Shown: in pieces, positions 1 to 42,818 of the stretch | How positions within the stretch are numbered: position 1 is the first letter of the stretch | Layout of the letters: each line of letters begins with the position of its first letter | Source: a virus | Virus record (IMG/VR): IMGVR_UViG_3300044638_001506 | Coordinates: 1 to 42,818 of that record | Strand: one strand, 5' to 3' | DNA length: 42,818 bases | Program-made: the position numbers and the translations under genes | The notes under the pieces: generated by a model | What the model saw: only the letters and a program-made list of their open reading frames with translations | The model's database searches: none | What the model was told of the DNA's origin: nothing

Positions 1-437
1 CCAGCTCCACCAACACCGTAAGAACCACCACCACCAGAACCACCAGCAGCGCCATCTCTTTCGTTTTGGTATCCACCGTTATTGTGTCCACCCCTACCAC
101 CACCGATAGAAGTAATTGAACCCAATACAGAATTAAAACCATTCGAACCTTGGTAGCCTGAACCAGGACCACCTGCACCAACGGTGCAGGTGTAGTTAGT
201 GCTAAGAGCAAAAGTAAAAACAGGTTCCGCTGTTGAATTAGCGCCAGAAAGCTCACCAATTATTGACGACCTATAGCCACCAGCTCCACCACCGGAACCA
301 TAGCCATCTGAAGCGCCTCCGCCACCAGCAATTATTAAATATTCAGCCGTTGGGGTTACGGGTAAGCTGCCAGCCAGCATACTGTTGTACTTACGACCAG
401 TAAAAATACCAGCCCTTGATAAGCTTTGAATTGCCAC
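1..437 (-). CDS. Glycine-rich fibre/adhesin-like protein, C-terminus cut by window edge
   Basis: The frame is open from a GTG at 437 to the left edge (about 145 codons). A TAGGAG ribosome site lies about 7 nt upstream of the GTG, and no ATG fits better. After about 30 residues comes EYLIIAGGGG followed by long Gly/Ser-rich stretches. This is the pattern of glycine-rich domains at the tips of phage tail fibres. It is a clear paralogue of the protein at 1918-2772, which has QYLIVAGGGGGG at the same place. The gene is the third member of a cassette whose first two genes are at 780-1010 and 447-779. A role as surface-exposed structural or receptor-binding protein is inferred; the C-terminus is not visible. 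Confidence 0.72.
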   Translation of the reverse strand, partial: MAIQSLSRAGIFTGRKYNSMLAGSLPVTPTAEYLIIAGGGGASDGYGSGGGAGGYRSSIIGELSGANSTAEPVFTFALSTNYTCTVGAGGPGSGYQGSNGFNSVLGSITSIGGGRGGHNNGGYQNERDGAAGGSGGGGSYGVGGA

Positions 438-446
438 CTTTATCTC

Positions 447-779
447 CTAAAGGTCAATAACTGAACCAAAAACCGAAAAGCTTAGGTTCGCAGATGAAGC
501 ATAAACCGTAATAACATCGGTGGCTGCCAATGTCAAACCTAAGGTCATGGTAGTTGAATCAGAAGCTCCAACGACAACATCGTAAGCTATGTAGTGTTCG
601 TTTGCCAATGTAGCTCCAGCAGGTCGAACAGCAATTCTGTAGATTGAAGTTGTTGCAGCTCTATTAGCAACCACAAGAGTAGAAACAACCGCTTCTTTTA
701 GGCTTGGAACCGTATAAAGTGTTGTCGCTGTAGTTGCGCTTGGTGCTACTTGACCTAGAACTTGGTATCTTGTTGCCAT
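447..779 (-). CDS. Small tail-fibre-associated beta protein, cassette copy A
   Basis: This 110-aa protein is Thr/Val/Ala-rich and predicted to be mostly beta-strand. An ATTLYTVPS segment near residue 20 and a VVSTLVVANRAA segment near residue 32 recur as TTLYTVPSA and VVTNLVVANTA in the protein at 2772-3077, so the two are paralogues. Its start follows the upstream stop directly (TAAATG), which points to translational coupling. It sits between a small fibre-domain gene and a glycine-rich protein gene, as its paralogue does. I recognise no enzymatic motif. A structural role in the fibre or its attachment is inferred from context only. Confidence 0.75.
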   Translation of the reverse strand: MATRYQVLGQVAPSATTATTLYTVPSLKEAVVSTLVVANRAATTSIYRIAVRPAGATLANEHYIAYDVVVGASDSTTMTLGLTLAATDVITVYASSANLSFSVFGSVIDL

Positions 780-1010
780 TTAGGCTCCCATCATTAGGAA
801 TATTTGTGGATTTGCATCAGTAACGATGCCGGAAACCTGAGAGGCATCCAATGCTAGTTCGTCGCTTCCGCCAAGTTCGTGGCTAGTAGCATGCGCACCA
901 AGAGTGGTTGAGCGCCAAACAGAGTCTGCGCTGTCCCATGTCCAAGTAATGTTACCGACGGTAAATACTTGACCTGAAGTTGGGCTGGTTGGGAAATCGA
1001 TCGCTGCCAT
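780..1010 (-). CDS. Small fibre-domain protein (IDFPxSPxxGQ type), cassette copy A
   Basis: A 76-aa protein beginning MAAIDFPTSPTSGQVF, with a W-x-W-D segment (TWTWDSADSVW). Its second half, HATSHELGGSDELALDASQVSG, matches a short motif common in phage fibre proteins. The 55-aa protein at 3094-3261 begins almost identically but lacks this second half. There is no Shine-Dalgarno sequence. Instead a TATAAT box ends 6 nt before the ATG, the layout of a leaderless actinobacterial mRNA. It probably starts a small late operon reading 780-1010, 447-779 and 1-437. A structural role is inferred. Confidence 0.75.
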   Translation of the reverse strand: MAAIDFPTSPTSGQVFTVGNITWTWDSADSVWRSTTLGAHATSHELGGSDELALDASQVSGIVTDANPQIFLMMGA

Positions 1011-1016
1011 AGCTTT

Positions 1017-1022
1017 ATTATA
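1017..1022 (-). promoter_or_regulatory. Leaderless late promoter, -10 box TATAAT
   Basis: On the minus strand AAGG-TATAAT is followed by exactly 6 nt and then the ATG at 1010, so transcription would begin at or next to the start codon. No good -35 hexamer is seen 16-18 nt upstream. The box overlaps the end of the preceding gene, whose stop is at 1025-1027. Confidence 0.5.
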
Positions 1023-1024
1023 CC

Positions 1025-1378
1025 TTACTCAGAAAAGTCTACGAGGTCCCAAGCAAGCTCTGCTTCGTTCCAAGAATATGTCAGTCCGTCAGTCGGGTAA
1101 GCAACTGGTGCTTCCCAGCGAGCGGTGTCTTCATCAAGTACCCAGCTGTCAAACGGCTTAGGTGCAATAAATGCGTCAAGTTCCGCGTCGTAAGTGTAGC
1201 CAAGTCCGGCGTAGTTCTTGCGGTAGTTTCCGTTGTAAGAAGTGCGCTTGCAGACCTGACCACGGAAGTTTCCGTACCAAGTTTCTGGATCGAGGTCCTC
1301 GATTAGCTCAGTCTCGTCAATGCCAACGATTACTTCAGTGACAATGTTGTTGTCATCTAAAAATGCGTAGTGTGCGAT
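1025..1378 (-). CDS. MAHYAFLD-type phage structural/fibre protein with apparent ATC start
   Basis: The frame encodes 117 residues beginning (I/M)AHYAFLDDNNIVTEVIVG and containing FRGQVCKRTSYNGNYRKNYAGLGY, here given in two parts: FRGQVCKRTSYN at about 38 and YRKNYAGLGY at about 52. This matches a family widespread in marine and freshwater phages, usually near fibre genes, of unknown function and starting MAH. Here the codon in that place is ATC (1376-1378). No ATG, GTG or TTG lies between it and the in-frame stop upstream. The ATC follows the stop of the HNH gene as TAA-A-ATC. The same geometry is used by the TTG start at 35254 and the GTG start at 35721, which supports initiation at ATC by coupling. 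Confidence 0.72.
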   Translation of the reverse strand: MAHYAFLDDNNIVTEVIVGIDETELIEDLDPETWYGNFRGQVCKRTSYNGNYRKNYAGLGYTYDAELDAFIAPKPFDSWVLDEDTARWEAPVAYPTDGLTYSWNEAELAWDLVDFSE

Positions 1379-1379
1379 T

Positions 1380-1904
1380 TTAGTTACCTACTTTCTTTAA
1401 GTACATTTTCCATTGTATCAGTAGCTTTTTACCCTTGGAAGCATTGCACTTCCTGCATAGGGTCATCAAATTACCAATACTGTGTGAGCCACCTAGCGCC
1501 AAGGGCACAATGTGATCAATTGAAAGGTTCTCAAATGTTCCGCAGTTGTAGCAAGGCTTTTCATAAAGCTTAGCAATTTCTTTGCTGTTCAGGGCAAAGG
1601 GTTTGGCCTCTAGCAACCTATTGCGAATTTGCTGCCTAGCGTTTTTAAGGGGTCTTTGGAACTCTTTTCGCCTAGATCTGGAGGCTCGCTCTATTTCTAT
1701 TCTGTGCTCGTAATTTTCTTTTCTTTGTGTTGCCATTTGGTCTCGCATTTTTGCGCCATTTTTTTCATATCTAATTCGTGAGGCTTCATTTTTGCAAACC
1801 TTACATTTATTAGTCACACCCTCTTTGGTGAGCTTGTTTTTATGAAAATCCGTGAAAGGCTTTAGGGTCTTACAAGTGATGCAAATTCTTTCCAGCGTTT
1901 GCAT
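1380..1904 (-). CDS. HNH homing endonuclease
   Basis: The protein has 174 aa. The N-terminus carries a zinc-knuckle pair (CITC near residue 8 and CKVC near 34) and a basic middle region. The HNH core is C-terminal: CYNC near residue 117, then LSIDHIVPLALGGSH with the catalytic His, NLMTLCRKCNASKG with the second zinc pair, and a Lys-rich tail. HNH enzymes of this kind nick or cut DNA and spread as free-standing mobile genes in phages. The start has an AAAGG ribosome site. The gene separates the fibre gene at 1918-2772 from the one at 1025-1378 and ends one base before the latter, as expected of an inserted selfish gene. Confidence 0.9.
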   Translation of the reverse strand: MQTLERICITCKTLKPFTDFHKNKLTKEGVTNKCKVCKNEASRIRYEKNGAKMRDQMATQRKENYEHRIEIERASRSRRKEFQRPLKNARQQIRNRLLEAKPFALNSKEIAKLYEKPCYNCGTFENLSIDHIVPLALGGSHSIGNLMTLCRKCNASKGKKLLIQWKMYLKKVGN

Positions 1905-1917
1905 TTATTGCCTTTCA

Positions 1918-2772
1918 TTATGCTGCCCAGCTTACGTTGCCAGTTCCTGCTGTAAATGTTACTACCGTATCAGAGCCGACTGTGGCACTTGAACTGGTTA
2001 ACCCAGCACCAATAGTAATTGTAAGTGTGGATGGGAAGCGCAAAATTACAATTCCTGAACCGCCTAGCCCACCAGCTCCACGTCCACCACCACCGGTGTT
2101 TGCAGTGCCATTGGCAGTTGCACCACCAGCTCCACCGCCAGCCCCACCAGTACCGTTTGTAATTCCTTTTCCACCGCCTCCACCGCCCCTAGTGACGGCG
2201 GTTCCAGTAATTGATGAACTTAGGCCGGCTCCGCCGTTTCCAGCTGTTCCGACTGATGCGTTTGCGCCTGCAGCGCCGGCACCACCACCGCCACCACCGC
2301 TCCATTGACCAAATCCACCGTCGCTAGAGGAGTTTCCTCCATTGTTACCCTGACCGGCAGTTCCAGCACCACCAAGACCTGTTTGAGTTGTCTGACCATG
2401 GCTACCACCACCACCAGAACCACCTGAATTACCATTAGAACCAGCAATTTGAGAAACAGGGCCACCTGAACCGCCACCTTGAGCGAAGGCATTAAAGGCG
2501 CTAAGGAAGGATGTGCCACCATTCGTCGAGCCTGCACCACCAGCGCCAACATTGACAACATAATTAGTTGCTAGCCTATATTCTGAAGACTGACTAGATA
2601 AAATTCCTCCAGCACCGCCACCACCGGCACCGTCATTCCAGCCCTGTCCACCGCCACCGCCTCCCGCTACGATGAGGTACTGAATAGCTGGTGCAAAGCC
2701 AGCTTTTGCAGACTTATATGTGATTCTGTCTGTTAAAAAACTTCCGGCAGCAGAAAATTTATAAACGCCCAT
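1918..2772 (-). CDS. Glycine-rich fibre/adhesin-like protein, cassette copy B
   Basis: A 284-aa protein. The first 30 residues (MGVYKFSAAGSFLTDRITY onward) are an attachment-like segment, followed by QYLIVAGGGGGG. About 180 residues of Gly/Ser/Asn-rich repeats come next, then a short C-terminal beta segment (GIVILRFPSTLTI, then a Thr/Val-rich end). Such glycine-rich regions form polyglycine bundles in some phage adhesins. The start overlaps the stop of 2772-3077 (TAATG). It is paralogous to the truncated gene at 1-437. Receptor contact is an inference from family architecture. Confidence 0.8.
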   Translation of the reverse strand: MGVYKFSAAGSFLTDRITYKSAKAGFAPAIQYLIVAGGGGGGQGWNDGAGGGGAGGILSSQSSEYRLATNYVVNVGAGGAGSTNGGTSFLSAFNAFAQGGGSGGPVSQIAGSNGNSGGSGGGGSHGQTTQTGLGGAGTAGQGNNGGNSSSDGGFGQWSGGGGGGAGAAGANASVGTAGNGGAGLSSSITGTAVTRGGGGGGKGITNGTGGAGGGAGGATANGTANTGGGGRGAGGLGGSGIVILRFPSTLTITIGAGLTSSSATVGSDTVVTFTAGTGNVSWAA

Positions 2773-3077
2773 TAGGAGATCTCTACTCCTCCGATGTGGA
2801 AGTTGATTGTAGTTGCCGAAGCACCACCCTTGATAGTGTTAGTAGTAGCAAGAACCTGCTTGATATCTAGCACAACAGAATCTTTTGCGCCAACTGATAC
2901 AGCGTCAGCGAGCAATACATCATTAAGGGAAACCGTAAAGGTTCCAGCGGATGAGGCGGTATTAGCAACAACAAGGTTTGTGACCACAGCGGTAGTCGCA
3001 GAAGGCACAGTATACAAAGTTGTGCTTGTAGTTGTAGTCGCAGCGCCTCTAAAGAGCGTCTTTGGTGTATTTGGCAT
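2772..3077 (-). CDS. Small tail-fibre-associated beta protein, cassette copy B
   Basis: A 101-aa Thr/Ala/Val-rich protein starting MPNTPKTLFRGAATTTT. It contains TTLYTVPSA near residue 20 and VVTNLVVANTA near 32, which align with the protein at 447-779. No catalytic motif is visible. GGAG lies about 9 nt before the ATG. It is the middle gene of the second three-gene fibre cassette, and its stop overlaps the start of the glycine-rich gene. Function is unknown beyond likely incorporation in the virion. Confidence 0.75.
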   Translation of the reverse strand: MPNTPKTLFRGAATTTTSTTLYTVPSATTAVVTNLVVANTASSAGTFTVSLNDVLLADAVSVGAKDSVVLDIKQVLATTNTIKGGASATTINFHIGGVEIS

Positions 3078-3093
3078 TTAGTGTAGCTCCTAG

Positions 3094-3261
3094 TTAGATT
3101 GCTGACATCAGGGTCAGGATGTAGTTTGCCTGAATGTCAGGCTCTTGGATCGCGGTGGTCTCCTTAGAGTTCCAGACGCTTCCGTCCCAAATCCAGGTTC
3201 TGTTCCCGGATGTGAACTCTTGCCCGTTAGTAGGGCTGCTTGGAAAATCGATTGCTGGCAT
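3094..3261 (-). CDS. Small fibre-domain protein (IDFPxSPxxGQ type), cassette copy B
   Basis: This 55-aa reading frame starts MPAIDFPSSPTNGQEF and contains RTWIWDGSVWNS, matching the first half of the protein at 780-1010. It ends IQANYILTLMSAI. It is short but supported by the paralogue, by its position in the repeated cassette and by the same promoter layout (TATAAT, 6 nt, ATG). The C-terminal HATSHELGGSDE part of the paralogue is absent, so copies A and B have diverged or lost a module. Structural role inferred. Confidence 0.7.
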   Translation of the reverse strand: MPAIDFPSSPTNGQEFTSGNRTWIWDGSVWNSKETTAIQEPDIQANYILTLMSAI

Positions 3262-3267
3262 GGTTTT

Positions 3268-3273
3268 ATTATA
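3268..3273 (-). promoter_or_regulatory. Leaderless late promoter, -10 box TATAAT
   Basis: The minus strand reads ATAAGG-TATAAT, then 6 nt, then the ATG at 3261. The layout and flanking bases are almost identical to the promoter at 1017-1022 in front of the paralogous gene. No convincing -35 is seen. Confidence 0.5.
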
Positions 3274-3281
3274 CCTTATGG

Positions 3282-3518
3282 CTAGATAACTAGCACAGAG
3301 GCTTCCTCTTCAGTTAGTGGGGTGCCGGCAACTAGCTTTGCCTTCGCGGATGCCTTGAGTGCTGCTAGAGCTTCTTCGGCTGCTAGGCGCTCTACTTCGG
3401 CTGCCTCAAAAGCTAGGCGATCGGTTTCGCGCTGAGCGAGTTCTTCTGATGTTAGTGGGACTTCAGTGGTCTCACCCGTTGAGCAGTCTATGATCACCTT
3501 AGTTAATATTTCTGTCAT
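3282..3518 (-). CDS. Small phage protein, Ala/Glu-rich helical
   Basis: A 78-aa protein: MTEILTKVIIDCSTGETTEVP, then LTSEELAQ and an Ala/Glu-rich helix (about residues 30-60). The VDCSTGE-type N-terminus followed by a helical region is seen in many phage genes next to tail fibres, some annotated as fibre assembly or chaperone-like proteins; I cannot assign one here. An AGAAAG ribosome site precedes the ATG at 3518. It lies just upstream of fibre cassette B, and its end abuts that cassette's promoter. Confidence 0.7.
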   Translation of the reverse strand: MTEILTKVIIDCSTGETTEVPLTSEELAQRETDRLAFEAAEVERLAAEEALAALKASAKAKLVAGTPLTEEEASVLVI

Positions 3519-3534
3519 TTTCTTTTCTTTCTTG

Positions 3535-4041
3535 TTAGCTTACTGTGGCTATTCCGTCAGAGCCTTTTGTAATTTTGTAAAGCGAGAAGGTACTTCCAAC
3601 ATCAAAGTTAGTGGAGCTAGGAACAATCGTAATTGAAGTAATCGCTGCGGTGTTAGACCAAAGAGCAGCAAAAATTGCTTGCCTCGCATCTGTGGCGTTG
3701 TTCTCTCTTATAGCGTCTATTGAAATTGACTTGAAAGCTGAAGAAGTGTAATTAAAAAAATACACCGAGTTATTAGAAAATGTCGAAGCCGTATCGGTAG
3801 ACACACAATTCTCTACATAGATTGTAGTTTCCGCAACTGATGTAGCATTTACGCCATTCCCTCTTAGCCGTGTACCTGAAAAATTAGTAGTAGCACCATT
3901 AGGTCTAATGAAACAATCTGGCCCAGCTCCAGTAGTTCTGCTGGAAACAGTTAGGAAGAGGTCAGTCCCATCTTGAGGGATAGAGGTGAACTCTACTGAG
4001 GCAACTGCTGTGCCAACAGTTTTAGATTCTATAAGTTTCAT
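3535..4041 (-). CDS. Fibre/tip module protein, first of three related genes
   Basis: A 168-aa beta-rich protein. The N-terminal TVGTAVASVEFTSIPQDGTDLFL and C-terminal GSTFSLYKITKG segments resemble those of the proteins at 4051-4530 (TANANSLTFLNI; FTASLYGILG) and 4557-5111 (GSAQSSVTFSSL; GSRFSLYGIRG). All three look like a beta-sandwich domain of similar length. An AGGATA ribosome site precedes the ATG. No catalytic motif is visible. Such repeated small genes beside collagen-like fibres are probably alternative or additional tip proteins; that is an inference. Confidence 0.72.
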   Translation of the reverse strand: MKLIESKTVGTAVASVEFTSIPQDGTDLFLTVSSRTTGAGPDCFIRPNGATTNFSGTRLRGNGVNATSVAETTIYVENCVSTDTASTFSNNSVYFFNYTSSAFKSISIDAIRENNATDARQAIFAALWSNTAAITSITIVPSSTNFDVGSTFSLYKITKGSDGIATVS

Positions 4042-4050
4042 GCTTATATC

Positions 4051-4530
4051 CTAGCCTAATATTCCGTATAAGCTAGCTGTAAATCCAGAAATAAACTGAG
4101 CACCTGCACCCGGATTTGGCCTCAGCGTTATTGATGTAATCTGAGAAGTGCTAGCCCACCTACCAGCCCATGCGGAAACAAAATTATCAGGAGTTCGAGC
4201 AGTTCTAACCAAAAAATTTTTGTGCTTATCTGTTGCTGAATAGTCTACTATCTGTACAATGTGATGACTTCCTCCAGTAGTTGTTGCTATTGGATTATTA
4301 GTTGTATAAGTGTTGCTGGCAACTGAACTTGACAAGCCATACATCCTTAGCATCGTAAAATTTGAACTACTAGCATTAAATTCAATGTATCCTTCATTAA
4401 CTATATTTGAAAGCATATTTGTTACCAAAATAATGTCTCGATATTGTTGGGTTATATTTAAAAATGTAAGAGAGTTTGCATTTGCCGTTAAGGTTGCGGT
4501 TGCAATAGCTGTATAAGTAGGGATAGGCAA
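4051..4530 (-). CDS. Fibre/tip module protein, second of three related genes
   Basis: This 159-aa protein starts MPIPTYTAIATATLTANANS. The YRDIILVTN segment near residue 30 and the terminal SLYGILG relate it to its two neighbours (YKHLQIRAT and SLYGIRG in 4557-5111). Composition is Ser/Thr/Asn-rich, as in exposed virion proteins. It is noticeably more AT-rich than the gene upstream, so the three copies have diverged considerably. No known enzyme motif. A virion surface role is inferred from repetition and location. Confidence 0.72.
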   Translation of the reverse strand: MPIPTYTAIATATLTANANSLTFLNITQQYRDIILVTNMLSNIVNEGYIEFNASSSNFTMLRMYGLSSSVASNTYTTNNPIATTTGGSHHIVQIVDYSATDKHKNFLVRTARTPDNFVSAWAGRWASTSQITSITLRPNPGAGAQFISGFTASLYGILG

Positions 4531-4556
4531 TTTATTTTCTCATTTCTTTGGGCAAC

Positions 4557-5111
4557 TTAACCACGGATTCCGTAGAGAGAGAAGCGAGAGCCAGTTACAA
4601 AATCAGAGCCACCGACGTGAAAAATCTGTATAGATGTTGTTGCGGCTGTGCTTCTGTGCGAGCTAGAGTAAAGATAAACAAAATTGTTGCTTGTCTGGCC
4701 ACCAAAGGTTCTTGTTGTTTTATTTTTTGTAGTGCTAAATGGGTCTAACAAATCAAACACCATAGAACCAAATGCGTTAGCAGTTGAGCTACTGCCGGGT
4801 GAAACACCAAAGAATCCTCTAGTCGTATTTGCTTCACCATAAGAAGTTACACTTGAACCGTTACCAGTAATTTCGTGAGATGAATAGTTTGAACCTGTAT
4901 CGCCGTTTAGCCTAAAGGTAAGAGTTGCTCCTGTACTCGCACCAGCTACTCTAGCCGTTGCTCTAATCTGTAAGTGCTTGTAGGTAGATGAGTAATCACC
5001 TAAGCTGCTGAAAGTGACAGAAGATTGAGCAGATCCTAAAACATAGGTTTGAATAAGCTCGTAATCTCCTGGTGGGGTAAATCCACTAGCAGTTACGCCA
5101 AGAATTCTCAT
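4557..5111 (-). CDS. Fibre/tip module protein, third of three related genes
   Basis: I place the start at the ATG at 5111, which overlaps the stop of the preceding gene (TAATG). This gives 184 aa beginning MRILGVTASGFTPPGDYELI; a longer frame exists upstream but runs into the neighbour. The body has VTFSSLGDYSSTYKHLQI near residue 30 and ends GSRFSLYGIRG. The same skeleton occurs in the two genes downstream. Together with the fibre gene at 5111-5911 it probably forms one transcription unit. Function beyond virion decoration or receptor binding is unknown. Confidence 0.75.
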   Translation of the reverse strand: MRILGVTASGFTPPGDYELIQTYVLGSAQSSVTFSSLGDYSSTYKHLQIRATARVAGASTGATLTFRLNGDTGSNYSSHEITGNGSSVTSYGEANTTRGFFGVSPGSSSTANAFGSMVFDLLDPFSTTKNKTTRTFGGQTSNNFVYLYSSSHRSTAATTSIQIFHVGGSDFVTGSRFSLYGIRG

Positions 5112-5911
5112 TAAGCAACCAAGTCCCCTGTGACCACCCATAGGTTTGCTGCACGCTTAATCAAAGTTGCTGCTGACCACTGGGCCCGTAGCTTTAAGCC
5201 GGGAGTTGCGTTCACGGTAGTTGTTCCTGGGGTTACTGCAGCTATAGTTACCTGACCAGTTCCAGTTTGCAAAATGCTAATTTGAGTACCGACTGGAAAG
5301 TTTACGCTTGCATCAGTTGGAATACTAAAAGTAGTTGCAGATGAGTTTAAGATTTCAACTAGCTTAGAGGCATCAGCGAGTGCAGCTGTGTAAGACGCAG
5401 TCTGCTGATTTAGGGTTAGTGTGGGATCTCCAGAAGGGCCAGTCGCACCCGTAGCACCCGTAGCACCAGTAGGACCGATGTAGTTGCTAGTAGCTTCTAC
5501 CCAGAAGGAATCATAATAAATAAAAAGCTTCGCAGTTGAGGAGTTGAACCATCCATCACCTGTTGTTGGGCTTGCAGGTGCTGTGTCGGAAGTTGTGAAC
5601 TTACCAGCTGGACCAGTCAGTGCTGGAGAAAGCGGAACCCAGAAGTTGTCGTAGTAAATGTAAGAAGTACCCTCGGTTGAGTTGTACCAAACATTGCCAA
5701 CATCTGGGCTTGCAGGTGCAGTCTGAGAAACTTCAACAGAAGCTCCACCAGAAGCGTAATCTAAGCTGTTCCAAGCGGTTGAGCCATTACCGATCTTCAT
5801 CTGGTTGTTTGTGGTGTCAAAACCAATCTCACCAGAAGCTAGTGTTGGGTTGGTCGAGCTCCAGTTGGTCGCGGTGTCTCTGCGAATCTGGATTTTAGTT
5901 TGAACTGGCAT
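5111..5911 (-). CDS. Tail fibre protein with N-terminal head-binding-like domain and collagen-like segment
   Basis: A 266-aa protein. Residues 6-52 (IQIRRDTATNW, then PTLASGEIGFDT and KIGNGSTAWNSL) are the short N-terminal domain found at the start of many phage tail fibres and tropism determinants. Two repeats follow, each with a D-x-W-(Y/F)-N-S core (PDVGNVWYNSTEG; PTTGDGWFNSSTA). Then comes a brief collagen-like [13 protein letters not shown] tract and a C-terminal beta domain of about 110 residues. The same N-terminal domain stands alone at 7016-7207. GGAGG precedes the ATG. Likely a trimeric fibre component. Confidence 0.82.
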   Translation of the reverse strand: MPVQTKIQIRRDTATNWSSTNPTLASGEIGFDTTNNQMKIGNGSTAWNSLDYASGGASVEVSQTAPASPDVGNVWYNSTEGTSYIYYDNFWVPLSPALTGPAGKFTTSDTAPASPTTGDGWFNSSTAKLFIYYDSFWVEATSNYIGPTGATGATGATGPSGDPTLTLNQQTASYTAALADASKLVEILNSSATTFSIPTDASVNFPVGTQISILQTGTGQVTIAAVTPGTTTVNATPGLKLRAQWSAATLIKRAANLWVVTGDLVA

Positions 5912-6997
5912 TTAAGCTGTTCCTCCATCGATAATGTTGGTTTTTTCCCAAAGGCTAGAAGTGCTATTCCATTTTATCAGGTCACCGTTAGTCGGTGTTC
6001 CCACAGACACGTTTCCGATGTCATCAAGTGTAGTACCCGACCAGCTAAAGCCTACTGTAGAAGTTCCTGAGTTGTAAGTGATAGGGGCAGTTACAGCTAG
6101 GTTGCTAAGGCTTCCAGGATCACCCTGAATACCCTGAATACCTTGAATACCTTGCGGTCCGGTTGCTCCCTGCAAAGCCAAAGGGAACCAGAAAGTAGAA
6201 GTTAGGCTTGGGATTTCTCCGACTGGTGGATTACCTGACGCGAACCAAGATGCACCGTTATAGAAAACTGCATCGTTGTTTATATAATCAACAGTATTTG
6301 ACCAAGTGCCTTGCCAAAGAATACCGGTTGCACCAGTCGCTCCAGTCGCTCCAGTGTTTCCCTGAATACCCTGAATACCCTGGATTCCCTGAATACCTTG
6401 GTCACCTCGTGGAATTGTAAATGCTAAAGACTGATTTGGTGAGGTTCCAGAAATAGTTACAGATGCACTTGACCCAGCAGCACCAGTCGTTGTGCCGGAA
6501 ACGCTTAGAACGTTAGCTGGACCAGCTGGACCAGTAGCACCAGTAGGGCCAACTAGATAGAAGGTTCCGTTTGCGTCTGGGACTGGAGAAAGGACCGTAA
6601 GGTCAACTGTCTGACCACTAGGCAGCGAGAAGCTAAAGCCCGGAAGCGCTACAGGCGTTCCAGCTGAGTCGGTAAGTCTAAACTCAACACGCCAAGTCCA
6701 GTTGACTGGGTTACCTTGTGGGTCATCTGTTGCAACTAGGTTTACGCCACGAGTTGTTCCAAATCCACAGATGTATCCATCAGAATCTAGTGTTGCCTCA
6801 ACAACTGCAGGAAGAATTGTTACTGCTGCAGGATCAGCGCTAGCGTCTTTAATAAAGACTGGAGAAGCGGTGAAGTAAACGGCACCTGCTGCGGGAATTG
6901 CATCTGGCTCTGGTCCAGAATCGTTTGAGTCGCCATAAGCGAGAATAAATCTACCGGTTACGGTTCCGTAAGATATATTGGTTGGAATATTTGGCAT
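5912..6997 (-). CDS. Collagen-like fibre protein
   Basis: The protein has 361 aa. A globular N-terminal region (about 1-150, with YLVGPTGATGPAGP at its end) precedes a beta segment. Then come collagen-like G-x-Y stretches GDQGIQGIQGIQGIQG and GATGATGATG, a small Trp-rich module (WQGTWSNTVDYINNDAV, about 225-275), another GIQGIQGIQG stretch and a C-terminal domain ending IIDGGTA. Collagen-like triple helices act as rigid trimeric shafts in phage fibres. A TAGAAT box lies 9 nt upstream of the ATG. Its stop is followed immediately by the start of 5111-5911. Confidence 0.85.
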   Translation of the reverse strand: MPNIPTNISYGTVTGRFILAYGDSNDSGPEPDAIPAAGAVYFTASPVFIKDASADPAAVTILPAVVEATLDSDGYICGFGTTRGVNLVATDDPQGNPVNWTWRVEFRLTDSAGTPVALPGFSFSLPSGQTVDLTVLSPVPDANGTFYLVGPTGATGPAGPANVLSVSGTTTGAAGSSASVTISGTSPNQSLAFTIPRGDQGIQGIQGIQGIQGNTGATGATGATGILWQGTWSNTVDYINNDAVFYNGASWFASGNPPVGEIPSLTSTFWFPLALQGATGPQGIQGIQGIQGDPGSLSNLAVTAPITYNSGTSTVGFSWSGTTLDDIGNVSVGTPTNGDLIKWNSTSSLWEKTNIIDGGTA

Positions 6998-7006
6998 TGT
7001 ATCTCT

Positions 7007-7012
7007 ATTCTA
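7007..7012 (-). promoter_or_regulatory. Late promoter -10 box TAGAAT, near-leaderless
   Basis: The minus strand reads GGTAGAAT, then 9 nt (AGAGATACA), then the ATG at 6997. A start site 7 nt downstream of the box would leave a leader of only 2-3 nt. It overlaps the end of the preceding gene at 7016. Confidence 0.35.
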
Positions 7013-7015
7013 CCA

Positions 7016-7206
7016 TTAGGCGGTTCCGCCATCGATTGTTGTGACATTTAGCGCACCATATGAAAGCTGCGACCAAGTTTTTACACCATCGCCAATTTTA
7101 AATAATCTTGTGTCAGTTTCTAAGCCCACTTCACCCTGAGCAAGAACTGGATTAGCAGCAGTCCAGTTTGCTGCTGTGTCGTTTCGTAGTTGAATTTGAA
7201 TTGCCA

Positions 7207-7207
<1 letters not shown>
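7016..7207 (-). CDS. Stand-alone fibre N-terminal domain protein
   Basis: A 63-aa protein, MAIQIQLRNDTAANWTAANP followed by VLAQGEVGLETD and FKIGDGVKTWSQL. It corresponds to the N-terminal domain of the fibre at 5111-5911 and of many phage fibres, here with only a 12-residue tail ending TIDGGTA. The same IDGGTA ending closes 5912-6997. The start overlaps the upstream stop (TAATG). It may be a minor attachment subunit or a remnant left by recombination between fibre genes; both are inferences. Confidence 0.75.
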
Positions 7208-8604
<1,397 letters not shown>

Positions 8605-8613
8605 AGTTCTCCT

Positions 8614-8619
8614 ATTCTA
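8614..8619 (-). promoter_or_regulatory. Late promoter -10-like box TAGAAT before the collagen-like fibre gene
   Basis: The box TAGAAT is followed by AGGAGAACT and the ATG at 8604. It directly abuts a Shine-Dalgarno-like AGGAGA, so either the promoter or the ribosome site may be the functional element. It lies just downstream of the terminator at 8631-8670, where a new promoter would be expected. Confidence 0.35.
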
Positions 8620-8630
8620 TCAGGTAAAAG

Positions 8631-8670
8631 AAAACCCGCCCCGGAACATAAGCTCAACAGGACGGGTTTT
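8631..8670 (-). terminator. Rho-independent terminator after the C40 peptidase gene
   Basis: AAAACCCG (8631-8638) pairs perfectly with CGGGTTTT (8663-8670), with further pairing possible inside the loop. Read on the minus strand the hairpin ends CGGGTTTTCTTTT. It lies 40 nt past the stop of 8710-9261 and before the fibre operon. Confidence 0.75.
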
Positions 8671-8709
8671 CACACACAACAAACAGCGAAGGAGAGAGAC
8701 GCTGCTCCT

Positions 8710-9261
8710 TTATTCTAGCACACTCAGGTATATTCTCGTGTAAACAACATCCGAGTGTTTCCCTGCGTATTCCGATACCGAGCTAAGTGTTGTTCTTCGC
8801 CCTTCCCTTGGGGCATGAACGTATAAGTCATTCCCAACATAAATCCCATTATGATAACCAACGCTTGAGCCATTACGCTTGAAGGCAACAATGTCTCCAG
8901 GCTTTGGATCATCAACAACCCTTCCAGAATGAATCTGGGCAGTCACGGAGTGCTCTAGCTCTATTCCAAACTCAGAATAAAACCACATCACCAGCCCTGA
9001 GCAGTCCCAGCCATCTGGCGTAATCCCAGAAAAAACATACCAAGTATTATCGACATGTTTGCTTAGGGATTGGATTCTTGATTGCATTATTTCTGCCCTG
9101 AGCTCTGCTTGCTCAGTTTCTTTCATATCGATCAACAAATCAATAAAAGATTGTTGGTCGCTCTCCTGTAATGGTTGTCCTGTTGGGCTTACCGCATTTG
9201 CAGTGATTCCACAGGTTGTTAGTGTCATTGTCATAGCAGCGATTGCTAATAGTTTTTTCAT
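8710..9261 (-). CDS. Secreted NlpC/P60 (C40) cell-wall peptidase, possible lipoprotein
   Basis: The protein has 183 aa. An N-terminal signal sequence (MKKLLAIAAMTMTLTTCG) has a lipobox-like LTTC at 14-17, so it may be a lipoprotein or cleaved later near ANA. A helical linker follows (about 35-70). The NlpC/P60 core has the catalytic Cys in DGWDCSGLV (Cys87), the His in GYHNGIYVG (His137) and a third polar residue in VHAP (His149). The family cleaves peptide bonds in peptidoglycan stems. A signal peptide on a phage peptidase is unusual; it may act from outside the membrane or be virion-borne. It lies between two terminators, downstream of the capsid gene. Confidence 0.88.
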   Translation of the reverse strand: MKKLLAIAAMTMTLTTCGITANAVSPTGQPLQESDQQSFIDLLIDMKETEQAELRAEIMQSRIQSLSKHVDNTWYVFSGITPDGWDCSGLVMWFYSEFGIELEHSVTAQIHSGRVVDDPKPGDIVAFKRNGSSVGYHNGIYVGNDLYVHAPREGRRTTLSSVSEYAGKHSDVVYTRIYLSVLE

Positions 9262-9324
9262 AGTGACCTTACCTTTCCTTGCGTTAGTACTAGGGTCATT
9301 TTTGAGCTATTCAGTTATCTTAGT

Positions 9325-9364
9325 AAAAAACCCCCACACAAGCAAGCGCCTATGTGGGGGTCTT
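9325..9364 (-). terminator. Rho-independent terminator after the major capsid gene
   Basis: CCCCCACA (9331-9338) pairs with TGTGGGGG (9353-9360). The minus-strand product is followed by six Ts (9325-9330). It lies 12 nt past the capsid stop and before the C40 gene. A weaker T-run on the plus side could make it bidirectional. Confidence 0.8.
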
Positions 9365-9375
9365 TTATTTACTTC

Positions 9376-10482
9376 TTAGGAACCTGCTCCTGTGGAGACT
9401 AGGGTACCTGCTGGAATGAAGAATCCACCGGTTGCGGTGTGGCGGATTCTCATCTGCCAGTCGTCATTCTCGAAGGAACCGTAGTTGTCTGGGACAGCTC
9501 CGCCTCCTGCGTAGTTTCCAGCTGCAGCCTTAACACGAAGCTCTGGAGTCTCGTATCCGCGTAGGAATCCAAGCACAACGCTTGGGTTTAGGGTTGCTGA
9601 TGGGGTTGGGATTAGGAACCAGTAGGCACCTGCACCAGAGTTGATCTTAGTCAACCAGTCGTTTACAACGATGTTGAATGTAGATGCGTTTAGTGGGTTG
9701 CCAGTGATGGTTACTGTTGAACCAGCTCCGGTTCCGTTCTGAGTGCGGATTTCCTGAACAGAGAAGATTCTGCGAGCAGTCATCTCAAGTGCGCGTGGGA
9801 TTACCAATGCGAACTGAGTAACTGGCTGAATGATCTTGCCGTTGTACTGCTGTAGGTTAGCAGCTTCGACAGCCTTCTCTAGGTTCTCTAGGGTTAGTGC
9901 ACCGTTTCCAGAGAACAAGTTGTTGTTACCTGACTTGAAGTTGGTGGTGTTTAGACCAGAAGAAGTTACAAGCTGCTTGGTAACTTCCTCATCTTCCTTA
10001 CCGGCAGCCTTCTGAGCTAGCTCGATAGGTAGACGCTCTAGGACTGAGATGTTGTTGTCGTTGACAACAGCTTCCCATGAGAAACGAATTCTCTGTCCAG
10101 CCTTCTTGACTGCGAAGTCTGTCTCAGTTACTGAGAAGAATCCAGCAGTTGGGTACTCGTCGAACTCGCCAACGGTAGGTAGAGAACCATCGCGGAACTT
10201 GTCGCCCTGGTTGTCTAGTCCCTTGTCTTCGTAGCGAAGGTTTAGGTATTCCTGCTTGCGGAAGTCATCTACAACAATACGAGTTGCGAACTGGTCCCAG
10301 ACCTTTGGAATCTCCTGGTAGTTCTGGAACAAGATTTTGTTGATAACTGGTGCAAGCTGAACTGGTAGGTCGCTAGTTGCGATACCTTCCTGAAGCTTGA
10401 TTCTGTCGTTGCGGTCTCCGCGTAGCGCACCTTCGAGAAGTTTCGCCGCCTCAACCTGACGTGATGTGATGTTTTCGGTCAT
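9376..10482 (-). CDS. Major capsid protein
   Basis: A 368-aa protein without signal or membrane segments. The N-terminal 60 residues are helical (RQVEAAKLLEGAL). A core with VWDQFATRIVVDDFRKQEY near residue 60, an E/K/G-rich loop (YEDKGLDNQGDKFRDG), a long spine-helix-like stretch near 130-160 and a C-terminal IRHTATGGFFIPAG follow. Length, position directly after protease/scaffold and decoration genes, and a strong terminator all fit a HK97-fold major capsid protein, the shell subunit. No protein fold can be proven by eye. An AGGAATAGG-like site precedes the ATG. Confidence 0.85.
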   Translation of the reverse strand: MTENITSRQVEAAKLLEGALRGDRNDRIKLQEGIATSDLPVQLAPVINKILFQNYQEIPKVWDQFATRIVVDDFRKQEYLNLRYEDKGLDNQGDKFRDGSLPTVGEFDEYPTAGFFSVTETDFAVKKAGQRIRFSWEAVVNDNNISVLERLPIELAQKAAGKEDEEVTKQLVTSSGLNTTNFKSGNNNLFSGNGALTLENLEKAVEAANLQQYNGKIIQPVTQFALVIPRALEMTARRIFSVQEIRTQNGTGAGSTVTITGNPLNASTFNIVVNDWLTKINSGAGAYWFLIPTPSATLNPSVVLGFLRGYETPELRVKAAAGNYAGGGAVPDNYGSFENDDWQMRIRHTATGGFFIPAGTLVSTGAGS

Positions 10483-10495
10483 TTTTACCTATTCC

Positions 10496-10846
10496 TTAGT
10501 TCTGTGCCAAGCGAACGACTACGAAACCAGTGATTACCTTGATTACGTGACCGATTAGCTTTGCGCTAGTTGCTGAAACCTGAGCCTCAGGGATGATTCC
10601 GGTGGTGCTGTTAGCAACACCATATGCCTTTGCACCCACGGTAAATGTGTCGCCAGACTTAGATGCCATCTGGAATGCACCATCTAGCTTTAGAGTAGCG
10701 TACTTGTTGCCGTCTGAACCTGTTACGGCGCTGTTTTCTGCAACTCCAACAATGTCTCCAACCTTAACAACATTGCCTGATACTACTGCAGTGTTGACCG
10801 GGAAAACAAGACTGTTTGCATCTTTGTAAATTTCATTAAGAGCCAT
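10496..10846 (-). CDS. Capsid decoration protein (DUF2190-like)
   Basis: A 116-aa beta-rich protein. The sequence PVNTAVVSGNVVKVGDIVGVAEN (in parts PVNTAVVSG and VVKVGDIVGVA), DGAFQMASKSGDTFTVGAKAY and a closing GFVVVRLAQN follow the DUF2190 pattern: a small barrel in which 'V..GDPV.VG..vGVA' is followed by 'DGVf.lp'. These proteins bind the outer capsid surface as cement. It sits between protease/scaffold and major capsid, the usual place for a decoration protein. AAGGAA precedes the ATG. Family call from motif memory, not a search. Confidence 0.8.
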   Translation of the reverse strand: MALNEIYKDANSLVFPVNTAVVSGNVVKVGDIVGVAENSAVTGSDGNKYATLKLDGAFQMASKSGDTFTVGAKAYGVANSTTGIIPEAQVSATSAKLIGHVIKVITGFVVVRLAQN

Positions 10847-10857
10847 TTACTTTTTCC

Positions 10858-11862
10858 TTACTTTCTTGCGCCGGCGATGCGGCTGGTGATTGCAGAAAAC
10901 TCATCCGCAAAGGATGTAGTTTTTGCTTCGTGAACAGATCCAACAGTCTCTTCAGCTGCTGCTACATCGGCACGAATAGCGTCGGCGTAAGCCTTTTCTT
11001 CGGTGATTAGCTCGTCAACTGATTTGGTGTTAGATTCGGACTTTAGTGCCTCTGCTACGCGTGAAAGCGCAACCTTTGGCAGTCCTGACTCGTTGAACTT
11101 CTCTGCAACCTCTACTGGGTCGAGGGCATCTGCAACTTCTGCTTCTACTTCTTCAGTTGCTTCTGTCTCGGCAGGGGTAGCTGCCTCTACAAGAACCGAA
11201 ACCGATTCGCGTAGTGGGCTTAGAGTCTCAACGAAGGTCTCTTTGAGGTCAGCAATAGCTGCATCAAATTCTTCCTTGGTAATAGACATTCCATTTCCTT
11301 CCGTATCGGCTTCTGCTACAAATTCTGCAGCTTCGCCTATTCGTTTGTAGCTTTCTAGTAGAGCGACGAATTTTCCGCCAGCTCCGGCTACTGTGACCAC
11401 ATCAACACTTGTGAAGGGGTCTTCAACAAGCGATTCAATGATTGGTCCCTGCCGACCCTCTGCTTCGCCTTCTACAGCGTTGCCTAGAGCGTGGATTGAT
11501 AACCCAACATCATCTGCCATCTCTTCAATGATTGGCGCGTAATGCGAGTAAAATTCAATTTCTGCGTACAGACCGCTTTCACGGAATACAGCGTCAGAAA
11601 CAAGTTTGCCTGCAAGCTGGTGAACATCGCGCTCTGGGCGATCTGATGCTTCACTTGCGGATGGGTGGTTCATAAAAACTTTTGTTCCAGCTTTAAAAAC
11701 TTTTGGACCAAACTCGGCAAGCATTGAAGCGCCGTAATAGCCAGAAGAGCCCCATCCAGATTCGATGACTTTGGCTTCCCAACGCCTTTTTTTGCGCTTG
11801 GTCATGCCTGAGGATTCGGAAATTGTGGATAGGGGCAAGTTCTCTTTTAGTTCAATTGCCAT
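10858..11862 (-). CDS. Capsid maturation protease fused to scaffold domain
   Basis: The protein has 334 aa. Residues 25-185 form a protease-like region with VFMNHP (His66) and DVGLSIHA (Ser122), the His and Ser positions of phage prohead serine proteases. Residues 195-334 are Glu/Ala-rich and helical (DAAIADLKETF; EEVEAEVADALD), as in scaffolding proteins that are digested after assembly. Fusion of the two is common in phages. An internal ATG at about residue 192 (MSITKEEFDAA), with a purine-rich upstream stretch, could give a separate scaffold product, as in lambda C/Nu3; this is inference. The gene lies between portal and decoration protein. Confidence 0.85.
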   Translation of the reverse strand: MAIELKENLPLSTISESSGMTKRKKRRWEAKVIESGWGSSGYYGASMLAEFGPKVFKAGTKVFMNHPSASEASDRPERDVHQLAGKLVSDAVFRESGLYAEIEFYSHYAPIIEEMADDVGLSIHALGNAVEGEAEGRQGPIIESLVEDPFTSVDVVTVAGAGGKFVALLESYKRIGEAAEFVAEADTEGNGMSITKEEFDAAIADLKETFVETLSPLRESVSVLVEAATPAETEATEEVEAEVADALDPVEVAEKFNESGLPKVALSRVAEALKSESNTKSVDELITEEKAYADAIRADVAAAEETVGSVHEAKTTSFADEFSAITSRIAGARK

Positions 11863-11892
11863 ATGACTCCAATAAGTAATTACCTAAAAGTT

Positions 11893-11898
11893 ATTCTA
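11893..11898 (-). promoter_or_regulatory. Late promoter -10 box TAGAAT before the capsid protease gene
   Basis: GTGGTAGAAT on the minus strand lies 30 nt before the ATG at 11862. Transcription would give a leader of about 24 nt carrying the ribosome site TTGGAGT. This is a leadered version of the late-promoter box. Confidence 0.4.
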
Positions 11899-11921
11899 CC
11901 ACATGGGTGATTCGAAAACTT

Positions 11922-13370
11922 TTAGAGATTATTATCGCGGAGCTCGTTGTCGCCATCTGCAAGTGCGCCGACTGCACCAGAGTTACCTTGCGATGGTGTC
12001 ACACCATTTGCAGGTGCATCGTTGGTTGTGCTTGCTGCGTACTCAACGTTGTTTGGCATCATTACGCCACGAGGCGGAGTGACCTGAACTGGCACAATAT
12101 CAAGGATGTCAAGGATTGCCATACGGAACTCATCAGCTTCCAAGATTCCAGATTCCCAAGCCATCGAAAGCGCCTGAACCATACGGTGTGTAGGCTCGGT
12201 TTCGATTGAAGGCCAAGTAATTTCCATCTCGTTTGGAGCACCCAAGTAGCGCAAAATCCGCTTCATTAGTGAGGCCCAAGATCTTTGACGGACTTCCATA
12301 GCCTTCTGGGTCGGGGTGTCAAGAGTCTGTGCAGTGCTGTAAGAACCAGAGGTTCCTGGGTCTGCAAGAAGTGCAACAACCGAAACTTCCAAACCAGAAG
12401 CAATCATAGAAGCTAGGGACTTACCGCTTTCGAAGTCGTATCCAGCTCCAGCCTTAGGCATTGGGATTAGGTCAACATCGCTACCCATAGCAGCGGTTGC
12501 ACCAACTCGGTTAGCCTGACCATCTGGTACTGCGATCTTGGCTGCAGCGTTTGAGATTCCGCTGCGACCCTTTGAAGAAAGCTTGTAGGCAAACTGTGCC
12601 AAAGCTTTAGTCATGATTGCACCGTTCTCTAGGAACTCACGGTACAGTCTGGCCCAAGCAATTACAGATAGCGCGTCAGGAACTCCAAATGTCCAACCAA
12701 CCTGACGGTTGAAGGAATGGTAAAACATTGTGTAGCCGGTCTCGGCGATCTCGTTAATTCCAGCAGAGTTCTGAACGTTAGTTGCACGACGGCGGTTTGA
12801 AGGATAGCTGTCTGTGTAGTACCAGCGAATAATCTCTTTGGTAATCGGACCGTTCTTGCGGTCCCAAGTTCTGCGGAAAGCCCAAACAATTTCGTTGTTG
12901 TCAGGGTCGGTCATTACTCCGCTGATCTCAGATAGTGGGATGCGAGTGAACTGTGTATCACTGTCACGACCAAGCAGGAAGACGTTGCCGTCTGTGTAAG
13001 CTGCCATCTCTAGCTCTTCGTAAGCCTCAGATGAGAAGATAAAACGCTCGTTTTGTGTGCTAAACATCTTGTTGCGAACTCTGGAATTGACTCTAGGGAA
13101 GTTAACTCCACGGCTCCACACGTAAGATGAGCGTAACTTTGCGCCTCGTTTTATTAGTGGATTGCCAATTGCAAGCTCTCGAAGCTGCAGTGAAGCGCGT
13201 TTTAGATCCTCAAGAAGGATTCCGCCCTTTTGTGAATCATAAAGAGGATTCCAACCTTGGTTGTCTAGCATCATAGAAAGATTAGCTAAACTCTCAGAAA
13301 GTTCGAAATTTTCGGTTTCAAGTCGCTTAAATTGCTCATTAAGAGCAGAAATGTCTAGATTATCTTCCAT
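11922..13370 (-). CDS. Portal protein
   Basis: A 482-aa protein with an N-terminal helical segment (FKRLETENFELSESLANLS). The body includes RELAIGNPLIKRGAKLRSSYVW (in parts RELAIGNPLIKRG and KLRSSYVW), FRRTWDRKNGPITKEIIRWY and GVPDALSVIAWARLYREFL. These are typical of portal proteins, where 'GxPd' precedes a long helix and an acidic-charged clip region follows. The portal forms the dodecameric ring through which DNA enters and leaves. Position between terminase and protease supports this. It is preceded by a TAGAAT box 6 nt from the ATG and has no Shine-Dalgarno site. Confidence 0.88.
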   Translation of the reverse strand: MEDNLDISALNEQFKRLETENFELSESLANLSMMLDNQGWNPLYDSQKGGILLEDLKRASLQLRELAIGNPLIKRGAKLRSSYVWSRGVNFPRVNSRVRNKMFSTQNERFIFSSEAYEELEMAAYTDGNVFLLGRDSDTQFTRIPLSEISGVMTDPDNNEIVWAFRRTWDRKNGPITKEIIRWYYTDSYPSNRRRATNVQNSAGINEIAETGYTMFYHSFNRQVGWTFGVPDALSVIAWARLYREFLENGAIMTKALAQFAYKLSSKGRSGISNAAAKIAVPDGQANRVGATAAMGSDVDLIPMPKAGAGYDFESGKSLASMIASGLEVSVVALLADPGTSGSYSTAQTLDTPTQKAMEVRQRSWASLMKRILRYLGAPNEMEITWPSIETEPTHRMVQALSMAWESGILEADEFRMAILDILDIVPVQVTPPRGVMMPNNVEYAASTTNDAPANGVTPSQGNSGAVGALADGDNELRDNNL

Positions 13371-13376
13371 AAAGTT

Positions 13377-13382
13377 ATTCTA
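13377..13382 (-). promoter_or_regulatory. Leaderless late promoter, -10 box TAGAAT
   Basis: ATGATAGAAT on the minus strand is followed by 6 nt (AACTTT) and the ATG of the portal gene at 13370. No ribosome site and no -35 are visible, so a leaderless transcript is the simplest reading. Confidence 0.5.
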
Positions 13383-13389
13383 TCATGCT

Positions 13390-14922
13390 TTATAGCGGCA
13401 TTCCGCGTCTATCGCCCATCTCAAGCATGGCCCATGGGTCAAGATTAAAGATAGTTCCCTGCTCATAATCGGCATAAGGATTGTCAACAATCGCGCTAAT
13501 CTCTCCGCAGGCGTAGACTGCAGCATCCAAATTGTCAGGGGATTTCATTCCGCGAGAGCGCATGTCATCCTTGGATTCAATCTGGATTCCACCTTTGGGG
13601 GAGAACTTAAACTTAATCATCAGCATTTCATCTAGTAGCTTCTGGTCATCAAAGTCAATGTCCAGTACGCCCTGCTGCATCTTTTCTCGCATCTGGTCGT
13701 AATACAAAGCACGAGCGTTTAGCCAGCGCAAAGTATCTGGGGATTTACCAGAACCAATCATTGAGATTACCCTGTAGCTCTTGCGGTCGTAGCTTGAGTC
13801 GTTCATCAGGATGTCAATCACACCGGCACCGATTCCCGAGCCGTCAATACGCACTTCGGTAGCCGCGTTGTCAATTGCAGCCCTGTGGATTCGCCCAGCG
13901 GTTTCGGTCAAAGTCACTTTGTTCCAAGTTGAGTGCAAGCGGAGTCTGCCACCACGGTTGATGTAAATGCTGTTGTAGTCATCACCCATGCGAGCAACGT
14001 CAACGCCCATTACGCAAGGGATGTCCATGTTCTCTGGCAGGTCGCAATCCACAGCTTTGTCAATTGCGGTTTGAGTAAAGAACATTGAGTCGGACTCTTC
14101 TGGAAACTCAGCGAGAATCTTGCTCTTGAATCTGGAGCTTTCCTCTCCCCACTGGGTCTTCATGTCCTCAACCCAGTTTGGCTGTGGCAAAAGCTCACCA
14201 AGTTTTTTAGACACTGGCTCACCGGTAAAGTTTGGGGTGTCCATCGCGGAGATCGTCATCTGATTCCAGGTCTGGTCATTGCGCTTAAAGATTTTCCCAA
14301 ATGCGCTCTGGTAATCATCAGGGTTAGCAATTGCAAGGATGCGACAGTTCTCAGCGGTGGTGTTAACTTCTGCTGCGGTAAAGATCATCTCCGGGCAACC
14401 AACTGCCTCGTCAATTAAAAACAAAACACCATCAGGTCGGTGCAAACCTTGGAACGCGCTCATGTCCATGTCGGCAGGTCTTCGCCCAAAGGCAACCTGC
14501 TTTTCAATTACGCGCTTGTTTCCCTTTTCGTCATAACCTTCGACCGGGACTTTCCATTCGTCACCTTGGGTAATCTTGCCGGGCAAGTTGTGCTCCACGT
14601 AGTGCTTGCGGATTTCTTCCCAAAGAATCTTATTTACCTGTGCGTAGGTCGGGGCGGTTGACACAACTAGCGAGTTCGGTCCACGGGTTGCAACCCACCA
14701 GCAAGCGGCGATTCCCATTGTGTAGCTCTTGCCAGTTGAGTGGGCGCTTTTTACTGCGGTGCGTTTGTTGGCAGCAAGTGAGCGCAGCATTTCCTTTTGC
14801 TTGGAGTACAGCTCAGCGCCGAGAACTTCTTCTGCCCAAAGCACTGGGTCATCATAGTAAAGTTCTTGTTTAGATTTTGTCTGCAGGTCTTTTACAACGC
14901 TGTCGATTACGTCATCAATCAT
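13390..14922 (-). CDS. terL: Terminase large subunit
   Basis: I choose the ATG at 14922, about 9 nt after GAGGAAG. It overlaps the end of the preceding gene and gives 510 aa. The ATPase half has Walker A SAHSTGKS (about 59-66), a coupling region and Walker B VLFLIDE (166-172). The nuclease half begins near 305 with MGVDVARMGDD, whose first Asp is a metal ligand, and contains DGSGIGAGVID. The protein packages DNA into the prohead through the portal and cuts concatemers. An alternative ATG at 14931 would add three residues. Neighbours are the portal and a probable small subunit. Confidence 0.93.
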   Translation of the reverse strand: MIDDVIDSVVKDLQTKSKQELYYDDPVLWAEEVLGAELYSKQKEMLRSLAANKRTAVKSAHSTGKSYTMGIAACWWVATRGPNSLVVSTAPTYAQVNKILWEEIRKHYVEHNLPGKITQGDEWKVPVEGYDEKGNKRVIEKQVAFGRRPADMDMSAFQGLHRPDGVLFLIDEAVGCPEMIFTAAEVNTTAENCRILAIANPDDYQSAFGKIFKRNDQTWNQMTISAMDTPNFTGEPVSKKLGELLPQPNWVEDMKTQWGEESSRFKSKILAEFPEESDSMFFTQTAIDKAVDCDLPENMDIPCVMGVDVARMGDDYNSIYINRGGRLRLHSTWNKVTLTETAGRIHRAAIDNAATEVRIDGSGIGAGVIDILMNDSSYDRKSYRVISMIGSGKSPDTLRWLNARALYYDQMREKMQQGVLDIDFDDQKLLDEMLMIKFKFSPKGGIQIESKDDMRSRGMKSPDNLDAAVYACGEISAIVDNPYADYEQGTIFNLDPWAMLEMGDRRGMPL

Positions 14923-15139
14923 CGTCGTCATCTTCCTCAGTACGCCTGAATCCAATGTGCAGTTCAGGCTCGATAAAGTCAGGCGCTAATTCATTTCTAG
15001 AGGTATCCATGATTGCCAAATCGCCTTGCTTGGGGTAAGAGCACTTGTGCTGTTCACGCCACTGGTTTAGCAACTTCAGCTCGTCATTACGCTCGGCACT
15101 GAAAGATGCCCCGCAACTGCAGGTTTCGCTTATCGACAT
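14915..15139 (-). CDS. Small zinc-binding-like hypothetical protein
   Basis: A 74-aa protein. CSCG at 7-10 and a later HKC near residue 33 suggest a single zinc site (C-x-C...H-x-C). The C-terminus ends in a run of acidic residues (EEDDDDD), and that coding stretch contains the ribosome site and start of the terminase gene. It overlaps both neighbours (TAATG at its start). Small proteins with this layout occur beside terminase genes in actinophages, function unknown. Confidence 0.72.
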   Translation of the reverse strand: MSISETCSCGASFSAERNDELKLLNQWREQHKCSYPKQGDLAIMDTSRNELAPDFIEPELHIGFRRTEEDDDDD

Positions 15140-15636
15140 TACTTCTCCGCAGCTAGGTCGTACTTTGCTTTAATCAAACCTTCTTGTGCAATCGAATCCA
15201 GCTCCCCGCGAGACACCTCGGGGTAGAGCTTCATCAACTCAGTCTTCATGTAATTCAACGCAATGTCAAACGCCCGGCCCATCACCTTAGCTTGGTGTTC
15301 GGTTACCTTCACGATGTCGACATCCAACTGCTTTTGTTCAGAATCTAACCTTTGGGCGATTGTCTGTAGCGTCTGCAACAACAGGCGTGCTGATTGCGGG
15401 TCTTTCATCTCCAGCGCGTTCTGGCGCATTGACTCTTTGAGTTCGTTTAGTTCTCGAAGCAAAAGCTGACGGCGCTCAAACTCGGTCCAGATGTCGCGCG
15501 ACTGCAGAATCTTCTTGATGTGCATTACAGCCTGCGCTGCCGGAATCCCAGTTTGTCTTTCGATCTCATCTGCTGAGGCACCGTTAGCTGCTAGGCGTAG
15601 CAGAATCTCATCTAGTGCTGCTACTTCTTTACCCAT
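15139..15636 (-). CDS. Probable terminase small subunit
   Basis: The protein has 165 aa. The N-terminus (about 5-45) forms a helix-turn-helix: LRLAANGASADEIERQTGIP followed by AAQAVMHI. A long coiled-coil-like region (about 55-115, ERRQLLLRELNELKESMRQ) could mediate oligomerisation, and a C-terminal helical part ends IKAKYDLAAEK. HTH plus oligomerisation helix plus C-terminal segment, placed before the large subunit, is the small-terminase layout, recognising phage DNA for packaging. Assignment is by architecture and context. Confidence 0.72.
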   Translation of the reverse strand: MGKEVAALDEILLRLAANGASADEIERQTGIPAAQAVMHIKKILQSRDIWTEFERRQLLLRELNELKESMRQNALEMKDPQSARLLLQTLQTIAQRLDSEQKQLDVDIVKVTEHQAKVMGRAFDIALNYMKTELMKLYPEVSRGELDSIAQEGLIKAKYDLAAEK

Positions 15637-15829
15637 TTAGTTTGTCAATCTTTTCTTCGATCTCATCAAGGCGCTTCATCAGAATCTGGTACAGGCTGTC
15701 AATCATTAACTGAGGCGTTGGCAGTTCGGTTTCCTCTGCAGGTTCTTCTTCGGGCACAGGGTCGGTGAGTGATCTGCTTGATGCTGGTTTGGTCAAAAAT
15801 TGTGTGGCGAAATTTTTTGAGTCTGCCAT
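15629..15829 (-). CDS. Small hypothetical protein with C-terminal coiled coil
   Basis: A 66-aa protein. The middle is Pro/Glu-rich (DPVPEEEPAEETELPTP) and the end forms a short coiled coil (LYQILMKRLDEIEEKIDKLN). It overlaps the small-terminase gene by 8 nt and lies 3 nt after 15832-16044, so it belongs to the packaging operon. No family recognised. Confidence 0.68.
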   Translation of the reverse strand: MADSKNFATQFLTKPASSRSLTDPVPEEEPAEETELPTPQLMIDSLYQILMKRLDEIEEKIDKLNG

Positions 15830-15831
15830 TT

Positions 15832-16044
15832 TTAGCTCGCCTCTTTTTGTCTGAATTCTTTTAGTGCAAAGATTGCGTTGTCGAGGATGGTCCAGACTTC
15901 ATCGTCTGCTTTCGACTCGAAATAAAATGTTGCGTTGTTGACTCTGCAGATGTAGACATTTATGCCATCCCGGTCTACTCCATCAAAAAGTCGGATGTCA
16001 AAAATCAAGGGATCGCTCCCCCACATTTTGACAATGAACTTCAT
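15832..16044 (-). CDS. Small hypothetical protein at head of packaging operon
   Basis: A 70-aa protein (MKFIVKMWGSDPLIFDIRLF, then VYICRVNNATFYFESKADDE) with alternating beta-strand pattern and a C-terminal helix. It is the first gene of the late head operon, driven by a TATAAT box 7 nt upstream of the ATG with no ribosome site. No known domain is recognised. Confidence 0.7.
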   Translation of the reverse strand: MKFIVKMWGSDPLIFDIRLFDGVDRDGINVYICRVNNATFYFESKADDEVWTILDNAIFALKEFRQKEAS

Positions 16045-16051
16045 GTTTCTT

Positions 16052-16057
16052 ATTATA
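16052..16057 (-). promoter_or_regulatory. Leaderless late promoter, -10 box TATAAT, head operon
   Basis: CCTTATAATAAGAAAC precedes the ATG at 16044 on the minus strand, with TATAAT ending 7 nt before the start codon. It lies downstream of the amidoligase terminator and would start the terminase-to-capsid transcript. Confidence 0.5.
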
Positions 16058-16166
16058 AGGGGGGTGGTCCTAAATGGCTGATTTTGGCGATTGAACTCAT
16101 ACGGTTCCTAGACTCGTTACGAGCTAAAAAATTACCAATAAAGTGATTTCTTTGGTTGGGTGTGCC

Positions 16167-16201
16167 AAAAGGGCGAGAGGCTAGGGGTTGCGCTCTCGCC
16201 C
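16167..16201 (-). terminator. Rho-independent terminator after the amidoligase gene
   Basis: GGGCGAGAG (16171-16179) and CTCTCGCCC (16193-16201) form a perfect 9-bp stem. On the minus strand the stem is followed by TTTT (16167-16170). It lies 16 nt past the amidoligase stop and separates that gene from the head operon. The 110 bases between it and 16052 hold no gene that I can support. Confidence 0.8.
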
Positions 16202-16216
16202 TCTGGCGGTCTGGGG

Positions 16217-17071
16217 CTAGATTAGGGCGGTCAGCAATTCCCTCAAGTCGGTTGCTTTGCCTATCCAATACAAGGGGCGGTCTGTTTTGGCGTAGTCCAA
16301 GATAGCAACCATTAGGCGAGCCCATGCCCTTACTCGGCTGGTGTCGTTGGTTCCCTCGTGTTGCCTAAACTCAATCGTTGGCACGCCTGTCCCGTTGTTT
16401 AGGTAGTTGAAATAGGGGTTCACATTGACGGCCCAATATTTGCGCCCGTCTGGGTTGTGTCCCAATCGTGTGGCGTCCTCGTGTTCGGTTGGGTTGTTCT
16501 GGGCGTAGTAGACACCAGAGCGCCCTGCCAGCGTGTTCATTGTGTCTTGGCTTAGGCGGTAAATGGTGAGGACTCGTGCGACCTGTAAGGGGGTCAAGTC
16601 CCCTGCCCAGACATGAACATGAAGCCCGCAACTTTCGTTGATGTCGCAATTCTCCAAGCCATAGCGGGTGAGTATGTCTAAGGCTTCGGGGTGTGTGGTG
16701 TCTAGTCCTCCAATTGAGGTTAGCTCCTGATACTGTCCCATACACTCCGAGTTCCCGCAATCGTGCTCTGGCTCTCCGTCGTTGTTGTCCTCGCAATTGT
16801 CGCAATTACAATCATGGTAGACACAAGAACGGCAATCACAATCACATTCTTGGTTGCCTCCCGTAACGCTTCCGTCCTGTTTACAATCTATAACTCTCCC
16901 CTCGGCGTGGCTTAGTCGGTTGGCGATTATGTCGGCGTCGGGGGTTTCAATCTCGAAGCCCCAAGTCCTTTTCAGGGTTTGCGGTGTTGCGCTTTCTAGC
17001 TCCCTTGCGTAATCGGCGAACTGTTGCGCGGTTGCTTCTGCCTGTTCGCGGGTGCTGTTGTAAGCGGTCAT
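16217..17071 (-). CDS. Amidoligase-family enzyme (COOH-NH2 ligase, glutamine-synthetase-like fold)
   Basis: The protein has 284 aa. Family signatures in order: TWGFEIETP (36-44), YQELTSIGG (114-122), ESCGLHVHVW (146-155), and TIEFRQHEGT (232-241). This is the 'putative amidoligase' family, which is related to gamma-glutamylcysteine synthetases and predicted to join carboxyl and amino groups using ATP. An unusual Cys-rich insert at 76-110 holds nine Cys and two His, probably binding zinc. It has its own terminator and lies divergently from a class II glutamine amidotransferase that could supply ammonia. Its base composition is C-rich on the coding strand, unlike neighbouring genes, suggesting recent transfer. 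Substrate unknown. Confidence 0.85.
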   Translation of the reverse strand: MTAYNSTREQAEATAQQFADYARELESATPQTLKRTWGFEIETPDADIIANRLSHAEGRVIDCKQDGSVTGGNQECDCDCRSCVYHDCNCDNCEDNNDGEPEHDCGNSECMGQYQELTSIGGLDTTHPEALDILTRYGLENCDINESCGLHVHVWAGDLTPLQVARVLTIYRLSQDTMNTLAGRSGVYYAQNNPTEHEDATRLGHNPDGRKYWAVNVNPYFNYLNNGTGVPTIEFRQHEGTNDTSRVRAWARLMVAILDYAKTDRPLYWIGKATDLRELLTALI

Positions 17072-17121
17072 CTTTTTAGCTCTCTCTCTCTTGGTGTGTC
17101 GGGGCTTTTGCCTTGGTTCTA

Positions 17122-17150
17122 TTCAACACCATTAGACATAGCCTTGTCAA
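17122..17150 (-). promoter_or_regulatory. Possible promoter for the amidoligase gene
   Basis: A perfect TTGACA lies at 17145-17150 on the minus strand. The best -10 is poor (TTGAAT at about 18 nt spacing), and the start codon is about 50 nt further on, after GAGAGAGAGCT. The -35 match is direct; the promoter as a whole is a weak call. Confidence 0.3.
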
Positions 17151-17338
17151 GTCTTGGCACCTTTTTTCCTCGGCGTGTCGTTCCAAACTTTTCGGGCTTT
17201 TTTTGTAGGTTTCCGCAATTACCTCGCTAGGGGGGTTTTCAGGGGTCGGGCATAGTGTCGGGCGGTTTCGGGGGTCTGTGGCTTCTGTGGGCGTTCTGTG
17301 GCGTTCTGGAGGGTCTGCCCTTTTGGGCGGTTTTGGTC

Positions 17339-17376
17339 GGGTCGGGGTCGGGGAATCTGTCGGGGTCGGGCAGGGG
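17339..17376 (+). repeat. Putative G-quadruplex motif
   Basis: Runs of G at 17339-17341, 17344-17347, 17350-17353, 17362-17365, 17368-17370 and 17373-17376 are separated by 2, 2, 8, 2 and 2 nt. At least four can stack on the plus strand. More G-runs lie upstream from 17229. Folding has not been tested. Confidence 0.6.
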
Positions 17377-17448
17377 TCGAACACTTGTTCGATTTTCGAT
17401 CTGCGATTTTAGGCTGCTTTAGTCGAACAAATGTCCTAACAGCTAACT

Positions 17449-17524
17449 CTCAGGAATCTCTCAGGAATCTCTCAGGGTTTGAGCTGCCTAATCGTTCTCA
17501 GGAAACTCTCAGGAAACTCTCAGC
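17449..17524 (+). repeat. Two triplets of 11-bp direct repeats (CTCAGGAA-type)
   Basis: CTCAGG begins at 17449, 17460 and 17471 (unit CTCAGGAATCT) and CTCAG begins at 17497, 17508 and 17519 (unit CTCAGGAAACT). Spacing is exactly 11 bp inside each triplet, about one helical turn, so a protein could bind successive units on one face. This resembles iterons or an operator array. Confidence 0.75.
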
Positions 17525-17540
17525 GTTATTCTGCCCCTGC

Positions 17541-17683
17541 GTGGGTGCCAGCGTTCGCCCGAATTCCCAAATGCGTGTGGGTGCCAGCGCCAGCGCAAAT
17601 TCCCAAATCGATCGAGCGAGTGCCCGAGCGCTCGCAAATTCCCAAATGCCAAACTTGTGCCTAGCGAGCGCAAATTCCCAAAT
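17541..17683 (+). repeat. 36/39-bp repeat array with ATTCCCAAAT core
   Basis: The core ATTCCCAAAT ends at 17572, 17608, 17647 and 17683 (spacings 36, 39, 36). Three copies have the longer GCAAATTCCCAAAT. A second element, GTGGGTGCCAGCG, occurs at 17541 and 17577, also 36 bp apart. The array ends 12 bp before promoter P1, so bound protein could control it. Spacings divisible by three might alternatively reflect decayed coding sequence. Confidence 0.75.
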
Positions 17684-17695
17684 AGACAAATAGAC

Positions 17696-17724
17696 TTGAC
17701 AACTGATGGTCGGTGGGGTAGCTT
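17696..17724 (+). promoter_or_regulatory. Promoter P1 (TTGACA-N17-TAGCTT)
   Basis: A perfect -35 TTGACA (17696-17701), 17-bp spacer and -10 TAGCTT (17719-17724), matching the host-type TANNNT consensus. Predicted start is near A17732, directly at the foot of the hairpin RNA. The repeat array ends just upstream. Confidence 0.65.
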
Positions 17725-17731
17725 GGTATTT

Positions 17732-17814
17732 ACGGCTTCAGTTCCGAGTCGGGCACAGAGCACTCATACCTCTCTCTTGGGCGCAAGAATACCGATTCGG
17801 AACTGAGGCTTTTT
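17732..17814 (+). ncRNA. Candidate small structured RNA ending in an intrinsic terminator
   Basis: Beginning at the predicted P1 start, bases 17735-17752 pair with 17792-17809 in an uninterrupted 18-bp stem (two G-U pairs), followed by five Ts (17810-17814). The 39-nt apical region contains a small CTTG/CAAG hairpin and a pyrimidine run ACCTCTCTCT. Promoter, closed stem and T-run together define a transcript of about 83 nt with no coding potential. Alternatives are an attenuator of the downstream operon or an operator palindrome. P2, which lies after it, would let the operon be expressed independently. Confidence 0.5.
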
Positions 17815-17830
17815 CCGGTGTGTCGCTTAC

Positions 17831-17859
17831 TTGACATAACTTTATTTATCCAATAGACT
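17831..17859 (+). promoter_or_regulatory. Promoter P2 (TTGACA-N17-TAGACT) for the early operon
   Basis: A perfect TTGACA at 17831-17836, 17-bp spacer and TAGACT at 17854-17859. Predicted start is near 17867, giving a leader of about 40 nt with AAGAAAGAGAG before the ATG at 17908. It lies just downstream of the P1 hairpin and T-run. Confidence 0.7.
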
Positions 17860-17907
17860 TTATATATAACAACTCAACATAGAAAAAAGAAAGAGAGCGT
17901 GATAGTT

Positions 17908-18990
17908 ATGTGTTCAATCGCAGGCTTTTCATTATCAACAAATTCAAGAATTCAACCTCGCAAGTTAGCTAAGGCTTTATTGCGTGAGATGGATGTAAGA
18001 GGCAATCAGGCTTCTGGTTATGCGTGGCAGTCTAGCACTGGCTCGGGTATCTACAAGCGTGATGTAGCTGGCGCACAGCTATCTATGAAGCCAATGTCCC
18101 GAGGCAGTCGTGTAGCAGTTCTACACACTCGCTACGCTACACACGGCTCTACAACTGACAATGCCAACAATCACCCAGTTCTATCGCCAGACCGTTCTGT
18201 TGCGTTAGTTCACAACGGCGTTATCTACAATCACCAAACCGTTCGTGGCGAGATTCCACACACCTTGCCAGAAGTAGATTCCAGCGTTATCCCAGCGTTG
18301 CTTCAGGAGTTCCAGCGCAATACCGACAGCTTCGACAAGCTAGACGGCGACGCTTCTGTTGCGTGGCTAGATGACAACGACCGGCTTACACTCAAGGTTG
18401 CTCGCATTAGCTATTCACCGCTAGTTATCGCTATGCTCGCTGACGGTTCGTTCGTATTTGCTTCGACCGAGGCTATGTTGCTTACAGCCCTAGACAATGC
18501 CAAGCTAGATGCCATCTACCTAGAAACCATCTCAGAGCGCACACTTCTGACGATCGAGAACGGTGCCCTAGTCAATGTAGAAACCCTGCCAGATATTGAC
18601 CCTAAGTATGTAGAGAAGTTCTCAGGCGGATACGGTGGCTGGCGTTCTATGACCTCTGGAGGGCACTCAGTCCCAAGCAACAATGACCCAGCGTTATTTT
18701 TGCCAAACGACTACTATGCCGAGGTTCTTGACGGCTACTATGGCGAGGACTTAGACAGCTTCTACTGGGATGAGTCAATGCCCAAGCCAGCCGGTCAAGG
18801 ACTTCAGGAGCCAGAGTATTACGGCTATCCAAAAGTGGTAGATTACTGGGCAAATGAGTTCGGGGAATACTTCGACAACTCAGGAATGTTTATGGGTTCA
18901 GTCGAGGACTTTGTAGAGATGGGCTACCTATCGAACAAACAATTAGACCAGTTCGCTATGTCGTGGTGTAAGCTTCACCTCGATAAATAA
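17908..18990 (+). CDS. Class II (Ntn) glutamine amidotransferase domain protein
   Basis: I place the start at the ATG at 17908 because it gives MCSIAGF: removal of Met exposes the catalytic Cys2. A GTG nine bases upstream would bury it. Further class II signatures are HTRYATHGS (73-81), ALVHNGVIYNH (99-109) and VDSSVIP near 123. The fold hydrolyses glutamine to glutamate and ammonia. No synthetase, SIS or phosphoribosyl partner domain follows. Residues 215-360 are an acidic, Tyr/Gly-rich region of unknown function. The enzyme needs an acceptor enzyme; the divergent amidoligase at 16217-17071 is the obvious candidate. First gene after P2. Confidence 0.88.
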   Translation: MCSIAGFSLSTNSRIQPRKLAKALLREMDVRGNQASGYAWQSSTGSGIYKRDVAGAQLSMKPMSRGSRVAVLHTRYATHGSTTDNANNHPVLSPDRSVALVHNGVIYNHQTVRGEIPHTLPEVDSSVIPALLQEFQRNTDSFDKLDGDASVAWLDDNDRLTLKVARISYSPLVIAMLADGSFVFASTEAMLLTALDNAKLDAIYLETISERTLLTIENGALVNVETLPDIDPKYVEKFSGGYGGWRSMTSGGHSVPSNNDPALFLPNDYYAEVLDGYYGEDLDSFYWDESMPKPAGQGLQEPEYYGYPKVVDYWANEFGEYFDNSGMFMGSVEDFVEMGYLSNKQLDQFAMSWCKLHLDK

Positions 18991-19008
18991 AAAAACTGGC
19001 TCTCTCTG

Positions 19009-19063
19009 TATTATTACTATATATATTATAATAATATATAATATATATAAATACTATGTAGTA
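19009..19063. repeat. AT-rich, self-complementary stretch
   Basis: About 55 bp of almost pure A/T with TATATA alternation and a near-palindromic centre follow the amidotransferase gene. It could ease strand opening (a DNA-unwinding element) or merely be an intergenic spacer. I see no gene in 18991-19238. Confidence 0.5.
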
Positions 19064-19078
19064 GAAACCACCCCCATC

Positions 19079-19117
19079 TGGGTCAAATACGCACCAAACT
19101 GAACCATATTTGACCCA
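19079..19117. repeat. Perfect 11-bp inverted repeat (TGGGTCAAATA)
   Basis: TGGGTCAAATA (19079-19089) and its exact complement TATTTGACCCA (19107-19117) are separated by 17 nt. There is no T-run after either arm, so it does not look like a terminator. It lies about 80 bp upstream of a possible promoter and could be an operator. Confidence 0.6.
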
Positions 19118-19193
19118 AAACCCCCAAAAACCCCAAAAATAAATTCCGACACACCCAACAATTTTACAAAACCGCAACATTTTTTCACACAAT

Positions 19194-19204
19194 TGGTATA
19201 CAAT
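19194..19204 (+). promoter_or_regulatory. Possible extended -10 promoter upstream of the small early genes
   Basis: TTGGTATACAAT contains TACAAT (19199-19204), one mismatch from TATAAT, preceded by TGG as in extended -10 elements. No good -35 is present. The start would be near 19211, 28 nt before the first small gene. Confidence 0.3.
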
Positions 19205-19238
19205 CAAAATAACATTTCAACAAAAAGGAGAACAACAA

Positions 19239-19340
19239 ATGGAAATTTGGGAACCAAAAGACCTAATTGACCAAGAAGCAATAGACACACTAACCGACGA
19301 GCAGGTAGACCAAATACTTGCTATTCTGAAAAACATCTAA
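19239..19340 (+). CDS. 33-aa acidic mini-protein
   Basis: A very short reading frame, MEIWEPKDLIDQEAIDTLTD then EQVDQILAILKNI. It has a strong ribosome site (AAAAAGGAG, 9 nt before the ATG) and lies in line with the early genes, 17 nt before the next start. The acidic helical composition resembles many phage early mini-proteins. No family recognised; reality rests on the ribosome site and position. Confidence 0.6.
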   Translation: MEIWEPKDLIDQEAIDTLTDEQVDQILAILKNI

Positions 19341-19357
19341 CAAAGGAGAAAACCCAT

Positions 19358-19828
19358 ATGGGACTAGATATGTATCTATACGCAAAAACCTACACATCCA
19401 ACAATGACTATTACAAAAAGAACCCAGAAGTGTTTGACGAGATTTTAGAAACCCTCGAACTAACACCAGACCAGCTCGATTCCGAAATGCTAAATATGAC
19501 GATCAGCATTCCGGTTATCTACTGGCGCAAGCAAAATGGTATTCACGACTGGTTCGTTCGCAACGCCCAAAATGGCGAGGACAACTGTAAAGAATATTGG
19601 GTATCCAGAGAACAGCTACAAGAGCTGGCAGACACCTGCCTAAAGGTTCTCGACAATAGCCAGCTAGCACACGAACTACTGCCCACAACCGACGGCTTCT
19701 TCTTCGGTTCGACTCAGTATGACGATTGGTATTTTGATGGACTCAAGAAAACCCAGTCCAGAATTACCAATTACCTGCGCTCACCGCAATTCAACAACTA
19801 CGACTTTTACTATCAGTCGAGCTGGTAA
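19358..19828 (+). CDS. Conserved hypothetical protein (MGLDMYLYA family)
   Basis: A 156-aa protein starting MGLDMYLYAKTY, a signature I associate with a conserved family found across phages and bacteria without assigned function. Further features are a YWRKQNGIHDWFV segment near residue 60 and aromatic-rich YDDWYFDGLKKTQ near 128. No membrane segment or signal is seen. AAAGGAG lies 12 nt before the ATG. It is the first sizeable gene of the early cluster. Confidence 0.75.
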   Translation: MGLDMYLYAKTYTSNNDYYKKNPEVFDEILETLELTPDQLDSEMLNMTISIPVIYWRKQNGIHDWFVRNAQNGEDNCKEYWVSREQLQELADTCLKVLDNSQLAHELLPTTDGFFFGSTQYDDWYFDGLKKTQSRITNYLRSPQFNNYDFYYQSSW

Positions 19829-19845
19829 TACAACAAAGGAGAAAA

Positions 19846-20055
19846 ATGAGAAAGCTAAAGATTGTCGCCAGCGTAGCTATGTTTGTAGCTCTGTTTGACG
19901 CAACCGTAAACCAGATTCTGTTCTGGACTACAACTGAATACCACACACAGGCGATTGCCACCCGAATTGGGAACGGAGCCCTGCTTGCGCTCGCAAGCTT
20001 GATTCTGCTCACGACCATCTGGAATTACCAACTAATCAAAAAGGAGAACGCATAA
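19846..20055 (+). CDS. Small membrane protein with two transmembrane segments
   Basis: A 69-aa protein with a basic N-terminus (MRKLK), hydrophobic stretch at about 7-24 (IVASVAMFVALFDATVNQIL), an intervening loop and a second stretch at about 46-61 (GALLALASLILLTTIW), ending KKENA. Predicted topology has both ends inside. The last codons encode the AAGGAG ribosome site of the next gene, which starts in the TAATG overlap. It may alter the host membrane early in infection; that is speculation. Confidence 0.72.
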   Translation: MRKLKIVASVAMFVALFDATVNQILFWTTTEYHTQAIATRIGNGALLALASLILLTTIWNYQLIKKENA

Positions 20056-20192
20056 TGACTTCAGATGAATACGAATCAGTAATCAACGACATCCTCGACT
20101 CAATCGCAGAAATGCGGTCGACCGGCGAGTATGACGAGGACACGCTAGAAACCCTAGAGTGGAGAATCTCAAAGCCAAAGGAGAACGCATAA
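20055..20192 (+). CDS. 45-aa acidic helical protein
   Basis: MTSDEYESVINDILDSIAEM followed by RSTGEYDEDTLETLEWRISK and PKENA. It is acidic and helical. It starts in a TAATG overlap with the previous gene and ends in another with the next. Its C-terminal KENA codons again carry the downstream ribosome site. No family recognised. Confidence 0.7.
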   Translation: MTSDEYESVINDILDSIAEMRSTGEYDEDTLETLEWRISKPKENA

Positions 20193-20386
20193 TGCTACAA
20201 CACCATTTCGTAGTTGTCGTCGAGGATGGCAAGTTCTTTATTGACCACGAGGTTTCAATCAACTTTGATGAGGGTTCAGTATGGGACACCGAAACTGAAA
20301 CTTGGGAAGATTCTTACGACCACCCAAGCGAGTATGAAGAAGCAAATGAACTACTACAAGACCAACTAATGAAAGGAAACGCATAA
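20192..20386 (+). CDS. 64-aa acidic hypothetical protein
   Basis: I choose the ATG at 20192 in the TAATG overlap (MLQHHFVVVVEDGKFFIDHE). A GTG further upstream would run through the neighbouring gene. The first half is beta-like and the second half strongly acidic (DTETETWEDSYD), ending MKGNA, where the codons contain AAAGGA for the next gene. No domain recognised. Confidence 0.7.
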   Translation: MLQHHFVVVVEDGKFFIDHEVSINFDEGSVWDTETETWEDSYDHPSEYEEANELLQDQLMKGNA

Positions 20387-20577
20387 TGAACACGATTCAC
20401 ATTTGCGCTGACTGCGACACAATACTCACAACAGAAAATACCCAACAGTATGAAGGGTTCGACGCTGGAGGCTTTATTGTCGGCAGACCTTTCGGGGTCA
20501 AGAAAAGCTGGTTCCTAAAATGCGACCGGTGCTTTGACCAAGCAATTGACAACCACCTCGAAAACCAATACGGTTAG
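20386..20577 (+). CDS. Small zinc-ribbon-like protein
   Basis: A 63-aa protein with two C-x2-C knuckles, ICADCD (Cys7, Cys10) and LKCDRCF (near 46-49), separated by a Gly-rich loop (FDAGGFIVGRPFGVK). The spacing suits one structural zinc. It starts in a TAATG overlap. Probably a nucleic-acid or protein-binding accessory; function unknown. Confidence 0.72.
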   Translation: MNTIHICADCDTILTTENTQQYEGFDAGGFIVGRPFGVKKSWFLKCDRCFDQAIDNHLENQYG

Positions 20578-20605
20578 ACATAACACAATAACAAAGGAGA
20601 AAGTA

Positions 20606-20878
20606 ATGAACGACAACGACATTATTGAAGGAGTGCTTCAGAGAGTCGGGCAGACCCTAAATGCCCAACTAACTATCACTTGGAACACCAAACAGACGCT
20701 AGGGCAGTTCCTAGAGATTATCAAAGACAACGATAACGATTACAGCTTTGAGAGTTTTATGGAGTATGTAATGGCTAACTCGGTCGAGGAGCTTATGCTA
20801 TCGATTCAGTCAGAGGGGCCATCCTTGCTCGAGGAGAACTTCTCGATTACTGATTCAGAAGGGACACCGATTTACTAA
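20606..20878 (+). CDS. 90-aa acidic hypothetical protein
   Basis: The ATG at 20606 follows AAAGGAG by 7 nt. A longer frame starting near 20534 would overlap the previous gene out of phase and lacks a ribosome site. The protein begins MNDNDIIEGVLQRVGQTLNA and is helical and acidic, with no Cys and no membrane segment. It ends in an overlap with the next start (TAATG). No family recognised. Confidence 0.7.
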   Translation: MNDNDIIEGVLQRVGQTLNAQLTITWNTKQTLGQFLEIIKDNDNDYSFESFMEYVMANSVEELMLSIQSEGPSLLEENFSITDSEGTPIY

Positions 20879-21207
20879 TGACTGTAAGAGATGACTACGA
20901 CCTAAATGTATGGTCGCAAGATGATAAGTCCTTGACCTTGACCGCTTACGAGCAGGCTTATGACCCTACTTCAAGAACGGTTCAGACCAACACAAGCAAG
21001 TATTACTCAATCACTTTCGATTTGGCGACCCAGCCCAGCTTGGTGGCTTACTTGATCGAGGGGGATGACCCAGAAGCCGTAATCAAAACCGGACTCACCG
21101 ACTACGACAACTGGATAGGGTTTGATTTCCTAACCCGAGATGAAACACGCCAGCTACTTCTTGAGTGGCTTGGTAATTTACCTGAATATGAAATGGAGAA
21201 TGTCTAA
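20878..21207 (+). CDS. 109-aa acidic hypothetical protein
   Basis: MTVRDDYDLNVWSQDDKSLT, then an alternating strand/helix pattern with YYSITFDLATQ near residue 41 and a helix DETRQLLLEWLGNLPEYE near the end. It is acidic and soluble. TAATG overlaps link it to both neighbours. I do not recognise a family. Confidence 0.72.
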   Translation: MTVRDDYDLNVWSQDDKSLTLTAYEQAYDPTSRTVQTNTSKYYSITFDLATQPSLVAYLIEGDDPEAVIKTGLTDYDNWIGFDFLTRDETRQLLLEWLGNLPEYEMENV

Positions 21208-21776
21208 TGCCAAATTGGTGCGACAACGAGATAGTAATCAAGGGCTCACCAGAAGTCCTTACCGAGATTGACAACATCATCAGCGAAAACGAAAACGGTT
21301 TCCAGATGAACGACTTTGTGCCACTACCAGAGCACTTGAGGGATACCACCTCATCTGGCGGTAGCGACAAGTTCACAAGCGCTCTAGCTGGCAACACAAG
21401 TATCGAATACGACAACTGGTATGACTGGTCGTTAGCTAACTGGGGAACCAAGTGGGATGTTTCTGACGCTTACAGAAGTAATGATGTTGGTCAGATTCTC
21501 TTGAGCTACCAGACAGCTTGGGCACCGAACATCAACTTCTGGGCCCAATTCACCGAGAAGTATCCGGTCGAGGTTGAACACCGCTACTACGAGGAAGGCG
21601 TTTGCTTTATCGGAGAAGCAACAATCAAAGATGGGGAGATTGATGACTACTGTGTAGAAATTGACGAAACCATCTATAAGCAAGCAGGAGTCATCCTACA
21701 AGAGGATGGCACAATCGATTGGGAATCTGGTCAGGACTACAGCTTGGCTGACGCATTCCCACTAAGGAGAAACTAA
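21207..21776 (+). CDS. Api92-like protein (DUF1281-type, ferredoxin-like)
   Basis: A 189-aa protein. The start MPNWCDNEIVIKGSPEVLTE and the central SLANWGTKWDVSDA are hallmarks of Api92-like/DUF1281 proteins, found in phages and mobile elements. They are thought to adopt a ferredoxin-like fold at the C-terminus; biochemical role unknown. Length is normal for a shorter member. The gene ends with LRRN, whose codons hold the AAGGAG of the next gene. Single-gene homologues are often in early accessory regions. Confidence 0.8.
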   Translation: MPNWCDNEIVIKGSPEVLTEIDNIISENENGFQMNDFVPLPEHLRDTTSSGGSDKFTSALAGNTSIEYDNWYDWSLANWGTKWDVSDAYRSNDVGQILLSYQTAWAPNINFWAQFTEKYPVEVEHRYYEEGVCFIGEATIKDGEIDDYCVEIDETIYKQAGVILQEDGTIDWESGQDYSLADAFPLRRN

Positions 21777-22150
21777 TGAATGAGAACCCAGCATTTTATG
21801 TAAACAAGCCCAATGAGATGAGCTTGATGTATAACTACGGTTGGTATGCCGTATTCACAATGGGCAAGCTTTTGATTATTGACCGGCGTGAGGAGCACTT
21901 CGGAGAGCTTTACACAAACACCGAAGAGCTAACTGAGAAAGGTCGCATTACAACAGACAAGCAACTTTATGAACTGCTTGCTGATGGAATGATTGTCCAG
22001 ATAAAGTCCCCATCTTTCGTAATCTGGGAGATTGGTCAAGAGAAAGCGTTTCCTGAGAGATACTTCTCGGTCAAATACGCTTGCCAAAGGGCACACGCAT
22101 TGGCAGTAAGCGAACCACTAAAGACAACAAAGGAGAAGATAAATGTCTAG
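21776..22150 (+). CDS. 124-aa hypothetical protein
   Basis: MNENPAFYVNKPNEMSLMYN, followed by WYAVFTMGKLLIIDRREEHF (as two adjoining segments) and a C-terminal helix. Mixed alpha/beta composition, no Cys motif and no membrane span. It overlaps the SSB gene by 8 nt and its final codons (TKEK) supply that gene's AAAGGAG. It may be co-translated with SSB, but no family is recognised. Confidence 0.72.
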   Translation: MNENPAFYVNKPNEMSLMYNYGWYAVFTMGKLLIIDRREEHFGELYTNTEELTEKGRITTDKQLYELLADGMIVQIKSPSFVIWEIGQEKAFPERYFSVKYACQRAHALAVSEPLKTTKEKINV

Positions 22151-22526
22151 CATTTCAATTCAGGGACTTGTGGCTACAACGCCACGACACCTCATTACCA
22201 CCGAGGGACTGCCTATCACTAGCTTCAGGCTGGCTGAGTATGACCCAAGTGGCAAGAAAGAAACGACCAACTGGTTTACCATTACGGCGTTCAAGACACT
22301 AGGAATCAACACAGCGGCATCAATCAACAAGGGCGACCGAGTGGTTGTTGTTGGTGAACTGAACATCCGTGATTGGGACAATGGTGAACGCTCCGGCACT
22401 TCAGTCGAAGTAGAAGCCACAACAATTGGACACGACTTGAGCTTTGGCGTAAGCACATTCTCAAGAGAACAAATCACACCACAGCACAGTTGTAATTGCG
22501 ACAAGTGCGACAAAAGGAAGGTATAA
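22143..22526 (+). CDS. ssb: Single-stranded DNA-binding protein (OB fold)
   Basis: A 127-aa protein with the SSB pattern: ISIQGLVATTP at the N-terminus, NWFTITAFKTLGINTAAS near 43-60, KGDRVVVVGELNIRDW near 63-78, and SVEVEATTIGHDLSFG near 88-103. SSB coats single strands in replication and recombination. The usual acidic C-terminal tail that recruits partners is missing. Instead the protein ends with a Cys/Lys tail, CNCDKCDKRKV, which could bind metal. It starts a replication block that also contains Sak4-like and primase-helicase genes. Confidence 0.88.
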   Translation: MSSISIQGLVATTPRHLITTEGLPITSFRLAEYDPSGKKETTNWFTITAFKTLGINTAASINKGDRVVVVGELNIRDWDNGERSGTSVEVEATTIGHDLSFGVSTFSREQITPQHSCNCDKCDKRKV

Positions 22527-22528
22527 CT

Positions 22529-22798
22529 ATGAGAAGAGTAATGGCAAATAAAACACTAATCAAGATCGAGGGACAGGATAATAATGTCGCCGAGGTAATT
22601 GACACACTAATCAATAAAAAGTCTGAGTTTATGAACTCCCAAGCCCAGCAGTATGTAGGTGCCGAGCTTTACGGCTTGACCGACAACCCACGCTGGTTTG
22701 GAGCTGACTTGTTTATTGAAGGTGTCAAGCTAGACAACATCAAGCTGGATGGCTTCCGCAAGGAGTTCCCTAATGTAAACGCTGAGGTGGCTGAGTAA
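22529..22798 (+). CDS. 89-aa hypothetical protein
   Basis: The ATG at 22529 lies 8 nt after AAAAGGAAGG, so I prefer it to an upstream GTG inside the SSB gene. The protein (MRRVMANKTLIKIEGQDNNV onward) has a beta-alpha pattern and no Cys. It lies directly after SSB and ends in a TAATG overlap. No family recognised. Confidence 0.7.
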   Translation: MRRVMANKTLIKIEGQDNNVAEVIDTLINKKSEFMNSQAQQYVGAELYGLTDNPRWFGADLFIEGVKLDNIKLDGFRKEFPNVNAEVAE

Positions 22799-23328
22799 TG
22801 ACAAAGCTCACACCACAGGCTAAATCTAGCCTGAGCGCTCTACAGGAGAAGCACCTTGCTTACACGATTGCCAAAACCACAATCGAGTCCGAGCTAAAGC
22901 GTGAGTCAAACAATCGCCTTGCTTCAATCAAGCACGAGCGAGATATGGCTCTACGCCTAGCTTCAGATTCAGGTGTGCCAAAAACCCAATTGGGTAAGGC
23001 AATCGGAACCAGCAACTACCGAACGGTTCAGGAGATTCTTGCTGAAACTGAAGCGGTAATGAGAGCTGGCTCTACAGCAAAGCCTGACAACAGCAACACA
23101 GGTAAAGCTGAAACCGGTGGCGTTCTAGTCGAGCGAGATCCCGACAACGACGGCGTTTATAGAGTATCCATTTCCAACTTCGGAGAAAACTCTCTGAGTG
23201 GTGCTGCTTACTTCGTAATCTCGATTGATGGAGAACTTGAGTTCCTCCACGGCGAGGCTTTCGTAATACCACAGCTATACAGGGCCGGCTACGAGGACTT
23301 CGTAATCGACCAGCTAAACAATCTATAA
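22798..23328 (+). CDS. Putative DNA-binding protein with HTH-like segment
   Basis: A 176-aa protein. The N-terminal half is helical (LSALQEKHLAYTIAKTTIES; RLASIKHERDMALRLAS) and leads into GVPKTQLGKAIGTSNYRTVQ near 62-80, which reads as a helix-turn-helix. The C-terminal half (about 105-176) is beta-rich (GVYRVSISNFGENSLSGAAY) with a closing helix. It may be an early regulator or replication accessory. Assignment rests on the HTH pattern alone. Confidence 0.65.
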   Translation: MTKLTPQAKSSLSALQEKHLAYTIAKTTIESELKRESNNRLASIKHERDMALRLASDSGVPKTQLGKAIGTSNYRTVQEILAETEAVMRAGSTAKPDNSNTGKAETGGVLVERDPDNDGVYRVSISNFGENSLSGAAYFVISIDGELEFLHGEAFVIPQLYRAGYEDFVIDQLNNL

Positions 23329-23338
23329 GGAGAAAATA

Positions 23339-23605
23339 ATGGATGATTACAGCGATGGCATAGACCCAGTTGACTATGACGAACTTGAAACTGAATGTAA
23401 TGACACAGCGTATCAAGCTGGTCAAGCAACTGGCGATAAAGACATCACCATTGGCATAAACCCTAATGGTCGCTGGGACTACGAGATTTGGGTAGACGGC
23501 GGTCGCTTCGGAGAAACAGCTCAGTATTTTTCTGGCTTTGAAGAAGTCCGAGAAGCCATCAAGGAAAAATACCCAACTGCTGACTGGGAGGACTTGGGGT
23601 GGTAG
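23339..23605 (+). CDS. 88-aa acidic hypothetical protein
   Basis: The protein starts MDDYSDGIDPVDYDELETEC and includes ITIGINPNGRWDYEIWVDGG and a C-terminal helix VREAIKEKYPTADWEDLGW. It is strongly acidic. TAAGGAG precedes the ATG by 8 nt. It overlaps the helicase gene start by 7 nt, so translation of the two is coupled. No family recognised. Confidence 0.72.
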   Translation: MDDYSDGIDPVDYDELETECNDTAYQAGQATGDKDITIGINPNGRWDYEIWVDGGRFGETAQYFSGFEEVREAIKEKYPTADWEDLGW

Positions 23606-24999
23606 ATTCCGCTCTAGTTCCCTACCCTTATCAACAGCGAGACATTGAGAAGTTAGTTTCAAATGATGGCACCGGAGTTATCGCTACCCAAGTTGGTGGC
23701 GGTAAGACTCTGGTTGCTATCGAAGTTGGTAAGCAACTAGGGACAGGAACTAATTTAGTGATTGCCCCAAAGGGAACTCACAAGCGAGCGTGGGAGAAAA
23801 CAATTCTTCGCCAGATTCCAGAAGCTTCTGTTAGATACATCAATAGCAAGAAAGCTGGCGAGGAAGCGTTTATCGATTTACAAAAGATGGTATCAGGTTG
23901 GTATCTGATTAGTCCTGAGTATTTCCGTAAGATTCATTGGGCTAACATTGTGCCTGACCTAGCGGTGTTTGATGAGATTCACAGGGCTTCAAACCGCAAG
24001 TCCAACACCGCCAGAATGCTTCACACGCTAAAGGCGAGGCGCAGGATAGGGATGTCGGGCACGATCGCTGGCAACCGCATAGAGGGCTTCTGGTCAGTAA
24101 TCAGATGGATATATCCAGATGTTGCTGGCAGGTCTTTCTGGGCGTGGGCTAACACCTACTGCGAAGTCATCCAAGACTACTGGGCTGGCAAAGTTATCAC
24201 CACCGAGAAAAGACCCGGAGCGATTACTGCGAGCTTGCCTTGCTACATCAGGCATCTCAAGCGCGAGAACTGTTGCGACTTTCACCCAGAAGGTATGGAC
24301 TCAGATTTGCCAAGTGTAGTTATCAAGGAGCGAAGCGTTGAACTGAACGCAGAGCAAAAGCGAATCTACAAGAAGATGGAGAAGGACTTATTTGTGTGGC
24401 TTGGCGAGAACCCATTGGTAGCAGAAGTGCCAGTTGCGACTCGAACTAGGCTCAGGCAAATAACTCTAGGAACCCCAACTGTCTCAGACACCGGTGAGGT
24501 TTACTTTGCGCCTGATTGTAAGTCCAGCAAACTTGATGAGCTATTCTCAATCATCAGCGACCATCCACAAGGCGAAGCTATGTTGTTATTGACCCATAGC
24601 CAGAAGTTCGCTAGGGTGGTTGTTGACAGACTACGCAAAGCTGGTCATACAGCATTCGAGTGGTCCGGTCAAGCTACTCAAGCCGATAGAGATGTCGCAC
24701 TTGAGCAGTTCATAGCAGGAGGTATTCAGTTTATTGTCGGAGTAATTGCGGCAATTGGAGAAGGCACAGATGGATTACAGGAGCGTTGCTCAGTTATGGT
24801 TTGGCTATCGAAAGATGATAACCGAATGCTGAACGAGCAAGCTATGGGCCGTCTTGATCGTCAAGGTCAGAAGCGAGCAGTTATCTCATACGAGATTATC
24901 GCCGAGGATACTTACGACTCAGGTCAGCTATCCAACCTTGTGCTAAAGCAAATCGAAATGAACAAAAGCCTACGGGCAAAGGAGGAAACAAATGAGTGA
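23599..24999 (+). CDS. SNF2/DEAD-type helicase (superfamily 2)
   Basis: A 466-aa protein beginning at GTG 23599, inside the end of the previous gene and after GGAGG. Motif I is TQVGGGKT (30-37), motif II is VFDEIH (123-128), and SGTIAGNRI marks motif III. The second RecA domain has LLLTHSQKF near 335 and motif VI AMGRLDRQGQKR near 415. The (E/D)Q(A)xGRxxRxGQ form is that of SNF2-like helicases common in phages, which translocate on DNA and may aid replication or remodelling. It lacks extra accessory domains. Confidence 0.9.
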   Translation: MVDSALVPYPYQQRDIEKLVSNDGTGVIATQVGGGKTLVAIEVGKQLGTGTNLVIAPKGTHKRAWEKTILRQIPEASVRYINSKKAGEEAFIDLQKMVSGWYLISPEYFRKIHWANIVPDLAVFDEIHRASNRKSNTARMLHTLKARRRIGMSGTIAGNRIEGFWSVIRWIYPDVAGRSFWAWANTYCEVIQDYWAGKVITTEKRPGAITASLPCYIRHLKRENCCDFHPEGMDSDLPSVVIKERSVELNAEQKRIYKKMEKDLFVWLGENPLVAEVPVATRTRLRQITLGTPTVSDTGEVYFAPDCKSSKLDELFSIISDHPQGEAMLLLTHSQKFARVVVDRLRKAGHTAFEWSGQATQADRDVALEQFIAGGIQFIVGVIAAIGEGTDGLQERCSVMVWLSKDDNRMLNEQAMGRLDRQGQKRAVISYEIIAEDTYDSGQLSNLVLKQIEMNKSLRAKEETNE

Positions 25000-25198
25000 T
25001 TTACAAGATGTTATCGCAAAGACATCAATCAAAGCTTTCAACGAAGGTATCTCAAGAGAGCGTGATTTGATTTTGAAATTTTTGTCAGACACAAAACAAG
25101 AAACAAAATGCGAGTGCGAGAATTGCCAATCTTGGAAAAACGCATTCGATTGGTTGGCTTCAGAAATAAAGGCTGCCTCTAATGACAAGCGCCTGTAG
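24992..25198 (+). CDS. Small hypothetical protein with Cys cluster
   Basis: A 68-aa protein. A helical N-terminus (AFNEGISRERDLILKFLSD) is followed by CECENC (near 40-45) and a second helix. AGGAGG lies 9 nt before the ATG. It overlaps both neighbours. The C-x-C-x2-C cluster may bind metal with help from another chain. No family recognised. Confidence 0.68.
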   Translation: MSDLQDVIAKTSIKAFNEGISRERDLILKFLSDTKQETKCECENCQSWKNAFDWLASEIKAASNDKRL

Positions 25199-25457
25199 TG
25201 CCCAAGAGTGTGAGCGCCCCACTCACGCTAGAGGTATGTGTAATTTCCATTATGTCCAATTCAAAAAGACCATAGCACCAGAGTGCTCTGCGGAAAATTG
25301 CCAAAAGCCTAGTCGAGCTAGGGGTATGTGCCACAAGCACTACGATCAAGAGCTTAGGGCTGAAGCTAAAGATGACATTGACTACGAAGACTTCTGGGAA
25401 TTTGTAAAGTTCAGACTAAAGATAGGAGAATCAAATTGGCAACCGAGTCAAAGATAG
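25182..25457 (+). CDS. Tandem zinc-knuckle protein
   Basis: A 91-aa protein with two near-identical repeats: CSAQECERPTHARGMCNFHY (5-24) and CSAENCQKPSRARGMCHKHY (35-54). Each has C-x4-C-x8-C-x2-H spacing, consistent with one zinc per repeat. The RGMCxxHY form is common at the N-terminus of phage HNH and DNA-binding proteins, here without a nuclease domain. The C-terminus is acidic then helical. Probably nucleic-acid binding; target unknown. Confidence 0.75.
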   Translation: MTSACSAQECERPTHARGMCNFHYVQFKKTIAPECSAENCQKPSRARGMCHKHYDQELRAEAKDDIDYEDFWEFVKFRLKIGESNWQPSQR

Positions 25458-25672
25458 ATTTTTTGGAAAACTACGTCGAGTGGGCTAATGAGCGCAAGCT
25501 GTTTCCCCCGACACACTCACCAACCGAATACGCAGAACACTTGCGAAATATGCGAAACTCTGAGATAATCGAAAAGGCCCTAGAAATGATCGGCACTTAC
25601 GAGCTATCTGAAACCGGTTGGCCCAGAGAGATGATCGAAAAGATGGCGAAGATTCTAAGAGATGAAGCGTAA
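25436..25672 (+). CDS. 78-aa hypothetical helical protein, TTG start
   Basis: The TTG at 25436 follows ATAGGAGA by 6 nt. The protein is predicted helical (KIDFLENYVEWANERKLFPP; SEIIEKALEMIGTYEL; MIEKMAKILRDEA). It overlaps the preceding gene by 22 nt. It may be a small regulatory or protein-binding factor. No family recognised. Confidence 0.65.
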   Translation: MATESKIDFLENYVEWANERKLFPPTHSPTEYAEHLRNMRNSEIIEKALEMIGTYELSETGWPREMIEKMAKILRDEA

Positions 25673-25733
25673 TGAGGTTGTCGGATTTGAACAGTCAAAA
25701 CGCTACAAGAACCCCGAGCGACAGGAAACCCAA

Positions 25734-26213
25734 ATGACTTACCAGCTACAAGAAGACTCAGAGGTAAAAATCCCAAAACAGCAAGAGGCAAGAATCAACC
25801 CTGATTCCGTGCCTGTTCTTGCTACAGCAGTTGCTCTTGTCGGATTGCTGATGATTACTTCTTTTATTGTTTCCTTCAGCGGTCTTTACGACGCTTCAGA
25901 ATGGACCGGACTGCCACAGTATTTTAGATGGCTACCGGCTTTGTTTATTGATGCCGCAATCTTGGCATACACAATCGCACTTATCGTATTTAAGGCTCGT
26001 GGAGAGTCAGTTTGGAGAACCGTTCTTGGACTCGTGGGCTTTGCATCTATCTCTGTTATTGCTAATGTTTCTCACACTCTTTCCTATTGGGATGGCGCTC
26101 TACTCGATTACAGGGCCTGGGTTGGGGTGGCTATTACTGCTTCTGCCCCTGTTGCCGTTCTATTGGCTGCTGAAGAAATAGCACGACTAGCGTTTGCGAA
26201 AAAAATCAAATGA
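25734..26213 (+). CDS. DUF2637-like four-helix membrane protein
   Basis: I prefer the ATG at 25734 (after GACAGGAAA); an ATG at 25662 would add 24 residues and overlap the previous gene. About 35 polar residues precede four hydrophobic segments: VLATAVALVGLLMITSFIV, YFRWLPALFIDAAILAYTIA, a third near ISVIANVSHT and AWVGVAITASAPVAVLLAAE. The RWLPALFIDAAI and AN-x2-HT features resemble DUF2637, a membrane family of actinobacterial plasmids and phages. The role is unknown. It lies just before a WhiB gene. Confidence 0.75.
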   Translation: MTYQLQEDSEVKIPKQQEARINPDSVPVLATAVALVGLLMITSFIVSFSGLYDASEWTGLPQYFRWLPALFIDAAILAYTIALIVFKARGESVWRTVLGLVGFASISVIANVSHTLSYWDGALLDYRAWVGVAITASAPVAVLLAAEEIARLAFAKKIK

Positions 26214-26335
26214 TAGAAATGATAATTATTGTATCTGTGTTGATCACCATCTTTTTTATCTCAATGGGTCTAACAGCCCTTTATGCAGCTTTCATGATTG
26301 AAAGGGAATTGGACCAATTCGATGAGGAAAATTAA
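26210..26335 (+). CDS. 41-aa single-span membrane protein
   Basis: MIEMIIIVSVLITIFFISMG, then LTALYAAFMIERELDQFDEE and N. One transmembrane helix (about 3-28) is followed by an acidic tail. It starts in an ATGA overlap with the DUF2637-like gene, so the two are probably translated together, and it ends directly before the WhiB start. It could be a partner of the four-helix protein; that is inference. Confidence 0.65.
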   Translation: MIEMIIIVSVLITIFFISMGLTALYAAFMIERELDQFDEEN

Positions 26336-26671
26336 ATGGCAGCAAAAGAATCTTCTGAGCCGATTTACTTCGGGATTAAAAAACAGGCCGTTGGATTCTA
26401 CAACAAGCTACGGGACGCGCAAGAGGAGTTTCAAGATTGGAACTGTCGAAATAACTCTTATTACTACGTGGACTACGACGGATACGAACCAGAAGACCAA
26501 GAGCGTAATGGTAGCCCTACACCACTAACAATTGACGAGTGCGAAGCGCTTTGTGCCGGATGCCCTTTGCTAAAACTTTGCTATGACTTTGCTGTTGCAA
26601 ATGATGAGGGGCACGGTATCTGGGGCGGTATTGACTTTGGCGCTATGCAAGATGAGGATAAGTTATTTTGA
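26336..26671 (+). CDS. WhiB-family iron-sulphur transcription factor
   Basis: A 111-aa protein. Cluster ligands are Cys37 (DWNCRNN), Cys73, Cys76 and Cys82 (LCAGCPLLKLC, giving C-x2-C-x5-C). The GIWGG turn follows at 94-98, as in WhiB proteins, which bind the host sigma factor and alter transcription. The gap between the first and second Cys (35 residues) is longer than usual and holds an acidic Tyr-rich insert. The basic C-terminal tail that contacts DNA in many WhiB proteins is replaced by an acidic end. WhiB is restricted to Actinobacteria and their phages, so this is the best host marker. Confidence 0.86.
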   Translation: MAAKESSEPIYFGIKKQAVGFYNKLRDAQEEFQDWNCRNNSYYYVDYDGYEPEDQERNGSPTPLTIDECEALCAGCPLLKLCYDFAVANDEGHGIWGGIDFGAMQDEDKLF

Positions 26672-26802
26672 GTGAGGAAATAGAATTCGATTGGGACATG
26701 AAAGTCGAGCTACTTGAGATCGAGCTTGAAGCCCTCAGAAAAGAAATAGAAAGAATCGCCGAGAAATTTGACAGGTTTGACAAATATATAAAAGGGCTAT
26801 AA
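26668..26802 (+). CDS. 44-aa coiled-coil mini-protein, TTG start
   Basis: From TTG 26668, overlapping the WhiB stop: MSEEIEFDWDMKVELLEIEL, then EALRKEIERIAEKFDRFDKY. Heptad-like spacing of Leu/Ile suggests a coiled coil of about 25 residues. GATGAGGATAA provides a moderate ribosome site. It could dimerise or bind WhiB, but only position supports that. Confidence 0.55.
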   Translation: MSEEIEFDWDMKVELLEIELEALRKEIERIAEKFDRFDKYIKGL

Positions 26803-26823
26803 AGTTCTCTTGAAAGGAGAAAA

Positions 26824-27540
26824 ATGATTACTAACACACGTGTGCAGGAGATTGCATTATCCCTGCTCAAACAACAGTCCGAGCGTGACGCTCAGAAGAA
26901 GATCGGTGCGTCAGATTTTTCTGACCCATGCTCTTACCACTTAGCTAAAAAGCTACTCGGCGAACAAGAAGGCCCAGTTAAGTATTGGCTAGGCGCAAAA
27001 GTTGGAACTGCCATGCACTCTTTGTTAGAAGATGCAATTGAAAAGGCTGACCTGACTGACCTTCCGGAGCTTGAGGGTGCTGAAGTCGAGAAGAAGATTC
27101 ACCTTGGCCAACTGCCGGGCTACGGCGAAATAAAAAGCAAGCCTGACTTTGCTTTGGTAAAAGACAAGCACTTGATTGACTGGAAGACCAGCACAAGAGA
27201 CAAGACCAAGAAAATGCAGCGCACTCTTTTTGAAGAGAAGGCTGACCCAGCCGTGCTTTATACAATTCAGAAGTATTACACCCAACTACAGATTTACGCT
27301 TGGGGACTGAACAAAGCTGGCATTGAGATTGACGCTTGCTCAATGGTCTTTATAAACCGAGATGGCACAACTGACAGCGATGTTTGGAGCTATACCTTTG
27401 ACTACTCAGAAGAGTACGCAGTAAGCACTTGGAAGCGCCTAGAGGACATCTGGGCAGGCTTGCAGGCAGACCCAAGTCCAGAACAATTTGACCGACACCC
27501 CGAGTGTTTCAAGTGTAAAGTGACGGACCCAGCATTATGA
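26824..27540 (+). CDS. PD-(D/E)XK nuclease (RecB/Cas4-like exonuclease)
   Basis: A 238-aa protein. An N-terminal helical region with Cys36 (SDPCSYHLAKKLLG) is followed by the WLGAKVGTAMHSLLED helix. The nuclease core is SKPDFAL (Asp108) and LIDWKTST (Asp119, Lys121), then the helix YTQLQIYAWGLNKAG carrying the Q-x3-Y motif. A C-terminal CFKC pair could, with Cys36, bind an iron-sulphur cluster as in Cas4/AddB nucleases, but a fourth ligand is uncertain. Likely a 5'-3' exonuclease working with the Sak4-like protein next to it. GAAAGGAG precedes the ATG. Confidence 0.87.
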   Translation: MITNTRVQEIALSLLKQQSERDAQKKIGASDFSDPCSYHLAKKLLGEQEGPVKYWLGAKVGTAMHSLLEDAIEKADLTDLPELEGAEVEKKIHLGQLPGYGEIKSKPDFALVKDKHLIDWKTSTRDKTKKMQRTLFEEKADPAVLYTIQKYYTQLQIYAWGLNKAGIEIDACSMVFINRDGTTDSDVWSYTFDYSEEYAVSTWKRLEDIWAGLQADPSPEQFDRHPECFKCKVTDPAL

Positions 27541-27573
27541 TAGTATCTCTAACACACAACAGAAAGGAGAAGC

Positions 27574-28305
27574 ATGGCTAACCCAGAGCTTCCCGCACTG
27601 CCCTTCCAGCAGTTTATTAAAAAGGCAGAGCAACTAAATGCACCTAAGTCAATCCTGATTTATGGTGATCCAAAGAACGGCAAGACATGGCTAGCTGCTT
27701 CAGCAAGTGAAGTTGCAGAGCTAGGTCCGGTCCTTCTAATCGACATCGAGGGCGGAGCTTCCGCAATCGCTCGTGATTGGAGAAACGTTGATGTAATCAG
27801 CGTGGACACATACGAGCAACTCGAGAAGGTAGTTGAGTCTCTCACTGAGACAAAGCACCAATACAAGACCGTGATTCTTGACACACTTGGTGTCGCTATG
27901 GATCGTGCCGAAAAGTTCTTTGCTGAAAAGCCAGAGAACAAGAACAACCGTTTTGGCAAGTGGGGTGACTTGAAGGAGTGGACTAACCAGTTGACTCGCA
28001 AGTTGCACGCTGCCCCATTCTTGACAATCCTGATTGCTCACGCTCAGGATGAGAAAGACGAGCAGACAGGAGCTATAAAGATTCTTCCTATGCTCCCCGG
28101 CTCGGCAAAAAACACCCTGCCAGCAATCCCAGACATCATTGGATATCTGACTGCTGAAAAGGGTGAAGAAGGTATCAGGAGAGTCCTTTACCTTCAGTCA
28201 TCAGATCGATTGGTATCGGGAAACCGATTCGGCTTACCGCCTAAACTTTATGAACCAAGCATGAAGAAGATAATCGACACAATCAAGAAACTAGGAGAAA
28301 AGTAA
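27574..28305 (+). CDS. Sak4-like RecA-fold ATPase (single-strand annealing recombinase)
   Basis: A 243-aa protein. Walker A is YGDPKNGKT (30-38), a LLIDIEGGA strand lies near 54-62, and Walker B is TVILDTLG (99-106). A sensor-like AHAQDEKDEQTG follows near 155 and then SGNRFGLPP near 215. This is the RecA-like core of phage Sak4-type recombinases, without RecA's N- and C-terminal domains. Sak4 anneals single strands with SSB and an exonuclease, and both are present (22143-22526, 26824-27540). GAAAGGAGAAG lies just before the ATG. Confidence 0.86.
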   Translation: MANPELPALPFQQFIKKAEQLNAPKSILIYGDPKNGKTWLAASASEVAELGPVLLIDIEGGASAIARDWRNVDVISVDTYEQLEKVVESLTETKHQYKTVILDTLGVAMDRAEKFFAEKPENKNNRFGKWGDLKEWTNQLTRKLHAAPFLTILIAHAQDEKDEQTGAIKILPMLPGSAKNTLPAIPDIIGYLTAEKGEEGIRRVLYLQSSDRLVSGNRFGLPPKLYEPSMKKIIDTIKKLGEK

Positions 28306-28306
28306 C

Positions 28307-28774
28307 ATGCAAATCTCAGTACCGGATAATCTGCCACAAAGCAGTAACACCAACAGCTACGAGCCGGTTCCTGCCGGTAAGTACGAGACAACTATTTTCG
28401 ACGTTCAGGCTGAGACTGTAAAGTCCGGTCCTAACGAAGGAAAGCCACGCTGGAAAGTTCAGCTAAAGATTGCAGAAGGGCAGTTTGAGAACCGCCGTCT
28501 GTTTGTTCTGATTCCACTTTACGTAGCCGGAGATTTCTGGAAGACACAGAGCTTCTTTGAGTCCGTAGGATACTCTGTAAAGGGAAACTTTAATGTTCCA
28601 GAGATTGCTGAGCTTCTAGGTAAGCCAGTTGTTGCTAGAGTAGTAATCCGTGAAGCACAGGGCGACTACCCAGCAGATAACAATGTTTCTGGATTCGAGA
28701 AGGCATCGCAGAAGTCGGGAGCCGACCTTCTCGCCTCAATGGGCGCAACTCCAACCGACTCCGCCTGGGCATAG
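28307..28774 (+). CDS. DUF669-like recombination/replication accessory protein
   Basis: A 155-aa protein. YEPVPAGKYETTIFDVQAET near 19-38, then PRWKVQLKIAEGQFENRRLF near 48-67 and WKTQSFFESVGY near 80, match DUF669-type proteins, which are often next to Sak4-like ATPases in phages and are probably OB-fold single-strand binders. A flexible Ala/Ser tail ends SAWA. It starts 1 nt after the Sak4-like stop with AGGAGAAAAG inside that gene's end, so the two are coupled. Confidence 0.78.
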   Translation: MQISVPDNLPQSSNTNSYEPVPAGKYETTIFDVQAETVKSGPNEGKPRWKVQLKIAEGQFENRRLFVLIPLYVAGDFWKTQSFFESVGYSVKGNFNVPEIAELLGKPVVARVVIREAQGDYPADNNVSGFEKASQKSGADLLASMGATPTDSAWA

Positions 28775-28914
28775 TCCAGCGGTAAATGACCTGAGCACGT
28801 CTATGTAAACTGCTCACCTGCCACTAACGGTTTATCACAGCTTCTTCTCCTTTCACTGTGATGGTAAGTTCGATTCTTACGGTGGTACGAAACGGAGAAG
28901 AAGAAAGGTACCAA
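28774..28914 (+). ncRNA. tRNA-like, pseudoknot-capable leader of the primase-helicase gene
   Basis: This 140-nt non-coding stretch contains a perfect T-arm (stem 28864-28868/28876-28880, loop TTCGATT) that directly abuts 28881-28887. That segment pairs with 28819-28825 as a 7-bp acceptor-like stem (two G-U). A hairpin 28835-28840/28856-28861 has a 15-nt loop whose first ten bases (28841-28850) are exactly complementary to 28894-28903, the purine tract before the TTG start. A D-arm-like GTCCAGCGGTAAATGAC lies at 28774-28790 and a further hairpin at 28792-28816. No canonical tRNA with a 7-nt anticodon loop folds. It may be a regulatory tRNA mimic or a decayed tRNA. Confidence 0.4.
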
Positions 28915-31113
28915 TTGGATTCAAGAATATTTTTCGAGTCGGTGTTTGGAGACGGCACTGGCTTTGCGACCATAGTAACTATGGATCAGCGAAAGAATCC
29001 GACTGTCCAAAAGTTTTTTGATTACCCTACACAACTTGATTCAATGGTTGAATATGTAGAAAGATTTATCGAAGAAGATGTTTACTTCTCTCCAATCTTG
29101 TTCCACGAAGAGCGCAGAATCCGTGAGAATGCAAAAGAAGTTTCTGTAGTCTACGCAGACGCAGACGCTTGCCCACCTGAGAAGTTTATTGTCAGACCTT
29201 CTATCTCGGTCCAGACTTCACCTGACCGCTGGCACTGCTACTGGATGCTTGAGAAGCCTTACGAGCCTCACGTAATCGCAACTATGTCTAAGAAGGTTGC
29301 CTACCGACACAGAGAAGATGGCTGCGACCTATCTGGCTGGAATCCAACCAAGCTACTTCGTGTGCCCGGAACTCGCAACGGCAAATACGAAAATCAGTCT
29401 TACTCGGTAATCGGAAGCACCTCTGGCGAAATTTATACACTTGCAGAGATTGAGCAAGTCTACGGTGGCACAGAGATTGAACCAATCACCGAAGTAAGTC
29501 TTGAGCCAATGCCGGTTGCATCTGCGGATGTTATGGCAGTGCTGGCTAAGGTCCCTGGAAACTCAGAAGTTATCGGCTTGTATCTTGAAGAGCCACCAAT
29601 GAATGCAGACTGGTCACGCAGGCTTTGGAAGTTAGAGATGGAATTGTTCCGTCTAAACTTTACGCCAGAAGAAGTTTTTGTAATTGCAAAGCATGCCAAG
29701 TGCAACAAGTACCACTCACCACTACGCCCAAAGCGCCTCGATGCAGATGGCGATCTATGGCGTGAGATTCTTAGGTGCGCTCAATCTTTCAAGGCGGAAC
29801 CGACAGCACAATACACACTCGATGAAATTGACAAAAGCACTCAGAAGCCTGTGGACTTTTTGACCGAAGATGAGCGTGGGATTGTTGCAACTACCAAAAC
29901 TTTTGTTGATCGTTATGTTGACTGGGCTCAAAGAAAAACAGATGCTGCAGTTCAGTATCAGATTGCTGGAGCCTTTACAATTCTCTCGTCTTGCTTCTCA
30001 GACACCGGACACGCAGTTCCTAAGTACGGCAAGATGGGACTCAACCTTTGGTTTATGATTCTGGGGGAAACTACCCGAAGCCGTAAGTCAACCTCACGTC
30101 AACTGATGCTAAGGATTGTGCGTGAGTACGAGAAGTTTGCTGGCTACCAGATTGACGTTGGTTCTGACGTGACTGCAGAAGGTCTAGTCAAGCTACTCTC
30201 AGGCAGAGACAAGCAGACATCACTATTCCACCGTGACGAAGTTCAGGGTATGTTCAAAGATTTTATCAACAAGACCTACATGGCAACTGCAGCAGAGCGT
30301 TTCACAGAGCTTTACGACGGGCACGTACCGGTTATTGTGCGCTCAACTGGCGGCACTACCGTTGGCAAGGGAATGCAGTCCGAGCGAGCTGAGACTAACT
30401 TCTTAATGTACCTTATGGGTATCACAAGCAAGACTGCTGACATTTTGACAACCGAGTATTTCCGGTCTGGATTCCTAGCCCGATTTATCTACGTAATCGC
30501 AGATGCACCTGACCGCACTTACGAGAGCGAAGCAATCACTCAGGCAGATGAAGTTGAGATTCGCACAAGAGATGACGAGATGGATAACATTGTGCGCTCT
30601 CTTTACGATGCTTACTTGTTCTGGCAGAAGAAGGGTGCGCCATTCCCAAGGGCAATCCGTTTGACCGACGAAGCTCTTGAGCGATTCAATAAGTTCAAGT
30701 GGGAGATGGGCGAGTATGTTCAGGGTCACGACCACGAGGAATCAATCGAGCCTAGCCGTCAGCGACTTGCGCTATCGATCTGGAAGTGTGCAATTCTAAT
30801 TGCAATGTATGACAAGTCGGACGAAGTAGAACTAAAGCACATGCTTATTGCTATCCACTATTCAGAAGATTGGTTCCGCAACCTTGTGAGAATGGCTGGC
30901 GCTATCTCAGCTTCAGAGTGGCAGAGGGAAGTCGATCAGGTTGAGAGCATGATTGCAGCTAAGGGCGGTCGGATGCGCTATGAAGAAGTTTACAAGCGCT
31001 TTGCAAACAAGCGTAAGCGTGAGTTTGATGAGATGCTTGATGCTCTAAAGTCTCAGGGTCGCCTTGGTGTGTCTAGTGAAGCCGGAAAGATTTACTTAGA
31101 GGTAAACGTCTAA
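28915..31113 (+). CDS. Primase-helicase (AEP-type primase domain plus SF3/DUF3987-like ATPase)
   Basis: I choose TTG 28915, 6 nt after AGAAAGG, giving 732 aa starting with (M)DSRIFFESVFGDGTG. An ATG at 28861 has no ribosome site and would lie in the structured leader. The primase part has the catalytic VVYADADACPP (Asp82, Asp84), the QTSPDRWHCYW motif near 100-110 and LLRVPGTRNGK near 148, as in archaeo-eukaryotic-type phage primases. A C-terminal ATPase has Walker A GETTRSRKST (about 383-392) and HRDEVQGM near 440. It would prime and unwind the phage fork. No polymerase is in the window. Confidence 0.87.
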   Translation: MDSRIFFESVFGDGTGFATIVTMDQRKNPTVQKFFDYPTQLDSMVEYVERFIEEDVYFSPILFHEERRIRENAKEVSVVYADADACPPEKFIVRPSISVQTSPDRWHCYWMLEKPYEPHVIATMSKKVAYRHREDGCDLSGWNPTKLLRVPGTRNGKYENQSYSVIGSTSGEIYTLAEIEQVYGGTEIEPITEVSLEPMPVASADVMAVLAKVPGNSEVIGLYLEEPPMNADWSRRLWKLEMELFRLNFTPEEVFVIAKHAKCNKYHSPLRPKRLDADGDLWREILRCAQSFKAEPTAQYTLDEIDKSTQKPVDFLTEDERGIVATTKTFVDRYVDWAQRKTDAAVQYQIAGAFTILSSCFSDTGHAVPKYGKMGLNLWFMILGETTRSRKSTSRQLMLRIVREYEKFAGYQIDVGSDVTAEGLVKLLSGRDKQTSLFHRDEVQGMFKDFINKTYMATAAERFTELYDGHVPVIVRSTGGTTVGKGMQSERAETNFLMYLMGITSKTADILTTEYFRSGFLARFIYVIADAPDRTYESEAITQADEVEIRTRDDEMDNIVRSLYDAYLFWQKKGAPFPRAIRLTDEALERFNKFKWEMGEYVQGHDHEESIEPSRQRLALSIWKCAILIAMYDKSDEVELKHMLIAIHYSEDWFRNLVRMAGAISASEWQREVDQVESMIAAKGGRMRYEEVYKRFANKRKREFDEMLDALKSQGRLGVSSEAGKIYLEVNV

Positions 31114-31500
31114 ATGAACAATGTCCAGCGCCATGGATTGCTAAGTCAGGCTGTGTGGCTAAAAGAAAACAACGCAACCCTAAACAAGGGCGAAGTCTTT
31201 CACTACATTACCGAGATAGATACGCTGGGAGAATTTTCGGTCAGGCAGCTTTCAAATATTTGCAACAACAAAATTTCAGCTAGCACTTTACGTCGCTACC
31301 TAGTTGACAAGCCTCGCCATGGAGGCAGGCTAAACACCGGCTCACTAAGAGAGTTGTTAGACTTATTCAAAGAGTCTGAACTTGGAGTCGTTGATTACCG
31401 AGTTGTCAAAAGAATTATGAACGCAGGAACTTCACAAAATGTTGTGGCAAGACTTACTGGAATTAGCCAGTCAAGCATAAGTAGAAACACGAGAGTGTGA
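31114..31500 (+). CDS. HTH DNA-binding protein
   Basis: A 128-aa protein with two helix-turn-helix-like stretches: SVRQLSNICNNKISASTLRR near 43-62, and at the C-terminus AGTSQNVVARLTGISQSSIS (104-123). The latter resembles the HTH of resolvases and small regulators (GxSQxxVAxxTGISxxxISR). It starts right after the primase stop and overlaps the next gene (TGATG). Probably a regulator of the early-to-late switch or a replication initiator-type factor; neither is proven. Confidence 0.75.
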   Translation: MNNVQRHGLLSQAVWLKENNATLNKGEVFHYITEIDTLGEFSVRQLSNICNNKISASTLRRYLVDKPRHGGRLNTGSLRELLDLFKESELGVVDYRVVKRIMNAGTSQNVVARLTGISQSSISRNTRV

Positions 31501-31655
31501 TGGATCTAATGTCTCGCAAAGCTAAGTTCCACGAGGTTGTCAAGGACGAACAGGCTTTGATGTATCACGCCGTAAAGTATCAAAGCGGAAACCGCTACCC
31601 ACTTGCGGTGATGTGCTTTCAATACCTACAGCATAAGGCAAGGATAGCTAAATGA
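31500..31655 (+). CDS. 51-aa hypothetical protein
   Basis: Starting in the TGATG overlap: MDLMSRKAKFHEVVKDEQAL, then MYHAVKYQSGNRYPLAVMCF and a basic end (QYLQHKARIAK). It is basic and mostly helical. Its last codons overlap the start of the RuvC-like gene (AAATGA). Small basic proteins here in actinophages are of unknown function. Confidence 0.65.
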   Translation: MDLMSRKAKFHEVVKDEQALMYHAVKYQSGNRYPLAVMCFQYLQHKARIAK

Positions 31656-32122
31656 AGCAAATACTTTCTTTCGATCCCGGTGGTACAACTGGCTATGCGT
31701 TTATTGTTTACAACAGCATTACAGAACCTATGTTGATTGATTCTGGTGAAATCCCAGATGGACATCAAGGCTTTATTAAATGGTGGCGCAGGGGCGGTTT
31801 AGACATGGCTATCGGGTCTACGCTTGTGTGCGAGTCCTTTACGCTTCGCGCCGGAGTCCCGGGTGTAAACCTAGAGCCTTGCTATGTTATGGGCGCTCTT
31901 GAGGCCCTAAGCCGTAAGCAACCAGTTGCATACCAACGCCCAACCTTCAAGGCGTACTGCGACAATGACGCACTCAAAAGACTTGGGCTTTACCTAGTCG
32001 GTCAGCAACACGCTAGAGATGCCGTAAGACACGCTATCGCCTATTTAAGACTTGTCGAGAAGCACGAGCCTACCTATAGGTTGGGCTGGCCTGATGCTAA
32101 ACTAGAAGAACAAGAAGATTGA
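31652..32122 (+). CDS. RuvC-like Holliday-junction resolvase
   Basis: A 156-aa protein. RNase H-fold catalytic residues are SFDPGGTTGYAF (Asp8), VCESFTLR (Glu61) and QQHARDAVRHAIAYL (Asp123 with neighbouring His/Arg). The length is typical of phage RuvC-like resolvases, which cut branched DNA before packaging and during recombination. It closes a recombination set with SSB, exonuclease, Sak4-like ATPase and primase-helicase. It starts in an ATGA overlap with the 51-aa gene. Confidence 0.88.
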   Translation: MKQILSFDPGGTTGYAFIVYNSITEPMLIDSGEIPDGHQGFIKWWRRGGLDMAIGSTLVCESFTLRAGVPGVNLEPCYVMGALEALSRKQPVAYQRPTFKAYCDNDALKRLGLYLVGQQHARDAVRHAIAYLRLVEKHEPTYRLGWPDAKLEEQED

Positions 32123-32129
32123 GGTACCT

Positions 32130-33227
32130 GTGCCGTATTACATAACTAAAAATCACCCAGACTGCAAAAGCGGTTGGGCTGTTGTTAAAGCTGATTATGA
32201 ATCAATCGCTTGCCATAGAACCAAAGCAAAAGCCATAGCCCAAATGGTTGCAGTGAGTAATGCTGAAGGCATAGAGCCCGGCGGAACTCACCCAAGAGAT
32301 ACTAGGAAAGAATCTATGAAGAAAGTTAAAGAAGTTACAGACAGCCTTTATCAGCAGGTCTCGGGTGACGAGAAAGCCCTTGTAGATGCAATGCTTGGCA
32401 TTGTATCCCAATTTGGAAAGTTCCAGTCTGAGGGTAGCTCAATCAATGCTGGCTATGATGATGCGCAGAACAACCCTAACCTTGACATCGGTGTCAAGTG
32501 TGGCAACTGCGTATTTCACATTGGTGAGGGTCCGGATATTGAGTGCAGTGCTATTGAGCAAAAAATTGAAGAGAATGGCGCATGTAGATTTGCAGCTATC
32601 CCACCCGGCATTGTAAACGTAATGGAAGCCATGCCCGGCGATTTGAAAGTCGGCGACTTTGTGCGCTGGAACAGCTCGGGCGGAAGATCGCAGGGTCGCA
32701 TTGATCGTATTGAGCGCAACGGCGAGATTAACATTCCTGACTCTAGCTTTACAGTTATGGGCGACTCTGAGAATCCAGCAGCTTTGATTACAGTATGGCG
32801 CAAGACCGCAGACAAGTGGGAAGCGACCGACAGAAAAGTTGGGCACAAGTTCTCAACCCTAACTAAGATTGCGTCACTGCGAGAGTCAAAGAACTTATTT
32901 GAGGCAGCTGGTCCATACAGCCCACCACAGGGCGTTCAGAACGCTGCTAAGCGAGCCCTAAAGTGGATTGCAGATGGCAAAGCTGGTAGTGGCTTCACTG
33001 ACGTAGGAAGGCGCAGAGCCTCTCAACTAGCAGCTGGTGAGAAAGTTTCAAGAGCTGTTGTGGGTCGCATGCGCTCTTACTTTGCAAGGCACGGAGTAGA
33101 CCGTAGAGCTAAAGGCTTCTTTGCTGGCGAGTCAGGCTTCCCATCTCCAGGTCGTGTTGCTTGGGACGCTTGGGGTGGCGATGCTGGACGTAGCTGGGTA
33201 AACGGCATAGACTTAGAGAATGACTAA
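32130..33227 (+). CDS. Multidomain phage protein with tudor/SH3-like segment and WGGDAG C-terminal motif
   Basis: A 365-aa protein from GTG 32130. An N-terminal domain starts MPYYITKNHPDCKSGWAVVK (1-55). A segment with CGNCVFH and CRFA follows (about 123-155). A small barrel (about 172-248: VGDFVRWNSSGGRSQGRIDR, then ITVWRKTADKWEATD) resembles the DUF2945/tudor-like module of phage structural proteins. The C-terminal domain has AAKRALKWIADGKAGSGFTD, then FPSPGRVAWDAWGGDAG, a motif I know from many phage proteins without clear function. In other phages such modules occur in head or protease proteins. Here they sit in the early arm, which is unusual. Confidence 0.75.
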   Translation: MPYYITKNHPDCKSGWAVVKADYESIACHRTKAKAIAQMVAVSNAEGIEPGGTHPRDTRKESMKKVKEVTDSLYQQVSGDEKALVDAMLGIVSQFGKFQSEGSSINAGYDDAQNNPNLDIGVKCGNCVFHIGEGPDIECSAIEQKIEENGACRFAAIPPGIVNVMEAMPGDLKVGDFVRWNSSGGRSQGRIDRIERNGEINIPDSSFTVMGDSENPAALITVWRKTADKWEATDRKVGHKFSTLTKIASLRESKNLFEAAGPYSPPQGVQNAAKRALKWIADGKAGSGFTDVGRRRASQLAAGEKVSRAVVGRMRSYFARHGVDRRAKGFFAGESGFPSPGRVAWDAWGGDAGRSWVNGIDLEND

Positions 33228-34518
33228 AAAGAACTGCAAGTTTTGTAGCTTTCTGCCGGACGCAGAAATCGAAGAGCTGCTTCTTACCAAGTCAAGTCGC
33301 TACATTGCGAAACAGCTTGGAGTCAGTAAGAGTCTTGTGAACGATCACAGGGTCCAGTGCAACACACAACGGGCGGAAGAAAACATGCAATCTTTAGAAT
33401 GGCATGGCGAAAAGGGCGTATTCAATATCGGAGCAACACAGTCCGATCTAACCAATATGAGCCATGAAGCCATCTTAAAATTATTTGGACATGACCCAAG
33501 CAAGGTAGAAATTACTGGTGTGCTTCGAGAGCGCCACGGCGAATACTACAGTCGTGATGAGGGTAGAAAGCTTTGGAAACATTCTTACTCGTTTGCAATT
33601 CAAAAGAAAACCGCTCAGGTCAAAGAAGAAGTTGATCCAATTGCCCTAATCAAAGAATTGGGAATTAAGAGCAAGCCGAAGGGTGTAAACACCACAAAAG
33701 GCGAAGAGTCCACGTTTGTGCTCGATTGGGCAGACTGGCAGGTAATGAAGTCCGAAGGCGGAGGTGGAGCCGGTTTTGTGCGTCGCTTTGACTCTGCAAT
33801 GGAGGCAGCTCTTCAGAGGATTGTTGAACTAAGAACAACCGGGCGCAAACTTGATGAGCTTGTCATAGTCGGCGGTGGCGACATGATTGAAGGTTGCGTA
33901 ATTTACAATAACCAGTCTTACGAGATTGACGGACACCGCAGAGATCAGATTCGCCTAACCGTTGCGACAATTCTAAAAGGCTTGTACACACTTGCTCCGT
34001 TATTCGACAAGGTTCGAGTAATAGCAGTGCCGGGCAACCACGGTGAGAACCGCATCAATGGATCAAAGACAACTATCGGCGATAATGATGACCTACTTGT
34101 ATTTGAGATGGCAGAGGTCGGCGTAAAGAACGATCCAAACATGACTCACGTAAAGTTTGAGATTGCTGAAAAAGAAGTTTCTATGACTACAAAGATTCGC
34201 GGATGGGTTTACGGAATAACTCATGGCGATGTTTATGGAAAGGGCAGCGGCACAGGAGTCCGTAATAAGGTCTTCGGCTGGTTCAAGACGATGGCTGCCA
34301 ACAGGCATCCAGTAGGCTCGGCGGATGTGTTAGTCACGCACCACTTCCACCATGACGCATTAGAGGATTGGGGGGCAACATTATGGGTTCAGAATCCAAC
34401 GATGGATGGTGGGAGTCACTATTTCGTAGAAGCGACGGGTCACAAGCCGAAGCATGGAATGAACAGCTGGGTAGTGACGAAGGCGGATCGTTTTCAGGAC
34501 AAACAGGTGCTCCGCTAA
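33220..34518 (+). CDS. Calcineurin-like metallophosphoesterase with N-terminal HTH
   Basis: A 432-aa protein. The N-terminus has CKFC (6-9) and an HTH (SSRYIAKQLGVSKSLVNDHR, 25-44). The phosphoesterase core shows DWADWQ near 168, GGGDMIEG near 213, VPGNHGEN near 270, THGDVYG near 335 and VTHHFHHD near 370. These are the five metal-binding blocks. Such proteins in actinophages are predicted nucleases or phosphodiesterases. The HTH suggests DNA targeting. It overlaps the upstream gene by 8 nt, and its last 136 nt overlap another gene out of frame. Confidence 0.87.
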   Translation: MTKKNCKFCSFLPDAEIEELLLTKSSRYIAKQLGVSKSLVNDHRVQCNTQRAEENMQSLEWHGEKGVFNIGATQSDLTNMSHEAILKLFGHDPSKVEITGVLRERHGEYYSRDEGRKLWKHSYSFAIQKKTAQVKEEVDPIALIKELGIKSKPKGVNTTKGEESTFVLDWADWQVMKSEGGGGAGFVRRFDSAMEAALQRIVELRTTGRKLDELVIVGGGDMIEGCVIYNNQSYEIDGHRRDQIRLTVATILKGLYTLAPLFDKVRVIAVPGNHGENRINGSKTTIGDNDDLLVFEMAEVGVKNDPNMTHVKFEIAEKEVSMTTKIRGWVYGITHGDVYGKGSGTGVRNKVFGWFKTMAANRHPVGSADVLVTHHFHHDALEDWGATLWVQNPTMDGGSHYFVEATGHKPKHGMNSWVVTKADRFQDKQVLR

Positions 34519-34739
34519 CTTACTCAATTTATGATGAGTTCACTAATAGTTCAATAACTTTTGCGTTAGTTTGCAGTTGCGACACTCAAGTAATTGGGCT
34601 TGACTACAACTCTTTCTTCTGCCCTCACTGCGATCGTGAATGTCACAGAGGCAGCAAGAACTGCGTAGTCTGTATCGACTATCATTTAAACTTAGAAGAC
34701 CGGCTAAAGATGGAGGATGAAGACGATGCCGACTTATGA
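34383..34739 (+). CDS. Zinc-binding hypothetical protein overlapping the phosphoesterase gene
   Basis: From ATG 34383 (after GGGGGG) the protein has 118 aa. The C-terminal half carries a clear metal site: CSCD near 62, FFCPHCDREC near 77-86 and CVVC near 94. The N-terminal 45 residues are encoded inside the phosphoesterase gene in another frame and are Gly/Ser-rich. No usable standard start lies after the phosphoesterase stop in this frame, so the long overlap looks real, although a non-standard start cannot be excluded. Function unknown. Confidence 0.65.
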   Translation: MGSESNDGWWESLFRRSDGSQAEAWNEQLGSDEGGSFSGQTGAPLTYSIYDEFTNSSITFALVCSCDTQVIGLDYNSFFCPHCDRECHRGSKNCVVCIDYHLNLEDRLKMEDEDDADL

Positions 34740-34920
34740 TTACAAATGCGAAGCTGGTCACAGCCATGCGCAAGTTCGCAGACTAACTGAGCCTGCACTA
34801 ACCGTGTGCCCAGATTGCAAGAAGGAACTGAAGCGCGTCTTTAGTGCACCGCTAGTTACTTTCAAGGGTGACGGCTTTTATAGCAATGATAAGCAAGCGA
34901 ACCTAGAGATAAATCTTTAG
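34726..34920 (+). CDS. FmdB-like zinc-ribbon protein
   Basis: The ATG at 34726, 9 nt after GGAGG, gives 64 aa with the family start MPTYDYKCEAGH; an ATG at 34717 would sit directly on the ribosome site. The second knuckle is VCPDCKKELKRVFSAP, typical of FmdB regulatory-type ribbons. The first knuckle has only one Cys (CEAGH rather than CxxCGH), so the zinc site is incomplete or uses His. It is the last gene of the plus-strand early arm. Confidence 0.8.
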   Translation: MPTYDYKCEAGHSHAQVRRLTEPALTVCPDCKKELKRVFSAPLVTFKGDGFYSNDKQANLEINL

Positions 34921-34925
34921 TAAAC

Positions 34926-34956
34926 AAAAACCCCCAGTCAAAAGACCGGGGGTTTT
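34926..34956. terminator. Bidirectional terminator between converging arms
   Basis: CCCCC-A-GTC (34931-34939) pairs with GAC-C-GGGGG (34944-34952) around an AAAA loop. It is flanked by A-run and T-run, so both strands give a hairpin plus Ts. It lies 6 nt past the last early gene and 20 nt past the end of the late lysis operon. Confidence 0.88.
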
Positions 34957-34975
34957 CTTGTCGGGTATTCCAGCC

Positions 34976-35254
34976 TTATGGAGCAATTACCATAAATCCT
35001 GAAGCAATGTTAATTACGGTTGCAAGCAAAGCCACAACAGCAAACAACAAAGCCATGTTTTCTTTAGTCTGACTGCGCTGAGTTTCTAGTTTCTGCACAT
35101 CAAGTTCTAGCTCTTGTACATTGCCTTTGATATCTTCAATCTGCTTGTCCTGCGCGTCTGATTTTTTTTCCAAACGCTCAATAGAAGTACGCACTGATTT
35201 GATACCTTCCTCAATACGCCCAATAGCGACTAGAACTTCTGTGTAGTCTTCCAA
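34976..35254 (-). CDS. XhlA/holin-like protein: coiled coil plus C-terminal membrane span
   Basis: I place the start at TTG 35254, which follows the upstream stop as TAA-A-TTG and has AAAGGAAAAG before it; 92 aa result. Residues 10-60 form a coiled coil (IGRIEEGIKSVRTSIERLEK and heptads beyond). A membrane segment follows (NMALLFAVVALLATVINIAS). Coiled coil then one C-terminal span is the layout of XhlA-type lysis partners that help holins or attach the endolysin. It lies next to the r1t-like holin. Assignment by topology and context. Confidence 0.75.
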   Translation of the reverse strand: MEDYTEVLVAIGRIEEGIKSVRTSIERLEKKSDAQDKQIEDIKGNVQELELDVQKLETQRSQTKENMALLFAVVALLATVINIASGFMVIAP

Positions 35255-35255
35255 T

Positions 35256-35501
35256 TTACTTTTCCTTTGGTCCTGATTTATCAGCGATCTTGCCAAAGGT
35301 TCGGTTAATTTCTTCTACGTCTAGGTGACCGTCAGAAAGGTAAGAGCGTGAAAGCTCCTGCGCCACACCCATTACACCGGCAACTGCTGCCATGATAGCA
35401 GCCTGCCAGATCTCAATTCCGATTACGGAACCGCCAACAAATGCACCTGTGATGTTTAGAATTACAACAGCGAAAGTTCTGCGAACAATGTCGAGTACCA
35501 T
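35256..35501 (-). CDS. Holin (r1t-like)
   Basis: An 81-aa protein with two hydrophobic segments, about 8-28 (RTFAVVILNITGAFVGGSVI) and 32-46 (WQAAIMAAVAGVMGV), and a charged C-terminus with SDGHLDVEEINRTFGKI. That C-terminal motif resembles the SDGxLxxxEIN of r1t-type holins in actinophages. Holins form membrane lesions that release or activate the endolysin. A GGGAT-type ribosome site and a six-codon upstream frame precede the ATG. Confidence 0.83.
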   Translation of the reverse strand: MVLDIVRRTFAVVILNITGAFVGGSVIGIEIWQAAIMAAVAGVMGVAQELSRSYLSDGHLDVEEINRTFGKIADKSGPKEK

Positions 35502-35522
35502 TTATATCCCAATCTCGCCCAT
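35502..35522 (-). other. Six-codon upstream reading frame before the holin
   Basis: ATG at 35522 encodes MGEIGI, and its stop TAA (35504-35502) directly precedes the holin ATG. Ribosomes ending here could restart on the holin. Holin timing is often set by such leader or dual-start arrangements; here the role is inferred. Confidence 0.35.
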
Positions 35523-35533
35523 TATTCTTTTCT

Positions 35534-35539
35534 ATTATA
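35534..35539 (-). promoter_or_regulatory. Late promoter -10 box TATAAT before the holin
   Basis: AAGGTATAAT on the minus strand, identical to the boxes at 1017 and 3268. A start 7 nt on would give a 5-nt leader to the mini-frame and about 26 nt to the holin start. It overlaps the end of the preceding gene (stop 35542-35544). Confidence 0.45.
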
Positions 35540-35541
35540 CC

Positions 35542-35721
35542 TTATTGTTCTTTTTCGTATCTTAGGGGGAAAGTCAGCACCCAGACCACCAGTGTGCTAA
35601 CAATCAGCCATCCGGTCAGCTCTCGTGCGCTGCCCTCAAGCACGATATAACCGATAGCTAAAGCAACTAGAGTCCAGGCTTGATCAATCAAGTCCTTAAG
35701 CAATGCTTTGATAAATTTCAC
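35542..35721 (-). CDS. Small two-span membrane protein in the lysis cluster
   Basis: From GTG 35721 (after AGGAAG, TAA-A-GTG coupling with the gene before it) the frame encodes 59 aa: MKFIKALLKDLIDQAWTLVA, then two hydrophobic segments (WTLVALAIGYIVLEG; LIVSTLVVWVLTFPL) and a charged tail RYEKEQ. Small size, two spans and position before the holin suggest a second holin, antiholin or a pinholin-type partner. No sequence family recognised. Confidence 0.72.
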   Translation of the reverse strand: MKFIKALLKDLIDQAWTLVALAIGYIVLEGSARELTGWLIVSTLVVWVLTFPLRYEKEQ

Positions 35722-35722
35722 T

Positions 35723-36916
35723 TTACTTCCTAAATGTCAGTGTCGCTATTTGGGCAACAATTACGGATGGTACTACTACTGATTGCGCCTGTTTACGTTC
35801 TTCCACTGTCATGTCGAGACCCGCGGTTTGGAAAGCTTCAACAACCTCTGCTACAGCTTCAACCGCTGATTCAAAAGTTTCTGTTATGGCTTCCTGAACA
35901 GCCTCTACAGCTTCTCCTACTGCTTCTTGGATGGCTTCTACTGCATCCTCAAAGCTCTCAATTGGCTCGTTTTCGGGCTCAATTGGTACTTCAGGAGAAA
36001 TTTCGGGCTCTGTGGGCTCCGTAGGAGGCTCAACAGGCTCTGGCTGGGGTGATTCCTCTACTTCGGGCTCAATCGGCTCTACGGGCTCTACAGGGCTTTC
36101 TGGAGTAGGTTCTGGTTCTGGGGTAGGTTCTGGGACTATTTCAGGTTCTACGGGGGGCGCAGGCTCTACAGGTGCAGGCTGGGGCTCAGGCTCCCTGATT
36201 ACTTCTTCGGTCCTAGCAACATCCTCGGTCCTAACAACATCTTCAGTTCGTGTCGATGTCTCGGATGCTGGTGGATTGAAAGGCGCTTCTTCTGTCGGCT
36301 CAGCGGCTAGTTCAGGAGTCTCTTCGGTTTGCTGAATACCATAAACCTCAAAGTCCACAATCTCGCCATTGTTTAGGCGCACACCGGTCCTTGGGCTGTA
36401 TTGCGGATACTCTGGTCCACTTAGGGTGTAAGCCATCGCCACTGTGCCATCAGACAAGATTGCAGCTGTAATAACAATGTGTGTTGGCTCTGTTGTATTT
36501 TGTAGCCAGATAGGTCTTGCTGAGATGTCTACTTGGAATCCACCATCGGAAGATCGGATAATTAAATGCTCGTCGCTTCTCCATTGTGGGTAAACAACCC
36601 AGTCAAAAGAATACAGAGAAATAGATGGAGTGCCTGGATAGGTCCAGTAGGTTCCATCTGGTCTGCCGAAGGTAATGACGGAGTTGGTCGTGGCGTAAAT
36701 GTTTGAGTATTCGATTCCGTCAAACATCACAGTAGTCGTCAGTGGTATCTGGTAGGAGATGTCATCTCCACCGCAAGTTTCTATAGTTCGCACAACAGCT
36801 TCTGTAGAGTTGATGTCTAATTCCGTAGCTGCTATTACCTGAGACTCATAAGAGCTCACGCAGCTAGCATGGGCAGGCTGAGCAAAGAAAAGTGGCGCAA
36901 ATGAAAGAAGGGCCAC
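35723..36916 (-). CDS. Secreted protein with Glu/Pro-rich stalk
   Basis: Only GTG 36916 is a standard start (397 aa). From there a hydrophobic stretch LSFAPLFFAQPAHA|SC looks like the end of a signal peptide. The open frame continues upstream with a basic n-region (KKFNKKGLRILS), suggesting a non-standard start at 36955 (ATA) or 36961 (ATC). The globular part (about 20-195) has Trp/Tyr-rich strands. Residues 200-325 are a P/E/T-rich stalk (PEPTPEPEPTPESPVEP and similar) with TEDVVRTEDVARTEEV repeats. A helical C-terminal end follows. The protein is likely exported and may alter the cell surface. No family recognised. Confidence 0.75.
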   Translation of the reverse strand: MALLSFAPLFFAQPAHASCVSSYESQVIAATELDINSTEAVVRTIETCGGDDISYQIPLTTTVMFDGIEYSNIYATTNSVITFGRPDGTYWTYPGTPSISLYSFDWVVYPQWRSDEHLIIRSSDGGFQVDISARPIWLQNTTEPTHIVITAAILSDGTVAMAYTLSGPEYPQYSPRTGVRLNNGEIVDFEVYGIQQTEETPELAAEPTEEAPFNPPASETSTRTEDVVRTEDVARTEEVIREPEPQPAPVEPAPPVEPEIVPEPTPEPEPTPESPVEPVEPIEPEVEESPQPEPVEPPTEPTEPEISPEVPIEPENEPIESFEDAVEAIQEAVGEAVEAVQEAITETFESAVEAVAEVVEAFQTAGLDMTVEERKQAQSVVVPSVIVAQIATLTFRK

Positions 36917-36940
36917 GGATAGAATCCGCAGCCCTTTTTT
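36910..36940 (+). terminator. Plus-strand terminator-like hairpin over the start of the secreted-protein gene
   Basis: GGGC-CA-CGGAT (36910-36920) pairs with ATCCG-CA-GCCC (36924-36934) and is followed by six Ts on the plus strand. It could stop plus-strand read-through. In the minus-strand mRNA the same hairpin buries the GTG start at 36914-36916. Confidence 0.55.
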
Positions 36941-36951
36941 GTTAAACTTTT

Positions 36952-37608
36952 TTATTTTGATTTTCCTTTAGTCTCCCCGCCAAAACCCGGAACTGGGTTT
37001 ACCAATTTACCAGTTGGCTTCTTCTGCGCCCTTAGGTTAGTTGCGTCAAAGCTAGGTGGAGTTTCATCTACCGCTCCGGTGTCTGGGGTGATTTCTTGAG
37101 CTGATGCCTTCAGTTCCTCGTAAGCCATTACAGCTTCAACAAACTTGATTGGGCTAACAAAGCCTTTACCGTTTAGATCCCAGCGGTGTACCTTGCCTTC
37201 TACGATTTCGAAGTGAAGGTGGCGACCAGCAGATGCGCCAGTGTTTCCCATAATCCCAAGGATTGTTCCAGCCTCAATCTTCTGACCAGTCTTTACCTTG
37301 AGTGAGCCTTCAGCCATGTGACCGTATCTAGCAACGTACCACTTGCCATCAATCTTGCTTCTAAGATCAACATAGTAGCCAACGCCACCAAGTGAGCCAT
37401 CGGCGTTCTTTAGCTTCGAAGTTCCTGCATAAACTACAGTTCCGTCATGCCAAGCTTCGCAATAAATCTTTGGGTTACCGCCCCAAATGTCATCGCCGTT
37501 ATGATGCTTCTTAATTTTTTCAATAGGATGCACCCTCCATCCGAAGGGACTTGTAATCTTCCAGGCTTTGCCTTTTTTGCCGTCAATCGGGTACTGTGTC
37601 TTTGCCAT
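36952..37608 (-). CDS. M23-family endolysin (LytM/lysostaphin-like peptidase)
   Basis: A 218-aa protein. SPFGWRVHP (20-28) opens the domain. Metal ligands are in HHNGDD (His36, Asp40) and RHLHFE (His132), and RYGHM carries His97. These are the LytM motifs of zinc endopeptidases that cut peptidoglycan cross-bridges. Residues 160-218 form a flexible Pro/Lys-rich tail that may bind the wall. No signal peptide is present, so release depends on the holin genes downstream. It could alternatively be a virion lysin. Confidence 0.88.
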   Translation of the reverse strand: MAKTQYPIDGKKGKAWKITSPFGWRVHPIEKIKKHHNGDDIWGGNPKIYCEAWHDGTVVYAGTSKLKNADGSLGGVGYYVDLRSKIDGKWYVARYGHMAEGSLKVKTGQKIEAGTILGIMGNTGASAGRHLHFEIVEGKVHRWDLNGKGFVSPIKFVEAVMAYEELKASAQEITPDTGAVDETPPSFDATNLRAQKKPTGKLVNPVPGFGGETKGKSK

Positions 37609-37609
37609 G

Positions 37610-37975
37610 CTAGTTCCTTGCTATCCAGTTTACAAATAAGTTTCCATCGTCTGATGTGCCAGCGACTCTAGTAATTTTTGCAGTGCAGCCCGTTGTGGTT
37701 ACGCCAAAGAAGCCCACGGTATAAGCGCTTCCGGTTGCAGTCATCTGGACACTGCCTACAATGCTAGGGGCTGCCGCGAATGCGGTTGCAAATGTAATGG
37801 CTGCAGTGTTTGAGTTACCAACGGTTGTGCCAACGGTTACTGCGGTAGTCTTGCCGGACTGGATTCTCTTGACAGCAGTGTCAATTGAGGTCGCCATAGT
37901 TGAGAAAACGCTTTCTAGCGGTGCGATGTTGTCGCTAGAAGTTGGGTAGTAAATACCGTTTGTAGTGGTTGCCAT
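37610..37975 (-). CDS. Small fibre/tail-tip protein
   Basis: A 121-aa protein. The N-terminus MATTTNGIYYPTSSDNIAPLE with STMATSIDTAVKRI resembles the start of many short phage fibre proteins that describe an initial 'ntNGIYYP..D'. A beta domain follows (VTVGTTVGNSNTAAITFATA; GNLFVNWIARN). It is transcribed from a TAGAAT box exactly 6 nt before the ATG. It lies between an S74-type fibre and the M23 lysin. Confidence 0.75.
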   Translation of the reverse strand: MATTTNGIYYPTSSDNIAPLESVFSTMATSIDTAVKRIQSGKTTAVTVGTTVGNSNTAAITFATAFAAAPSIVGSVQMTATGSAYTVGFFGVTTTGCTAKITRVAGTSDDGNLFVNWIARN

Positions 37976-37979
37976 AGTA

Positions 37980-38117
37980 CTATTCTACCTTATCGGTTTC
38001 TGGGTTTAATAGATTTTCAATGGTTGCTCGGAGCACAGCTATCTCCTGCGCCTGAGTTCCGATTTGATCTCTCATGTGCTTTAGCAAGTCTTCGACTTTA
38101 ATTTGTTTTTGTTCCAT
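37980..38117 (-). CDS. 45-aa coiled-coil protein
   Basis: MEQKQIKVEDLLKHMRDQIG, then TQAQEIAVLRATIENLLNPE and TDKVE. The heptad pattern suggests a coiled coil. The start overlaps the stop of the S74 fibre gene (TAATG). The last codons overlap the leaderless promoter of the next gene. Such small coiled-coil proteins beside fibres could be assembly chaperones; this is inference. Confidence 0.65.
   Translation of the reverse strand: MEQKQIKVEDLLKHMRDQIGTQAQEIAVLRATIENLLNPETDKVE
37982..37987 (-). promoter_or_regulatory. Leaderless late promoter, -10 box TAGAAT
   Basis: ATAAGG-TAGAAT, 6 nt (AGTACT), then the ATG at 37975 on the minus strand. The same AAGG prefix and spacing occur at 1017 and 3268. 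It lies inside the end of the preceding coding sequence. Confidence 0.5.
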
Positions 38118-39112
38118 TATGCGCCATTCTCTAAGGTTTCTATTCTAATGTAAAGCTCTTGAATAAGTGCAAGCATGCTAGGAACTACGTAACGAGGGTT
38201 CCAGTCGGTAGCATCTCCGCCATCTTGCTCAATTGCAATTGGATAGATTTCTTTCATATCTTCTGCGATAAATCCAGGAATCATTTTATCAAAACGAGTG
38301 TCTTCTCTTCTTAAATAATCTTCATTGTATTTAAAAGCAACTACTGGTATCTCTAAAAGTTTTTTAGGATCTAGTTCTATTTCCTCGGTTATAGGGGTTA
38401 TAGAATTTTTAAACATTCTACTAGAAGCCGTAGACCTAAATACTTGCCCAGCGCCTCCAGTACCAACCCTCATATTTGCAGCAGATGAATCTGTACCAAG
38501 GTTTGGCATAAACACAGTCGAACTTGCCGTGAAAGTACCGCTTGAAGTAAAAGAAGAGCTTGTGCTAACAAGACCAGCGGCTAAGTAAACTTGCCCAGAA
38601 AAAGCTGTAACGCTTGATCCGTCCCCTACCATTCGTGCACCGCTGTTCCAAACCTGAACATAATTGCTGCCACTAGAGGATTCCATATTAACCGAAGGAA
38701 CTGCATCGCCACCTTCTTGTACTAGTTTTCCTGAGTAGGTTCCTCCTGGGCTATAAAAATCTAAAGTAGTTCCAGATAACACAATCCTTTGACCGCTTGA
38801 ACCAGTCTGAACAGTAACACCAGTGATTGTTCCACCATTAATGTTGCTTGCATTGATTGTGTAGCTGCTTCCAGTTGAGCCTAATCCAGTAAGACCATTT
38901 ATTGCTGATGTTGCTTCAGCGGATGCAGTCTTTACATCAGATACAACTTTGGTCAAGCTAATCAAAGAGCTATTGAGCTGATTGTCACGAGCGGCATTGT
39001 TAACCTCATTTGCTTTGTCTGAAGTTACAACATTTGAAAGTTGCTTTTGAACCTCACGAGCCCATGGCTGAGCAGGCTCAGGTAGATTGTTCTTTGGGAA
39101 AATTACTGTCAT
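38117..39112 (-). CDS. Tail fibre with C-terminal intramolecular chaperone (S74-like)
   Basis: A 331-aa protein. The N-terminal VIFPKNNLPEPAQPWAREV motif (3-21) also begins the collagen-like fibre at 7207-8604. A helical region and a Ser/Thr/Gly-rich beta-helix-like shaft follow (about 75-225). The C-terminal part has STASSRMFKNSITPI near 230, PVVAFKYNEDY and PGFIAEDMKEIYP, the peptidase S74 pattern of an auto-cleaving trimerisation chaperone with a Ser/Lys dyad. It overlaps the upstream gene by 4 nt. Confidence 0.87.
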   Translation of the reverse strand: MTVIFPKNNLPEPAQPWAREVQKQLSNVVTSDKANEVNNAARDNQLNSSLISLTKVVSDVKTASAEATSAINGLTGLGSTGSSYTINASNINGGTITGVTVQTGSSGQRIVLSGTTLDFYSPGGTYSGKLVQEGGDAVPSVNMESSSGSNYVQVWNSGARMVGDGSSVTAFSGQVYLAAGLVSTSSSFTSSGTFTASSTVFMPNLGTDSSAANMRVGTGGAGQVFRSTASSRMFKNSITPITEEIELDPKKLLEIPVVAFKYNEDYLRREDTRFDKMIPGFIAEDMKEIYPIAIEQDGGDATDWNPRYVVPSMLALIQELYIRIETLENGA

Positions 39113-40722
39113 GCTACTGGCTCCGCGCTCATTAGTGGGATAACTGTGAACTCATTAAATTTTAGCGCTTCATTTGGGAAAGTGCTTGGATTGAGTGCGG
39201 TATTGGTAAAATCTGCAAAGTCAAGCCCGGTCCACTTAGCGTTAAAATCAGCAAAGGTAGCTGCAATAGTGCCGTTTACGTTTGTGCCGGTTGCTGAGTA
39301 GGATACGTTATTGATCCTAAACTTATTGCTTTCAACGGTCCTGAGTTTACCCGGAGTTTCGCCAAAAGGCTGGATGGTAGAAACTTCTTCTGTGAGCAGT
39401 ACGCTAGGGCCACAGATAGCCTGAGCAGCTGAGACACCTCTGGTGTACAAAGCATTCAAGCTTGTAATAAACGGGTTATCAATTGATGGAGCTGAAGTAT
39501 CGTTAGTAAAAGAAACGTCAGCGCCAGTAGAAATAGTGTGACTTACTTTGTCATAAAAAACACCGCTACCGGTAATGTAAAGCGCAGGATACTCTTCCCC
39601 GTCTGCAACTTCAATACCGATTCGATAAGGTGAAAAGCCCAAGTTTGCATCAGCTGCATGGGTCAGCGATTCTGCTACAGGTGCAACTACGGTTATCTCA
39701 ATCTCGGTTGGATTCTCTGTCAGGGCAACAGTTACGCTACCGCCCTGAGCAAGCCACTGAGATGACTGCAAAAGAATACCGTCATTACCTGCAACTACAT
39801 ACTGGCCCTGTGAGCCTGTGTAAGGCAAGGGCAAGATAGAGTTTACTGCAGTTGGCTGATTGATCGTTTCCAGCGAGGCATTGATAGTAAGCCTGACTTT
39901 TACGGTCTCTCCTGCGTTTACCTGTATGGCATCGCTAGTAGTTACGTTTCTAGAAACCGATGGCAAGTTATCTTTGTTTACTGACAATGACTGCACAACA
40001 GAGTTCACTTTGTAAGAAGTGTTGTAATTGAACATCTCAAACTTCTGAGCGGTGTCAAAAGAGTTGATTGCAATTGACTGGGAGCTTAGGTCTTGCTGCT
40101 TGAAGTTAGCTTCAGTAGTTTTAGCTTTTCTAAACACAAGTGTGTCAAGGTCCACGTAAGCCTCAATGCCTACGTTGTCAGTTGCGCTTGCGCTCACTGC
40201 TGCACAGAACATCTTGATGTGCTCCCAAAGGTTTCCATTCCAGCCGATAAAGTTTGCAGGGATTAGGTCTAGATCATCATCTAAGGTTCCATCAAATACT
40301 AAGTTGCCGTTAGCAACGGAAATGCCAGCAAGCTCACAGTAGTACTCAAGTGCGCTTAGAAGTGTGTAGCCAGAGCCTCCGTGAGGCAAAGCAGTTACCT
40401 CTTGGTTGAGGCGAGATTCTAGTGTTGTGCCGGTAATAGAAACTACGTCAATGTTCTTGCTTACCTGCTTAACGGTAAACTCTACATCGCCACTTTGGGC
40501 GTGACTGAGCAGCATACGGTTATTGATAAGTAGCTTGCTGTCTGGATGCGTGTTGCCAACCTTGTCGCCAGAAACGGCAAGTGCTGTCACGTTTACCTGA
40601 CCAGTTCCACCAGAAAGCGTAGATGGCTCAAGCGAAGTTACATCTTCGGAGTATTGGTAAGAGACAAGCGATGGTCCAAGAATAGAGCCGTTGCCCTCTA
40701 GGTTTTTTAGTTCTACTTCCAT
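39109..40722 (-). CDS. Minor tail protein (tail-tip/baseplate hub)
   Basis: A 537-aa protein beginning MEVELKNLEGNGSILGPSLV. A beta-rich first half follows (TVKQVSKNIDVVSITGTTLE; ESRLNQEVTALPHGGSGYTL). FIGWNGNLWEHIKMFCAAVS near 165 and a C-terminal half with KFRINNVSYSATG complete it. Length, composition and location between the distal tail protein and fibres fit a hub or receptor-platform protein. No catalytic motif seen. It overlaps both neighbours (TAATG, ATGA). Confidence 0.78.
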   Translation of the reverse strand: MEVELKNLEGNGSILGPSLVSYQYSEDVTSLEPSTLSGGTGQVNVTALAVSGDKVGNTHPDSKLLINNRMLLSHAQSGDVEFTVKQVSKNIDVVSITGTTLESRLNQEVTALPHGGSGYTLLSALEYYCELAGISVANGNLVFDGTLDDDLDLIPANFIGWNGNLWEHIKMFCAAVSASATDNVGIEAYVDLDTLVFRKAKTTEANFKQQDLSSQSIAINSFDTAQKFEMFNYNTSYKVNSVVQSLSVNKDNLPSVSRNVTTSDAIQVNAGETVKVRLTINASLETINQPTAVNSILPLPYTGSQGQYVVAGNDGILLQSSQWLAQGGSVTVALTENPTEIEITVVAPVAESLTHAADANLGFSPYRIGIEVADGEEYPALYITGSGVFYDKVSHTISTGADVSFTNDTSAPSIDNPFITSLNALYTRGVSAAQAICGPSVLLTEEVSTIQPFGETPGKLRTVESNKFRINNVSYSATGTNVNGTIAATFADFNAKWTGLDFADFTNTALNPSTFPNEALKFNEFTVIPLMSAEPVA

Positions 40723-41624
40723 TAGACCTCAGCTAATGTAACTGACATTCCAACTTGCCCATCATTTATGTTTGCAGAATAGTATTCTATCTCTGGGAAG
40801 CTTGCGAACTCTAGTCCAGTAGTTCCGCGCCCCATAACAAAGTCTCCTACTGCTGGGCTTTGTCCGGTTGGTAGAATCTGCGCAATCAATCCAACTACGT
40901 GGAAAGTGCAAGGGCTTGGTGCAACTTTAGCTAAGTAGAACTCAACGTAATCTGCAACGGTGCTGGAGAATGATACGTTTACTCTTGTGCTGGTGTTTAC
41001 GCCAAGCGGAGTTAGCTCAACTGGAGTTGCGCCTGTTCCATTTTTGTAAGCACGACCAAATGCCTTGCCGGTAGTTCCGTGATGACCGTGGAGACCTAGC
41101 CACAAAGTGTGACCAGTAGGGATGTAAAACTTGAAGCGATTGCTTTCGGCGTTTGGGTTTCCAGGCGCTACAAACTTAGCTGCGTTAGCTGGGTAGTCAA
41201 AAGTGTTGTTTCCAACTAGCGAGCTAATGCTTGCGGTTGTGACTACGCTCTTTGTGATTCCAACATCGTCTGGACAGATAGCTTCCCAGTCGGTGTTGAT
41301 CGACACCGCAGGAGCTGACCAAGCAGGCGGAAACATATTTGTCTTAGTGGCGTATGGGTCATTCCAGAAGAACGGGCCAGTGCCGTAAAGACCGTCAGCA
41401 AAGTCCTTGATTGTGTGCAAAGAGTCCTCTAGTGCAGGTGCATTTAGAGACCCCAGCCAGGACATGTCAAAGCGCCTGTGTGAGCCCTGTGAGCGCTTTA
41501 TGTGAGTCTGACCATTAAGCAACTGGGTCTCGTTAATCCAACCGCTTGCTGAGGCTGTCATGCCCGATTGAGGGGCATTTATCCAGGTCTGTTTATTGGC
41601 GTTGCCAAAATAGACTTTTCTCAT
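40722..41624 (-). CDS. Distal tail/minor tail protein
   Basis: A 300-aa protein: MRKVYFGNANKQTWINAPQS at the start, SHRRFDMSWLGSLNAPALED near 53-72 and LYGTGPFFWNDPYATKTNMF near 80-100. The C-terminal half is a beta domain. It follows the tape-measure gene directly (overlapping start), the position of the distal tail protein that joins the tube to the tip complex. Family assignment is by position and by the 'G.GpFfwndP' feature seen in actinophage minor tail proteins. Confidence 0.78.
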   Translation of the reverse strand: MRKVYFGNANKQTWINAPQSGMTASASGWINETQLLNGQTHIKRSQGSHRRFDMSWLGSLNAPALEDSLHTIKDFADGLYGTGPFFWNDPYATKTNMFPPAWSAPAVSINTDWEAICPDDVGITKSVVTTASISSLVGNNTFDYPANAAKFVAPGNPNAESNRFKFYIPTGHTLWLGLHGHHGTTGKAFGRAYKNGTGATPVELTPLGVNTSTRVNVSFSSTVADYVEFYLAKVAPSPCTFHVVGLIAQILPTGQSPAVGDFVMGRGTTGLEFASFPEIEYYSANINDGQVGMSVTLAEV

Positions 41625-42818
41625 TAGTTTGTGCCTCTCTGAGCTAGCACAACGTTGCCAGCATTAGCGGATGAAGCAATTTTAGCATTCTCTGTGTACA
41701 GGTTGACTGGGCGATCAATCACTGCACGAAGGAGTGCGCGGTCTTCTGGTGATAAGTAAGCAACAGTAGAGCCAGAAGCAGACGAACCTATGCCGCTAGT
41801 TGCTCCAAATGAGCCGACTTTTTGCTGGTTTAGTGCATTTAGGAAGTCAACTCCGTAAGTCGAAACTGCCGAAGCTTTTATAACGTATTCGCCATTAGAA
41901 AGCATTGCTGGGATTGAGTCGCTTGTTCCAGTTCCTCGTCCTGAAACATAACCACCAGAAGCTAGCTGTAGTTGAAGTCCTGCAATTTCTCTATTTGCGG
42001 ATTGCATACCAGAACCCAAAGCTCTTCTTCCAGCTGCATCCAAATCACCTTTTACTAATTGTTGCTGACCTACGGCCACTAAGGCTTGTAGTGCTTGAAT
42101 TCTTGCCATGATTGCAAGTTTGTCAATACCACTTGCAGTGAATTTAGTATTAACAGTAGTGTTAGCTTGTTTTATTTTTGCAAGATACTCGTTTACCGCT
42201 TGCTGAGCTGCACTAACGTTTGACTTAAATTCAATGTCAACATTTCTAGGAGTTTCTTTTATAACCTTGCCCATATCGTCAAATGTTTTTAGATAAGGCT
42301 TTAGTGCTTCATTGGAGAATCCAGCTTCAGTTGCGTTTTTCTTAAATTCTTCCTTAAGTTCCCTGACTCTATCACGAAGCTCTTTGCCTTTTACGCCTGT
42401 CTTAGAAAGCATTTCAATGTAAGAGGCATAAGACTGAACTTGATCTCTAAGTACATTTCTATTTTCAATTGCTGAGTCTGTATTGCCATCAGTTGACTTT
42501 GTTAGTTCTGCAGTTGCATCAGAAATGTCTTCTTTTTTATTTGCGATGTTTCCATCAATCTTTGCAATCTTTGCACGAATAATAGCAGCTCTTTGCTCAT
42601 CGCCGTATCGCTCTGCAACTGTAAGCTGGTAGGCCAATATAGACCGGTCTGCTGCAAGTTCTGCAATTTCTGCGTTTGCATCTTTAATTGCTTTTCTAGC
42701 TGTGTCGGCTTTTTCTGCAATATTATTCCAACCCGAAGCAATTTGATCAAGGGCGTCGCGTTTACCAAATCTAATTTCGAATGCTCTAGAAAATACAGCC
42801 CTGAGATCATTTGCATAA
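41624..42818 (-). CDS. Tape measure protein, C-terminal part (cut by right edge)
   Basis: The frame is open from the stop at 41624 to the right edge, so about 397 codons are visible and the true start lies outside. A TTG near 42637 is internal; upstream codons read VFSRAFEIRFGKRDALDQIA and continue the same helical pattern. Long Ala/Lys-rich coiled coils (KIAKIDGNIANKKEDISDAT) are followed by a Gly-rich segment (LASGGYVSGRGTGTSDSIPA, then MLSNGEYVIKASAV), the tape-measure C-terminal motif seen in many siphoviruses. It sets tail length and is ejected with DNA. Confidence 0.87.
   Translation of the reverse strand, partial: YANDLRAVFSRAFEIRFGKRDALDQIASGWNNIAEKADTARKAIKDANAEIAELAADRSILAYQLTVAERYGDEQRAAIIRAKIAKIDGNIANKKEDISDATAELTKSTDGNTDSAIENRNVLRDQVQSYASYIEMLSKTGVKGKELRDRVRELKEEFKKNATEAGFSNEALKPYLKTFDDMGKVIKETPRNVDIEFKSNVSAAQQAVNEYLAKIKQANTTVNTKFTASGIDKLAIMARIQALQALVAVGQQQLVKGDLDAAGRRALGSGMQSANREIAGLQLQLASGGYVSGRGTGTSDSIPAMLSNGEYVIKASAVSTYGVDFLNALNQQKVGSFGATSGIGSSASGSTVAYLSPEDRALLRAVIDRPVNLYTENAKIASSANAGNVVLAQRGTN

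Follow-up and report, generated by a model that had tools for sequence, protein, structure and literature searches.

What occupies the stretch that separates an SSB-like gene from a primase-helicase gene in this phage (positions 28774-28914), and could it govern how the primase is made? The window, by which we mean the whole 42,818-nt stretch of DNA analysed (IMG/VR virus record IMGVR_UViG_3300044638_001506), had been examined earlier from its letters alone. This original prediction described a T-arm, a zero-spaced acceptor-like stem, a hairpin with a 15-nt loop and ten loop bases complementary to the ribosome-site region of the primase, and all four are present where it placed them. It missed a pseudoknot module and a tRNA-style 3' end common to the phages' real tRNAs. 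As judged by sequence comparison, positions 28788-28888 are one member of a conserved RNA composed of two modules, a pseudoknot and a tRNA-like domain. The features of the locus are as follows.

27574-28305, plus strand: Sak4-like ssDNA-annealing ATPase, with GAAAGGAGAAG, the loop's other best match, as its Shine-Dalgarno (SD) sequence.
28307-28774, plus strand: SSB-like protein (DUF669), the gene upstream of the RNA element.
28788-28816, plus strand: H-type pseudoknot with S1 (28788-28790/28799-28801), S2 (28792-28797/28811-28816) and an A-containing loop 3 (28802-28810).
28820-28825, plus strand: 5' strand of the acceptor-like stem, supported by covariation; T28819 adds a seventh pair here, and C3-G70 is 99% conserved.
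28826-28832, plus strand: D-loop-like linker AACGGTT without a D-stem; G28829 and G28830 correspond to tRNA G18 and G19 (97% and 100% conserved among 74 distinct sequences).
28833-28863, plus strand: long hairpin replacing the anticodon arm (8 bp, 28833-28840/28856-28863), supported by covariation.
28841-28855, plus strand: 15-nt anti-SD-like loop CTTCTTCTCCTTTCA; its duplex with the primase leader is computed at -17.0 kcal/mol.
28864-28880, plus strand: T-arm GTAAG-TTCGATT-CTTAC, with the T-loop invariants, 100% of cells paired and compensatory changes (42 sequences).
28881-28886, plus strand: 3' strand of the acceptor-like stem, supported by covariation.
28887-28888, plus strand: A73-C74, discriminator and first C of CCA (C74 in 74/74 sequences, A73 in 97%).
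28889-28908, plus strand: primase leader GAAACGGAGAAGAAGAAAGG, the target of the loop, with the SD core AAAGG at 28904-28908.
28915-31113, plus strand: primase-helicase (DUF3987; PHROG 10514 DNA primase); start TTG 28915 assigned by comparison with L002 and L003.

The acceptor 3' strand GGTGGTA (28881-28887) adjoins the T-arm with zero spacing and has TGCCACT (28819-28825) as its partner. Comparison with relatives places the acceptor best at G28820-T28825 and makes A28887 the discriminator and C28888 the equivalent of C74. On its own, the tRNA-like part (28819-28888) folds at -18.3 kcal/mol (z = -2.56). A hairpin of 5-8 bp with a loop of 11-24 nt occupies the anticodon-arm position across the relatives. 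Among 74 distinct sequences G18, G19, G53, T54, T55, C56, G57, A58, T60, C61, C3-G70, A73 and C74 are 97-100% conserved, and the tRNA elbow bases G19, G53-T-T-C56, A58 and C61 are invariant, as is C74. Most of these conserved bases are the ones that lock the D-loop to the T-loop in real tRNAs. Set beside the canonical tRNA family (RF00005), the element has the acceptor, the T-arm and the elbow bases; the D-stem is absent and the loop has 11-24 nt instead of 7, so that overall it falls outside the family.

A viral-contig search with the primase as query yielded 69 loci, and the same two-module RNA can be read in the DNA upstream of the relatives' primase genes. Of the 69 loci, 66 have it at the same junction between SSB and primase; the sequence of the remaining three reaches no further than 201 nt upstream of their primase match. 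Loss of both the pairing and the T-arm in relatives that retain the gene had been named in advance as counter-evidence; we looked for such cases and found the element kept wherever a relative offers enough sequence upstream. Searches for tRNAs and structured RNAs had been proposed as a check by the original prediction. ARAGORN reported 0 tRNAs and no tmRNA in the window, Rfam had 0 matches there at the gathering score, and at E ≤ 1 it placed none on the element in seven sources, six relatives included. R1, a covariance model made from 42 sequences and spanning the tRNA-like domain plus the flank on its 5' side, matches the 66 loci and scores the window element at 73 bits. Members that were not in its seed reach 92.5 (L024), 85.4 (L021) and 80.9 bits (L020); the real tRNAs of these loci do not exceed about 29 bits. 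tRNA finders overlook a conserved RNA that is present in dozens of viral contigs.

Each phage record searched holds one strong copy of the element. Bacterial genome contigs contained no host or prophage copy, whether searched by primase profile or by pseudoknot pattern. The nearest named primases come from phages of Arthrobacter, Curtobacterium, Streptomyces and Clavibacter, which makes an actinobacterial host likely for the window phage. The element was not found at the junctions of Curtobacterium phage Nonagon, Streptomyces phage Kradal and Clavibacter phage CMP1. In CMP1 (L162:327-700), a non-coding, hairpin-rich stretch of about 370 nt, unrelated to R1 by model search, lies immediately before the primase homologue.

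An alignment of the leader in relatives, likewise suggested at the outset, reveals compensatory changes: 17 of 19 pairs in the tRNA-like domain have changed on both sides among 42 aligned sequences. Pairing is found in 88.2% of cells, compared with 64.4% in shuffled alignments (0/500) and 31-49% in slid versions. These data bear out the claim of a genuine tRNA mimic, and we regard the structure of the two-module RNA as near certain. Compensatory change and conserved structure in homologues rule out chance or decay as its origin. A decayed class II tRNA gene, which the original prediction had kept as its alternative, would account for the tRNA-looking T-arm and acceptor, but is contradicted by compensatory changes throughout the element, by relatives without D-stem or anticodon and by its universal retention, and ARAGORN finds no tRNA; we give it virtually no credence. 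Chance hairpins in the leader would likewise have to be an extraordinary coincidence: a test on the single sequence finds them only moderately unlikely, but 74 distinct homologues share the conserved structure.

The upstream D-arm-like motif invoked for such a tRNA is not conserved. It occurs only in close relatives of the window, and in the others GGGC and pseudoknot stem 1 take its place; the stretch overlaps the H-type pseudoknot at 28788-28816. In 12 relatives of the same length, 100% of pseudoknot cells are paired, with double changes in both stems; none of 500 shuffles attained this pairing (0/500), and slid versions are 21-40% paired. A search pattern made from the pseudoknot alone returned 24 further loci that were tested with R1, and all 24 carry a tRNA-like domain downstream. 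Comparative analysis of the sequences thus establishes both modules and their pairing. Two other readings of this 5' region were set aside. The conserved 5' GGGC can pair with the acceptor 5' strand in many sequences, yet GGGC is constant while the acceptor varies. A small ORF from AATGGGC has a frame that is not conserved among relatives, as read by eye.

The tRNA-like domain ends directly in the DNA with A73-C74. Genuine tRNAs of these phages (Asn, Thr, Trp) also encode the discriminator and a C, and usually not the whole CCA; nearly all tRNAs of the phage group (L009-L144) encode only the first C (N73-C74). Because the element has this 3' end in common with the phages' real tRNAs, its sequence suggests, but does not prove, that it is matured and CCA-tailed like a tRNA. 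Such processing could be its entire function. The element would then be an operon-processing or stability signal, an RNase P/RNase Z site that splits the SSB from the primase mRNA, with the pseudoknot capping the SSB 3' end and the loop being incidental. This fits a position between two co-directional genes, the additional tRNAs that many relatives carry at the junction, and Arthrobacter phage Amigo, where the pseudoknot lies immediately 5' of an annotated tRNA gene at the same junction. We nevertheless find it rather improbable, as it leaves two properties of the loop unexplained: its CTCC core and its co-change with the leader near the primase.

CTCC, the anti-SD core of 16S rRNA, is found in 35 of 37 distinct loops, compared with 9.7 expected from composition, and CTCCTT in 33 of 37 (3.9 expected). 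The anti-SD-like character that the original prediction ascribed to the loop is therefore a conserved property of the sequences. L027 has lost CTCC. Five loci (L143, L145, L146, L148 and L152) have a longer two-tier hairpin instead of the simple loop hairpin, L152 being without the CTCC core.

On the mRNA side, the primase SD AAAGG (28904-28908) lies ahead of the start TTG 28915. Translation from 28861 through the RNA element, raised earlier as a point that would count against the structure, is unlikely because in the relative L003 an in-frame TAA directly precedes the ATG homologous to this TTG. Ten loop bases (28841-28850) find a perfect complement in GGAGAAGAAG (28894-28903), a match that extends to 14 bp with one bulged C; CTTCTTCTCC is a segment of the loop. 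The perfect 10-mer match is located just upstream of the SD core, not on it. A 10-nt match to the site arose in 320 of 20,000 shuffled loops, and in 58 of 20,000 trials with both sides shuffled; in the single sequence it is only moderately unlikely by chance.

We therefore compared loops and leaders across loci. In abutting loci (element-to-primase gap about 14-43 nt, the window among them), loops pair better with the primase leader of their locus than with leaders from elsewhere: judged by duplex energy, 0/20,000 permutations equalled this fit with all rows and 274/20,000 with one row per clade (p 0.014). An own-versus-other test by ensemble folding gave p 0.025 by row and about 0.10 by clade. 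About half of the relatives have real tRNA genes between the element and the primase, and in these loci the duplex energies do not stand out from those of permuted pairings (3166/20,000). The primase protein tree has two well supported clades, and the SD-matching C-to-G change after the CTCCTTT core is essentially one event, mainly one split of that tree. By these tests, coevolution of loop and primase site is clear in the window's own subclade and weak at the level of clades.

A different possibility is that the RNA acts in trans, as an excised, stable, tRNA-shaped small RNA whose anti-SD loop rivals 16S rRNA on many phage or host mRNAs and has no special role in cis. The CTCC core is conserved in all clades, the element has a tRNA-style 3' end and is kept where tRNAs separate it from the primase, and the loop also pairs strongly with the Sak4-like SD. 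When the 51 genes of the window were ranked for pairing with the loop, the Sak4-like gene came first (-17.4) and the primase second (-17.0). A purely trans role sits less well with the additional pairing potential that loops of the window's subclade have for the primase leader beside them, and with the loop flank, which in one major clade reads TTTGT and not TTTCT as in 16S rRNA. We consider it unlikely as the sole explanation, though a credible one.

Where the element abuts the primase, the loop could take part in two folds. In the nested fold of the window leader, 14 loop bases pair with 28889-28903 around one bulge at -37.8 kcal/mol, and in 17 abutting loci the free fold lies 2.8-21.7 kcal/mol below the tRNA-like fold; as ViennaRNA leaves pseudoknots unscored, these energies give no more than an indication, and a combined fold is possible. 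The loop/leader helix of the window keeps the T-arm and breaks the acceptor and the hairpin. In 16 of the 17 loci the minimum-energy nested fold joins five or more loop bases to sequence 3' of the element. By these models, a helix between loop and ribosome site can exclude the tRNA-like fold where element and primase abut. The hallmark of an SD-sequestering switch, mutually exclusive folds of which one hides the SD region, is predicted in most abutting loci, with specificity that is borderline at clade level (p 0.014 by duplex and 0.10 by ensemble). The switch on the primase start put forward in the original prediction thus remains plausible; an exclusively cis form is not supported, as tRNA genes intervene in about half of the relatives and no special duplex-energy fit is seen there.

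The reading we favour, which we put at about an even chance, is a leader RNA that mimics a tRNA, is probably matured like phage tRNAs and would occupy the primase SD in competition with 16S rRNA. RNase P and a 3' tRNA nuclease would cut the tRNA-like domain, which would then receive CCA, as phage tRNAs do. Its loop, imitating the 3' tail of 16S rRNA, would pair with SD sites in vivo and restrain translation initiation, the chief target in the window's clade being the adjacent primase. So long as one transcript carries both the element and the primase leader, two states would be open to the loop: retention in the tRNA-like fold, or pairing with the ribosome site of the primase. The tRNA-like fold would form first during transcription and could be removed by processing, leaving a short free leader from near 28889; in the sequestered fold the primase would be off. 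How folding, processing and a tRNA-binding factor balance one another may, we infer, regulate the primase by setting the timing of its synthesis.

Related RNAs were noticed in the loci scanned. A tRNA-like domain with a TTCTCCTTT loop (39.9 bits) is found in a 104-kb phage contig (L163:4178-4252, also L125), a different large phage, without pseudoknot or tRNAs nearby and with a weaker second match at 2930-3007. Pattern matches with TTCTCCTTT in L092, L094, L112, L115, L120 and L122 were rejected as false positives, their inner arm being a 7-nt anticodon loop, TTTGCAC, as in tRNA-Ala(TGC). These six are divergent tRNA-Ala(TGC)-like genes with G3-U70 and an apparently atypical D-arm, reading GGGCTTGCATG...TCTCC TTTGCAC GGAGA...GGGTCCAC. 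Another tRNA-like RNA, about 80 nt long and distinct from the element, occurs in relatives at L021:3889-3970, L033:1539-1620, L069:3888-3969, L009:9751-9831 and L011:8756-8837. It has tmRNA-like ends (GGG..TG...GGTTTCGA...CAGGTCCAC) and G3-U70, no D-stem and no mRNA-like region; its inner hairpin often contains CCGTAYACGG, and it resembles the tmRNA tRNA-like domain without the tag part. A regex search found no copy of it in the window, and neither ARAGORN nor Rfam calls it in the loci scanned.

Known tRNA-like RNAs include those of plant RNA viruses, tmRNA and a few bacterial leaders. The plant-virus structures (TMV/TYMV type) lie at RNA genome 3' ends, where the class is defined by a terminal CCA that can be aminoacylated, and form their acceptor by a pseudoknot. 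They share with our element a pseudoknot domain directly 5' of the tRNA-like domain, whereas the element is internal in a dsDNA phage, has an ordinary acceptor stem and encodes C74 in DNA. Sequestration of the SD by riboswitches and RNA thermometers likewise involves mutually exclusive folds, one hiding the ribosome site; in the element a tRNA mimic supplies the anti-SD strand through its loop, and no ligand is known. The operator of E. coli thrS mRNA is a tRNA-like leader bound by ThrRS (PMC5723415), and is similar in placing a tRNA-like structure near the ribosome site, tied to translation control. It mimics the anticodon arm of tRNA-Thr, whereas the element has no anticodon arm and instead a T-arm and acceptor, A73-C74, a pseudoknot and an anti-SD loop; a thrS-type leader combines an anticodon-like loop with a synthetase gene downstream, the element an anti-SD-like loop with a primase in a phage replication operon. 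The tRNA-like domain of tmRNA has a deformed D-arm and a conserved G3-U70 pair (PMC3985003). Acceptor, T-arm, deformed D-arm, missing anticodon and a pseudoknot are common to both RNAs; the element differs in having C3-G70 (99% conserved) and not G3-U70, no coding segment, and its pseudoknot 5' of the acceptor. No tmRNA was recognised on the element by ARAGORN, or by Rfam at E ≤ 1 in representatives.

A further likeness is at the SSB-primase junction of Arthrobacter phage Amigo (NC_041949), which has the same pseudoknot (27 of 29 bases matching) and then an RNA with A73-C74; unlike the element, this is an annotated tRNA-Gly with a D-stem-like arm and no anti-SD loop. The pseudoknot itself is unannotated (L071:2993-3109), and ARAGORN cannot name the anticodon of the tRNA. 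As Amigo is in culture, the pseudoknot is open to experiment there.

A literature search returned no prior description of the element, which is not proof of novelty as most subscription papers lay outside its reach, and we found no account of a dsDNA-phage tRNA-like RNA with an anti-SD loop and an upstream pseudoknot. Tentatively, and at somewhat less than an even chance, we propose a phage RNA class not described before: tRNA-shaped and probably tRNA-processed, with a copy of the anti-SD tail in place of the anticodon, which would capture mRNA starts in cis and in trans and so time gene expression. The logic of loop and processing is directly testable with ordinary reporters. If the element acts as proposed, it would represent a new control of translation initiation, with tRNA-processing enzymes as a possible switch.
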